Below are positions 1 through 50,414 of a stretch of DNA of 50,414 nt, one piece after another. The notes under the pieces were generated by a model. The model was not told where the DNA came from and searched no databases. It saw only the letters and a list, made by a program, of their open reading frames with translations. The DNA is from an uncultured Pelagibacteraceae bacterium (GTDB taxonomy: Bacteria > Pseudomonadota > Alphaproteobacteria > Pelagibacterales > Pelagibacteraceae). The translations under genes were made by a program, and so were the position numbers. Every line of letters starts with the position of its first letter. The first letter of the stretch is position 1. The DNA lies in contig CACGGB010000005.1 in the NCBI GenBank assembly GCA_902572475.1, positions 1 through 50,414 of the forward strand, read 5' to 3'.

Positions 1-1179
1 CCAAATGTATTATACGTTTCTGCAAAAAATAAAAAAAGAAAGAGAAGTTTTAATATTCCCCAAAAAAAGTGGTTAAATAATTATTTAGACTCAACAAAAA
101 AAAATGATATTGATCTTATAATAGAATTAATTGGAGGATCAGAAGGCCCTGCTAAAAAACTTGTATTCAATGCATTAAAAAACAGGAAACACGTCGTTAC
201 AGCTAATAAAGCCTTAATTGCAAAATATGGTGATCAATTAGCTGAGATTGCAGAAAAAAATAAAGTTAACTTAGAGTTTGAAGCTTCTGTTTGTGGAGGA
301 GTTCCTATTATAAGATCTATAAAAGAAGGACTTATAGCAAATAGAATTCAAAAAATTTATGGAATTTTTAATGGTACATCAAATTATATTCTCTCTTCAA
401 TGGATCAAGATCATAAGAATTTTTTAGATGTTTTAAATAAAGCTCAAAAACTTGGTTACGCTGAAACTAACCCAGCCTCAGATTTGAATGGAGATGATGT
501 CGCTGCAAAACTAAAGATACTATCATCTTTATGCTTTAATTCTTATCTTAATAATAATATTCATGTTGAGGGAATTAAAAATATCGATAAAGAAGACATC
601 GATAATGCAAATAAACTTGGATATAAAATAAAACTTCTAGGATACGCAGAATTAATAAATAATAATATTTTTCAAAGAGTACATCCAACACTTATCAAAA
701 CAAGCTCCTATATAGCAGGTATCGATGGAGTGCTTAATGCTGTTATTGTTGATGGCTCACCAGTTGGTCAAAGTATAATACAAGGAGAGGGGGCTGGTCC
801 AACAGCTACTACATCTGCTTTGGTTTCAGACATTTCGTCGATTTTGAGAGGAAATATAAAATTTCCTTTCTCGATTTCCAATAAAAAAAGAAAAAAACTT
901 CAATTTAAAAATATATCTGAAAGATCTTTTTCTGCTTATTTAAGATTCGAAGTTGCAGATAGACCTGGAGTTTTATCAAAAATTACAAATATTTTTTCAA
1001 AAAATAAAGTTTCAATTAAAAGATTAATTCAAAATCCAAATAAAAAAAAAGGAACATCATCAATTGTTATTGTTACACATGCTTCTAAAGATAAATCCTA
1101 CACTAAAATCGTAAATCAAATCGATAAAAAAAATTTTATATTTAATAAATCAAAATTGATACGTATCGATGATAATTAA
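1..1179 (+). CDS. hom: Homoserine dehydrogenase (5' end outside window)
   Basis: Reduces aspartate semialdehyde to homoserine in the threonine/methionine branch. The reading frame is open from base 1, so the start and most of the N-terminal NAD(P)-binding fold are off the window. Visible are the end of that fold with the family motif VTANKALIA (about base 197), the catalytic-domain segment GIFNGTSNYIL (about base 361), and a C-terminal ACT domain containing DRPGVLSKI (about 960-1150), the usual allosteric domain. The stop TAA (1177-1179) overlaps the next ATG by one base, suggesting translational coupling with glpX. The hom-glpX-recJ order is common in Alphaproteobacteria. Confident identification; only the 5' truncation limits it. 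Confidence 0.95.
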   Translation, partial: PNVLYVSAKNKKRKRSFNIPQKKWLNNYLDSTKKNDIDLIIELIGGSEGPAKKLVFNALKNRKHVVTANKALIAKYGDQLAEIAEKNKVNLEFEASVCGGVPIIRSIKEGLIANRIQKIYGIFNGTSNYILSSMDQDHKNFLDVLNKAQKLGYAETNPASDLNGDDVAAKLKILSSLCFNSYLNNNIHVEGIKNIDKEDIDNANKLGYKIKLLGYAELINNNIFQRVHPTLIKTSSYIAGIDGVLNAVIVDGSPVGQSIIQGEGAGPTATTSALVSDISSILRGNIKFPFSISNKKRKKLQFKNISERSFSAYLRFEVADRPGVLSKITNIFSKNKVSIKRLIQNPNKKKGTSSIVIVTHASKDKSYTKIVNQIDKKNFIFNKSKLIRIDDN

Positions 1180-2120
1180 TGTCTATAGATTCTAAATTTC
1201 TAAATTTATTTATTAAAGCAACAGAAAAAGCTGCTATAGGAGCCTCTAAATTTATCGGAAAGAATGATAAAATAGCTGCAGATAAAGGAGCGGTTGACCC
1301 GATGAGAAGAGAATTAAATAAGATAAATATGGAGGGAACAATAGTTATTGGAGAAGGGGAAATGGACGAAGCACCAATGCTATATATTGGAGAAAGACTT
1401 GGAACTTTGAACGGACCTAAATTCGATATAGCTGTTGATCCTTTAGAGGGAACAAAATTTACAGCAAATAACCAACCTAATGCTTTTTCTGTTCTTGCTG
1501 TTTCAAAAAAAGGAGATCTGTTATCTGCTCCCGATACCTATATGGAAAAAATTATAATCGGTCCAAATTTACCTAAAAATCTATTAGATATTGATAATGG
1601 AGTTGAAAAAAATATTAAATTATTGGCTGAAGCAACTAATAAAGATATTTCAAAAATTAATGCATGCGTTATGAAAAGACCAAGACATGACAAAATAATA
1701 GAAATACTTTCAAACATGAGAGTTAATATAAACTACATAACTGATGGAGATATTGCAGGAGCTTTGAGTGTAATTGGGAAAAATCCGAAAAATGATATTT
1801 ATTATAGCACAGGAGGTGGACCTGAGGGAGTTCTAGCAGCTGCAGCATTATCTTGTTTTGGAGGACAAATTCAAGGACGTCTTGTTTTAAATGAAGAAGA
1901 AAAAATTAGGGCAAAAAAATTAGGAATTAAAGATTTCAATAAAAAATATAACATAGATGACATGATTAAAGGTGATATTATATTTTGTGCCACAGGTGTT
2001 ACAGATGGGGATTTGGCAAAAGGTGTTAAAGATCTCGGCAACGAATATGAGGTCACCACATTTGCATTACACAAAAGTAAAAAAATAAATAAAATAATTA
2101 CAAATATATATAATAAATGA
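1179..2120 (+). CDS. glpX: Class II fructose-1,6-bisphosphatase GlpX
   Basis: Hydrolyses fructose-1,6-bisphosphate to fructose-6-phosphate for gluconeogenesis in the cytoplasm. At 313 residues it has the usual length for the family. It carries the metal-binding segments GEGEMDEAPMLYIGE (about residues 59-73) and AVDPLEGTKF (about 86-95), and the late motif GGGPEGVLAAAAL. The start overlaps the hom stop by one base and its stop shares four bases (ATGA) with the recJ start, so the three genes are probably one transcript. No class I FBPase is seen here. Confidence 0.95.
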   Translation: MSIDSKFLNLFIKATEKAAIGASKFIGKNDKIAADKGAVDPMRRELNKINMEGTIVIGEGEMDEAPMLYIGERLGTLNGPKFDIAVDPLEGTKFTANNQPNAFSVLAVSKKGDLLSAPDTYMEKIIIGPNLPKNLLDIDNGVEKNIKLLAEATNKDISKINACVMKRPRHDKIIEILSNMRVNINYITDGDIAGALSVIGKNPKNDIYYSTGGGPEGVLAAAALSCFGGQIQGRLVLNEEEKIRAKKLGIKDFNKKYNIDDMIKGDIIFCATGVTDGDLAKGVKDLGNEYEVTTFALHKSKKINKIITNIYNK

Positions 2121-3904
2121 TTTCAAATTCAGTAAGTAATAAAAACTGGGTTTTTAGAAAATACAACGAACAAGATCTTTTATTTTATAAAGAAAATTAC
2201 TCGTTAGACGAAATAACATCAAAGCTTTTATCAATTAGAAATATTAAAAAAGAGGAAGTTCAAGCTTTTTTAAGCCCTTCTATAAAGAATTTTTTACCTA
2301 ATCCCGAAATAATTAACGATATGCAAAAATCTACGAAAAGGACCGCTAATGCAATTTCACAAAATCATAAAATTGGAATTTTTGGTGATTATGATGTAGA
2401 TGGTGCTTCAGCAACAGCATTACTTGCAAATTTTTTTAATTCAATAAATGTTCCATATGAAATTTATATACCAGACAGAAAAAAAGAGGGTTACGGGCCT
2501 TCTGCAGAGTCTTTTAAAAAACTAATTGATAATGGAGCTAAATTAATAATTACAGTAGACTGTGGAACACTTTCCTTTAAAGCAATTGAATATGCTTCTA
2601 ATAATAAAACTGATGTAATTGTTCTTGACCACCACCAATCAGAAATTAATTTACCTAAGGCCTACTCCGTAGTCAATCCAAATAGATTAGACGATAAGTC
2701 TAAATTGAATTATTTGTGTGCAGCTGGAGTAACTTTTATGTTTTTAATTGCTTTAAATAAAGAATTAAGATCAAACAATTGGTTTTTTAAAACAAAAGTA
2801 ATTGAGCCAAATTTACTGGAATATCTAGATTTAGTTGCTTTAGGAACTATTTGTGATGTAGTTCCTTTAGTTGGTCTAAACAGAGCAATTGTTTCACAAG
2901 GATTAAAGATTTTAAATTCGAAAAAAAATTTAGGGTTAAAAACGTTATTTGATATTTGTGATATTCGAACTAAACCAAATGTTTACCATATCGGTTATCA
3001 ATTAGGACCAAGAATTAATGCAGGAGGTAGGGTAGGAAAATCTTCTCATGGAGCAAATTTATTAATTAGTAATAACCCAAAAGATGCTTTTAAGATTGCT
3101 TCCGAATTAGATCATTTTAATAAAGAGAGGCAAATTTTAGAAAAAGACGTAATGGACAAAATTTTGAATGTTTTAGGGAATGAAATAAATGAGCCGGTAA
3201 TTATCATTTATGGTAAAAATTGGCATGAAGGTGTAATTGGAATAGTAGCATCTAGAATTAAAGATAAATACAATAAACCAGTAATAATAATTTCATTAAA
3301 CGATAATGGGATTGGAAAAGCATCTGCTAGGTCCATTGTTGGATTTGATATTGGTTCAGTAATTATTTCTGCCGTTCAAGAAAATATTTTAATAAAAGGT
3401 GGGGGGCATAAAATGGCAGGAGGATTTACAATTGAAATTAGCAATTTTGAAAAATTTAAAAGCTTTATTCTTAGTAAATTTAAGAAACTGAGTAATAGTA
3501 TTTCCAATATTAAAACTTTATATTTAGACAGTGTAATAGCTCCAACTGCCTTAAATCTTCAATTTTATAATAAAGTTAATGCGCTTGCTCCTTTTGGATC
3601 TGGAAATCCTGAGCCAAAGTTTGTTTTGGAGAATATGAAGTCTGTTAATAATAAGATTATTAAAGATAAACATATAAAATCAGTTTTAGTCGGATTAGAT
3701 GGATCAACAATCAAATCAATGGCATTTAACTGCGTCGAAAACGAAATTGGAGTACATTTACTTAAAAAAGATAAAAAATTATTTAATATTGCGGGTAAAT
3801 TATCCTTGAACGAGTGGCAGGGGCAATCAAATGTGGAGTTTATTATCGATGATATTTCTGTTAATAAGAAACTCAAAAATACGGTCCCATCGTCTATCGG
3901 TTAG
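2117..3904 (+). CDS. recJ: Single-stranded-DNA exonuclease RecJ
   Basis: 5'-3' single-strand exonuclease of recombination and mismatch repair. At 595 residues it is full length for RecJ. DHH-family motifs are clear: FGDYDVDG (about residues 89-96), the DHH motif in VLDHHQ (about 171-176) and, in the DHHA1 part, KGGGHKMAGGF (about 428-438). The start overlaps glpX by four bases. The 3' end is unusual: the last seven sense codons and the TAG stop (3902-3904) lie inside the tRNA-Glu gene that begins at 3883, so the C-terminal VPSSIG is encoded by the tRNA acceptor and D-arm. RNase P cleavage at the tRNA 5' end would remove the recJ stop codon from the message. Confidence 0.95.
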   Translation: MISNSVSNKNWVFRKYNEQDLLFYKENYSLDEITSKLLSIRNIKKEEVQAFLSPSIKNFLPNPEIINDMQKSTKRTANAISQNHKIGIFGDYDVDGASATALLANFFNSINVPYEIYIPDRKKEGYGPSAESFKKLIDNGAKLIITVDCGTLSFKAIEYASNNKTDVIVLDHHQSEINLPKAYSVVNPNRLDDKSKLNYLCAAGVTFMFLIALNKELRSNNWFFKTKVIEPNLLEYLDLVALGTICDVVPLVGLNRAIVSQGLKILNSKKNLGLKTLFDICDIRTKPNVYHIGYQLGPRINAGGRVGKSSHGANLLISNNPKDAFKIASELDHFNKERQILEKDVMDKILNVLGNEINEPVIIIYGKNWHEGVIGIVASRIKDKYNKPVIIISLNDNGIGKASARSIVGFDIGSVIISAVQENILIKGGGHKMAGGFTIEISNFEKFKSFILSKFKKLSNSISNIKTLYLDSVIAPTALNLQFYNKVNALAPFGSGNPEPKFVLENMKSVNNKIIKDKHIKSVLVGLDGSTIKSMAFNCVENEIGVHLLKKDKKLFNIAGKLSLNEWQGQSNVEFIIDDISVNKKLKNTVPSSIG

Positions 3905-3957
3905 GACAGTTGGTTTTCATCCAACAAAGAGGGGTTCGATTCCCCTTGGGACCGCCA
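3883..3957 (+). tRNA. tRNA-Glu (anticodon UUC)
   Basis: The acceptor strands GGTCCCA and TGGGACC pair fully. The anticodon stem is GTTGG/CCAAC (3909-3913 and 3921-3925) with the seven-base loop TTTTCAT, giving anticodon TTC at 3916-3918. The T-arm contains GGTTCGATTCC, the discriminator base is G, and CCA is encoded at 3955-3957. The first 22 bases overlap the recJ end and a coding start follows 6 bases after CCA. Confidence 0.97.
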
Positions 3958-3963
3958 AAAAAA

Positions 3964-4920
3964 ATGCATAAAGTAGCAATTATAGAAAAAATTCACCAAG
4001 ACGGAATAAATTTATTAAAAAATAATTCAGCGTTTGAATTTGAAATAATCGAAGATGCTTCTGAAGAAAATTTAATAAAAGTACTACCTAATTTTGATGC
4101 TTGCACACTTAGGGTTTCAAAATTAAATGAAAAAATTCTATCTAAATGTAAAAATTTAAAGGTTATATCTAGACATGGTGTTGGATATGATAATGTCGAT
4201 TTAAATTATATTAAAAAAAACAAAATAACTTTATTAATAACCGCTACTGCGAATGCAGTGGCTGTAGCAGAACATGTAATTTACATGATGCTATCAATAT
4301 CTAAAAGTATTAATCAATATGACCAGGAAGTTAGAATTGGAAATTTTAAAAAAAATGCGTCTACTATTACTACTTTAGAACTTTTTAAAAAAGAGATTCT
4401 AATAGTTGGATTTGGAAGGATAGGTCAAAGTTTAATCAAAAGATGTAAAGGTTTCGAGATGAAAGTAAAAGTATTTGATCCTTTTGTTAATAAAGAGACT
4501 ATTGAAAGATTTGGAGGACAAAAAATTGAAAATCTCGATGATGGATTAAAATTTTGTGACTATGTTTCTTTACATGTTCCGTTAAATGAAAAAACTAAAA
4601 ATTTAATTGATTATTCTAAACTTAAGAATATGAAAAGAGAAGTAATTGTAATCAATACTGCAAGAGGTGGAATTATCAACGAAAACGATTTAGATAAGGC
4701 ATTGAGAGAGAATATAATTTTTGGAGCAGGGTTAGATGTTTTTGAAAAGGAGCCTATAGATAAATCCCATCCTCTATTATCAAATAAAAAAGTCTTATTA
4801 AGTCCGCATTCAGCAACATTTACAAATGAGTGTAAATCTAGAATGTCTTTAGAGACTACTAAAAATATAATTGATTTTTTTGAGAATAAGATTGATAAAT
4901 CTATGATTGTAAAATTATGA
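3964..4920 (+). CDS. D-2-hydroxyacid dehydrogenase (phosphoglycerate dehydrogenase-like)
   Basis: NAD-dependent 2-hydroxyacid/2-oxoacid oxidoreductase of the D-isomer-specific family, 318 residues with no ACT domain. It shows the nucleotide-binding GFGRIGQ (about residues 150-156), the substrate arginine in NTARGG, the glutamate in FEKEP and the catalytic histidine in LSPHSA near the C-terminus. The true substrate cannot be told; SerA-like or hydroxypyruvate-type activity is possible. The frame stays open upstream to 3910, but those 18 codons are the tRNA-Glu sequence, so I start at ATG 3964. No Shine-Dalgarno is visible: only six A separate the tRNA CCA from ATG. The stop overlaps the next gene by four bases. 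Confidence 0.85.
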   Translation: MHKVAIIEKIHQDGINLLKNNSAFEFEIIEDASEENLIKVLPNFDACTLRVSKLNEKILSKCKNLKVISRHGVGYDNVDLNYIKKNKITLLITATANAVAVAEHVIYMMLSISKSINQYDQEVRIGNFKKNASTITTLELFKKEILIVGFGRIGQSLIKRCKGFEMKVKVFDPFVNKETIERFGGQKIENLDDGLKFCDYVSLHVPLNEKTKNLIDYSKLKNMKREVIVINTARGGIINENDLDKALRENIIFGAGLDVFEKEPIDKSHPLLSNKKVLLSPHSATFTNECKSRMSLETTKNIIDFFENKIDKSMIVKL

Positions 4921-5426
4921 TAGACATAAGTAGAAAATTAAAAAACTTTGGTCCATTAGAAGCATTAGTATTAAGTTCTATAACATATGTAGTTGTAATG
5001 TTATTATGGACGGCTTCTACCAGATCAGAAGTAATACAAAAAGCAAACGATATAAAATCTAATCACAAATCAGTTGTCGATTTTATAAATAATGAGGTAA
5101 ATACTTGTAGCTCGAATGTTGAGAGCCTAACATCTTGGGGAGAGAAATGTAATTCTGTTTGGACCTCTGATAAAATCGTAAGTTATGTGTTATCGAACAT
5201 AGATTTAAAAAACCCATATTCAATTAATAAACCCTTAATACAAACCTCTCAAGATCCTAGAATTCAGGCTGAAGGAAAAGCAGGTCAATCTACAGACAAA
5301 GGTATAATTTTCGTTTCCTCAAATAATTTTGAGTCAGAAGCGGGATCCGAATGGGTAGTTGGTACTTGTATTAAGTCACCATGCGTAGCTGCTGGTAATA
5401 ATGAATTAGTCTCGGTATACCGTTAA
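4917..5426 (+). CDS. Hypothetical membrane-anchored protein with four cysteines
   Basis: I do not recognise this 169-residue protein. It has a short polar N-terminus, one hydrophobic segment (about residues 14-32), a helical stretch, and a mainly polar C-terminal domain with four cysteines (about residues 62, 77, 150 and 155), which would suit two disulfides outside the membrane. A single N-terminal membrane helix followed by a long amphipathic helix recalls type IV pilin-like proteins, but there is no canonical prepilin cleavage site with glutamate at +5, so this is only a guess. The start overlaps the upstream dehydrogenase stop (ATGA), implying coupled translation. The stop overlaps the convergent iolE stop by two bases. 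Confidence 0.6.
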   Translation: MIDISRKLKNFGPLEALVLSSITYVVVMLLWTASTRSEVIQKANDIKSNHKSVVDFINNEVNTCSSNVESLTSWGEKCNSVWTSDKIVSYVLSNIDLKNPYSINKPLIQTSQDPRIQAEGKAGQSTDKGIIFVSSNNFESEAGSEWVVGTCIKSPCVAAGNNELVSVYR

Positions 5427-6322
5427 CTAATAATTTCGAAACCACATTGTTTTGCAGTTTTGTTCAAATAATTGAAGCCAATTTTTGCATATTCAAATGG
5501 ATTTGCTTTAGCAGGATCTTGTTCAGCTTCTACTACAAGCCATCCTGAATAATTTTTTTTCTTCAAAGCATTTAAGAAAGGAATGTAATTAATACATCCG
5601 TCACCTGGTACAGTGAATGCTCCATCTAAAAATGCTTGTCTAAATGTTGCATCATTTCTCAGTGATTTTTCTAAAATATCTTTTCTAATGTCTTTGCAAT
5701 GAATGTGAATTATTCGTTCGTAAAAATTTTCTACTAATTTAATAGAGTCACCTTGAGCAAACAACATATGACCAGTATCTACTAATAGTTTAACTGTATC
5801 CTTTGTATTTTCTATAAGTCTAGAAGTATCTTCCTCAGTTTCTATTATAGTTCCCATGTGATGATGATAAGCTAGTGGCATATTTTCATCTATCATCATT
5901 TTACTAATTTCATTTATTGAATAAATAAATCTATTCCAATCATCTTTATCTAATTTGGGCCTTTTTGATAACGGTGTTATAGGATCTCCTTGGACGGAGT
6001 CTGTAACCTCAGCAAAAACCATGCAAGGTGCTTCACAATCTTTGAATAATTTAAGTTGTTTTTGCATAAGTTTAAATTCTTCTTTAGGAGATCTTTTTAA
6101 TAGTTGAGCTCCATACCAACCTGAACATAATTTAAGGTTCTCTTTTTGAAGTTTAGGAATAAGTTCTTTCGAATTCATTGGAAATTTTCCGCCGGACTCA
6201 ATTCCAGTAAAACCTGCCATACTTGCTTCTTTTAAACATTGTTCCAATGGAGTTTTTCCACCTAATTCAGGCATATCGTCGTTACTCCATGCAATGGGTG
6301 CTATTCCTAATCTTATCGACAT
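5423..6322 (-). CDS. iolE: Inosose dehydratase (2-keto-myo-inositol dehydratase)
   Basis: Dehydrates 2-keto-myo-inositol to the diketone used by IolD, the second step of myo-inositol breakdown. The 299-residue protein belongs to the xylose-isomerase-like TIM-barrel family. Recognisable IolE segments are GIAPIAWSNDDMPELGG at the N-terminus, YHHHMGT (about residue 148) and VDTGHMLFAQGD. A longer in-frame start exists at 6433, but its extra 37 residues would overlap iolG on the other strand and do not look like the family, so I use ATG at 6320-6322. It is divergent from iolG across 57 bases. Confidence 0.92.
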   Translation of the reverse strand: MSIRLGIAPIAWSNDDMPELGGKTPLEQCLKEASMAGFTGIESGGKFPMNSKELIPKLQKENLKLCSGWYGAQLLKRSPKEEFKLMQKQLKLFKDCEAPCMVFAEVTDSVQGDPITPLSKRPKLDKDDWNRFIYSINEISKMMIDENMPLAYHHHMGTIIETEEDTSRLIENTKDTVKLLVDTGHMLFAQGDSIKLVENFYERIIHIHCKDIRKDILEKSLRNDATFRQAFLDGAFTVPGDGCINYIPFLNALKKKNYSGWLVVEAEQDPAKANPFEYAKIGFNYLNKTAKQCGFEIIS

Positions 6323-6357
6323 AGTTTTAAGAAAGTAATAATATTTTATATTAAAAA

Positions 6358-6368
6358 TAATTAACTTA
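6358..6368. promoter_or_regulatory. Candidate shared element in iolE/iolG divergent promoter
   Basis: The 57-base gap between the divergent iolE and iolG starts contains TAATTAACTTA. The same 11-mer occurs at 14305-14315, in the other divergent gap of the locus (iolD / aldehyde dehydrogenase). It could be a regulator site, but 11 bases of A/T-rich sequence can recur by chance. Confidence 0.25.
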
Positions 6369-6379
6369 CAAAAGAATTT

Positions 6380-7375
6380 ATGATCAATGTAGCACTTTTG
6401 GGTTTTGGTAGAATTGGGCAAATGCATGCTCAAAATATATATCTAAATCAAACGCTTAATTTATTATATGTATATGAAAAGGTTGATAAACTTAGAAAAA
6501 AAGCTAAAAATCTCTACAACTGTATAATTGAAAAAGATTATAAAAAAATATTTTCAGACGAAAAAGTAGATATTATTTTTATTTCTAGCCCCACAAATAC
6601 TCACATCAGATTTATCGAAGAGGGCATCAAATACAATAAAACTATTTTTTGTGAAAAACCTTTAGACTTAAATATAAATAAAATTGTTAAAACTTTCAAA
6701 AAAGTTAAGAAAAATAATTCAAAGATACAGATGGGGTTTAATCGAAGATTTGATCCTAGCCACCACTCAATTAAAAAAGATTTAGATAAAGGTAAAATAG
6801 GAAGATTGGAAAAAATAATAATCACAAGTAGAGATCCAGCACCTCCTTCAAAGACTTATCTTAAATCTTCTGGAGGTATTTTCAGAGACATGATGATTCA
6901 TGATTTTGATTTATGTAGGTATTATTTAAATAATGATGAAATTTCCGAAATAAGTTCATCTGTAAGCTCATTTGAAAATTTTTACAAAAAAATCAAAGAT
7001 CATGAATTAGCTACTGTTACTATGAAATCAAAGAAAGGTGTTATATGTGTAATCACAAATTCTAGACATTGTTCTTTTGGATACGATCAAAGAGTTGAGT
7101 TATTTGGAAAAAAAGGAATGCTTTTATCAGGCAATCAAAAGAGTACGGCTACAGAGATATTTAATTCAAATCAATCCCATTCACAAAAACCTTTTTTAAA
7201 TTTTTTTATTGAACGATACAAAGAAGCTTATAATTTGCAATTGAATGAACTAATTTCTCTTCATAAAAATAGAATAAAACCTAGATCAACTTTTAAAGAT
7301 GGTTATTTTGCTTTAAAAATTGCTAATGCTGCATATCAATCTCTAAAGCAAAAAAAGGTAGTAAAATTAAAGTAA
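6380..7375 (+). CDS. iolG: Inositol 2-dehydrogenase (Gfo/Idh/MocA family)
   Basis: NAD-dependent oxidation of myo-inositol to 2-keto-myo-inositol, the first catabolic step. The 331-residue protein has the Rossmann motif GFGRIG near the N-terminus, the family lysine motif in CEKPLDL (about residue 93) and the IolG-like catalytic segment GGIFRDMMIHDFD with Asp and His (about 167-179). Its position facing iolE and just upstream of the transporter operon supports inositol as substrate. Gfo/Idh enzymes are hard to assign without context; here the context is strong. Confidence 0.85.
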   Translation: MINVALLGFGRIGQMHAQNIYLNQTLNLLYVYEKVDKLRKKAKNLYNCIIEKDYKKIFSDEKVDIIFISSPTNTHIRFIEEGIKYNKTIFCEKPLDLNINKIVKTFKKVKKNNSKIQMGFNRRFDPSHHSIKKDLDKGKIGRLEKIIITSRDPAPPSKTYLKSSGGIFRDMMIHDFDLCRYYLNNDEISEISSSVSSFENFYKKIKDHELATVTMKSKKGVICVITNSRHCSFGYDQRVELFGKKGMLLSGNQKSTATEIFNSNQSHSQKPFLNFFIERYKEAYNLQLNELISLHKNRIKPRSTFKDGYFALKIANAAYQSLKQKKVVKLK

Positions 7376-7379
7376 TTTT

Positions 7380-7408
7380 AACTACCTCTAGTTGTATGTA
7401 TTTTTTTT
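7380..7408 (+). terminator. Weak candidate terminator after iolG
   Basis: AACTA/TAGTT (7380-7384 and 7389-7393) forms a short stem with loop CCTC, followed after seven bases by eight T (7401-7408). The stem is short and A/T-rich, so this is only a possible partial stop between iolG and the binding-protein gene. Confidence 0.25.
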
Positions 7409-7463
7409 CCTTTTGTATTTTCACAAATTTTTTGTTTTAATTGCGCAAATTTAATAAACAAAT

Positions 7464-7468
7464 GAGGG
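7464..7468 (+). promoter_or_regulatory. Shine-Dalgarno site fixing the binding-protein start
   Basis: GAGGG sits 8 bases before ATG 7477, a clear ribosome binding site in a window where few genes have one. It places the start at 7477 and not at the in-frame TTG at 7441; from 7477 the protein opens directly with a signal peptide. Confidence 0.75.
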
Positions 7469-7476
7469 AAATAATC

Positions 7477-8400
7477 ATGAAAAAAGTATACTTAACTGTT
7501 GCTGCTCTAATGAGCTGGGCAATGATGTCAGTAGCTGCTCTAGCAGTAGATATTATTGTTGTGTCTCATGGACAAGCAAACGACCCTTTCTGGTCTGTTG
7601 CAAAAAATGGAGTTGATAAAGCTTGTAAAGATATGAAAGTATCTTGCAAATACACTGCTCCAGCAACATTTGACATGGTAGAGATGGCAAAACTTATTGA
7701 CAACGCTGTTTCTCAAAAACCAAAAGGTATTGTAATAACTCTTCCAGATGCTGCCGCTTTAGGTAAATCTGTTAAAGCTGCAATATCTGCAGGTATCCCA
7801 GTAATCTCTATGAATTCAGGTTCAGACGACTACATGAAACTAGGTATAAGTGCTCACGTAGGTCAAACAGAGTTTGAAGCTGGTGTAGGTGGCGGACAAA
7901 AAATGAAAGCTGCTGGTGGTAAAAAAGCACTATGTGTTAACCACGAAGTAGGTAACGTCGCTTTAGATAGAAGATGTGCTGGTTTCAAAAAAGGCTTTGG
8001 TGGATCTGTAGACATATTAGGTACATCAAATGACCCGACTGAAATTCAAAAAGCTGTAGCTGCTAAATTAGGTGGTGGATATGACACTATTCTCACTTTA
8101 GGAGCTGGTCTTGCGGGAGAAGCTGCTCTAAAAGCATTAGAGTCTGCTGGTAAAGTTGGAAGCGTTAAACTTGGTACATTTGATATGTCACCAGGTATGC
8201 TAAAAGCTGCTGCTGCTGGAAAAGTTGAGTTCTTAATTGATCAACAACAGTATCTACAAGGTTATTTACCTATAGCTATCTTTTCTCAATATATGAGATA
8301 TGGAACAATGCCAGCTGGTGTTGTTATGACAGGACCTGGTTTTGTTACTCCTAACAATGCGAAGGACGTAATAAAATGGGCTGCTCAAGGTTATAGATAA
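7477..8400 (+). CDS. Sugar/inositol ABC transporter periplasmic binding protein
   Basis: Periplasmic solute-binding protein of the ribose/fructose/inositol (CUT2) class, 307 residues. It has a signal peptide (lysines, hydrophobic core, cleavage near ALA about residues 21-23) and a type I periplasmic-binding fold with the usual opening IIVVSHGQANDPFW, the hinge segment SMNSGSDDY and a C-terminal IDQQQYLQGYLPI. Inositol as ligand is inferred from the flanking iolG, iolE and iolD. A strong Shine-Dalgarno and richer use of GGT, GCT and AAC codons than its neighbours suggest very high expression, as is usual for binding proteins in this group. A strong terminator directly follows it. Confidence 0.88.
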   Translation: MKKVYLTVAALMSWAMMSVAALAVDIIVVSHGQANDPFWSVAKNGVDKACKDMKVSCKYTAPATFDMVEMAKLIDNAVSQKPKGIVITLPDAAALGKSVKAAISAGIPVISMNSGSDDYMKLGISAHVGQTEFEAGVGGGQKMKAAGGKKALCVNHEVGNVALDRRCAGFKKGFGGSVDILGTSNDPTEIQKAVAAKLGGGYDTILTLGAGLAGEAALKALESAGKVGSVKLGTFDMSPGMLKAAAAGKVEFLIDQQQYLQGYLPIAIFSQYMRYGTMPAGVVMTGPGFVTPNNAKDVIKWAAQGYR

Positions 8401-8410
8401 GAACAATATT

Positions 8411-8448
8411 AAAAAGGCCTAGTGAATAATCACTAGGCCTTTTTTTTT
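8411..8448 (+). terminator. Strong intrinsic terminator between binding protein and permease
   Basis: A near-ideal hairpin: core stem GGCCTAGTGA (8416-8425) pairs with TCACTAGGCC (8430-8439) around loop ATAA, flanked by A5 upstream and a run of T from 8441. It lies inside the transporter operon, 14 bases before the permease ATG, so most transcripts should stop after the binding-protein gene and only read-through would express permease and ATPase. Confidence 0.9.
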
Positions 8449-8461
8449 AAGTTTTTTTTAT

Positions 8462-9589
8462 ATGTCTACAAAGTCTAAAAGTATTGAAACAAAAACTGAT
8501 TTCAATCAGGATGAAAGACTCAAAAAAGTTTCCAAATTAAGATTATTGTTAAATAGACCCGAACTTGGCGCTCTAGGTGGAGCAATACTAGTTTTCATAT
8601 TCTTTGGTATCGTTGCCGGAGATACGGGGATGTTCAGTGCTTACGGAGTTTTAAATTTCTTAGATGTTTCTGCAAATCTTGGAATAATAGCTATTGCAGC
8701 TGCAATGTTAATGATAGGCGGAGAATTTGATTTATCAATTGGATCGATGATAGGTTTTGCAGGCATTTGTATAGCTATTCCAGCAATTTATTGGGGGTGG
8801 CCATTATGGATGAGTATTATTTTTGCATTCTCAATGGCAGTACTAGTAGGTTATTTTAATGGAATATTAGTTGTAAGAACAGGCTTACCATCTTTTATTG
8901 TTACTCTTGCAATGCTTTTTATTTTAAGAGGGGCAACTTTAGCAATAACAAGATTGATTACTGGCCGAACTCAAGTTCCAGGCCTAAGAGTTTTAATAGA
9001 AGATGATCCATTAGCATGGATATTTGCAACTGATACTTTTAAATGGGTTTTTACTTGGTTAGGTTCGATGAATCTGATTGCATTAAGAACTGATGGAACT
9101 CCGCTTGCCACAGGAATACCACCATCAGTAATATGGTTCATAGCTTTAGCAATTATTACAACATGGATACTAATGAAAACAAGATACGGAAATTGGATAT
9201 TTGCATCTGGAGGAGATAAAAATGGTGCTAACAATGTTGGAGTGCCAGTTGGTAGAGTAAAAATAAGTTTATTTATTGGTACTGCAGTAGCAGCAACTAT
9301 TTTCGCAACTATTCAAGTTTTGGACGCTGGTTCAGCCGATACAATGCGTGGAACTTTAAAGGAGTTAGAAGCTATTGCAGCAGCAGTTGTTGGAGGCTGT
9401 TTATTAACTGGCGGTTATGGTTCAGCAATAGGTGCAGCATTTGGAGCTTTAATTTTCGGAACAGTATCAATGGGTATATTTTATACCGATGTGGATACAG
9501 ACTGGTTTAAAGTTTTTTTAGGAGCAATGATGTTAATTGCGGTGATCTTTAATAATTATATAAGAAGAAAGGTAACGGAAAGCAAATAA
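8462..9589 (+). CDS. Sugar/inositol ABC transporter permease (CUT2 / RbsC-FrcC type)
   Basis: Inner-membrane channel subunit of the importer, 375 residues. After a charged N-terminal stretch of about 35 residues there are roughly ten hydrophobic segments. Family segments include [16 protein letters not shown] (about 81-96) and, late in the protein, [19 protein letters not shown], the conserved coupling region of ribose-type permeases. No Shine-Dalgarno is visible; the T-rich tail of the preceding terminator runs almost to the ATG. Its stop overlaps the ATPase start by one base (TAATG). Confidence 0.88.
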
Positions 9590-10383
9590 TGTCAGACTAT
9601 TTAGTTCAATTTAATAACATAAGTAAATTTTTTGGAAAAGTAATAGCTCTTAAAGATGTAACTATGAAATTAAAAAAAGGTGAAATTATGTGTCTTCTTG
9701 GTGACAACGGTGCAGGTAAATCAACTTTAATTAAGACATTAGCTGGAGTACATAGGCCTGATGAAGGTGAAATTATTGTTGAGGGGAAAAAAACAATATT
9801 TGACAGTCCTAAAGATGCATTAGATATGGGCATAGCTACCGTATATCAAGACCTAGCTTTAGTCTCTTTAATGAGTGTAACAAGAAACTTTTTTATGGGA
9901 AGAGAACCAATGAAAGGTCCACCATTTTTCAAAACGTTTGATATAGAAAAAGCAAATAAAATAGCTGCCGAGAGAATGGGGCAGATAGGTATTGATGTCA
10001 GAGATCCATCTCAGGCAGTCGGAACTATGTCGGGAGGTGAAAGACAGTGTTTGGCAATAAGTAGAGCTATATACTTTGGAGCAAAAGTTCTTGTTTTAGA
10101 TGAGCCTACATCTGCTCTTGGAGTACATCAAGCTTCAGTTGTTTTAAAATATATAGTTAAAGCCGCTTCTCAGGGATTAGCAGTTATTTTAATAACACAT
10201 AATGTTCATCATGCTTATCCAGTAGGAAATAGTTTTACAGTATTAAATAGGGGAAAAAGCTTAGGCACTTATGAAAAAAAAGATATTTCTAGAGAAAAAC
10301 TTTTAAGCATGATGGCAGGTGGTGAAGAGTTAAACAAATTAGAGGTAGAGTTACAAGAAATGAACCGGTCTTCAGCTAATTAA
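9589..10383 (+). CDS. Sugar/inositol ABC transporter ATP-binding protein (single domain)
   Basis: Cytoplasmic ATPase powering the importer. Walker [10 protein letters not shown] (about residues 38-46), signature MSGGERQ (about 147-153), Walker [12 protein letters not shown] (about 165-175) and the switch histidine in LITHNVHHA are all present. At 264 residues it has one nucleotide-binding domain, unlike the roughly 500-residue double-domain ATPases of ribose-type systems; it resembles the FrcA layout of rhizobial fructose importers. One-base overlaps on both sides tie it to the permease and to the kinase gene downstream. Confidence 0.9.
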
Positions 10384-11282
10384 TGCAAATAGGAATAGAT
10401 TTAGGTGCAACTAAAATAGAGTACGTTCTTCTGAATGATAATAATGTAGAATTACAAAGAGATAGGGTTCAAACACCTAAAAATTATGAAAACACAATAA
10501 TTACAATAACTGAAATTGTAAAAAAATTAGAAAATAAATCTGGAAAATTTAATGTAGGCATATGTCATCCAGGAGCAGTAGATAAAACTACAGGACTAAT
10601 TAAAAATGCACATAACTCTCAATGGCTAAATAATAAAAACCTGATAAAAGATTTAAAATTAAAGATAAATAATAATTTTCTTTCAGAAAATGATGCTAAT
10701 TGTTTTTGTTTATCTGAGGCTTTTGATGGATCAGCTAGTCATTATGAATCGGTGTTTGGAATTATATTAGGATCAGGCTGCGGTGGTGGACTAGTAATAA
10801 ATAAAAAAATAATATCTGGAGCAAATGGTTTAGCAGGAGAATGGAGCTTAAATCAAATGCCACTTACAAATACACCAAATCTGAAATCTGATAAAATTTT
10901 AAATTTTTCAAATAGATTAGAGGGTTATCTATCTGGTAAATCAATAGAGAAAAGATTTAATGAACAATTTAATGAAAACATTTCAGCAAAAGAAGTTTTT
11001 AGTAGATATAGAAAAAAGGATCCAAACTCCGTATTATTTATAAACGAGTATAAGGATATTCTAGCGAGATGTTTGGTGATAATAATAACAACTCTTGACC
11101 CAGATGCTATCGTTTTTGGTGGTGGAATTTCTAATGAAATAGATTTTTTAGATCAAATTAAAAAAAAAACATCATCATTTATAAATGAACCTAATCTTAA
11201 AACAGTATTTTTAAAGCCAAAGTACGGAGACGCAAGCGGCGTTAGGGGTGCTGCTATTTTGAGTAGGAAAAGCTCTATTTAA
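10383..11282 (+). CDS. ROK-family sugar kinase-like protein lacking the zinc motif
   Basis: Predicted ATP-dependent sugar kinase, 299 residues, in the ASKHA fold. The N-terminal phosphate loop GIDLGATKIE, the catalytic aspartate in ENDANCFCLSEA (about residues 102-113), GLGSGCGGG-like IILGSGCGGG and GLAGEWSLN are visible. The usual ROK zinc site, a GH dipeptide followed by a CxCGxxGC cluster, is missing: the aligned region reads EWSLN and then NRLEGYLSGKSIE. It is translated from the transporter operon (TAATG overlap), like the kinase in frcBCAK. I infer it may act on an inositol-derived acid in place of IolC, but the substrate is unknown. Its end overlaps the convergent gene by eight bases. 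Confidence 0.8.
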   Translation: MQIGIDLGATKIEYVLLNDNNVELQRDRVQTPKNYENTIITITEIVKKLENKSGKFNVGICHPGAVDKTTGLIKNAHNSQWLNNKNLIKDLKLKINNNFLSENDANCFCLSEAFDGSASHYESVFGIILGSGCGGGLVINKKIISGANGLAGEWSLNQMPLTNTPNLKSDKILNFSNRLEGYLSGKSIEKRFNEQFNENISAKEVFSRYRKKDPNSVLFINEYKDILARCLVIIITTLDPDAIVFGGGISNEIDFLDQIKKKTSSFINEPNLKTVFLKPKYGDASGVRGAAILSRKSSI

Positions 11283-12432
11283 GTATTGAATTAATCTCTT
11301 TGTTTGAGAATGGTTTTGGTTTTTCACATTTAATAGAAATTCTTTGTTTTTTATTATTTTTTGCAGATAAATGAATTGCATCTATTATATTTAAAACGTG
11401 AAGAGATAAATTTCCGTTACATCTATGTGTTTTCTTATTTTGAATTGAATTAATCATCTCTGATAATCCAACGCCTCTATAATTAGCGTTAGTAGGGGAC
11501 TCATTGGCTCTAGAGCTTTGGGATCTTATATTTATTTTTCCCAAGGACATTTTGTTTGTTTGATGGTTCTGCCATGAACTGCCTAATTTTTTACTGATCA
11601 AGACTGATCCACCAAACATATTTGGATCTGGAACTATCATAGAACCTTTTTCTCCGTAAAGTTCTATATGGTTCCTAAGGTGAGAAATAACATCAAAAGA
11701 TAAAGTTAATCTAATTATCGTACCATTATGAAATTTTATAGTAGAAAAATAAGTTGTTGGACACTCTACTTTAAATTTTTTACCTTTTTTTGGCCCTATA
11801 CCAATAGTGCGCTTGTTAACTCCTTTTGAGCTAATACTTGTTACTTCTTTAGCTGGACCCAATAAATTAACTAAAGCAGTTAAATAATATGGACCCATGT
11901 CGATAACTGGTCCTCCTCCTTTTTTAGCAAACCAAGGCTCCGGGTTAGGATGATAAGATTGTATACCTGGATAAGCAAATATTCCTGTTCCAAACTTCAC
12001 TCTACCTATCACTTTTTTGTCTAAAAGTTGTCTTGCTTTTTGATTTCCTCCGCCTAAAAAAGTGTCAGGAGCATTTCCTATGAAAAGTTTTTTTCTTTTT
12101 GCTATTTTTATAAGTTCTTTTCCATCTTCAAATGAAACAGCTAAAGGCTTTTCAGAATAAACGTGTTTACCATTAAGTAATGATTTTTTAGCTATTAAAT
12201 AATGTGCATTAGGTATTGTTAAGTTTAGAATAACTTGAATTTCTTTATCTTTAAGCAATTCATTAACTGAAGCTGAACTTATCTTATAAGTTTTAGCACA
12301 CTTTTGAGCTGCGAATTTGCTAATATCAGCACATTTAATTATCTTAAAGTTATTGAAATATTTATGTGCCCTAAAATAAGTTTCAGCTATGTGACCGCAT
12401 CCAATTAGACCGACTTTATAAACTTTTCCCAT
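11275..12432 (-). CDS. Gfo/Idh/MocA-family oxidoreductase (second inositol-type dehydrogenase)
   Basis: NAD(P)-dependent dehydrogenase, 385 residues, with N-terminal Rossmann motif GLIGCGHIAE, the lysine motif YSEKPLAV (about residues 94-101) and a catalytic-region GGGPVIDMGPYYL (about 172-184). It is longer than IolG and distinct from it, and follows iolD by eight bases on the same strand. A role with scyllo-inositol or another inositol isomer, as for IolX or IolW enzymes, fits the context but cannot be read from sequence. The stop overlaps the ROK kinase end on the opposite strand. Confidence 0.75.
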   Translation of the reverse strand: MGKVYKVGLIGCGHIAETYFRAHKYFNNFKIIKCADISKFAAQKCAKTYKISSASVNELLKDKEIQVILNLTIPNAHYLIAKKSLLNGKHVYSEKPLAVSFEDGKELIKIAKRKKLFIGNAPDTFLGGGNQKARQLLDKKVIGRVKFGTGIFAYPGIQSYHPNPEPWFAKKGGGPVIDMGPYYLTALVNLLGPAKEVTSISSKGVNKRTIGIGPKKGKKFKVECPTTYFSTIKFHNGTIIRLTLSFDVISHLRNHIELYGEKGSMIVPDPNMFGGSVLISKKLGSSWQNHQTNKMSLGKINIRSQSSRANESPTNANYRGVGLSEMINSIQNKKTHRCNGNLSLHVLNIIDAIHLSAKNNKKQRISIKCEKPKPFSNKEINSILK

Positions 12433-12440
12433 TGAAAAGT

Positions 12441-14285
12441 TTATACACCTTTTCTCTGTTTTTTCTTCCCCTCTAGGTGTTCTTTTAGGGCTCTTTCATT
12501 TTCCTTAGTCGTTGGTATCGAAAGAGTAGGGCTTTCCCAGTATGCAGAACCTTCTAACCATTGATATCCATCAGTATGAATACTTATAACATACGTTTTC
12601 TTGGATTTTTTTGCTCTTTTAAAAGCCTCTTCTAATTCAGATATTGAATTAACTTGTTCTCCCTCTGCACCCATACTTTTGGCATGTGACGCAAAATCAA
12701 CTGGAACAAGATTTGGAGTTTTCGAACTTTTTAACAAACAATTAAATTCTCTACCTCCCTTATATAATTGAAGTCTATTAATAACTGCATGACCGCCGTT
12801 ATCGCAAACTATTATAATTAATTTATTATTAGTAATTACCGAACTGTAAATATCTGAATTGTAAAGCAAATATGATCCGTCTCCAACAAATGCTATGACT
12901 TCTTTATTTGGATTTGCCATTTTAATGCCTAGAGCTCCTGAAATTTCATAACTCATACAACTAAAACCCCATTCGGTTTCATGAGTATTTAATTCTCTAG
13001 GTCTCCAAACTTGCACAACTTCTCCTACTAAACCACCTGCCGCAGTAACTGCAATATCTGACGGATCAGAATTTCTATATATTGCACCAACTGCATGAGC
13101 ATAACTAGGTAATTTTTGATTAGTAGGACCACTTTCTTTGTCTACATACTCATTCCAACTTTTTAATTCTGATTGTGCTTTTTTGTTCCAGCTATCCTCT
13201 GCTTTCCAACTTCCTAGAACTAAAGATAATTCAGATAATGAAACCTTAGCATCACCAACTACAGCTTGTGCCATATGTTTATTTGCATCAAATCTAGCTG
13301 CATTAATAGATACAAGTTTGAAATTTGGATTTTCAAAGTTTGCCCAAGATCCAGTAGTAAAATCTGCTAGCTTAGTACCTACTGCTATAGCTAAATCTGT
13401 TTTTTTAGCCATATTATTTGCAGCTTTACCTCCAAGACCACCTATTGGACCTAAAAAATGAGAATGGTCTCTTTTCATAGTTGAATAGCCCATGACGGTT
13501 TGTGTTACTGGTACATTATGTTTTTTTGCAAAATCAGATAATTCATTCATTGCATCAGAGTAAAATACTCCTCCTCCTGAAATTATTATTGGATTTTTTG
13601 AGGATTTAATTGCCTCAGCTGCTTTTTTTATTTGATAATCATCTGGACGTGAACGTCTAATAGAATGAACTCTTTCTTCAAAAAATTCTTCGGGATAATC
13701 GAAAACTTCGCCTTGGACATCTTGACTTAAAGAAATACATGCAGGGCCACAGTCGGCAGGATCAAGCATAACCTCAATTGCCTGAGGTAAAGTAGAAATT
13801 ATTTGCTCAGGACGAGTAATTCTATCAAAGTATCTAACTACTGGTTTAAATCCATCATTTTGAGTAATCCCAGGATTATTAAAATGTTCAACTTGTTGTA
13901 ATACTGGATCTGGCATTCTATTCGCAAATGTATCTCCAGGTAAAAATAATATTGGAAGTCTATTGCTCATTGCAACAGCTGCCGCTGTAATCATATTTGT
14001 AGAACCAGGTCCAACGGAGCTTGTTGCAATAAAAATTTGCTTTCTCCTTTTTGCTCTTGAATAAGCTATTCCTGTAAGAGCCATATTTTGCTCATGATGA
14101 CCTCTCCATGTAGGAAGTTCTTTTTGATTCTCTTCAAGTGCTTGACCTAAGCACGCTACATTACCATGACCGAAAATTCCAAATGCACCTGGAAATAATG
14201 GTTCTTTCTTTCCATCAATTAAAATTTTTTGTTTTGTAAGGAATTTAACAAGCGCGTGAGCACAAGTAAGTTGAATGTTTTTCAT
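12441..14285 (-). CDS. iolD: 3D-(3,5/4)-trihydroxycyclohexane-1,2-dione hydrolase
   Basis: Thiamine-diphosphate enzyme that opens the inositol-derived ring to 5-deoxyglucuronate, the third step of the pathway. The 614-residue length and motifs are typical of IolD: WRGHHEQNMA with the ThDP-activating glutamate (about residue 64), SSVGPGSTNM (about 109-118), and the ThDP/magnesium motif GDGSYLLYNSD (about 467 on) ending in CDNGGH. It begins a minus-strand pair with the Gfo/Idh gene and diverges from the aldehyde dehydrogenase across 56 bases. Confident, as IolD is the most distinctive enzyme of the pathway. Confidence 0.93.
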   Translation of the reverse strand: MKNIQLTCAHALVKFLTKQKILIDGKKEPLFPGAFGIFGHGNVACLGQALEENQKELPTWRGHHEQNMALTGIAYSRAKRRKQIFIATSSVGPGSTNMITAAAVAMSNRLPILFLPGDTFANRMPDPVLQQVEHFNNPGITQNDGFKPVVRYFDRITRPEQIISTLPQAIEVMLDPADCGPACISLSQDVQGEVFDYPEEFFEERVHSIRRSRPDDYQIKKAAEAIKSSKNPIIISGGGVFYSDAMNELSDFAKKHNVPVTQTVMGYSTMKRDHSHFLGPIGGLGGKAANNMAKKTDLAIAVGTKLADFTTGSWANFENPNFKLVSINAARFDANKHMAQAVVGDAKVSLSELSLVLGSWKAEDSWNKKAQSELKSWNEYVDKESGPTNQKLPSYAHAVGAIYRNSDPSDIAVTAAGGLVGEVVQVWRPRELNTHETEWGFSCMSYEISGALGIKMANPNKEVIAFVGDGSYLLYNSDIYSSVITNNKLIIIVCDNGGHAVINRLQLYKGGREFNCLLKSSKTPNLVPVDFASHAKSMGAEGEQVNSISELEEAFKRAKKSKKTYVISIHTDGYQWLEGSAYWESPTLSIPTTKENERALKEHLEGKKKQRKGV

Positions 14286-14301
14286 AAATTCTTTATAAGA
14301 T

Positions 14302-14315
14302 AGTTAATTAACTTA
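14302..14315. promoter_or_regulatory. Candidate operator between iolD and aldehyde dehydrogenase
   Basis: The divergent gap contains a perfect 12-base palindrome AGTTAATTAACT (14302-14313). It overlaps TAATTAACTTA (14305-14315), which is repeated in the iolE/iolG gap. No regulator gene is present in the locus. Candidate only, because the sequence is A/T-rich. Confidence 0.3.
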
Positions 14316-14341
14316 ATATATTCAATAATTATATATAATTT

Positions 14342-15787
14342 ATGTACGAGAAATTTGGTCAGTTTATTGACGGTAAATGGCAACAATCATCTAGTGGTGA
14401 AACTTATGAAGTGATTAATCCAGCTACCGAAGAAATAATTGGAAAAGCGTCGAAGGCAAATAGTAAAGATATTCAGAGAGCTCTTAAATCAGCAGAAAAA
14501 GGTTTGGAAATTTGGAGAAACACCTCGCCATGGGAAAGATCAAAAGTTATTAGAAAAATTTCTGAGTTAATGAGAAAAAAAGTAGATACATTATCAAAAT
14601 GGTTAACTTTAGAAGTAGGTAAACCTCTTACTGAAGGTGCGGGTGAAGTGGGTGGTGCAGCTGACATATTTGAATGGAACTCAGAAGAAACAAAAAGAAT
14701 TTTTGGCGAAATAAACCAAAGTCGGTTTCCAAATACAAAAATACATGTGATTTATCAGCCCGTTGGTGTAGTGGCAGCGCTAGTGCCTTGGAATTTTCCT
14801 GTTATTTTAGCATCAAGAAAGATTTCTACCGCTTTAGCTGCTGGATGTTCAGTAATAGTAAAACCTGATGTGATTACTCCAGGTAGTGTTATGGAAATAG
14901 TTGATATTTGCAAAGAAGCCGGCGTTCCACCTGGTGTAGTAAATTTATTATCTGGTGATCCGGCAGGAATTTCATCTGAATTAATTCAATCGGATGTAGT
15001 AAAAAAAATATCTATTACAGGATCAACAAGAGTAGGTAAATTAATTCTTAAACAAGCCGCTGATAAAGTGCAAAGAGTAACGATGGAATTAAGCGGGCAT
15101 TCTCCATTTATTGTTTTCGATGACGTAGATTTAAATAAAGTAACAGATATGGCCATAACAGCGAAATTTAGAAATAACGGACAAGTTTGCATCTCTCCTA
15201 ACAGATTTTATATTCATGAGAAAAAAAAAGATGAGTTTGCTGATCTGATGGTCAAAAAAACCAAAAAATTAAAAATGGGTAACGGTATGGACAAAGATAC
15301 GATGCTTGGACCTTTATGTACAAAAGAGAGATTAGAAGGTGTTGAAAAACTTGTTGAAGTTACAAAAAAAGAGGGCGGAAAGGTTCTATTAGGTGGCAAA
15401 AGAGCTGCAAACTTCAATAAAGGTTACTATTATGAACCAACTATTTTTGATAATATTAAAGATAATTTCACAGTCATGAAAGAGGAACCTTTTGGTCCTA
15501 TAGTTCCAATCCTTAGTTTTAAAGATTTTGATGAAGTAATGAAAAGAGCAAATAACAATGATTTAGGTTTAGCAAGTTATGTCTATACAACAGATTTAAA
15601 AAAAGCAAATCAAGCCTCTGAGAAGTTAGAAACTGGTTGTGTTGCTGTGAATACACCGGTTGTTGCAGTTGCAGAAGCGCCCTTTGGGGGAATCAAACAA
15701 ACAGGGTACGGTAGAGAAGGTGGTTCTATGGCTATTAAAGATTATTTAAATATAAAATATACTCATTTTGGTATTTCATACGAATGA
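14342..15787 (+). CDS. NAD(P)-dependent aldehyde dehydrogenase
   Basis: Aldehyde dehydrogenase superfamily, 481 residues. Visible are the cofactor segment LVPWNFPVILASRK (about residues 147-160), the ITGSTRVGK loop, the catalytic glutamate in MELSGHSP and the catalytic cysteine in NNGQVCISPNR (about residues 280-290), followed by EEPFGPIVPIL. The overall pattern is of the GabD/succinate-semialdehyde type and not the CoA-dependent methylmalonate-semialdehyde type (IolA/MmsA). It is coupled to the aldolase gene by an ATGA overlap. In this context it may oxidise 5-deoxyglucuronate or an aldehyde released by the aldolase; the substrate is inferred. Confidence 0.85.
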   Translation: MYEKFGQFIDGKWQQSSSGETYEVINPATEEIIGKASKANSKDIQRALKSAEKGLEIWRNTSPWERSKVIRKISELMRKKVDTLSKWLTLEVGKPLTEGAGEVGGAADIFEWNSEETKRIFGEINQSRFPNTKIHVIYQPVGVVAALVPWNFPVILASRKISTALAAGCSVIVKPDVITPGSVMEIVDICKEAGVPPGVVNLLSGDPAGISSELIQSDVVKKISITGSTRVGKLILKQAADKVQRVTMELSGHSPFIVFDDVDLNKVTDMAITAKFRNNGQVCISPNRFYIHEKKKDEFADLMVKKTKKLKMGNGMDKDTMLGPLCTKERLEGVEKLVEVTKKEGGKVLLGGKRAANFNKGYYYEPTIFDNIKDNFTVMKEEPFGPIVPILSFKDFDEVMKRANNNDLGLASYVYTTDLKKANQASEKLETGCVAVNTPVVAVAEAPFGGIKQTGYGREGGSMAIKDYLNIKYTHFGISYE

Positions 15788-16575
15788 GAAAAAATATATT
15801 AAAAGAGATTTTTAAATCTGGAAAATCTGCGGTAAATGGTTGGCTTCAAATTCCAAATTCATTTACAGCAGAACTCATGGCAAATCAAAATTGGGACTCT
15901 TTAACTTTAGATATGCAGCATGGTGTAATCGATTATCCAAATGCAGTTGGAATGTTACAAGCAATATCTTCTACTAAAGTAGTTCCCATGGCCAGAGTTA
16001 ATTGGAATGAACCAGGTCAAATAATGAAAATTCTTGATGCAGGTGCTTATGGAATTATTTGTCCGATGGTTAGTAATAAAAAAGAGGCAGAAAATTTTGT
16101 AAAAGCTTGCATGTATCCACCAAATGGTTACAGAAGTTATGGTCCAATAAGAGGCTTAGTATATGGAGGACCGGACTACGCTGATGAAGCTAACAATGAA
16201 ATATTAAAATTTGCTATGATAGAAACAAAAGAATCTTTAGAAAACTTAGATGAAATAATGACAACACCTGGATTAGATGGGATATATATTGGTCCTGCTG
16301 ATTTAAGTTTAGCTATCGGTGAAAAACCTAGTTTTGATAAACCACAAGGTGATCCAGTTTATGAGGTTATAATGAAGATCCTAGAACATGCAAAAAAAAA
16401 TAAGATAATTGCTGGCATACAAAATGGACAGCCAGAATATGCAGAAAAAATGATTAAAAAAGGTTTTCAACTAGTGACAATAGGATCTGACCAAAGATAT
16501 ATGACGGCAGCTTCAAAATCTGCTCTTAACAAACTTAAGAAAGATAAAATCAAGGATTCTGGAAAAGGGTACTAA
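15784..16575 (+). CDS. HpaI/HpcH-family pyruvate aldolase
   Basis: Class II, metal-dependent aldolase of the HpaI / 2-dehydro-3-deoxyglucarate aldolase family, which cleaves 2-oxo acids to pyruvate plus an aldehyde. The 263-residue protein has the catalytic histidine in LDMQHG (about residues 42-47), the arginine in MARVN, the metal-binding glutamate in AMIETKE (about 145-151) and aspartate in IGPADLS (about 172-178). It overlaps the aldehyde dehydrogenase stop by four bases. I infer that it replaces the canonical IolJ step or acts on a related sugar acid; its natural substrate is not readable. Confidence 0.85.
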   Translation: MRKNILKEIFKSGKSAVNGWLQIPNSFTAELMANQNWDSLTLDMQHGVIDYPNAVGMLQAISSTKVVPMARVNWNEPGQIMKILDAGAYGIICPMVSNKKEAENFVKACMYPPNGYRSYGPIRGLVYGGPDYADEANNEILKFAMIETKESLENLDEIMTTPGLDGIYIGPADLSLAIGEKPSFDKPQGDPVYEVIMKILEHAKKNKIIAGIQNGQPEYAEKMIKKGFQLVTIGSDQRYMTAASKSALNKLKKDKIKDSGKGY

Positions 16576-16581
16576 TTTTAA

Positions 16582-16845
16582 ATGGATTATTTCGTTTATA
16601 TGCTCAAATCATTGGGCAAAGACTCTGTTACATATGTTGGTTATACGAACGACCTTAAAAAAAGAATCAATCTACACAACAACAATAAAGGTGCAAAATT
16701 TACAAGAGGAAGGAAATGGAAATTAATTTATAAAGAAAAACATGGCTCAAAAAAAGAGGCAATTTCTAGAGAATATTATATAAAGAACAACAGAAGATTT
16801 AGAAACAAAATTAAAAATGAATATCTCAGTACTATTGCCTTATAA
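16582..16845 (+). CDS. GIY-YIG nuclease-domain protein (UPF0213-like)
   Basis: Small one-domain protein of 87 residues. FVYMLKS followed by VTYVGYTNDLKKRI is the GIY-YIG core, with the arginine in KKRI and a later glutamate in ISREYYIK. Free-standing proteins of this family are common, and proposed roles include DNA processing, but function is not settled. It begins six bases after the aldolase stop and its last 29 bases overlap the glycosyltransferase start in another frame. Confidence 0.75.
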   Translation: MDYFVYMLKSLGKDSVTYVGYTNDLKKRINLHNNNKGAKFTRGRKWKLIYKEKHGSKKEAISREYYIKNNRRFRNKIKNEYLSTIAL

Positions 16846-18949
16846 AGAAAATTTTTCACCCGAGTATCCAGGTGCAGTTTCCTTATTCGTCTATGAAACA
16901 ACTAAAATAAGTAAATTTAGAAACGATATTACAGTTTATGGAAATACTAATTTTAGAAAGAAATTTAATTTAAAATATAAAAATATAGAACTCAAAAAAA
17001 ATCTTTTTAGCAGTCAAACTAAAAATTATGTAAAGAAATTTATAGAGCTTGAAAAAAAAAATAACTCAACAATTATAGAAATACATAATAGACCCATTTA
17101 TATACAAATAATATCTAAAGAAATTAATAAAAAAATTTTTACTTTATATTTTCACAATGATCCACTTTCAATGGATGGGTCTAAGACTATTTCTGAAAGA
17201 AAAAAATTATTAAAAATTTGCTACAAGATAATCTTTAATAGTTCTTGGTCTAAAAAAAGATTTTTAGAAGGAATGGAAAATAAATTTATTAATAGTGATA
17301 AATTGTTAATTTTCCATCAATCGGCAAAAAAAGGCTCATTAAATTTGATAAAAAAAAAAAAGAGATGGATCACTTTTGTTGGCAAACTAAATAAAGCAAA
17401 AGGTTATGACATATTTTCTTCATCTATTAAACAAATTTTAAATAAATATCCTGATTGGACAGCAAAGATCATTGGAGATGAAAAAAGAGAAAAAATTATT
17501 TTAAAACATAAACGAGCTGAAATTCTCGGTTTCAAAAAGCATCATGAAGTAATTAATATTTTTAAAAAAACAAATATAGCAGTAGCATGTTCACGCTGGG
17601 AAGAACCATTTGGCAGGACTAGTTTAGAAGCGTCGGCAAATGGGTGTGCAGTTATAATAACAAACAAAGGCGGATTGCCCGAAACCGTTACTGATGCGAA
17701 AATTTTAAAAAAACTAAATGTAAAATCACTTACGAAAACCTTAGAAACACTCATTAAAAATCCAAATCAGAGAAAAAAATTACAAAAGCTTTCAATAAAA
17801 AATTTTTATTTAACGCATGAATTTGTAACTTCTTTGATGGATAATTATAGATCAGAAAAAATCAGTTATCTCAAAAGAATAAATATAAGAAAAAATTCAA
17901 AAAATTTAAGAATTTTACATATTACAAATTTTAATGAGAGGCTTGATGGTAGGCTTTTTTTTAATACTGGTAGAAGAATAAATAATGGGTTTATTAGACT
18001 AGGACATAGTGTTTTAGGTTTTAGCGATAGAGATATTCAAAAATATTACAAAAATATTCAAGATTTTAAGGGAGCAAGAACTCTTAACGAAAAATTGAGA
18101 AAAACTTGTTATAATTATAAGCCTGACTTAATTATGCTTGGTCATGCAGATTTAATTACGTCTGAGCAAATTGAAGAACTAAGAAACGACTATCCTAATG
18201 TAAAATTTGGTCAGTGGTTTCTAGATCCTCTTAATAAAAAAGGACCAGATTATGAAAGAAACAAAAAAAGAATTTTAGATAAAATAAATTATTTAGATGC
18301 CTCTTTTGTAACAACAAGTCCCTCAGTACTTAATTTTTTACCAAAAAAAACAAATAATTTTTATATACCTAACCCGAGTGATGACTCTTTTGAAACACTT
18401 AATAATTTTTCCAAACCTTGCAATGTGGATGTTTTTTTTGCGTTAAGTCATGGTGTTCATAGAGGAGTTTTAAAATCAGGAAAAATAGATGACAGAATAA
18501 ACTTTTTAAAAGAATTATCGGAAATTACACCTGATGTAAAATTTGATATTTATGGAATAGACAGAGTACAACCAATTTGGGCAGACCATTATTTTAAAAC
18601 CATATCAAATGCAAAGATGGGCCTTAATTTAAGTAGAGGGGAGGCTATCAAATATTATAGTAGTGATAGAATTACTCAAATAGTTGGGAATGGTTTAGTT
18701 TGTTTAATAGATGAAAAGACACAATATCGAGATTTTTTCAATAACTCTGAAATGGTTTTTTACAAAAATGTAAGTGATTTATCAGAAAAAATTTTAAGAA
18801 TTTCCAGAGATGAAAAGATAAGAAAAAAAATAGCTAAAAACGGTAAAAAAAAATATATGAAATATTTCAACTCCTCACTAGTTGCAGAATTTATTATTAA
18901 TAAAACTTTAGGAGTTGATAGTAAAAAAAAATACTTATGGCATAATTAA
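16817..18949 (+). CDS. Two-domain glycosyltransferase (GT4-like plus CgeB-like)
   Basis: Predicted cytoplasmic glycosyltransferase of 710 residues, about twice the size of a single enzyme. Residues 1-350 form a GT4-type unit with FVGKLNKAKGYDIF (about 190-203) and the donor-binding EEPFGRTSLEA (about 260-270). From about residue 365 a second unit starts at LRILHITNFNERLDG and shows the C-terminal pattern of CgeB-like glycosyltransferases (GLNLSRGEAIKYYSSDRI, about 600). Surface polysaccharide or glycolipid synthesis is likely. The start lies inside the GIY-YIG gene, and a run of twelve A at 17350-17361 encodes a lysine stretch. The stop overlaps the next gene by one base. Confidence 0.8.
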   Translation: MNISVLLPYKENFSPEYPGAVSLFVYETTKISKFRNDITVYGNTNFRKKFNLKYKNIELKKNLFSSQTKNYVKKFIELEKKNNSTIIEIHNRPIYIQIISKEINKKIFTLYFHNDPLSMDGSKTISERKKLLKICYKIIFNSSWSKKRFLEGMENKFINSDKLLIFHQSAKKGSLNLIKKKKRWITFVGKLNKAKGYDIFSSSIKQILNKYPDWTAKIIGDEKREKIILKHKRAEILGFKKHHEVINIFKKTNIAVACSRWEEPFGRTSLEASANGCAVIITNKGGLPETVTDAKILKKLNVKSLTKTLETLIKNPNQRKKLQKLSIKNFYLTHEFVTSLMDNYRSEKISYLKRINIRKNSKNLRILHITNFNERLDGRLFFNTGRRINNGFIRLGHSVLGFSDRDIQKYYKNIQDFKGARTLNEKLRKTCYNYKPDLIMLGHADLITSEQIEELRNDYPNVKFGQWFLDPLNKKGPDYERNKKRILDKINYLDASFVTTSPSVLNFLPKKTNNFYIPNPSDDSFETLNNFSKPCNVDVFFALSHGVHRGVLKSGKIDDRINFLKELSEITPDVKFDIYGIDRVQPIWADHYFKTISNAKMGLNLSRGEAIKYYSSDRITQIVGNGLVCLIDEKTQYRDFFNNSEMVFYKNVSDLSEKILRISRDEKIRKKIAKNGKKKYMKYFNSSLVAEFIINKTLGVDSKKKYLWHN

Positions 18950-19800
18950 TGTTTTCTATAATTATACCAACATATAATAATTTAGAATATTTAAAGCTAT
19001 GTTTAAAAAGCATTCTAAAGAACTCTAAGTTTAATCATGAGATAATCATTCATATTAATGAAGGAAATGACGGAACTTTAGAATTTACAAAAAGTCAAAA
19101 TTATAAAATTAGTTTTTCAAAAAAAAATGCCGGAGTATGTGTAGGGTTTAACAAGGCAACAGCATTAGCATCTCAAAAATATATAGTACTTGCTCACGAC
19201 GATATGTATTTTTGTCCTGATTGGGACGTTGTATTTGCTAACGAAATCAAAAATTATCATGAAAACGAGAATTTTTTTATATCTGGTACCATGGTCCAAC
19301 CTTTTGAGTCTTATTTAGAATTTGATTGTGGAAAAACATTAGAAGATTTTAATGAAGAAAAATTACTTAAAAATGTAAACCAACTAAAATTTGAAGACTT
19401 TCAAGGAACACATTGGCAACCTTCACTAGTTCCTAAGAGCACTTGGGACAAAGTAGGCGGTTTTAGTGAAGAATTTAGTCCTGGTTTAGGATCTGATCCA
19501 GACTTTAATATGAAATTATGGAATTTGGGTGTGAGGTTATTTAAAGGTTTAGGCAAAAGTAGAGTATACCATTTTTCTTCAATATCTCTGAGAAAAAAAG
19601 CTTGGAACAATGGCGCTAAAATATTTTTACTTAAATGGGGAATAAGCATTAAATTTTTTAAAAAACATTATCTTAAATCTGATACTCCATTCCTAGGACC
19701 ATTAACTGAACCCGTTAAGAACACTATTTATTATTTTGATTTATTGAAGTGTAAATTAGCTTATATATTTCATTTAATTTTATCTAAAAAAAACATTTAA
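18949..19800 (+). CDS. GT2-family glycosyltransferase
   Basis: GT-A fold glycosyltransferase of 283 residues. It has the family opening FSIIIPTYNNLEYLKLCLKS, the acceptor segment NAGVCVGFNKA and the metal-binding DD motif in LAHDDMYF (about residues 82-89), then a later SPGLGSDPDFNMKLW that fits the acceptor-side region. It probably adds one sugar to a surface glycan together with the preceding enzyme, with which it is translationally coupled (TAATG). It ends two bases from the convergent recombinase stop. Confidence 0.82.
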   Translation: MFSIIIPTYNNLEYLKLCLKSILKNSKFNHEIIIHINEGNDGTLEFTKSQNYKISFSKKNAGVCVGFNKATALASQKYIVLAHDDMYFCPDWDVVFANEIKNYHENENFFISGTMVQPFESYLEFDCGKTLEDFNEEKLLKNVNQLKFEDFQGTHWQPSLVPKSTWDKVGGFSEEFSPGLGSDPDFNMKLWNLGVRLFKGLGKSRVYHFSSISLRKKAWNNGAKIFLLKWGISIKFFKKHYLKSDTPFLGPLTEPVKNTIYYFDLLKCKLAYIFHLILSKKNI

Positions 19801-19802
19801 TT

Positions 19803-20756
19803 TTATAACTTAATTTTATTTAATGCATTATTTTTGAATATATTCGCTTCCTTTATATATCTTCTTACCATCTGTGTTGTTTTGTGACCTGTCATTGCCA
19901 TAATACTTCTTTCATCAGCCCCTGATGCTGCTGCTACTGTTGCAAAACCAGATCTTAAACTGTGACCTGAAAAGTTTTGATTTTCTATTCCTGCTAAACT
20001 TAAACAGTTCTTAATTATCAAAACAACTGATTGATCTGTTAATCTATGGTTTGTAAGTATTGATCCTTTTGCAAATCTTCTAAATATAGGTCCAGTTTTT
20101 ATTTTTGATAAGTTAAACCAATTCCTTAAACTTGTGACCGGGCAATATCTTTCATTAGTGAAGTAGGGCAACCCCTTAATTAGACCTTCTCCGAATTGAT
20201 CTGTTTTTGACCTTTTAAGATTTATTTTTACACCTTCTTCAACAAAATTTACGTCTTCATAGTCTATTGAAATTAATTCTGTTCTTCTAAAACCCCCGCT
20301 AAAACCTATGAGTATTAACGTTCTATTTCTTAATTTTTTTATCTTTTCTATTTTTTGTTCATCTATTACATTAATTATTTGTTTTAAGTGACTGATTAAT
20401 ATAGGTTTTTTTCCTATTTGAATGCTTCCCTTTTTTCTTCTTATACCCATCAGGTTTTCAATAATAATTGGATGTTTTGTATCTAAATAATGACCCTTGA
20501 GCTTATGAACCATTCCAATAGAAACTAATCTACGTCTTAGCGTACTAATTTTTGAACTAGCTGAAAGGTGGGTAAGGTAAAGTGACACAATCTTAGGTTC
20601 TGTGGGCATCGAGTTAAAACCATGTTTTGTGCAAAAAACCCCAAAATCTCTGAAGTCAGATTTATATGCTCTTAGTGTATTATTTGCCTTTGAAGACTTA
20701 AGGTTACTTAAAGTATCATCATGAAGCTTTTTTAGGTCTGTTACTAATTCATTCAT
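19803..20756 (-). CDS. Tyrosine site-specific recombinase (integrase)
   Basis: Phage-integrase/Xer family recombinase, 317 residues. An N-terminal SAM-like core-binding domain (about 15-100) is followed by the catalytic domain with Arg in GFRRTEL (about residue 157), the beta-hairpin lysine in LKRSKTD, HxxR in GHSLRSG (about 264-270), the third-box His in TGHKTTQMV and the nucleophile Tyr in RRYIKE (about 298). All catalytic residues are present, so it is likely active. Its start codon is embedded in a 16-bp inverted repeat, a plausible binding or recombination site. It could be a Xer-type chromosomal resolvase or a mobile-element integrase; no neighbouring phage genes are seen. Confidence 0.88.
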   Translation of the reverse strand: MNELVTDLKKLHDDTLSNLKSSKANNTLRAYKSDFRDFGVFCTKHGFNSMPTEPKIVSLYLTHLSASSKISTLRRRLVSIGMVHKLKGHYLDTKHPIIIENLMGIRRKKGSIQIGKKPILISHLKQIINVIDEQKIEKIKKLRNRTLILIGFSGGFRRTELISIDYEDVNFVEEGVKINLKRSKTDQFGEGLIKGLPYFTNERYCPVTSLRNWFNLSKIKTGPIFRRFAKGSILTNHRLTDQSVVLIIKNCLSLAGIENQNFSGHSLRSGFATVAAASGADERSIMAMTGHKTTQMVRRYIKEANIFKNNALNKIKL

Positions 20757-20793
20757 ATTACTATTGATAACAATTAATTATCATTAGTAATAT
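20755..20793. repeat. 16-bp imperfect inverted repeat at the recombinase start (candidate core site or operator)
   Basis: Left arm ATATTACTATTGATAA (20755-20770) and right arm TTATCATTAGTAATAT (20778-20793) pair at 15 of 16 positions around the 7-base centre CAATTAA. The only mismatch is 20764/20784. Paired arms around a 6-8 base centre are the form of dif, lox and integrase core sites, and the inner ATAA...TTAT boundaries resemble dif. The left arm covers part of the recombinase ATG, so autoregulation is an alternative. Confidence 0.65.
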
Positions 20794-20808
20794 ATTAAGT
20801 GATTTTAT

Positions 20809-21000
20809 ATGTCAATACATATAATTTTAATGTTAATGATTAAATTTATTCTTCCCATAGCAGTATTTGTAGCTGCTGTTTACGGAATTTCGTACTTCTG
20901 GACAAACTCAAGCTCAAAAGGCAAAAAAATGATAACTCTAGGCTTAATAATAGGCCTTACAATAGGCATATCTTTGACAATTTACTTAATTTTTGACTAA
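20809..21000 (+). CDS. Small two-helix membrane protein, unknown function
   Basis: A 63-residue protein with two hydrophobic segments (about residues 8-30 and 41-61) joined by a short basic loop containing SSSKGKK. I do not recognise a family. In-frame methionines at 20830 and 20836 are possible alternative starts. It is divergent from the recombinase across 52 bases that hold the inverted repeat, and its stop overlaps the methyltransferase start by one base (TAATG), which supports real translation. Confidence 0.55.
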   Translation: MSIHIILMLMIKFILPIAVFVAAVYGISYFWTNSSSKGKKMITLGLIIGLTIGISLTIYLIFD

Positions 21001-21275
21001 TGAAGCTAATAGGTACTGAATTTCAGCTAAAAGTATGGGCTTATTTGAGAAAAATACCTCGTGGAACCGTTAAAACCTACTCTCAGGTGGCAAAAGATAT
21101 AGGAAAACCGCTTGCAGTACGCGCCGTAGCTAATGCCATAGGAAAAAACCCCTATGCTCCCAAAATACCATGCCATAGGGTAATAAGGTCTGACGGATCT
21201 CTGGGTGGCTATTCAGGTAAAGGAGGTGTTAAAACAAAGAGATTTTTACTTAAAAAAGAGGGTATAAAGCTCTAG
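21000..21275 (+). CDS. ogt: Methylated-DNA--protein-cysteine methyltransferase, C-terminal domain only
   Basis: Suicide repair of O6-alkylguanine. The 91-residue protein consists only of the DNA-binding/active-site domain: the helix-turn-helix RGTVKTYSQVA, the arginine-finger region RAVANAIGKNP, and the PCHRV motif with acceptor Cys58, followed by GGYSGKGG. Typical Ogt/Ada enzymes have about 150-180 residues with an extra N-terminal domain absent here. The cysteine is kept, unlike alkyltransferase-like (ATL) proteins where it is usually tryptophan, so activity is plausible. It is coupled to the upstream small gene. Confidence 0.85.
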   Translation: MKLIGTEFQLKVWAYLRKIPRGTVKTYSQVAKDIGKPLAVRAVANAIGKNPYAPKIPCHRVIRSDGSLGGYSGKGGVKTKRFLLKKEGIKL

Positions 21276-21287
21276 AATTGTTATTTG

Positions 21288-21330
21288 ACGGGCGATCGGG
21301 TCTATTGACCCCTATTTCACCGTTTTTTTT
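21288..21330 (+). terminator. Candidate terminator after ogt
   Basis: Outer arms ACGG (21288-21291) and CCGT (21320-21323) enclose the inner hairpin GGGTC-TATT-GACCC, and eight T follow (21323-21330). The stem is interrupted, so strength is uncertain, but the position just after ogt is apt. Confidence 0.5.
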
Positions 21331-21371
21331 ATCCACACAACAGTAAGTTGTACTATGAAATGAATAATTCG

Positions 21372-21397
21372 AAAAAAAACAGCCTCTATGGCTGTTT
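21372..21397 (-). terminator. Candidate minus-strand terminator
   Basis: AAACAGCC (21377-21384) pairs with GGCTGTTT (21390-21397) around a 5-base loop. On the minus strand the hairpin runs into a T8 tract (complement of 21372-21379). It lies about 285 bases beyond the AEC transporter stop, so it would end a long 3' UTR or a separate minus-strand RNA. Confidence 0.6.
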
Positions 21398-21417
21398 AAA
21401 CGGTATATTCAGTAAAT

Positions 21418-21501
21418 GCAAAGCTCGTAAAATTGTTAATTATAAATACTTTTAGAGAGGTCTAAAACTCACAATTTTACTTAATTTAGCTTATAGCTTT
21501 G
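21418..21501. ncRNA. Candidate structured RNA or DNA element with three nested stems
   Basis: Outer stem CAAAGCT (21419-21425)/AGCTTTG (21495-21501), middle stem GTAAAATTGT (21427-21436)/ACAATTTTAC (21471-21480) and an inner hairpin TTTTAGA-GAGG-TCTAAAA (21450-21467). Three co-centred perfect stems in 84 bases suggest a real folded element. I know no matching RNA family; strand and function are unknown. Confidence 0.4.
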
Positions 21502-21681
21502 AAATTTTACCTTTTTTACAATAAATCCTTAATTTTAATACCTTTATTTTATTGATTTTTCATTTTTATCAATAATAACCTTTAATTTATAATAATTATT
21601 TGCATTTTTTGATTAATGTATAAATAGTACTTACTTATTTCTTAACTTATTACTTTAACTATTTATTGTAAGTAATTGTTT

Positions 21682-22581
21682 TTATTGAAAAAATTTGAGA
21701 CTTAAATATACAACAATCGGGATAGTAATAAATGACATTATTGTAGAAGTAACTATCACGCTAGCAATACTATCGACTACCCTTTTCTCTGAATACATAG
21801 AGCCCACCAAATAAGTTAAAATAGCACTTGGCATAGCAGATTGAATTAGAAGCACCCCAGCAGGTAGTCCAGTAAGGTTCAAATATTTAATTAAACCAAA
21901 TCCAATTATGGGACCAATTATAATTCTTACGCCGCTTAAAATAGATGCATTCAACCATGATACTACTTTTAATTTTGTTAATGCGATTCCTAATGACATG
22001 AGAACCAGAAATATTGTAGCGTAGGTTAATAAAAACGTAGTGTTAACTACAAAACCAGGGACTTCCCAATCATAATATAAAACGATCACAGCCGCTATTA
22101 TCCCGTATATAGGCATATTAGTAATTAATATTTTCAGTGAAAAACTCTTTTTTGCTAAAAGAACACCTAATGTGAAGTGAAGCAAAATAATTACTGATGC
22201 TATAGCTGAGGCTATACCTAAACCCTCTGTACCATAGGCAAATAAGCAAATTGGTATACCCATATTACCAGTATTTGGTAATATTAATGGAGGAAGTTCG
22301 CTTACAAAGTCCTTTTTCATTAAAGCAAGAACAACTAAGCCTACTAAAGCAAACCCACCAATTATAATTAAAGCATATGTAAAATATTCTATAAATGTTT
22401 CTAAAGTTACACCTGTAGAAGTAATAGTGTAAAAAATCATTGCAGGAGTACCTACATTACCAGCCAATGTGGTTATAAAATCGGTGTTAAAATTTTGATC
22501 TTTTTTTCCAAGGTAATAACCTATACCAATTACAAAAAATACTGGGAGTATTACGTCTATCAGTTTGATATAGAGTTCCAT
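21682..22581 (-). CDS. AEC-family (auxin efflux carrier type) transporter
   Basis: Inner-membrane protein of 299 residues with about ten hydrophobic segments arranged as two halves. Family-like segments are VFFVIGIGYYLGKK at the N-terminus, NTGNMGIPICLFAYG (about residues 102-116) and, in the second half, QSAMPSAILTYLVGSMY. Bacterial members move small organic acids or similar anions; the substrate here cannot be told. The start overlaps the SbmA-like gene stop by one base, so both are probably co-transcribed. Confidence 0.8.
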   Translation of the reverse strand: MELYIKLIDVILPVFFVIGIGYYLGKKDQNFNTDFITTLAGNVGTPAMIFYTITSTGVTLETFIEYFTYALIIIGGFALVGLVVLALMKKDFVSELPPLILPNTGNMGIPICLFAYGTEGLGIASAIASVIILLHFTLGVLLAKKSFSLKILITNMPIYGIIAAVIVLYYDWEVPGFVVNTTFLLTYATIFLVLMSLGIALTKLKVVSWLNASILSGVRIIIGPIIGFGLIKYLNLTGLPAGVLLIQSAMPSAILTYLVGSMYSEKRVVDSIASVIVTSTIMSFITIPIVVYLSLKFFQ

Positions 22582-23588
22582 TAAACTCTTACATCAGATT
22601 TTCGAGGCTTTCTCAACTTATTAGTGTTGTAATTAATAGCCGTTTCGAACTCCATTAATCGCTTATGTATTGATCTTAATTCTGTAATTCTTGTCCAATT
22701 ATACAAAAATACAGAGAAAGCATCCTTTACCTCACCAAATGCATTAACTACTTGCATCATAATGCCCAAAGTGAACGCTGCTGTAAACAATCCTGGCGCC
22801 ATTATTAAAAATGGTACAATTACAAATAATTGTCTGTACCAAATAGCCCATAAATCAAAATATCCGTAGTGTAAAAATAGCTTATGGTAATTGAATTTTA
22901 TTCCAGTAAACAATTGTAAAATTGTAGGAGCTTGAACATAATTTTTTCTGTCATCTTCACCGTAAACTAATTCTTTTCTAAATGCGGCTTCAACTTTTTG
23001 ATTATTATATTCAAGTCCAGGTAATTTTATTCCGACTAACCAACTAATAAGTATTCCACCTAAACTAAGAGTCAGCGCAACCCAAACTAAAGAACCAGAT
23101 ACATTATTTAAAAAAGGTACGGTAACATTCGATGAAAGAACCCATAATATTGGAATAAATGCTATTAAAGTCATAATTGCCTTAACAACTTGTAATCCAA
23201 TTGACTCAACTATTTTTGCAAAGTTCATACAATCTTCTTGAATTCTTTGAGATGAGCCCTCCACCTTTGCTTCAGTGGCCCTCCAATATGGCATATAGGA
23301 AAACGTCATAGCCTCTCTCCATCTGAATGCCCATAGCCTTGTAAACCAATTAGTAAAAGCAAAAAGTGTAACGTATGGAAGTGCTATATATAAAAACCTT
23401 TTAATTGACTCCCAAAACTCAGATATTTCACGTTTCTCAGCGGTTTGGAGAATATCGTAAAAATCCTTGTACCAACTATTAAAAAGAACATCCAAGTAGG
23501 TTTGAAGTACAAGTAAAGAAATAATAAAAAAACCTCCTCCGTAGGACCAATAAAACCACTTTTTATCTCTAAAAAAACTTCTCCACAT
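22581..23588 (-). CDS. SbmA/BacA-family peptide transporter
   Basis: Inner-membrane, proton-driven importer family that takes up peptides and peptide antibiotics. The 335-residue protein shows the family patterns WYKDFYDILQ (about residues 38-47), LWAFRWREAMTFSYMPYWR (about 88-106) and RIQEDCMNFA, with several membrane segments and no ATPase domain. It is somewhat shorter than E. coli SbmA (about 400). It lies two bases downstream of the NDUFS4-like gene and overlaps the AEC gene, forming a minus-strand unit behind tRNA-Pro. Confidence 0.82.
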   Translation of the reverse strand: MWRSFFRDKKWFYWSYGGGFFIISLLVLQTYLDVLFNSWYKDFYDILQTAEKREISEFWESIKRFLYIALPYVTLFAFTNWFTRLWAFRWREAMTFSYMPYWRATEAKVEGSSQRIQEDCMNFAKIVESIGLQVVKAIMTLIAFIPILWVLSSNVTVPFLNNVSGSLVWVALTLSLGGILISWLVGIKLPGLEYNNQKVEAAFRKELVYGEDDRKNYVQAPTILQLFTGIKFNYHKLFLHYGYFDLWAIWYRQLFVIVPFLIMAPGLFTAAFTLGIMMQVVNAFGEVKDAFSVFLYNWTRITELRSIHKRLMEFETAINYNTNKLRKPRKSDVRV

Positions 23589-23590
23589 AT

Positions 23591-23875
23591 CTAATCTTTA
23601 AGAAAATTATCTGCGTAGGATTTTATAACAAATTCTTTTTTTTTTGGTTCAACAACATTGTATGATATATTATTTCTTTCAGCGTATTCTATGGCTTTTT
23701 CTTTTGATGGAAATTTTAGAACGACTTCTTCAAGAGTATCCGTAGATGTCTCCCAGCCCATTAAAGGATTAATTGAAGGATCTTTAGTTGTAAATTCTAG
23801 TATCCATTCTTTAATTTTTCCCCTACCCGATTGCATGGCGGTTTTAGCAGGAATATAAATATTAGCTTTTTTCAT
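23591..23875 (-). CDS. NDUFS4-like accessory subunit of respiratory complex I
   Basis: A 94-residue protein of the ETC complex I conserved-region (NDUFS4 / 18 kDa) family, an accessory subunit on the peripheral arm shared by alphaproteobacteria and mitochondria. Key segments are [12 protein letters not shown] near the N-terminus, [15 protein letters not shown] (about 38-47) and the late [16 protein letters not shown]. The start codon is only eight bases after the CCA end of tRNA-Pro on the same strand, with no Shine-Dalgarno between, so the message may begin at the processed tRNA 3' end. Confidence 0.88.
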
Positions 23876-23883
23876 GTTTACAA

Positions 23884-23960
<77 letters not shown>

Positions 23961-24033
23961 AACGTCTGTTTTATAGGTTAATTAAGTGATTTTGGCAATT
24001 GAAAGATAGTCTCTATAGAAGTAAATAATACCA

Positions 24034-25206
24034 ATGATACAGCATATTACAAAACCATTTAAATATTTTTTTAAACTTGAGGCTGCTTCTGGGTTAGTTT
24101 TGTTATTTGCTGCAATACTAGCGCTTATAATCAGTAATAGTGTTTTTAGTGAATTTTATTTTTCTACTTTGGAAAAATATATCACTCTTGGTACTAAAGA
24201 GTTTGGTCTTAAATTAAGTGTTCTTCATTGGATAAATGACGTTTTGATGGCAATATTTTTCTTTTTTGTTTCATTAGAGATAAAAAGAGAATTTATTCAA
24301 GGCGAATTATCTAATCCAAAACAAGCTATGCTACCTATAATTGGTGCAGTTGGTGGAATGGCAGTACCAGCGTTATTTTATATTGTTATTAATTACTCCG
24401 ACAGCACAACAATAAATGGTTGGGCTATACCTTCAGCTACAGATATTGCTTTCTCTTTAGGAGTTTTATCTTTACTAGGAAAAAGAGTTCCGATATCGCT
24501 TAAAGTTTTTTTGACTGCGCTAGCAATTATAGATGATTTGGGCGCAATTGTAATTATTGCCTTTTTTTATTCAGGTAATATTGAAATTAAATATATAATT
24601 CTGATGTTATTATCTTTGATTATTTTAATAGCTCTTAATAAATACAGAATTAAAAGTTTCTTACCTTTTTTAATTGTAGGAATTTTTCTATGGGATTTTA
24701 CCCATCAATCTGGAATACATGCTACAATTGCAGGTGTTTTATTGGCATTAACAATTCCACATAACAAAAATAAAAACAAAGAGACAATGTTACTTAAACT
24801 AGAACATGGTTTGTCCCCATATGTAGCTTTTGGTATAATGCCACTTTTTGCTTTTGCTAATGCAGGAGTTTCTCTTGAAGGACTGACTTTTGCTACTCTG
24901 CTTAATCCTGTACCTCTTGGTATTGTTTTAGGTTTATTTTTTGGGAAACAAATTGGTGTTTTTGCACTTTCATATATATCAGTAAAACTTAAATTTGCTG
25001 ATAAACCTACTGGTTCAACTTGGCTAGCTGTTTATGGGGTTTCAATATTAACAGGTATTGGATTTACAATGAGTTTGTTTGTTGGAAATTTAGCTTTCGT
25101 TGATAATTTAGAATATATGGACGGAGTGAAAATTGGTGTTTTAACAGGCTCGCTTCTTTCTACACTTTTTGGGTATTTTTTACTTTTATTATCTTCTAAG
25201 AAATGA
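24034..25206 (+). CDS. nhaA: Na+/H+ antiporter NhaA
   Basis: Inner-membrane sodium/proton exchanger for pH and salt homeostasis, 390 residues with about twelve membrane segments. Diagnostic motifs are EAASGLVLL (about residues 16-24), the ion-binding aspartates in SATDIAFSLG and AIIDDLGAI (about residues 136-175) and the late GIGFTMSLFVGNLAF. It diverges from tRNA-Pro across about 73 bases and its stop shares four bases with the next start. Length and motifs are fully typical. Confidence 0.95.
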   Translation: MIQHITKPFKYFFKLEAASGLVLLFAAILALIISNSVFSEFYFSTLEKYITLGTKEFGLKLSVLHWINDVLMAIFFFFVSLEIKREFIQGELSNPKQAMLPIIGAVGGMAVPALFYIVINYSDSTTINGWAIPSATDIAFSLGVLSLLGKRVPISLKVFLTALAIIDDLGAIVIIAFFYSGNIEIKYIILMLLSLIILIALNKYRIKSFLPFLIVGIFLWDFTHQSGIHATIAGVLLALTIPHNKNKNKETMLLKLEHGLSPYVAFGIMPLFAFANAGVSLEGLTFATLLNPVPLGIVLGLFFGKQIGVFALSYISVKLKFADKPTGSTWLAVYGVSILTGIGFTMSLFVGNLAFVDNLEYMDGVKIGVLTGSLLSTLFGYFLLLLSSKK

Positions 25207-25601
25207 TCAACAAAGAAATTATTAGATTAGCTGCTTGTAATAACAATGTTGGTTTAAAAAATGAATATTCTCACAAAACTTCACTTAAAAATTCTTTATG
25301 TGGAGACAAAATTACTGTTGAAATCTTAATAAAGAATACAAAAGTTAGCTCTATAAGATACGAGACGGAAGCATGCATATTTTGCGAGGCTTCTGCGAGC
25401 CTTATATCAAAAAAGATCCAAAATCTTTGCATAAAAGATATTAAAAAGGATTTCCTATATTTAAAAAAAATAACTAATAATAAAAAATTTAAAATTCCGA
25501 ATAAATTGTCTGATTACAAAAAATTATTTAACAGCGTCAATTTGAGTAGAATTAAATGTATAATATTGCCATTTAATGCTGTATTAAAAGCTTTAAAATG
25601 A
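25203..25601 (+). CDS. IscU/SufU-like iron-sulfur scaffold protein
   Basis: Predicted scaffold on which Fe-S clusters are built, 132 residues. The three ligand regions are recognisable: LCGD (about residues 33-36), EACIFCEASASLIS (about 58-71) and RIKCIILPFNAVLKAL near the C-terminus. The second motif is close to the GCxxSxAS pattern of SufU/IscU. No other isc or suf gene is nearby; instead it sits between nhaA and a glutathione peroxidase with four-base overlaps on both sides. Confidence 0.8.
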   Translation: MINKEIIRLAACNNNVGLKNEYSHKTSLKNSLCGDKITVEILIKNTKVSSIRYETEACIFCEASASLISKKIQNLCIKDIKKDFLYLKKITNNKKFKIPNKLSDYKKLFNSVNLSRIKCIILPFNAVLKALK

Positions 25602-26137
25602 TTAAAAAGTTTTTAATTATAGTTTTTATGTTTGGGTTATTTAATAAAACTTCTATTTCTAATGCTGAAGTAGCTCATAATTTTCAATTCATAGGTATAG
25701 ATGGACAAGAAATAAATTTAGCCAATTATAAAAATAAAGTGTTAATTGTTGTTAATGTTGCATCAAGATGTGGATTTACTTCACAATACACTGGTCTCCA
25801 AGAGGTATGGGATGAATTCAAAGATAGGAATGTTGTCGTTATAGGCGTACCAACTAATAATTTTAAACAAGAACCCGGTTCTAATAAGGAAATAAAAGAA
25901 TTTTGTGAAACTAATTTTAATATAAGTTTCCCGATGACAGAGAAGATAGATGTTATAGGTAATAATGCTCACCCCTTTTTTATTTGGGCAAGAGATAGCT
26001 ATGGTAAAAGCGCTATTCCTAAATGGAATTTTCATAAGATTATCGTTGGAAAAGATGGTAGAATTGCGGAAACATTTTCTTCGATAACAAACCCTTCCTC
26101 AAAGAAATTTAGAAAAGTAATAGAGAACTTAATTTAA
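25598..26137 (+). CDS. Exported glutathione peroxidase (cysteine type)
   Basis: Thiol-dependent peroxidase of 179 residues. An N-terminal signal peptide (about residues 1-23, ending near SNA) indicates a periplasmic enzyme. The peroxidatic residue is cysteine in NVASRCGFTSQYTGLQ (about 51-66). The glutamine in QEPGSN and the WNF segment (KWNFHKI, late) complete the catalytic set. The usual FPCNQF segment reads PTNNF, so its second cysteine is missing. Its stop overlaps the convergent hydrolase by three bases. Confidence 0.88.
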   Translation: MIKKFLIIVFMFGLFNKTSISNAEVAHNFQFIGIDGQEINLANYKNKVLIVVNVASRCGFTSQYTGLQEVWDEFKDRNVVVIGVPTNNFKQEPGSNKEIKEFCETNFNISFPMTEKIDVIGNNAHPFFIWARDSYGKSAIPKWNFHKIIVGKDGRIAETFSSITNPSSKKFRKVIENLI

Positions 26138-26901
26138 AAAGAAAAATTTAATCCATCAAATGCTGGAATAATATTTTTTGGAAGTTTCTTTTTTAAATCA
26201 AAATAGTCCAAATCCGTATGTAAATTTGTAAGAATTGCTTTTTTAGGTTTAACCAAATTAATTAAGTTCATAGCAGATTCAAAATTAAAATGAGATGGAT
26301 GTTTATTAATTTTTAAACAATCTAAAATAAGATAGTTTAATCCTTTAAGATAGATTAAATTTTTTTGTGGAATATCACTACAATCACTCAAATATGCAAT
26401 TTTTTCCATTACATAACCAGTGGCATTTATTTGACCATGAATAACATCAAAAGCCCTTATTGATAAATTGGTCCTACCTTTCTTAATTAAAAATTTATTT
26501 TTAATTATTTTCGCTTTCATGATTGGTTTGTAACCATGTTTTGAAGTAAAACAAAATTCATAGCTTTTTTTAATTGCATTAATTGTTTTGGCACTACCGT
26601 ATACAGGAATTTTAGATTTATTTTTCCAAAAAAAAGGTCTCATCTCAAAAATACCAGAAGTTTGATCTGCATGTTCATGAGTATAGATAATCGAGTCTAA
26701 CTTATTAATCTTATTATCTAAAAATTGATATTTGATGTCGGGAGAAGTATCTATTAATATTGACAAATTACCTTTTTGAATATGGGCGCAGCATCTAGAT
26801 CGTTTATTTTTTGGATTATTTCTTAATTTACCATTATAATTTGTTATCCAAGGAGATCCTAGAGAACTTCCACATCCAAGAATAGTAAATTTTTTAATCA
26901 A
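26134..26901 (-). CDS. Metallo-beta-lactamase-fold hydrolase (PhnP-like)
   Basis: Metal-dependent hydrolase, 255 residues. An N-terminal GCGSSLGSPW opens the fold, DTSPDIKYQFL follows, and the metal motif is THEHADQTSGI (about residues 74-84), with glutamine where many relatives have the second histidine of HxHxDH. A later LSDCSDIP aspartate and TNLHTDLDY histidine complete the site. Phosphodiesterase activity like PhnP is possible; no phn genes are nearby. It ends a minus-strand operon, where a tatD-MBL pair is a common alphaproteobacterial arrangement. Confidence 0.8.
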   Translation of the reverse strand: MIKKFTILGCGSSLGSPWITNYNGKLRNNPKNKRSRCCAHIQKGNLSILIDTSPDIKYQFLDNKINKLDSIIYTHEHADQTSGIFEMRPFFWKNKSKIPVYGSAKTINAIKKSYEFCFTSKHGYKPIMKAKIIKNKFLIKKGRTNLSIRAFDVIHGQINATGYVMEKIAYLSDCSDIPQKNLIYLKGLNYLILDCLKINKHPSHFNFESAMNLINLVKPKKAILTNLHTDLDYFDLKKKLPKNIIPAFDGLNFSF

Positions 26902-27674
26902 TTTAATTCACCAAACAATTTGAAAAAATTTTGAGTTGTGATTTTTGAGAACTCATCAAATGGTAATTTTTTAAGCTCAGACAAAAATCTTACAGTATGA
27001 ATTATAAAACTAGGTTCGTTAGGTTTTCCTCTTAAGGGAACTGGAGCTAGATATGGCGCATCAGTTTCAACTAAAATTCTCTCATTCGGTAAATCTTTAA
27101 AAGTGTTTGCCAATTCTGAAGATTTTTTAAAAGTAATTACACCACTTGCAGATATATATGCTCCTAAATCTAAAAGTTTGAAAGCAAATTCTCTAGTTCC
27201 AGTAAAACAATGTATAAGAAACTTAAAGTTTCTTTTTTTAAGATTTTTATTTAAAATTTCTATTGTTTCTTTCTCCGCAGATCTAGTATGAACAATTAAT
27301 GGCATTTTATTTTCTTGGGCGGCGCTAATATGCTCTTCGAAACACTTGATTTGATCTTTTTTATCGGAATGATTGTAATAAAAATCCAATCCTGTTTCAC
27401 CAATACCAATTATTTTATTACTTAAACTTGTTTTTTTTATTATATCAATAGTTTTAACATTTTTATGTAATTTAGCTTCATGAGGATGTATGCCATATGT
27501 GCCATAAACATTTTTGTGCTTTGTAATTATATCTAAAATTTTATCAAAACTTTTATCTTCTGTAGAAATAGTTAGGATATATTTCACGCCACCTTTATCT
27601 GCTCGCTCAATAGTATCTTTAAGTGAATTTGACATAGGTTCATAAGTTAAGTGGCAATGAGAATCAATTATCAT
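26898..27674 (-). CDS. tatD: TatD-family metal-dependent DNase
   Basis: Metal-dependent deoxyribonuclease family, 258 residues. The start MIIDSHCHLTY gives the HxH metal pair. GIGETGLDFYY (about residues 90-100), PLIVHTRSA (about 123-131), IHCFTGTREFA and the aspartate in ETDAPYLAPVPLRGKPNEP match the family in order. It overlaps metG by eleven bases upstream and the MBL hydrolase by four bases downstream. The metG-tatD adjacency is widespread in bacteria. Confidence 0.92.
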   Translation of the reverse strand: MIIDSHCHLTYEPMSNSLKDTIERADKGGVKYILTISTEDKSFDKILDIITKHKNVYGTYGIHPHEAKLHKNVKTIDIIKKTSLSNKIIGIGETGLDFYYNHSDKKDQIKCFEEHISAAQENKMPLIVHTRSAEKETIEILNKNLKKRNFKFLIHCFTGTREFAFKLLDLGAYISASGVITFKKSSELANTFKDLPNERILVETDAPYLAPVPLRGKPNEPSFIIHTVRFLSELKKLPFDEFSKITTQNFFKLFGELN

Positions 27675-29205
27675 CTTCTACTTTCTTAAAAAGAATGTCT
27701 AAATCTTTTAATTCTTTTTCTAAATTCAAACTATTATCTTTTTGAATATTGTCTATTAAAATATCTTTATCAGAAATGTTAATTGAATTTAAAACTTTTT
27801 TTGTAGATATGGGAATAATTGGATTTAGAAGAATTGAGATATTTTTAATTTGCTCTACAATTGTGAATAAAATAGCATTCATTCTATCAGGATCTTTCTT
27901 TTTAAAAACCCAAGGCTCAGAGTCATTAAAATATTTATTTGCTTCAAAAGAAAAATTTACAACTTTTTTTATATATTCATTCAAATTTTGTTTATTAATT
28001 AAATCTATTAAAGAAGGAATACTATTTTTAACATTCCTTATTAATTTTAAATCGTTCTCATTAAGACTATTTCCATTAGGAATTTTATTATTACAATTTT
28101 TTTTAATGAACGAAAAAACTCTTTGACATAAATTGCCATAATTATTTGCAAGATCGTTATTAATACAATTTTTTAAATTTTCCATTGATATGCTTCCATC
28201 ATTTCCTAAAGATACCTCTTTAATAAGATAATATCTTAGTTGATCTATTCCATAATTTTTAATTATTTCAATTGGATCTAGAATATTTCCAAGTGATTTG
28301 GACATTTTCTTTTCATCGGATAATATCCAACCATGACCAAAAACTCTTTTCGGTAAAGGAAGATTAGCTGCTAATAAAAAAGCTGGCCAATAAATTGCAT
28401 GGAATCTTAAAATATCTTTACCAATTATATGAACATCAGCTGGCCAAAAAGATTTATATTTATCACTATTTATATCAGGAAAATTTAGTGCACTTAAATA
28501 ATTCGTTAATGCATCCAACCAAACATAGATTATATGTTTCTCATTATCCGGAACCGGTATACCCCATGAAAATGAGGTTCTACTAATGGATAAGTCTTTT
28601 AATCCTTTTTCAACAAAACTTTTCACTTCATTTTTTCTTGCATTTGGAAGAATAAAATCTTTATTTTTTTCATAGTGTTCTAGCAATTTATCTTGCCAAG
28701 CAGATAGTTTAAAAAAGTATGATTCTTCTTCAACCCATTCAACTAACGATCCAGATGCTTTAGAAACTTTTTTTCCATTTTTATTTTCTATTTCATCTTC
28801 ATCGTAATAAGCTTCATCAGATACAGAGTACCATCCACTATATTTGTCTAAATAAATATCGCCAGATTTTATTAATCTTTTCCATATTTCATTTACTGAT
28901 TTAAAATGTCTAGGTTCTGTAGTTCTTATAAAATCATTATTTGTTAAATTTAATATTTTTGTAAGAGATCTAAAAGTTTCAGATATTTCATCACAGAATA
29001 TTTTTGGCTTTTTTTTATTTTTTTCTGCTTCTTTCTGAATTTTTTGTCCATGTTCGTCAGTACCTGTCAAAAAATAAACATTAAATCCCTCAATTCTTTT
29101 AAATCTTGCAAAAATATCGGCTATAATACTTGAATAAGCATGACCCATATGTGGTTTTCCAGAAGGGTAATAAATTGGTGTTGTAATATAAAAATTTTTA
29201 CTCAT
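27664..29205 (-). CDS. metG: Methionyl-tRNA synthetase
   Basis: Charges tRNA-Met. The 513-residue class I synthetase has HMGH in GKPHMGHAYSS (about residues 17-27) as its HIGH motif and KKMSKSLGN (about 300-308) as the KMSKS loop, with FLTGTDEHGQKIQ between. The connecting region reads GWYSVSDEAYYDEDE without clustered zinc cysteines. There is no C-terminal tRNA-binding extension. It overlaps both neighbours (holB, tatD), in keeping with one polycistronic message. Confidence 0.95.
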   Translation of the reverse strand: MSKNFYITTPIYYPSGKPHMGHAYSSIIADIFARFKRIEGFNVYFLTGTDEHGQKIQKEAEKNKKKPKIFCDEISETFRSLTKILNLTNNDFIRTTEPRHFKSVNEIWKRLIKSGDIYLDKYSGWYSVSDEAYYDEDEIENKNGKKVSKASGSLVEWVEEESYFFKLSAWQDKLLEHYEKNKDFILPNARKNEVKSFVEKGLKDLSISRTSFSWGIPVPDNEKHIIYVWLDALTNYLSALNFPDINSDKYKSFWPADVHIIGKDILRFHAIYWPAFLLAANLPLPKRVFGHGWILSDEKKMSKSLGNILDPIEIIKNYGIDQLRYYLIKEVSLGNDGSISMENLKNCINNDLANNYGNLCQRVFSFIKKNCNNKIPNGNSLNENDLKLIRNVKNSIPSLIDLINKQNLNEYIKKVVNFSFEANKYFNDSEPWVFKKKDPDRMNAILFTIVEQIKNISILLNPIIPISTKKVLNSINISDKDILIDNIQKDNSLNLEKELKDLDILFKKVEDDN

Positions 29206-30127
29206 TTAACTTATTTTCAATATTATTTATCAAAGCAGATTGACTCAAGTTATACATAAAGAAATTATTTAAATTTTTTAGTATGGATGATCTTTTAATA
29301 AAGTAATTTTGGTTATTATTATAATCTTTAAATCTATACTTTTCCAAAAAATATTCAGTCAAAAATATTAACAAATCTCTATAAAAGATATCTTTATCTT
29401 TCTTATAAAAGTTTAAAGAGGTTTTAAAGTTTTTTAAAAAACTGTCGTTTAAATCAAATATTTGATCACAAAAAAAAGAGTTAAATTTTACAAAATTACC
29501 AGGTGATATTTTTATAGAATTTTTATCTAATATATTTTTTTGCTCATATTTATCCATTAGAAAAGCGATTATATTTAATCTACTTTTTTCACTAAGAATA
29601 ATCTTTAATTCCAAACATCTAGATTTTACAGTTTCTAATAAATTTTTAGTAGAATTATTTATTAGTATAAAATAATTACTGTCTCCAGGCTCTTCAATTA
29701 ATTTTAAAAGTCCGTTGAGACTGTTTGTATTGAATGTCTCAACATCATCCAAAATTATATAGCGTTTTTTCTCAATAATTGGTTTTTTTAATAGATTATT
29801 TTTTAGGCTTCTTACGTCTTCTATTTTTACATTTTTAAAGTCTGATCCATTTAAATAATAAATATTTGGAAAGGTATCTGACAAAAATTGATCGTGAAAA
29901 GTGGATTCCTGAATAGTATTTTCATTCTCAATATAATTTTGTTTATCAAAATAATAATGTAAAAGATGACTAATTAATGTAAATTTTCCATCACCTTTCA
30001 TTCCACTTAACATCAAAACTTTGGGAAATCTTTTTTTAATAACCAAATTTTTTAACAAATTAAAATTATCTTTATGTTCAATCAATTTTAAACTTTTTTT
30101 GGGATTGAAATTTTCAGTGAGATTCAT
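29198..30127 (-). CDS. holB: DNA polymerase III delta' subunit
   Basis: Clamp-loader subunit, 309 residues. An AAA+ N-terminal domain has the P-loop SGMKGDGKFTLISHLL (about residues 41-56), a Walker-B-like YIILDDVETFN (about 123-133) and LLKLIEEPGDSNYFILI, the sensor-region pattern of HolB. The C-terminal part is lysine- and asparagine-rich and poorly conserved. The tmk-holB-metG-tatD order is a standard bacterial arrangement. It overlaps tmk by four bases and metG by eight. Confidence 0.88.
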   Translation of the reverse strand: MNLTENFNPKKSLKLIEHKDNFNLLKNLVIKKRFPKVLMLSGMKGDGKFTLISHLLHYYFDKQNYIENENTIQESTFHDQFLSDTFPNIYYLNGSDFKNVKIEDVRSLKNNLLKKPIIEKKRYIILDDVETFNTNSLNGLLKLIEEPGDSNYFILINNSTKNLLETVKSRCLELKIILSEKSRLNIIAFLMDKYEQKNILDKNSIKISPGNFVKFNSFFCDQIFDLNDSFLKNFKTSLNFYKKDKDIFYRDLLIFLTEYFLEKYRFKDYNNNQNYFIKRSSILKNLNNFFMYNLSQSALINNIENKLNE

Positions 30128-30771
30128 GATATTTTTAAATATTTTGCGGTAATTTCAAATATTTTTTTTTCTAATAAATTATTATTCTCAGAAGAATCTA
30201 AAATGAAATAGTTTTTTTTATTTTTTGCAATTTTTATAAAAGATGTTTGTGCTTTTTTATAAAAAGATTGCGGAAAATTATCATATCTATTTTTTGTTTT
30301 TCTTTTAGACAACCTTTTTATAGAAGATTTTGCAGAAACTTTTAGTACAAATGTAAGATCAGGTTTTAAATTTCCTAAAATTTGATTATGGATGGATTTA
30401 ATAAAATTATACTTAACTTTTTTTCCAAATACTTGATAAGCTATTGTTGAGTCAATAAATCTATCGCAAATGACAACATTCTTTTTTTTTAAAGCAGGTT
30501 TAATTTTATTAAGAACATGCTCATTTCTAGCTGCAAGGTAAAGGAGAGTGTCTGTATATTTGTTAAATTTTTCTTTTGCAGTCTTTTTAAAGTAGTCTTT
30601 GAGAATTAAATTTCTTATAAGTTCTGCGCTCTTAGTGCCACCTGGTTCTCTTGTTAAAATCGTCTGAATTTTATTCTTTTTAAGCTTCTTATAAAGTTTT
30701 TTACTTTGAAACGATTTGCCACAACCTTCTACGCCTTCAAATACTATGAATAAAGGTTTTTTTTTATACAT
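30124..30771 (-). CDS. tmk: Thymidylate kinase
   Basis: Phosphorylates dTMP to dTDP for DNA synthesis; 215 residues. It has the P-loop FEGVEGCGKSFQSKKL (about residues 10-25), the DRX-type motif CDRFIDSTIAYQVFG (about 97-111) and TREPGGTKSAELIR (about 39-52). The frame also has a GTG three bases upstream (30774); I prefer ATG 30771, preceded by GGGG. It overlaps the dac gene by eight bases and holB by four. The C-terminal half is very lysine-rich, as is common in this genome type. Confidence 0.92.
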   Translation of the reverse strand: MYKKKPLFIVFEGVEGCGKSFQSKKLYKKLKKNKIQTILTREPGGTKSAELIRNLILKDYFKKTAKEKFNKYTDTLLYLAARNEHVLNKIKPALKKKNVVICDRFIDSTIAYQVFGKKVKYNFIKSIHNQILGNLKPDLTFVLKVSAKSSIKRLSKRKTKNRYDNFPQSFYKKAQTSFIKIAKNKKNYFILDSSENNNLLEKKIFEITAKYLKIS

Positions 30772-31912
30772 CACCCCAAATCAAATAATTAATTGAGGTA
30801 ATTAGACTTTTAAAAAAATTTACTTTTTTTAAATCTTCTGAGGCGTATAAGGGGACCGTTTTTATAACTTCTTCTTTATTTTTTATTACTAATTCTGCTA
30901 CTTTTGTATTTTTTTGAATCGGAGCAACCAATGGTCCTTCATATTTTAACGAAATATTCAAATTACGAATATTTTTTTTATTAATAGTAATATAATAATT
31001 TTCTTTTGATGTTGCTTTTATTTTCTCTTCCTTCCCTAACCAAGTATCTAATTCAAAAAAAGATTCATTAGCCTTTGTCACCTCAAAAGTACTAGTATTT
31101 CTAAAACCCCAGTTTAATAATTTTAATGACTCTGAACTTCTTAGGCTTTTATTTGGAAATCCAGACGCTACAGCGATAAGTCTTCTGTCCTTTTTTTTTA
31201 TTGAACTTGCTAAGGAATATTTTTCTACAGCTAGGTAACCAGTTTTAACACCATCGGCTCCAATATTTTTGTAAAGTAAAGGATTCCTATTTCCTTGTTT
31301 TATTGGCTCACCACCTGTCCTATCCCAAGTGAAAGTTTTTTCCTTAAATAATTCATAATACACAGGATAGTTTTCTATTAAATATTTTGACATAATAGCA
31401 ATATCTCTTACAGTTGAAACATTATCAGGATCATTGATACCAGATGAATTTGTAAAGTTAGTAGATGTCATACCTATTTCCTCAGCTTTTTCATTCATCA
31501 TCTCTGCGAAATTTTCTTCAGATCCAGCAATACCTTCTGCTAAAGCTACACATGCATCGTTTCCAGAGGCAATAATTATACCTTTTAACAAATCTTCTAC
31601 TGATACTTGATCATTAATCATTATGAACATGGATGAATAACCACTTTGAGATAATCTCCACGCATTTTCAGAAACAGTGAACATATCATCCAAAGATAAT
31701 TTTTCTTTTTTAAGTAAATCAAATGCAATTATGGAGGTCATTATTTTTGTCATTGAAGCAGGATAAATTTGAGCGTCAGCATCAAATTCATGTAAAACTT
31801 CTTCCGAATGGTAATCCATCAAAATGCCAGTTCTTGCATTTATATTAGGATTAGCAAAAGTTGAATTGATCAAACTTAATGAAATTATAAAAATAATTAA
31901 TATCTTATTCAT
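30764..31912 (-). CDS. D-alanyl-D-alanine carboxypeptidase (penicillin-binding protein 5/6 type)
   Basis: Trims peptidoglycan side chains in the periplasm. The 382-residue protein has a signal peptide (about 1-20) and all three serine-active-site motifs: SMTK in YPASMTKIMTS (about residue 52), SGN in IASGNDACVA (about 114) and KTG in GVKTGYLAVEKYSLA (about 220). A C-terminal beta-rich domain and a final hydrophobic/amphipathic segment fit the DacA/DacC layout. It lies in a cell-wall subset of the operon with the rlpA-like and mltB genes. Confidence 0.92.
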   Translation of the reverse strand: MNKILIIFIISLSLINSTFANPNINARTGILMDYHSEEVLHEFDADAQIYPASMTKIMTSIIAFDLLKKEKLSLDDMFTVSENAWRLSQSGYSSMFIMINDQVSVEDLLKGIIIASGNDACVALAEGIAGSEENFAEMMNEKAEEIGMTSTNFTNSSGINDPDNVSTVRDIAIMSKYLIENYPVYYELFKEKTFTWDRTGGEPIKQGNRNPLLYKNIGADGVKTGYLAVEKYSLASSIKKKDRRLIAVASGFPNKSLRSSESLKLLNWGFRNTSTFEVTKANESFFELDTWLGKEEKIKATSKENYYITINKKNIRNLNISLKYEGPLVAPIQKNTKVAELVIKNKEEVIKTVPLYASEDLKKVNFFKSLITSINYLIWGDV

Positions 31913-32642
31913 TTGTAATAATATCTAAATCCTCGAATCCAAAATTTTTTAATAGAATGTAATCATTTTTCATAAAATTAATAGTCTTATAAGGTCCTGA
32001 AATAAGGTTTATTTCATTATTACTTTTTTTTCTAATATTCAATTTTTTGACATCATAGTTGGGTAATTCTTTGTTGATTCTTTGTTTTAAAAAAAAAGCT
32101 GTTTCTTTTGAGTAAAAAGATCCTATGAGAATATAAAAATCATCTTGCTTAAGATTTTTTTTTTTTGTTTTGTTTTTTGAAATATTAGATATTTGAACAG
32201 ATGCCACTGGAGCATTTGAAGAAATTTTTTTTTCTTCTTTAAAAATTTTAGCTTTTTGAGCAACAAAGGATTTATTTTTTTTAATCTCTAAAATTTCAAC
32301 AAAAGGTAACTTTTTTTCTATATTCAATTTGTTTGCAACTCGTTCGGTAATTAAAATTTTATAGAAATCCGGATAATTGATTTTTTTATGATTTTTAATT
32401 GTAATAGACTCATTAGTCTTTGGGTTTATAATCTTTATTAATGTATTATGACTTAATTTACTATGTGAAACTTGAAGCTTTGAGTTGTCCAACTTGCCTT
32501 TTATAATTTTATTTTCATAATCATACTCATTGTAAATATAAGCAAACCCTTTTGATATGTAAGGAGATCTATTTTCTAATCTGGTAGTATGAGCACTACA
32601 TGATGTAAGTAAAATTATTAAAATGAGTAATTTATATTTCAT
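31905..32642 (-). CDS. RlpA-like lipoprotein with SPOR domain, degenerate catalytic motif
   Basis: Predicted outer-membrane lipoprotein of 245 residues. The N-terminus is a lipoprotein signal ending in LLTSC, so I start at ATG 32642, not at the longer in-frame start at 32681 which lies inside mltB. The central part keeps the pattern of an RlpA double-psi beta-barrel (SHSKLSHNTLIKIINPKTN, then ITERVANKLNI), but the expected NDRGP catalytic segment is not there. The C-terminal about 75 residues (DDFYILIGSFYSKETAFFL onward) are a SPOR domain that binds denuded septal glycan. Septal localisation is likely; lytic activity is doubtful. Confidence 0.75.
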   Translation of the reverse strand: MKYKLLILIILLTSCSAHTTRLENRSPYISKGFAYIYNEYDYENKIIKGKLDNSKLQVSHSKLSHNTLIKIINPKTNESITIKNHKKINYPDFYKILITERVANKLNIEKKLPFVEILEIKKNKSFVAQKAKIFKEEKKISSNAPVASVQISNISKNKTKKKNLKQDDFYILIGSFYSKETAFFLKQRINKELPNYDVKKLNIRKKSNNEINLISGPYKTINFMKNDYILLKNFGFEDLDIITNE

Positions 32643-33645
32643 TTTCAAAACTTTCCTTAAGAGTACAGACGGCAAGAGCAAATCTTAATGATCTATTCCA
32701 ATTAAGTATTTTCTCATAATTCTCAAATATTAAATAAGCTGGTGAATAAGTTTTGGACCCTGGAATAATATCTTTATCAGGTATTATTATTGCAGCTTTT
32801 AAATTCTTATTAATATTTAAATCTTTAAAATTTAAAATATATTTTTCAAAAAAATTAACTTTTTTTTTATTTTTAATGTCTCTTGCTGAAGAATTAAGGT
32901 ATTTTTTTGGAATATTATCTTTTAAATTAATTTTCAAAAAACATGGATTATTTTTTTTCCACCCAATCGTTTTTAAATAATTCGCTGCTGATGCAAATGA
33001 ATCCTCTGTTTTTTTTAATTCTATAATATTATTTTGGTTAAAATCGATTGCATAGTTTCGTATTGTTCTAGGCATAAATTGAAAGTTTCCAAAAGCTCCA
33101 GCCCATGAGCCAAATAAAATATCCTTTTTTATTATTTTTTTATCAACTAAATTTAATAAAATAAGCAATTCTGCTGTAAAAAATTCACTTCTTCTTTTAT
33201 CAAAACTTAAGGTTGCTAAAGATGAGACTATATCCATTTTACCTAAATATTTACCAAAATTTGTTTCTATGCCCATAAGCGCAAGCAAAAGTTCCTTCTC
33301 AACATCAAATTCATTTTCAACTTTATCAATGATTAATTTTTCTTTCTTATATAATCTTAAACCATCATTTAACTTTTTTTTTGAGGTTCTTTTTCTTATA
33401 TAAGTAAAGGTATCTTCATAAAATTCTGGTTGATATCTGTCATATTCAATAACTTTTGGTAAAAACTTTGCATTAAATAAAACATCATCAACAACGGTAC
33501 TTGAAATACCAGTTTCAACTGCTTTAACTTTAAAATTTTTTAACCAAATTTCAAAGTCTCTCTCATTAGAGTAAAGATTAAATGTCAAAAAAATATTAAA
33601 ACTCAAAATAAATGTGATTATTTTATACATTTTTTTTGTTATCAT
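32632..33645 (-). CDS. Lytic murein transglycosylase (MltB family)
   Basis: Cleaves peptidoglycan glycan strands to 1,6-anhydro ends in the periplasm. The 337-residue protein has an N-terminal signal segment, the catalytic glutamate in ALMGIETNFGKYLG (about residues 122-135) and the MltB pattern GSWAGAFGNFQFMPRTIRNYA split over about 178-198. There is no lipobox, so it is likely a soluble periplasmic form. It opens the minus-strand operon and its end overlaps the rlpA-like start by eleven bases. A second start six residues later (MYKIIT) is possible. Confidence 0.88.
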   Translation of the reverse strand: MITKKMYKIITFILSFNIFLTFNLYSNERDFEIWLKNFKVKAVETGISSTVVDDVLFNAKFLPKVIEYDRYQPEFYEDTFTYIRKRTSKKKLNDGLRLYKKEKLIIDKVENEFDVEKELLLALMGIETNFGKYLGKMDIVSSLATLSFDKRRSEFFTAELLILLNLVDKKIIKKDILFGSWAGAFGNFQFMPRTIRNYAIDFNQNNIIELKKTEDSFASAANYLKTIGWKKNNPCFLKINLKDNIPKKYLNSSARDIKNKKKVNFFEKYILNFKDLNINKNLKAAIIIPDKDIIPGSKTYSPAYLIFENYEKILNWNRSLRFALAVCTLKESFENEI

Positions 33646-33738
33646 ATTTATTATTTATTAACTAGCATTAGAAATCTTATTACTTAATTATTGTTATTTT
33701 CTTACTTTGATAGTAATAAATAGTGCTAATTATTCACT

Positions 33739-33828
33739 GGAGAGGTGGCTGAGCGGTTGAAAGCACTGGTCTTGAAAACCAGCAACGGGGCAACTCGTTC
33801 GTGGGTTCGAATCCCACCCTCTCCGCCA
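33739..33828 (+). tRNA. tRNA-Ser (anticodon UGA)
   Basis: A 90-base tRNA with a long variable arm, as expected for serine. The acceptor GGAGAGG pairs with CCTCTCC, anticodon stem ACTGG/CCAGC-region flanks loop TCTTGAAAA with anticodon TGA, and the variable arm spans CAACGGGGCAACTCGTTCG. The T-arm has GGTTCGAATCC, discriminator G, and encoded CCA at 33826-33828. Its 3' end directly abuts the convergent sdhE stop codon. Confidence 0.97.
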
Positions 33829-34086
33829 TTATATTCTAAATTTTTTAAAAATTTTTGAAATTTCATTTTTATCAATATTATTTTCAATTTTGTCAAAATT
33901 GTAATAATTAAGTATTATTTCATCTTCAAAATCTAAAAATTTTTCCAAACCAATTAATTGTGACTCGGTGAATAAGTTTACGTGTTTTTTAACAAAAGAA
34001 CTTAATAAAATATCCATTTCCTTAGTTCCTCTATATGATGCTCTGTATAAAAGTTTTTTTTTAAACAATTCTAATTTTTTAGTCAT
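33829..34086 (-). CDS. sdhE: Succinate dehydrogenase assembly factor SdhE
   Basis: Small protein of 85 residues that promotes FAD attachment to the succinate dehydrogenase flavoprotein. It contains the family's RGxxE motif in YRGTKEMDILL (about residues 18-28), a conserved helix with LEKFLDFEDEIIL (about 47-59) and a C-terminal helical end. It is divergent from recG with 23 bases between, an arrangement common in Alphaproteobacteria. Its TAA stop begins at the very next base after the tRNA-Ser CCA. Confidence 0.88.
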   Translation of the reverse strand: MTKKLELFKKKLLYRASYRGTKEMDILLSSFVKKHVNLFTESQLIGLEKFLDFEDEIILNYYNFDKIENNIDKNEISKIFKKFRI

Positions 34087-34109
34087 AAATATATATTATA
34101 TATAATTAA

Positions 34110-36161
34110 ATGGATTTGAGAAAAAAAGATTTCATATTTGAAGATGTAAATAAATTAAAAGGAGTAGGAACGCAACTATCAAAATATTTAAAGAAAAAAC
34201 GTATTGAGAAAATTAAAGATATTATACTTAATTTACCGTATTCTGAAACGGATAGATCAAAAATTTACAAATTAGACGAATTAGAGATAGGAAAAACTCA
34301 AACTATTCAAGTAAAAGTTAAAAAACTTAATTTTCCGCGTATTAGAAATTTACCTAATAAAATAATTTGCACAGACAATAAAGGCGAAATCGATATTGTG
34401 TATTTTAATAGTCGAGAAGGATATTTAAAAAAAATTTTTCCATTGAATGAATGGGTTATAGTAAGTGGAAAGATAAATTTTTTTAGAAATAAATACCAAA
34501 TAACAAATCCTGAGTATGTTACAAGCTTAGAAAATAAAGATTATATAGCTACAAATATACCAAAATATAGCCTTACCAAAGGACTTAATGAGAAAAAATA
34601 TAGGTCAATCAGTGAGCAAGTTATAAATAATTTAACAACAATTGAGGATTGGTTAAGTAAAGATTTTATAGAAAAGAACAATTTATTAAATTGGAACCAG
34701 GCAATAAAGAAATTACATGCTTCAGAAGACAGCAAAAACATAAACTCAAAAAGTTATCGCAGATTAGTTTTTGATGAAATTTGTGCGAATTTCATTACTT
34801 TATCAAAAAATAGAAAAATAGTTAAAAGAAATAAAAAGAATAAATTATTTAAAGAAAGTATATCAAAAAAAATAATTAATAATCTTAACTTTGAATTAAC
34901 CGGTGACCAATTAAAAGTTCTAAAAGAGATAAATTCTGATTTAAAAAGTGATAAGAGAATGTTTAGGATAATGCAAGGTGATGTTGGATCGGGTAAAACA
35001 ATAGTTTCAATGCTTTCTTTAGCAAATGTAATTGAAAGCAATTATCAATGTGCGTTAATGGGGCCAACAGAAATTTTGGCTTACCAACACTTCAAATTAG
35101 CTAAAAAAATTTTCAACAACAACTTTAAGATTGAATTCCTTAGTGGAAAAACTGAGACAAGAAAGAGAAAAGAAATTTTAAGAAAATTAAAGGAAGGTAA
35201 AATAGATTTGCTTATTGGAACGCATGCTTTGTTTCAAAAAAAAATAGAATTTAAAAAACTAGGATATGTAGTAATAGATGAGCAACATAAATTTGGCGTA
35301 AAGCAAAGATCAGATTTTGCAAAAAAAGGTGGAATAAATTGCGATGTATTATTGATGTCAGCTACGCCTATTCCTAGGACTATGATGATGTCACATTATG
35401 GAGATATGGATGTGTCAAAAATAACTGAAAAGCCATCTGCTCGAAAGAAAATAAATACTTTGAGTAAACCAGAAAAAAAAATTAACGAATTATGGAGTTT
35501 TTTAAATAAACAAATTGCGGAGAGAAACCAAATTTTTTGGGTATGTCCTCTAATAGAAGAGTCAAAATTCTTAGACTTCTCATCAGCAAAAAAAAAATTT
35601 GATCTTATAAACAATAAATTTCCAAATAAAGTAGGTTTAATTCATGGGTCTTTAGATAAAGAAGAAAAAGAAAAAGTTTTAAAAAGATTTCTTGAAGAAA
35701 AAATTTCAATTTTAGTATCAACTACAGTTATAGAGGTTGGTATCGACTTTCCAAATGCAAATGTAATAATCATTGAAAATGCAAATAAATTTGGTTTAGC
35801 TCAATTACACCAATTAAGAGGTAGAGTTGGTAGAGGCAATAGACAGGCTACCTGCATACTATTGTTTAAGGAAAGCCTTAGCAAAAATTCTATCAAACGT
35901 ATAAAAATTCTAAAATCATCAGATGATGGATTTTTTATTGCAGAAGAGGATTTAAAACTTAGAGGATTTGGAGATCTAACTGGATATCAACAAAGCGGCA
36001 ACAAAACCTTCAAATTTGCTGATCCACTTTTACATAAAGATCTTTTTGAATTAGCTGAAAGGTTTATATTTAAAAACGATCTAAACATTAATCATAACAA
36101 ATTCGCTTTTTTGCTTAAATTGTTTGATAAAGCCGAAATAATTAATGTTTCTGAAATTTAG
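34110..36161 (+). CDS. recG: ATP-dependent DNA helicase RecG
   Basis: Branch-migration helicase that remodels stalled forks and Holliday junctions. The 683-residue protein has an N-terminal wedge/OB domain (about 1-180), then Walker A GDVGSGKT (about 290-297), the DExH motif VIDEQHKFGVKQR (about 388-400), SATPIPRTMMM and, in the second RecA-like domain, VEVGIDFPNA and QLRGRVGRG (about 569-577). Length is normal for RecG. Its TAG overlaps the convergent DUF502 stop. Confidence 0.95.
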   Translation: MDLRKKDFIFEDVNKLKGVGTQLSKYLKKKRIEKIKDIILNLPYSETDRSKIYKLDELEIGKTQTIQVKVKKLNFPRIRNLPNKIICTDNKGEIDIVYFNSREGYLKKIFPLNEWVIVSGKINFFRNKYQITNPEYVTSLENKDYIATNIPKYSLTKGLNEKKYRSISEQVINNLTTIEDWLSKDFIEKNNLLNWNQAIKKLHASEDSKNINSKSYRRLVFDEICANFITLSKNRKIVKRNKKNKLFKESISKKIINNLNFELTGDQLKVLKEINSDLKSDKRMFRIMQGDVGSGKTIVSMLSLANVIESNYQCALMGPTEILAYQHFKLAKKIFNNNFKIEFLSGKTETRKRKEILRKLKEGKIDLLIGTHALFQKKIEFKKLGYVVIDEQHKFGVKQRSDFAKKGGINCDVLLMSATPIPRTMMMSHYGDMDVSKITEKPSARKKINTLSKPEKKINELWSFLNKQIAERNQIFWVCPLIEESKFLDFSSAKKKFDLINNKFPNKVGLIHGSLDKEEKEKVLKRFLEEKISILVSTTVIEVGIDFPNANVIIIENANKFGLAQLHQLRGRVGRGNRQATCILLFKESLSKNSIKRIKILKSSDDGFFIAEEDLKLRGFGDLTGYQQSGNKTFKFADPLLHKDLFELAERFIFKNDLNINHNKFAFLLKLFDKAEIINVSEI

Positions 36162-36772
36162 TTTATGTTTGTAGTACCAGCTGAAACTATAAATTTAGAT
36201 GCTTGCTCAAAAGTTATATCTAAATAAATTAAATCTTTTTTTGGTACCATTAACAAAAAACCACTTGTAGGATTAGGAGTTGTTGGTACAAAAACATTGA
36301 CTAAGTTTTCCTTTACTTGTTCCTCAATAATTCCCTTGTTCTCCTTTGTGGCAAAACCTACAGCCCAAACTCCTTTTCTAGGGTACTCTAAAAGCACAAC
36401 ACTTTTTTGTTTATTGTCTGTTTTTGTAAAGCTCTCAGTCATTTGACCAATAGCAGAATATATAGTTCTTAAAATTGGTATTTTTTTTAAAATATTATTA
36501 AATAATTCAAAAAATTTTTTTCCTAAAAAAGAAAGTGATAGCCACCCAACCAAAGTAATGAATATCAAAGCAACTAATATTTCCATCCCTGGTATGTTGA
36601 AGGGTAAATAATTATTTGGATTTATTTCTTTTGGTATTATGTTTCCTGAAATTCTTATGAAAAACAACGTTAAGTATAAAGTTATTCCTATTGGAATTAG
36701 CACCACTATTCCTGCAATAAAATTATTTCTAATTTTAGAGAAAATTGATTTTTTTACATTATTTGGTTGCAT
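36158..36772 (-). CDS. DUF502 family membrane protein
   Basis: Integral membrane protein of 204 residues. Two hydrophobic helices (about residues 16-37 and 59-82) with the family segment FIAGIVVLIPIGITLYL are followed by a soluble domain with IPILRTIYSAIGQM (about 97-110) and FVPTTPNPTSGFLLMVP (about 160-176), the hallmark of DUF502. Function is unknown in general. DUF502 next to recG is a recurring alphaproteobacterial neighbourhood, but it is convergent here and not co-transcribed with recG. Confidence 0.85.
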   Translation of the reverse strand: MQPNNVKKSIFSKIRNNFIAGIVVLIPIGITLYLTLFFIRISGNIIPKEINPNNYLPFNIPGMEILVALIFITLVGWLSLSFLGKKFFELFNNILKKIPILRTIYSAIGQMTESFTKTDNKQKSVVLLEYPRKGVWAVGFATKENKGIIEEQVKENLVNVFVPTTPNPTSGFLLMVPKKDLIYLDITFEQASKFIVSAGTTNIN

Positions 36773-36774
36773 GT

Positions 36775-36852
36775 TTATGTATAGCTTGAGTAAATAATGA
36801 ATACTAATATTAAGATAAAAATTGCAATTAGTAATTTATTATTTAAAATCAT
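36775..36852 (-). CDS. Possible 25-residue membrane peptide
   Basis: A short frame opens at ATG 36852 and ends two bases before the DUF502 start, encoding a strongly hydrophobic single-helix peptide (IAIFILILVFIIY core). A longer version from 36963 would overlap the M48 gene and is not credible. No Shine-Dalgarno is visible. It could equally be the 5' leader of the DUF502 message; A/T-rich DNA readily yields such hydrophobic frames. Confidence 0.2.
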   Translation of the reverse strand: MILNNKLLIAIFILILVFIIYSSYT

Positions 36853-36862
36853 GAATCTATAA

Positions 36863-37696
36863 ATGTATAACATAAACAGACGAAAATTTCTTGAATATTT
36901 TGGGTGTGGTTGTTGCTCATTAATCTTACCAGCTTGCACGACGGTACCCATCACCGAGCGCAAACAATTAAGTATAGTTTCTGAAGCTACAATTAATCGA
37001 CAGGCTGCTGCAGCTTATGAACAGTTCAGAAGAAAAACAAAACTCATAAAAAAAAGCTCTCAATTAGATAAAATATTAGAGATAGGAAAAAGAACAGAAG
37101 AGTCTGTAAGTAGTTATTTTAATAGTAAAGGACAAAAGGATCCCACTCAAAATTTTCAATGGGATTATATATTAGTTGATAACGACAAAATAGTTAATGC
37201 ATGGTGTATGCCTGGAGGAAAAATAGCAGTTTTTACAGGTTTGTTAAAAATAACGAAAAATGAAGATGCTCTATCCATAGTAATGGGACATGAGATTGCA
37301 CATGCTGTTGCAAGGCACTCAGTGGAAAGAGCAAGTCAGGCTATGACTTTAAATTTAGGTACTGCCGTAGCTGACATTTTTTTAGGAGGAGCTATTAGCA
37401 GAACAAGAAATACAGTAGGACAAAATACCGGATTAGATATTTTTCAATTAGGTATAATGAACCCATTCGGTAGGAAACAAGAAACAGAAGCTGATTACTT
37501 AGGATTAATTTTTTCATCATTAGCAGGTTACGATATTAGAGAGTCAGTTAATTTATGGGAGAGAATGGCAGAAAAAAATAAAGGCAAAGAACCCCCTGTT
37601 TTTTTGAGCACACATCCAAGTAGTAAAAAAAGAATTGAAAATTTAAAAAACTGGATTAATGAAGTTATTATAGAATACCCACCAATTAAAATTTAA
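36863..37696 (+). CDS. M48-family zinc metallopeptidase, lipoprotein with Tat-like signal
   Basis: Periplasmic metalloprotease of 277 residues, related to LoiP/YcaL and BepA-type M48 enzymes in envelope quality control. The zinc motif is HEIAH in VMGHEIAHAVARHS (about residues 139-152) with the third ligand in ETEADYLGL (about 208-216). The N-terminus has twin arginines in NRRKFL and a lipobox-like LPAC at about residues 22-25, suggesting Tat export and lipid attachment. Its stop is two bases from the convergent tRNA-Lys. Confidence 0.87.
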   Translation: MYNINRRKFLEYFGCGCCSLILPACTTVPITERKQLSIVSEATINRQAAAAYEQFRRKTKLIKKSSQLDKILEIGKRTEESVSSYFNSKGQKDPTQNFQWDYILVDNDKIVNAWCMPGGKIAVFTGLLKITKNEDALSIVMGHEIAHAVARHSVERASQAMTLNLGTAVADIFLGGAISRTRNTVGQNTGLDIFQLGIMNPFGRKQETEADYLGLIFSSLAGYDIRESVNLWERMAEKNKGKEPPVFLSTHPSSKKRIENLKNWINEVIIEYPPIKI

Positions 37697-37698
37697 AG

Positions 37699-37774
37699 TG
37701 GTGAGCCCTGATGGACTCGAACCATCGACACCCTCCTTAAAAGGGAGGTGCTCTACCAACTGAGCTAAGGGCCC
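37699..37774 (-). tRNA. tRNA-Lys (anticodon UUU)
   Basis: On the minus strand the gene starts GGGCCCTTAGCTCAGTTGG. The anticodon stem CCTCC/GGAGG encloses CTTTTAA, giving anticodon TTT. The T-arm contains GGTTCGAGTCC, and the acceptor GGGCCCT/AGGGCTC has one G-T pair, discriminator A and encoded CCA (complement of 37699-37701). It follows tgt by 40 bases on the same strand. Confidence 0.97.
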
Positions 37775-37814
37775 CAAAAACGTTCTTTTATAGACTTATT
37801 AATTAAATTTCAAA

Positions 37815-38933
<1,119 letters not shown>

Positions 38934-38938
38934 TTAAT

Positions 38939-39493
38939 TTATTTTGATCTTAAAGATAAAATTTTATCAGGATCAGAAACAGCACCAGAATTGGGATCAC
39001 CTTTTTTAATCTTGTCTATAAACTCCATGCCTTTAATTACTTTGCCAAATGCAGAATACTGTCTATCTAAATGAGGCGCAGACTCAAAACATATAAAAAA
39101 CTGACTATTTGCACTATCTGGATCAGCAGATCGAGCTGCAGATAACACACCTCTTGTGTGAGCAATATCTGTGAATTCAGCTTTTAGATTTGGCAAATCA
39201 GAACCACCAGTACCAGCGAGTGATAAATTAAAATCAGGACTATTTGAGTTACCAAACTTTACATCACCTGTTTGCGCCATAAATCCATCAATGACTCTAT
39301 GAAATACTACACCATCATATTTACCACTATCAGACAATTCTTTAAAACGTTTAACATGATTTGGTGCTTTTTCAGGGTAAAGTTCGATTTCGACTTGACC
39401 ATAATCTAATTTAAGAATCATTATATTATTTGCCATAACTTTGGTATTTACTAAACTAAAAAAAATTATAAATAAATAGATAAATTTTTTCAT
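38939..39493 (-). CDS. Peptidyl-prolyl cis-trans isomerase, cyclophilin type (exported)
   Basis: Folding catalyst of 184 residues. A signal peptide (about 1-21, ending near VMA) indicates the periplasm. Cyclophilin motifs are FHRVIDGFMAQTGD (about residues 60-73) with the catalytic arginine, NSQFFICFESAPHLD (about 128-142) and a late YSAFGKVIKGMEFIDKI. The start overlaps the coaD stop by four bases. The gyrA-coaD-ppi-tgt order is an alphaproteobacterial arrangement. Confidence 0.92.
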   Translation of the reverse strand: MKKFIYLFIIFFSLVNTKVMANNIMILKLDYGQVEIELYPEKAPNHVKRFKELSDSGKYDGVVFHRVIDGFMAQTGDVKFGNSNSPDFNLSLAGTGGSDLPNLKAEFTDIAHTRGVLSAARSADPDSANSQFFICFESAPHLDRQYSAFGKVIKGMEFIDKIKKGDPNSGAVSDPDKILSLRSK

Positions 39494-39981
39494 TGATATT
39501 TATTTTTTAGCTTATTAACCGCATATTTCGTAACAAACCTATTTATATCTCCACCTAAATAAGCTATTTCTTTTACAAATTTTGAAGAGATAATTTGATT
39601 TTCAACATCTGACATCAAAAACATAGTTTCAATCTTTGAATTAAGTTTTTTATTCATCCCCGCCAATTGAAACTCGTATTCAAAATCAGAAACAGCTCGT
39701 AAGCCTCTTATGATAGCTGATGCTTTATATTTTTTACATAATTCGATAGTCAAATTGTCAAACGATGTAACTTTAATTTTTTTTTTATCAAATCTCAAAT
39801 CTTTAAATAAAGAATTATTTATTATATCAATTCTTTCGTGTATTGAAAAAAAATAATTTTTATCAGTATTATCAGTTGTGGCTATTATTAATTTATCGAA
39901 TATTTTTAAAGCTTTTTTTATTACATCTATGTGACCATATGTAATGGGATCGAAAGTACCAGGATATACAGCAATCTTCAT
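39490..39981 (-). CDS. coaD: Pantetheine-phosphate adenylyltransferase
   Basis: Transfers AMP to 4'-phosphopantetheine, the penultimate step of coenzyme A synthesis. The 163-residue protein has the nucleotidyltransferase motif YPGTFDPITYGHIDV (about residues 5-19) containing TxxH, the substrate-binding IIRGLRAVSDFEYE (about 89-102) and the late SSKFVKEIAYLGGDI (about 131-145) with the ISS-type motif. It starts two bases after the gyrA stop and overlaps ppi by four bases. Length and motifs are standard. Confidence 0.94.
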   Translation of the reverse strand: MKIAVYPGTFDPITYGHIDVIKKALKIFDKLIIATTDNTDKNYFFSIHERIDIINNSLFKDLRFDKKKIKVTSFDNLTIELCKKYKASAIIRGLRAVSDFEYEFQLAGMNKKLNSKIETMFLMSDVENQIISSKFVKEIAYLGGDINRFVTKYAVNKLKNKYQ

Positions 39982-39983
39982 TA

Positions 39984-42554
39984 TTATTGAATATTATCTT
40001 CAATTTTAATTACAGAAACAACTTTTTCAGTTCCTGATAATTTTTTTATTCTAACACCTTGAGTGTTTCTACCTGCTGTTCTTATTTCTTTTACAGCACA
40101 TCTCATTATACTACCTTTATCAGTGGATAATAATATTTCATCAGTTTCACCAACAATTAGAGTAGAAGATATGTTCCCATTTCTAGGAGAGTTTATAATG
40201 CCTATTATCCCCTTTCCACCCCTATTGGTTACTCTATAGTCATTATACGATGTTCTTTTTCCATAACCGTTTTCTGAAACAGATAATATAAATCTATCAA
40301 TAGCACTTTTAATTTTTTTATCTTTATCAATATTTTTTGAACCTATATTTGGATTATCTAAAATTGAGAGCGATATTACTTTATCGCCATCTTTAAGTTG
40401 GATACCTTTAATTCCTTTTGAAGATCTGCCTTTAAATAATCTCAATTTTTTAGATTTAAATCTTATACATTTTCCAAATTTGGTACTCAAAAGTATATCT
40501 TGGTCATCTTTACAAATTTTTACTCCTATAATTCTATCATCTGAATCTAGTTTCATCGCAATTTTTCCACTATTATTAATATTTATAAAATCCTCTAGAG
40601 TGTTTTTTCTCACATTTCCTTTAGCTGTAGAAAAAATTACCATCAAATTTTTCCATTCTTCCTCATCTTCAGGGAGTGGCATTATTGAACTGATGGAATG
40701 ATGACTTTTCAAAGGCAATATATTGAAAATGGACTTTCCTTTTGAGGCTGCGGTGCCCTCTGGAATTTTATGAGCTTTAATTTTATAGACTAGACCTTGA
40801 GTAGAAAAAAATAAAACAGGTGTATGAGTATTAGCTGTAAAAATTTGCACAACAAAATCGTCTTCTCTTGTTGAGATACCTGTTTTACCTTTTCCACCTC
40901 TTTTTTGCGCCTTCAATGAGCTTAGAGGACCTCTCTTAATATATCCTTGGTTTGTAATATTAATTACAACGGACTCTTTTTGAATAGTTTCTTCAATGTT
41001 ATAGTTCAAAACCGCATCAATTATTTTTGTCTTTCTTGGGGACGAAAACTTATCTTTAATTTTTTCAAGTTCATCTGTTATTAGTTTGTAAAGAGCTTTT
41101 TTAGAACTTAACAATTTATTAAATTCTAAAATTAATTTTGAGAGTTTCTCAATTTCTGACTCTATTTCACCAATTCCATATGCTGTTAATTTTTGAAGTT
41201 TTAAATCTAAAATTGCATCAACTTGATATTCTGATAATTGATAACTAGAAATATTTTTCTTTTTTTCAATGAGATTAATAATTTTTGTACTTTTTTTAAT
41301 TTTCCACTTTTTACTCAATAAATTTTTTTTTGCTGCCTCTGTGTTTTTAGAATTTTTTATGATTTTGATAATTTCGTCTATATTTTCTACAGCAGCTGCA
41401 AGACCTATTAAAATATGAGCTCTTTCTTCTGCCTTTTTTAAATCAAATTTAATTCTCTTAGTTACTGTATCTTCCCGAAATTTTAAGAACTCTGAAATAA
41501 ATTCTTTTAGATTTAATATTTTTGGTTTATTGTTTACTATCGCTAAAGTATTAAAGCCAAAAGAGCTTTCAATGTTCGTTAATTTATATAATTGTCTTCT
41601 GATAGTTTCAGGCTCTACGGCTTTTCTAAGCTCAATAACTACTCTTATACCTTCTCTATTGGACTCATCTCTTAAATCTCTAATACCTTCAATTTTTTTA
41701 TCTCTTACTAATTGAGCAATTTTTTCAATTAAAACTGATTTATTTACTTGATAAGGAATAGATTTAATTATTAATGTTTCTCTGCCTCCTTTTTTTTCCT
41801 CTAAATCAATTTCTCCTCTAATTTTAAAAGAACCTCTCCCTTTGTTGTAGCCTTGTTTTATTATATCTTTTCCAATTATAACTCCACCAGTAGGAAAATC
41901 TGGACCTGGAACGTGCTTCATTAATTGACTAATCGTAATATCTTTGTTGTTTATGTATGCGATTGTTGCGTTTATAATTTCTCCTAGATTGTGAGGTGGT
42001 ATACTAGTAGCCATTCCAACTGCAATCCCCCCTGCTCCATTAACTAATATATTTGGATACTGCGATGGTAATACTTCCGGTTCTTTTTCTGTTTCATCAT
42101 AATTACTTCTGAATTGAACTGTATTTTTTTCTAAATCTTCAGTTAAAAATTGAGCTATTCTACCTAATTTAGTTTCAGTATATCTCATAGCTGCTGGAGG
42201 ATCCCCATCTATAGATCCAAAATTTCCTTGTCCTGTTATTAAAGGAACGCTCATTGAAAAGTCTTGTACTAATCTAACTAGTGCATCGTAAACAGATTGA
42301 TCTCCGTGAGGGTGATATTTACCAATTACATCACCAACAATTCTAGCTGATTTTCTAAAAGGTTTAGACCAGTCATATCCCCCCTTATACATTGCATAAA
42401 TTATTCTTCTATGCACAGGTTTTAAGCCGTCTCTTACATCTGGTAAAGCTCTACTAACAATCACACTCATCGCGTATGAAAGATAAGAAGAACTCATCTC
42501 ATCTTGAACAAAAATAGGTTTAAATGATTTGTTATCTACAATATTTTTATCCAT
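39984..42554 (-). CDS. gyrA: DNA gyrase subunit A
   Basis: Breaks and rejoins DNA during negative supercoiling; pairs with GyrB, not in the window. The 856-residue protein has the N-terminal breakage-reunion domain with catalytic tyrosine in MRYTETKLG (about residue 125), the quinolone region KYHPHGDQSVYDALVR (about 79-94) and the GyrA-box in QKRGGKGKTG (about 552-561), followed by beta-pinwheel repeats. At the E. coli Ser83 position it has glutamine. It heads a run with coaD, ppi and tgt and follows ssb by six bases. Confidence 0.96.
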   Translation of the reverse strand: MDKNIVDNKSFKPIFVQDEMSSSYLSYAMSVIVSRALPDVRDGLKPVHRRIIYAMYKGGYDWSKPFRKSARIVGDVIGKYHPHGDQSVYDALVRLVQDFSMSVPLITGQGNFGSIDGDPPAAMRYTETKLGRIAQFLTEDLEKNTVQFRSNYDETEKEPEVLPSQYPNILVNGAGGIAVGMATSIPPHNLGEIINATIAYINNKDITISQLMKHVPGPDFPTGGVIIGKDIIKQGYNKGRGSFKIRGEIDLEEKKGGRETLIIKSIPYQVNKSVLIEKIAQLVRDKKIEGIRDLRDESNREGIRVVIELRKAVEPETIRRQLYKLTNIESSFGFNTLAIVNNKPKILNLKEFISEFLKFREDTVTKRIKFDLKKAEERAHILIGLAAAVENIDEIIKIIKNSKNTEAAKKNLLSKKWKIKKSTKIINLIEKKKNISSYQLSEYQVDAILDLKLQKLTAYGIGEIESEIEKLSKLILEFNKLLSSKKALYKLITDELEKIKDKFSSPRKTKIIDAVLNYNIEETIQKESVVINITNQGYIKRGPLSSLKAQKRGGKGKTGISTREDDFVVQIFTANTHTPVLFFSTQGLVYKIKAHKIPEGTAASKGKSIFNILPLKSHHSISSIMPLPEDEEEWKNLMVIFSTAKGNVRKNTLEDFININNSGKIAMKLDSDDRIIGVKICKDDQDILLSTKFGKCIRFKSKKLRLFKGRSSKGIKGIQLKDGDKVISLSILDNPNIGSKNIDKDKKIKSAIDRFILSVSENGYGKRTSYNDYRVTNRGGKGIIGIINSPRNGNISSTLIVGETDEILLSTDKGSIMRCAVKEIRTAGRNTQGVRIKKLSGTEKVVSVIKIEDNIQ

Positions 42555-42560
42555 GAAAAT

Positions 42561-43019
42561 CTAAAAAGGGATTTCATCATCTAAATCAGTGCTATCTTGA
42601 TTTAGATTATCATTTGGAAGTGAACTTTTATTTTCAGAAACTAAATTTGAATTGTTTCCATTATTTCTACTATCAAGCATAGTTAAACTTGAATTATATC
42701 CTTGTAAAACTATTTCTGTAGAGTATTTATCTTGACCAGTTGACTCATCTTTCCATTTTCTTGTGCTAAGCTGGCCTTCAATATAAACGTTTGCACCTTT
42801 TTTAACATATTGCTGAACTACATTAACGAGACCCTCATTGAAAATTACAACTCTATGCCATTCAGTTTTTTCTTTTCTTTCTCCACTAGATTTATCTTTC
42901 CAAGATTGACTGGTAGCTACACTTAATCTTGCTACACTTTTTCCGTTAACCATCTGCTTTATTTCAGGGTCTGCGCCTAAACGACCTATTAATTGTACTT
43001 TATTTAAACTTCCTGCCAT
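42561..43019 (-). CDS. ssb: Single-stranded DNA-binding protein
   Basis: Coats single-stranded DNA in replication and repair. The 152-residue protein has an OB fold beginning LNKVQLIGRLGADPE, the aromatic EWHRVVIFNEGL (about residues 52-63) and VYIEGQLSTRKWKD (about 76-89). An Asn/Ser-rich linker precedes the acidic tail DDEIPF that binds partner proteins. It is divergent from uvrA across 100 bases, the widely conserved ssb-uvrA pairing, and lies just upstream of gyrA on the same strand. Confidence 0.96.
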   Translation of the reverse strand: MAGSLNKVQLIGRLGADPEIKQMVNGKSVARLSVATSQSWKDKSSGERKEKTEWHRVVIFNEGLVNVVQQYVKKGANVYIEGQLSTRKWKDESTGQDKYSTEIVLQGYNSSLTMLDSRNNGNNSNLVSENKSSLPNDNLNQDSTDLDDEIPF

Positions 43020-43058
43020 AATATTTTGAATTAAATTTGATTTTTTAATTTTAAAAGT

Positions 43059-43094
43059 CTTATATTTATATCATATTTAATGGTTAAATATAAG
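43059..43094. promoter_or_regulatory. Inverted repeat in the ssb-uvrA divergent promoter
   Basis: CTTATATTTA (43059-43068) and TAAATATAAG (43085-43094) form a perfect 10-base inverted repeat with a 16-base centre, midway between the divergent ssb and uvrA starts. It could be a regulator site or overlapping promoters. No alphaproteobacterial LexA box (GTTC-N7-GTTC) is seen. The pure A/T content lowers its weight. Confidence 0.35.
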
Positions 43095-43119
43095 ATGATA
43101 ATTATTTTATGGAAAAAAA

Positions 43120-45999
43120 ATGTTGAAAAAAATCGTTGTAAAAGGCGCTAAAGAACACAACTTAAAAAATGTTTCTCTAGAAATTCCAAAAGAGAAATTA
43201 GTTGTTATAACTGGGCTTTCAGGATCAGGAAAATCTTCATTAGCCTTTGATACAATTTATGCTGAAGGACAAAGAAGATATGTTGAAAGTTTATCTTCTT
43301 ACGCGAGACAATTTCTAGATAAAATGAAAAAACCCAATGTGGATTTTATCGAAGGTTTAAGTCCTGCAATATCTATTGAACAAAAAAATACATCTAAAAA
43401 TCCTCGTTCAACAGTAGCAACTGTCACTGAAATATACGACTATATGAGAGTTCTATTTGCAAGAGTAGGTATTCCATATTCTCCATTTACTGGAAAACCA
43501 ATTCGAAGCCAACCAATAACGGAAATGGTGGACAAAATTAAGAAACTTCCAAAAAACAATACTATTTTTCTTCTTGCCCCAATAGTTAGAGGTAGAAAAG
43601 GAGAATATAAAAAAGAAATTTTGAACTATAAAAAAAGAGGATTTTCGAAGATAAAAGTAGATGGAAAATATCTAAATATTGATGAATTTCCGAATTTAAA
43701 CAAAAAAGTAAAGCATGATATTTCAATTATAGTAGATAGAATTATTTTAAATTCTAATTTAGGAAATAGATTAGCAGATAGTGTGGAAACCGCAGTTAAT
43801 CTGTCAGATGGATTGTTGATAGTTGAATATGAAAACGAAACTTTACCAAAAAAGTTTAGAAAAAGAGAGTCTATAACTTTTTCTTCAAAATTTTCATGTC
43901 CAGAAAGTGGGTTCACTATTGAGGAAATTGAACCTAGGTTATTTTCTTTCAATTCTCCATATGGAGCTTGTGAAGAATGTGAAGGTATAGGACACAATTT
44001 AAATGTTGATCCAAATTTGGTTGTCTCTGATCACAAAAAAAGCCTTCAAGATGGAGTAATTGAACCTTGGGCTAAATCAACATCTTTATATTATGCTCAA
44101 ACATTAGCATCTATTGCTAAACATTATAAAATTTCATTATCAGATCCTTGGAAAAAAATTCCTAAAAAAATACAAGACATCATACTTTACGGATCGGATG
44201 AAGAGGAAATTAAATTTTCTTATGATGATGGATACGAGTCTTATTCAACTAAGAAGACTTTTGAAGGTGTAATTAATAATTTAGAAAGACGATACCTTGA
44301 GACTGACAGTGAGTGGAAAAGAGAAGAAATTTCTCAATATCAAAGTGAAACAGATTGTGAAAAATGTAAAGGCATGAGACTAAAAGATGAGGCTTTATGT
44401 GTAAAAATTAACAAACTAAATATAAGCGAAGTAACTGAGAAATCTATTGATGAGGCCCAAAAATGGTTTGCTAGTCTAGAAAATATCTTCAGCGATAGAG
44501 AAATTAAAATAGCTCAACATATATTAAAAGAAATTAATGAAAGATTAAATTTTCTTTTAAATGTTGGTCTAAATTATTTAACCTTATCAAGAGAATCTGG
44601 AACGTTATCTGGAGGTGAGGCTCAAAGAATCAGATTAGCATCACAAATTGGATCTGGTTTAACTGGAGTGCTTTATGTATTAGATGAACCTTCAATCGGA
44701 TTGCACCAAAGGGATAATAAAAAATTAATTACAGCTTTAAAAAAACTTCGCGACCTTGGTAATACAGTTATAGTGGTAGAACATGATATTGAAACAATGG
44801 AAAGCTCAGATCATATAATTGATATTGGTCCAGAGGCAGGTCTTAAAGGTGGTCAAATAGTTGCAGAAGGTGAAGTAAAAGAAATTATTAAAAATGAAAA
44901 AAGTATTACTGGTAATTATTTATCTGGTAAAAAATTTATATCTATTCCAAAAAAAAGAAGATCGGCAAAAAATGGTAGATTTATAGAAATAAACGGTGCT
45001 AGTGGAAATAATTTAAAAAAGGTAAATTTAAAAATTCCTGTTGGAACATTTACTTGTGTTACCGGAGTTTCAGGAAGCGGTAAGTCTACTCTAATTTTAC
45101 ACACGCTGTATAATGCTTTTAATTTGATTTTAAATAAAAATAAAAGCAGAAAAGTTCCTAAAGCTTTTACTGGATTTAAGGGAACAGAATTAATAGACAA
45201 AATTATCGACATTGATCAATCACCTATAGGAAGAACTCCAAGATCCAATCCTGCCACTTATACAGGTGCTTTTGGTCCAATAAGGGAATGGTTTGCAGGT
45301 TTACCCGAGTCTAAGGCTAGAGGTTACAAAGTGGGAAGATATTCTTTTAATGTAAAAGGTGGAAGATGTGAAACCTGTGAGGGAGATGGAGTTTTGACTT
45401 ACGAAATGCACTTTTTGCCAGATGTTTTTATACCTTGTGATACTTGTAAAGGCGCAAGATATAATCGTGAAACACTTGAAATAAGGTTTAAAGGTAAAAA
45501 TATTGCAGATGTTTTAGATATGACTGTAGATGAAGGTTGTGATTTTTTTGAAAACATACAAAACATTAGATCAAAACTTATCACTTTAAAACATGTGGGT
45601 CTCGGGTACATGAAAATTGGCCAACAAGCTACTACTCTTTCTGGAGGCGAAGCACAAAGAATTAAATTAGCTAAAGAATTATCAAAAAGACCTACGGGTA
45701 GGACGTTATATATATTAGATGAACCTACAACCGGATTACATTCTCATGATATTAAAAAATTGTTAGAAATTTTGCAGGCTTTTGCAAATACAGGTAATAC
45801 TGTTGTAGTAATCGAGCATAATTTAGATGTAATTAAAACAGCTGATCACATTATAGATATGGGGCCTGAGGGAGGAATAAATGGAGGGCAAATTATAGCA
45901 GAGGGAACACCTGAAAAAGTTTCAATGGTAAAAACAAGTTATACTGGAAAATTTATAAAAGAAATCATTGGAAATGGTTCAATGAAAAAGACTGCTTAA
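43120..45999 (+). CDS. uvrA: Excinuclease ABC subunit A
   Basis: Damage-recognition ATPase of nucleotide excision repair, 959 residues, full length. It has two ABC units: Walker [10 protein letters not shown] (about 31-39) and GVSGSGKST (about 649-657), signatures [12 protein letters not shown] (about 497-508) and [12 protein letters not shown] (about 846-857), and Walker B segments [11 protein letters not shown] and [11 protein letters not shown]. The C-terminal zinc finger CETCEGDG...CDTCKGAR is intact; the first zinc region begins [19 protein letters not shown], lacking one cysteine, a variant I recall from other alphaproteobacteria. It is divergent from ssb. Confidence 0.96.
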
Positions 46000-46025
46000 T
46001 AATTTAATTTATGATATAAGGAATC

Positions 46026-46628
46026 ATGACAAATATTTTACAATCTCTCTCAAAAACCGTTCATTTATCTCTTGGAATTGCAATTGTATTACTACTAGGA
46101 CTCCATTTTTTTGGAGACGGTTTCGCTTTTGATAGATATTTTTTTAGTTGGTTGTTTAGATATTTACATGTCCTAACTGGAATAATGTGGATTGGTTTAT
46201 TATGGTATTTTAACTTCGTACAAATACCTTCAATGCCTAACATACCAGATGAACAAAAACCAGCAATTGGAAAAGTGATAGCACCCAAAGCTTTGTTTTG
46301 GTTTAGATGGGCTGCATTGGGTACAATTATAACTGGATTGATAGTAGCATACCTTCAGGGATATGTTCATCAGGCTATGACCTTAGGTATAGGTAGTGGA
46401 GACCCTAAAACCACTGCTATTGGAATTGGAATGTGGTTAGGAATAGTAATGGCTTATAATGTTTGGTTTGTTATTTGGCCTAATCAAAAAAAGGCTTTAG
46501 GGATGATTGAGTGTTCTCCAGAAGAAAAAGCTAAATCAGTTAAAACAGCTATGATTTTTTCAAGAATAAATACTTTATTATCTTTGCCAATGTTACTCTC
46601 AATGGTAGCAGCGCAAAATCTTTATTAA
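46026..46628 (+). CDS. PuuD-like (urate hydroxylase N-terminal / DUF989) membrane protein
   Basis: Integral membrane protein of 200 residues with about five hydrophobic segments. The segment RYLHVLTGIMWIGLLWYFNF (about residues 39-58) and a late PNQKKALGM match the membrane part of PuuD, a urate-oxidising protein family. PuuD proteins that act as urate hydroxylase also have a C-terminal cytochrome c domain; no CxxCH is present here, so only the membrane domain exists. Its role is therefore uncertain. It follows uvrA by 26 bases and ends directly against the convergent secF stop. Confidence 0.7.
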   Translation: MTNILQSLSKTVHLSLGIAIVLLLGLHFFGDGFAFDRYFFSWLFRYLHVLTGIMWIGLLWYFNFVQIPSMPNIPDEQKPAIGKVIAPKALFWFRWAALGTIITGLIVAYLQGYVHQAMTLGIGSGDPKTTAIGIGMWLGIVMAYNVWFVIWPNQKKALGMIECSPEEKAKSVKTAMIFSRINTLLSLPMLLSMVAAQNLY

Positions 46629-47531
46629 TTACGGGTGTATTTTTTCCTCTTCTTTTTCTAATGTTTTGTGACTGACTTTCAAAAACTTTAAAATCGGAGA
46701 AGCAACAAATATTGAGGAATAAGTTCCAATCAATACACCTAAAATCATCGCAAAAGAAAAACCTCTAAGTATTTCACCGCCTAAAATATAAATCGAAACT
46801 AAGGCCAACAATGTAGTCACTGATGTGATTATCGTTCTAGCTAATGTTTCATTTATCGATAAATTGGAAACATCACTAATACTTATCTTAGTATATTTTA
46901 ATAAATTTTCTCTTATGCGATCATAAATTACAACTGTATCATTCATAGAATAACCTACAATAGTTAGAACTGCAGCTATGATTGATAAATTAATTTCTAA
47001 AGATAAAAGTGAAAAAATACCTAGGGTGATTACAACATCATGAAATAAAGCTACTATCGAACCTAGACTAAATTGCCATTCAAATCTGACCCAAATATAA
47101 AAAAGCATCGCCATCAAAGCCAAAGAAATTGCAATTATTGAAGATTCTAATAATTCAGCACTTACTTTTGGGCCAACATTTTCTACTCTTCTAAAATCTA
47201 CATCAGCACCTAAATTATCATAAAGATTTTTTTTAATTTTTGGTATGAGATTATTATTAGTATTTTTTTGTTCTACTTTTATTAAATAATCTCCTTCTTT
47301 TCCAAATTTTTTTACATTTACATCACCTAAATCCATTGTTTTTAAAGCATCTCTAATAGATGTAGCATTTACAGAAGTTTCAGTTCTTAATTCAATTAGT
47401 GTTCCTCCTTTAAAATCGATACCATAATTTAATCCTTTAAATAAAATAAAAAAAACACTAAAAGAAAATATTATAATTGATATAATATTTGCATTCTTGA
47501 ATTTTGACACAAAATTAATATTTTTAATCAT
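46629..47531 (-). CDS. secF: Protein translocase subunit SecF
   Basis: Membrane subunit that works with SecD to drive late steps of Sec export by proton motive force. The 300-residue protein has six membrane segments with a periplasmic domain after the first. Motifs include GLNYGIDFKGGTLIELR (about residues 33-49), VGPKVSAELLESSI (about 123-136) and AVLTIVGYSMNDTVVIYDRIREN (split over about 188-210). Its start overlaps the secD stop by one base. Confidence 0.95.
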   Translation of the reverse strand: MIKNINFVSKFKNANIISIIIFSFSVFFILFKGLNYGIDFKGGTLIELRTETSVNATSIRDALKTMDLGDVNVKKFGKEGDYLIKVEQKNTNNNLIPKIKKNLYDNLGADVDFRRVENVGPKVSAELLESSIIAISLALMAMLFYIWVRFEWQFSLGSIVALFHDVVITLGIFSLLSLEINLSIIAAVLTIVGYSMNDTVVIYDRIRENLLKYTKISISDVSNLSINETLARTIITSVTTLLALVSIYILGGEILRGFSFAMILGVLIGTYSSIFVASPILKFLKVSHKTLEKEEEKIHP

Positions 47532-49075
47532 TAAATCTTTATTTCTTTATTATTGTTTCTTAAAACTATTAAAGAAGTTAAATGTCTTGCTAAAAAATAA
47601 GCAGTAAAAAGTGTTGTAATAATTCCGATACCCAAAGTAATTGCAAAACCCTTTACTGGCCCTGATCCAAATGCAAAAAGTATTATAGCTGCAATTAAAG
47701 TAGTAATATTTGCGTCTAAAACTGTTATTCTTGCTTTTGTATATCCAGTATCAAATGCATGAATAATTGATTTTTCGGTTTTAAGCTCTTCTCTAATTCT
47801 TTCAAAGATTAAAACATTTGCATCAACAGCCATTCCAACTGTCAAAATAATTCCTGCTATACCAGGTAAGGTAAGTGTTGCTTCTAAAATTGTTAATACA
47901 CCTATTAACATTAATAAATTTGCAATTAATGCAGTGTTAGCGACTAGTCCAAATATTCTATATTTGTAAAACATAAATAAAATAACTAATACAAAACCAA
48001 CTATTAAAGAAGTAATTCCTGATTTAATCGAATCTTCACCCAAATCTGGGCCAACAGTTCTCTCTTCGACAATATCAAGAGGAGTTGGTAAAGCTCCCGA
48101 CCTAAGTAATAAAGCTAAATCTGTAGCCTCTTGAAACGTAAAATTTCCAGAGATCACCCCTTTTCCTGAAGTTATTGGTTCATTAATAGTTGGCGCACTA
48201 ATTATTTTACCATCAAGTACAATAGCTAATCTTTTACCAACATTATCAGTTGTAGCTCTTCCAAACTTTTGAGAGCCAAGTCTATCCAAAGTAAAAGATA
48301 CGGTTGGCTCGTTTTGTTGATTCTGAATACTCGGTTGAGCATCAATTAAATTTTCACCACTCATAACAATTCTTTTGCTTATTTTAAGTTTCTCATCATT
48401 TTCAGAGAGTAATTCCTCAACACCAAATTCTGAATTATTACTAACAAGTCTAAAATTTAATTTTGCTGTTTTGCCAAGAAGTTTTTTTATTCTATCAGGG
48501 TCTTTAAGACCTGGAAGCTCTACAAGAATTCTTTTTTCACCTCTTTGTAAAATTGTCGGTTCTTTTGTGCCAACATCGTCAATTCTACGTCTTACAATTT
48601 CAATTGACTGTTTTAAAGCAGCATTATTAATTACAAGTAAACCATATTTTGAGAAAGATATCTCTATATAATTATTATCTAAAGTTTTAAAATCTAATTC
48701 AAAAGATCTGTAATTATCTATATAAGGATTTACAGAATTATCTTTTTTTGAAAAAAAAAGTAATTCAAATTTTTCTAAATCATCAATTTTAAAACTCAAT
48801 TTTTTTTCTACGATTTTAAAATTTTCATATTTAAGATTGTTTTCTTTAAGTAATTTTTTTAACGGAATAACTTTAGATTGTATCTTTTCCTCTACCAGTG
48901 AGTCAGAATTAATTTCTAATAATAGATAAGAACCGCCCTGAAGGTCTAATCCCAAGTTTACTTTTTTATCTAATACCAAATTATTTTCATTTTGAAGATT
49001 CAAAGCTGAAAAAATAGAAATTAAGAAAAAAATTAAATAAATAGTAATTATGTTTATTTTTGAAAAATTTAACAC
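47531..49075 (-). CDS. secD: Protein translocase subunit SecD
   Basis: Partner of SecF in post-translocation pulling of exported proteins. The 514-residue protein has an N-terminal helix, the VNLGLDLQGGSYLLLE motif (about residues 39-54), a large periplasmic P1 domain with IVRRRIDDVGTKEPTI (about 160-175), and the C-terminal five-helix domain with TVGMAVDANVLIFERIRE (about 417-434). Length is in the usual range for a short SecD. It is translationally coupled to secF and follows yajC by nine bases. Confidence 0.95.
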   Translation of the reverse strand: MLNFSKINIITIYLIFFLISIFSALNLQNENNLVLDKKVNLGLDLQGGSYLLLEINSDSLVEEKIQSKVIPLKKLLKENNLKYENFKIVEKKLSFKIDDLEKFELLFFSKKDNSVNPYIDNYRSFELDFKTLDNNYIEISFSKYGLLVINNAALKQSIEIVRRRIDDVGTKEPTILQRGEKRILVELPGLKDPDRIKKLLGKTAKLNFRLVSNNSEFGVEELLSENDEKLKISKRIVMSGENLIDAQPSIQNQQNEPTVSFTLDRLGSQKFGRATTDNVGKRLAIVLDGKIISAPTINEPITSGKGVISGNFTFQEATDLALLLRSGALPTPLDIVEERTVGPDLGEDSIKSGITSLIVGFVLVILFMFYKYRIFGLVANTALIANLLMLIGVLTILEATLTLPGIAGIILTVGMAVDANVLIFERIREELKTEKSIIHAFDTGYTKARITVLDANITTLIAAIILFAFGSGPVKGFAITLGIGIITTLFTAYFLARHLTSLIVLRNNNKEIKI

Positions 49076-49084
49076 GAAAAAGAA

Positions 49085-49369
49085 TTATTTTTTTACTTCT
49101 TCTTTTTTGAGCAAACTAGTAATTGTTGACCTAATAATTTGAACTTTTGTACCCTCACCTATTATCACTTCAATTCTATCGTCTTCCATAACACGGTCTA
49201 CTGTACCTATAATGCCGCCAGATGTAATGACTTCGTCACCTCTCTTTAAAGACTCGACCATAGCTTTATGATCTTTTACTCTTTTTTGTTGAGGACGAAT
49301 TAAGAAAAAGTAAAAAATTACAAAAATTAAAATTAAAGGTATAAATTGTGCTATTCCTTGACCGCTCAT
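49085..49369 (-). CDS. yajC: Preprotein translocase subunit YajC
   Basis: Small accessory membrane protein of the SecDF complex, 94 residues. A single hydrophobic helix (about 8-24) is followed by the family motif FYFFLIRPQQKRVKDH (about 19-34) and GDEVITSGGIIGTVDRV (about 44-60), both diagnostic. It opens the yajC-secD-secF operon on the minus strand, downstream of serS with about 47 bases between. Confidence 0.95.
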   Translation of the reverse strand: MSGQGIAQFIPLILIFVIFYFFLIRPQQKRVKDHKAMVESLKRGDEVITSGGIIGTVDRVMEDDRIEVIIGEGTKVQIIRSTITSLLKKEEVKK

Positions 49370-49416
49370 GAAGAGACAATTATATTATATAAATTAGATA
49401 AACAAGTTAAATTTTA

Positions 49417-50414
49417 TTAAATTTTATCTAAATTATTCATATATTTTTTTAATGCATTAGGAATTTTCACTGATCCATCTTCATTTTGATTGTTCTCCAG
49501 TATTGCAATCATTAATCTTCCTACAGCTAATCCAGAGCCATTTAATGTTCCAACAAACTCATTTCCATTCTGAGTTTTATACCTTGCTCCCATTCGTCTA
49601 GCTTGAAATGAACCACATGAGGAACAGCTTGAGATTTCTCTATATTTATTTTCTGAAGGTATCCATGCTTCAATATCATAAGTTTTTTCAGCACTAAATC
49701 CCATGTCACCAGATGATAATAAGATAACTTGATAAGGAATTTCTAATTTTTCTAATATTTTTTTTGCGCAATTAAGCATTCTATCTAGTTCAGAAATACA
49801 GTTTTTAGGTTCTACAACGCTTACAAGTTCAACTTTATAAAATTGATGTTGTCTTATCATTCCTTTAGTGTCCTTGCCGTAGCTTCCCGCCTCTTTTCTA
49901 AAACAAGGGGTAGAAGCAACAAACCTTTGTGGCAATTCATCTTTATTTAAAATTGTTTTTCTAACTAAGTTGGTTAAAACTACTTCTGCAGTTGGAATTA
50001 AAAATTTTCTTTGATCTGATTCTTCAAACTTTATTTCAAATTGATCTGACTCAAATTTCGGAAGTTGCCCTGTACCAAACATTACATCTTCATTTACAAT
50101 TAAAGGAGGTGAAATTTCAGTATAATTGAATTCTTTAGTATGAACATCTAACATGAAATTAATTAATGCCCTTTCTAGCAAAGCGAACTTATCTTTCAAA
50201 ACTACAAATCTTGATCCAGATAATTTAATGGAAGTTTCAAAATCTATCCCATTAAATTTAGATCCTAGATCAATATGTGACATAGGTTTAAACAAAAATT
50301 TTTTAATTGTTCCATTTTTTTCGATTAATTTATTTGATTTTTCATCTTTACCAACTGGAACTTCATCTAAAGCTATATTTGGTAAAATGTGTAATAAATC
50401 ATTAATTTTTTTTT
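49417..50414 (-). CDS. serS: Seryl-tRNA synthetase (5' end outside window)
   Basis: Charges tRNA-Ser. The frame is open from 49417 to the end of the window on the minus strand, so the start and much of the N-terminal coiled-coil arm are missing. Upstream of an in-frame TTG at 50295, the codons encode ...LLHILPNIALDEVPVG..., the conserved link after the arm, so the gene continues beyond the window. Class II motifs are present: FRKEAGSYGKDTKGMIRQHQ (motif 2 region, about 49848-49907) and the motif 3 GSGLAVGRLMIAILEN near 49510. The serS-yajC-secD-secF order supports an alphaproteobacterial origin. Confidence 0.95.
   Translation of the reverse strand, partial: KKINDLLHILPNIALDEVPVGKDEKSNKLIEKNGTIKKFLFKPMSHIDLGSKFNGIDFETSIKLSGSRFVVLKDKFALLERALINFMLDVHTKEFNYTEISPPLIVNEDVMFGTGQLPKFESDQFEIKFEESDQRKFLIPTAEVVLTNLVRKTILNKDELPQRFVASTPCFRKEAGSYGKDTKGMIRQHQFYKVELVSVVEPKNCISELDRMLNCAKKILEKLEIPYQVILLSSGDMGFSAEKTYDIEAWIPSENKYREISSCSSCGSFQARRMGARYKTQNGNEFVGTLNGSGLAVGRLMIAILENNQNEDGSVKIPNALKKYMNNLDKI

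Follow-up and report, generated by a model that had tools for sequence, protein, structure and literature searches.

A recJ stop codon inside tRNA-Glu, and a putative tRNA promoter within recJ codons, in a SAR11 lineage

The window considered here is the whole stretch of DNA that was analysed, 50,414 nucleotides from an uncultured Pelagibacteraceae bacterium of SAR11 (contig CACGGB010000005.1; its closest named relatives are likewise uncultured Pelagibacteraceae), in which recJ ends inside a tRNA gene on the same strand. The features at this locus are as follows.

1179 to 2120, + strand: glpX (class II fructose-bisphosphatase), with a 4-nt overlap with the recJ start
2117 to 3904, + strand: recJ (single-stranded-DNA exonuclease), 595 aa, from the open reading frame list, TIGR00644 and the domains DHH, DHHA1 and RecJ_OB
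3883 to 3957, + strand: tRNA-Glu(TTC), with an encoded CCA at 3955-3957, from ARAGORN and Rfam RF00005
3883 to 3904, + strand: the recJ/tRNA-Glu overlap, 22 nt on the same strand, from the open reading frame and tRNA coordinates
3902 to 3904, + strand: the recJ stop TAG, which is nt 20-22 of tRNA-Glu in the tRNA fold
3964 to 4920, + strand: a 2-hydroxyacid dehydrogenase-like CDS, with its ATG 6 nt past the tRNA-Glu CCA

The open reading frame at 2117-3904 scores 541 bits against the TIGR00644 recJ model (cut-off 397), with RecJ_OB at residues 471-579, and Rfam RF00005 matches tRNA-Glu(TTC) with 59 bits over 3883-3954. An earlier, sequence-only reading of this DNA had placed the recJ end and its stop codon within tRNA-Glu, and the coordinates of the two genes (2117-3904 and 3883-3957) agree with it. 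The same reading counted seven recJ sense codons within the tRNA; the overlap with its TAG stands, and the count becomes six whole codons and a third base, as nt 1-22 of tRNA-Glu consist of the third base of ACG, the codons GTC CCA TCG TCT ATC GGT (VPSSIG) and the recJ TAG. In the fold, the first two bases of this TAG belong to the D-loop and its last base opens the 3' D-stem strand, and only one frame of three in the window tRNA-Glu holds a stop codon, namely the TAG at nt 20-22. Upstream, an open reading frame at 1-1179 overlaps glpX by 1 nt, and the 1-nt and 4-nt gene overlaps suggest that recJ closes a tightly packed operon. The overlaps along this frame, glpX and recJ also resemble those of translationally coupled operons. 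Downstream, a ribosome-binding site for the 2-hydroxyacid dehydrogenase-like CDS would not fit outside tRNA-Glu.

The close-relative set comprised 39 loci with 37 distinct recJ sequences, of which 26 loci came from the genus and 13 from a second collection, the latter being chosen as close relatives by recJ identity of at least 57% and not by taxonomy; recJ was present in 47 of the 61 genomes searched. A 22-nt overlap ending at the D-loop TAG was found in 29 of the 37 distinct sequences, and in four the recJ stop (three TAA, one TGA) lies flush before tRNA-Glu. The remaining layouts are represented by one sequence each: a 9-nt gap between recJ and tRNA-Glu (L024), a contig that ends inside tRNA-Glu (L010), a tRNA-Glu displaced to 938 nt from recJ (L017), and a more distant member of Pelagibacteraceae with no tRNA-Glu near recJ in the fetched flank (L064, RIS_SAG_06). 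Matches to recJ in relatives extend to residue 595 at identities as low as about 61%.

A pattern joining the recJ end to tRNA-Glu was found in 98 of 169 genus genomes, including 13 of the 14 that are at least 90% complete. Among these 98 genomes, the recJ frame reaches the D-loop TAG in 85 (a count that includes a displaced copy outside recJ in G021), ends flush in eight, leaves a gap in two, and in three ends at a TAG whose G is the first tRNA-Glu base. Codon 582 lies 20 nt from tRNA-Glu in 88 of the 98, with 62 distinct spacer sequences, and the 21-nt spacers (n = 8) put recJ in the open frame, all of them with a stop flush before tRNA-Glu. The near-complete genome missed by the pattern (G070) also has the 22-nt overlap (L247), so that, of the 14 genus genomes with a completeness of at least 90%, 12 have the overlap; the remaining two are G169, with a flush stop, and G021, with the displaced tRNA. 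The pattern was absent from 71 of the 169 genomes, of which 27 were examined. In these 27, recJ was found in 11 (nine with the overlap, one with a gap, one with a contig end inside the tRNA) and no recJ match was found in 16. Fourteen of them, picked and mostly more complete, gave recJ in seven, six with an overlap of 22 nt, and a 10-nt gap was seen in L250; the further 13 gave nine without a recJ match, the overlap in G007, G025 and G028, and a contig end inside the tRNA in G013.

The sequence-only reading had named two observations that would speak against it. The first, a recJ that ends upstream in relatives, is found in a minority (four flush and one gapped of the 37), while most relatives overlap; the flush and gapped relatives show that the overlap can be dispensed with, which does not make it false. 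The second, a sequence error bearing on whether the recJ stop lies in tRNA-Glu, draws some credit from the incompleteness of the window's assembly (58% complete), but the same layout recurs in many separate genomes, including those 12 of at least 90% completeness, and the chance that an assembly or sequencing error put the stop there is next to negligible. Since this tRNA-Glu has only one stop-bearing frame and the arrangement recurs, the overlap is more than chance, and the recJ stop inside tRNA-Glu is genuine and conserved, an instance of extreme genome compaction. As a general tRNA property in the genome, the overlap was ruled out, because tRNA-Glu is the only tRNA that runs into an upstream open reading frame in three genomes with 76 tRNAs (2/76, in G000 and G036, with the displaced copy in G021). 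Two apparent overlaps among 22 control tRNAs (L229 and L230, TAG 21-23 nt into the tRNA) were taken, by eye, as chance frames competing with another open reading frame in DNA of 56% and 65% GC.

The order of the two genes extends well beyond the genus. Among 67 more distant loci, mostly of Alphaproteobacteria and including one (L118) in which recJ runs off the contig without a stop, a same-strand tRNA-Glu lies downstream of recJ within a 1.5-kb flank in 36, and the overlap was found in none of these 36. The gap between the genes is 38-123 nt in 26 of the 36. In the sister family f2, gaps of 45-47 nt were present in all four loci fetched, and the f2 gap carries, by eye, a pair resembling TTGATT / TATATA. 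A 50-nt gap also separates recJ from tRNA-Glu in L066 (CP.15, a more distant member of Pelagibacteraceae). Because the pair occurs with a gap and without overlap in the distant and f2 loci, the recJ to tRNA-Glu order is old and the overlap arose in or near the genus. A quick recJ tree places the overlap on deep branches and requires at least four changes between overlap and no overlap, counts that cannot separate gain from loss in a tree with an unresolved base, in which L064 was excluded from the state count and L010 was scored as overlapping. The short gaps of L024 and L250 may represent the ancestral state. The VPSSIG tail lies beyond the end of RecJ_OB (residue 579) and is missing in flush relatives, and on both grounds it is probably functionless.

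Upstream of the overlap, the codons of recJ are conserved in a way that the protein does not call for. The following features were delimited within this region, the hexamer limits being picked by eye.

3836 to 3868, + strand: candidate non-protein element in recJ codons 574-584, from synonymous constraint and as the best-kept part of the L017 remnant
3839 to 3844, + strand: -35-like TTTATT, by eye
3845 to 3861, + strand: spacer of 17 nt, by eye
3859 to 3860, + strand: TG, extended -10-like, by eye
3862 to 3867, + strand: -10-like TAATAA, by eye

Codon choice was measured in recJ columns with a conserved amino acid. The excess codon identity was 0.76 in the 12 columns of the block (within codons 572-584), compared with 0.08 (sd 0.29) in the 235 others, a value reached by none of 20000 resamples. 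In a thinned set of 25 sequences less than 85% identical, with L064 excluded, it was 0.72 in 11 block columns versus 0.04 in 237 (0/50000 resamples), and the best contiguous recJ window elsewhere reached 0.26. Base-by-base conservation, numbered back from tRNA-Glu, was followed in 26 chosen sequences, consisting of 22 of the 25 thinned ones (L022, L024 and L065, with other spacing, were left out) and L245-L248. Third positions are invariant at -45, -42 and -39 (GAGTTTATT) and at -24, -21 and -18 (TCTGTTAATAA), while those at -36, -33, -30 and -27 vary somewhat (21-24 of 26 alike) and positions -13 to -11 are variable. The strongest synonymous constraint thus lies around GAGTTTATT and TCTGTTAATAAG. 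These patterns of codon choice indicate a further signal in recJ codons 574-584, one other than the protein itself. RNA structure was set aside as the cause of the frozen block, as no RNA fold signal was detected over 3830-3915 (z -0.38).

The displaced tRNA-Glu of L017 (genome G021) serves as a natural experiment. In this genome, a NeuB-like open reading frame (Pfam NeuB, 79 bits; translation checked) sits between recJ and tRNA-Glu, and a decayed, partial duplicate of the recJ 3' end is retained before the displaced tRNA. Compared with the relative L015, whose recJ protein is identical to that of L017 at 553 of 584 residues, this remnant is closest in -16..-57, with 39 of 42 positions alike, and keeps 12 of 15 in -1..-15; the agreement falls to 30 of 45 in -58..-100, 25 of 51 in -101..-140 and, beyond -140, where the alignment fails, 21 of 114. 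For comparison, L015 and L020 agree at 170 of 181. Moreover, the own copy of recJ in L017 has lost TAATAAG. As the frozen block is the best-kept part before the displaced L017 tRNA, it appears to serve tRNA-Glu, most likely as its promoter.

The arrangement TTTATT-17-TAATAA, with TAATAA ending 15 nt before tRNA-Glu, agrees with the pattern of constraint, with the reservations that position -19 within TAATAA varies (A in 21 and T in five of 26 sequences), that two third positions ahead of the proposed -35 (-57 and -54) are also invariant, and that the limits were set by eye. The varying -19 and the invariant -57 and -54 mean that the block is not neatly two hexamers. The match to consensus is weak, each hexamer agreeing at three of six positions with TTGACA/TATAAT. 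A sigma-70 scan of 3500-5000 returned nine sites, about as expected from shuffles (8.4), of which none on the + strand fell within the block and two on the - strand lay over it. A custom hexamer scan of 76 tRNA upstream regions scored tRNA-Glu low (7.8, range 6.6-11.0) and favoured TTTATT-15-GTTAAT before it. A promoter call by consensus was dropped, both scans being negative for TTTATT/TAATAA. Since the consensus scans do not pick the hexamers, the promoter claim rests on the constraint and on L017. With this basis, the element inside recJ seems to belong to the tRNA and is probably a tRNA-Glu promoter, which we infer and call putative; the frozen block might instead be a regulator site. Of the ways out offered by the sequence-only reading, separate promoters for recJ and tRNA-Glu gain comparative support from the synonymous constraint and the L017 remnant.

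Other causes of the frozen block were weighed against a promoter. Conserved codons could in principle also result from gene exchange at the tRNA or from selection acting on the RecJ protein, because tRNA neighbourhoods are often exchanged and the amino acids of the block are conserved too. However, codons are not frozen at other conserved amino acids of recJ, an exchanged tract would differ from a block with a more variable middle followed by a variable spacer, and in L017 the block persists outside the recJ frame, which speaks against both. Such an origin is considered very unlikely, and protein selection, RNA fold and gene exchange all fit the frozen block less well than a promoter does.

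The overlap has consequences for the shared RNA. As the sequence-only reading had pointed out, an RNase P cut at 3883 would strip recJ of its stop, and the same RNA molecule cannot serve as a complete recJ message and also give a mature tRNA. Its further statement that a single transcript cannot yield both holds per molecule but is too strong otherwise, as it ignores the order of events in time. The 3' acceptor strand of tRNA-Glu (3948-3957) is made 44-53 nt after the recJ stop, and a ribosome that follows RNA polymerase closely could therefore complete RecJ before a substrate for RNase P exists. Regulated processing or heavy use of ribosome rescue, also suggested there, gained no such support from the comparison; tmRNA and SmpB are present, but this is normal for bacteria. 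Of 37 genomes, comprising 23 of the genus and 14 of f2, 30 have tmRNA (16 and 14, respectively) and 33 have SmpB (20 and 13), and each was found in 14 of 14 near-complete genomes, mostly of f2; in the window's own genome (58% complete), tmRNA was found and SmpB was not.

It is quite probable, in our judgement, that compaction led to an embedded promoter and an independent tRNA, the overlap being a tolerated result of streamlining and not a dedicated switch. The compared loci show that an old recJ to tRNA-Glu pair was drawn together by compaction in one SAR11 lineage until recJ lost its own stop and took up the TAG of the tRNA's D-loop region. The tRNA promoter, which in the sister family f2 seemingly lies in the gap, would now be embedded in recJ codons 574-584. 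tRNA-Glu would then come from its own short transcript, starting a few bases before 3883 and independent of recJ mRNA, while RecJ would be made from an upstream operon transcript, as the gene overlaps suggest. On that transcript, leading ribosomes would reach the TAG before tRNA-Glu folds, and RNAs cut later by RNase P would become nonstop messages left to ordinary tmRNA/SmpB rescue or to decay. The VPSSIG tail would be a by-product without function. Given its persistence through most of the genus, the overlap might also be selected and not merely tolerated.

A known system with a comparable layout is selB-selC, in which tRNA-Sec is nested in or partly overlaps selB (Mukai 2021, PMC8124441), and which its author, in the accessible text, presents as the first case of a tRNA nested within an ORF for a bacterial protein. 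As in recJ, the 3' end of a protein gene overlaps a same-strand tRNA, with the translated tRNA forming a C-terminal tail; the selB stop has a fixed position inside the tRNA in Dyella/Luteibacter; and in some selB relatives the stop precedes the tRNA or an insertion keeps the two apart (PMC8124441, accessible text). Both systems thus have the stop of a real gene in a real same-strand tRNA, conserved together with relatives that lack the overlap. They differ in that the stop of the partial overlap there lies at nt 46-48 and that of recJ at nt 20-22 (PMC8124441, accessible text), in that the recJ coding sequence holds a promoter-like element, as suggested by its synonymous constraint, and in that the recJ case belongs to a streamlined free-living lineage. 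The model described for selB-selC follows the logic of an either/or switch and predicts nonstop and leaderless RNAs (PMC8124441, accessible text). Applied to the present locus, one transcript would yield either RecJ or tRNA-Glu, and recJ translation and tRNA folding would repress each other. The geometry permits this, with the stop in tRNA-Glu and the next ATG just past its CCA, and the overlap is held by 29 of the 37 sequences. The overlap is nevertheless missing in relatives (four flush, one gapped and one displaced of 37), in three of the 98 pattern genomes recJ already ends at the first tRNA base, and tRNA-Glu would be freed from recJ mRNA by a promoter-like element of its own. Furthermore, the products of selB and selC are functional partners and those of recJ, a nuclease, and of the tRNA-Glu gene, a general tRNA, are not known to be; to our knowledge, no functional link between RecJ and tRNA-Glu exists. 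A switch is thus considered unlikely.

A different possibility concerns gene starts next to tRNAs. In three genomes of the genus (G000, G036 and G021), 24 of 76 tRNAs have, 0-9 nt past their CCA, the ATG of a same-strand open reading frame of at least 100 codons, compared with three of 27 in one f2 genome and none of 22 control tRNAs from other Alphaproteobacteria, which were the top-scoring loci of three genomes and no random draw. No Shine-Dalgarno signal was found at 41 open reading frame starts of the window, taken as the first ATG (motifs in 2/41 versus 3/41 in a control stretch). In this genus, tRNAs may act as punctuation before near-leaderless genes. Together with the negative consensus scans and the presence of tmRNA and SmpB in most genomes, these numbers would also suit one long transcript with tRNA punctuation like that of mitochondria, in which tRNA-Glu has no promoter of its own, processing frees the genes, and nonstop recJ messages are routinely rescued. 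In animal mitochondria, protein genes abut tRNAs and excision can leave stopless messages (PMC9674279, accessible text), and tRNA-Glu here likewise lies directly between protein genes, with 22 nt of overlap upstream and 6 nt to the ATG downstream. In contrast to mitochondrial stops, which are completed by polyadenylation (PMC9674279, accessible text), the recJ TAG is fully encoded; the bacterial locus also has a bacterial RNase P and tmRNA, and its tRNA-Glu apparently has its own promoter instead of depending on a genome-long transcript. Such punctuation covers the downstream side, but it leaves the frozen upstream synonymous sites and the L017 block without explanation, and as the full account of the locus it is quite unlikely.

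In compact SAR11 genomes, coding sequences commonly lie very close together or overlap slightly, and a median intergenic length of 3 nt was given for 'Ca. Pelagibacter ubique' (PMC2704228, accessible text). The same SAR11 RNA survey makes no mention of recJ in the main text, as far as accessible, and lists one CDS-RNA overlap, thyX-tmRNA, which was attributed to a wrong annotated start (PMC2704228). No report of a recJ-tRNA overlap in SAR11 was present among the literature matches listed, in a search whose coverage left out most subscription journals. The same-strand overlap of a CDS and a tRNA is itself known from selB-selC, and the probable embedded tRNA promoter is the main addition. A broader picture, which we regard as doubtful in its entirety, would have a 120-bp stretch combine recJ coding, a tRNA-Glu promoter in synonymous sites and a D-loop stop, all three maintained jointly across most of the genus, with RecJ and tRNA exclusive on each read-through RNA and a wider SAR11 habit of tRNA punctuation ahead of near-leaderless genes.

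At the recJ/tRNA-Glu locus, conserved among these bacteria, a general rather than a specialised tRNA gives a protein gene its stop, and a control element, probably the tRNA promoter, would be concealed in the synonymous sites of recJ. The locus is a counterexample to annotation rules that bar CDS-tRNA overlap, and it offers a simple test case for the race between ribosomes and RNase P along a shared RNA. SAR11 are among the most abundant bacteria of the ocean, and recJ and tRNA-Glu illustrate how far their streamlining goes.
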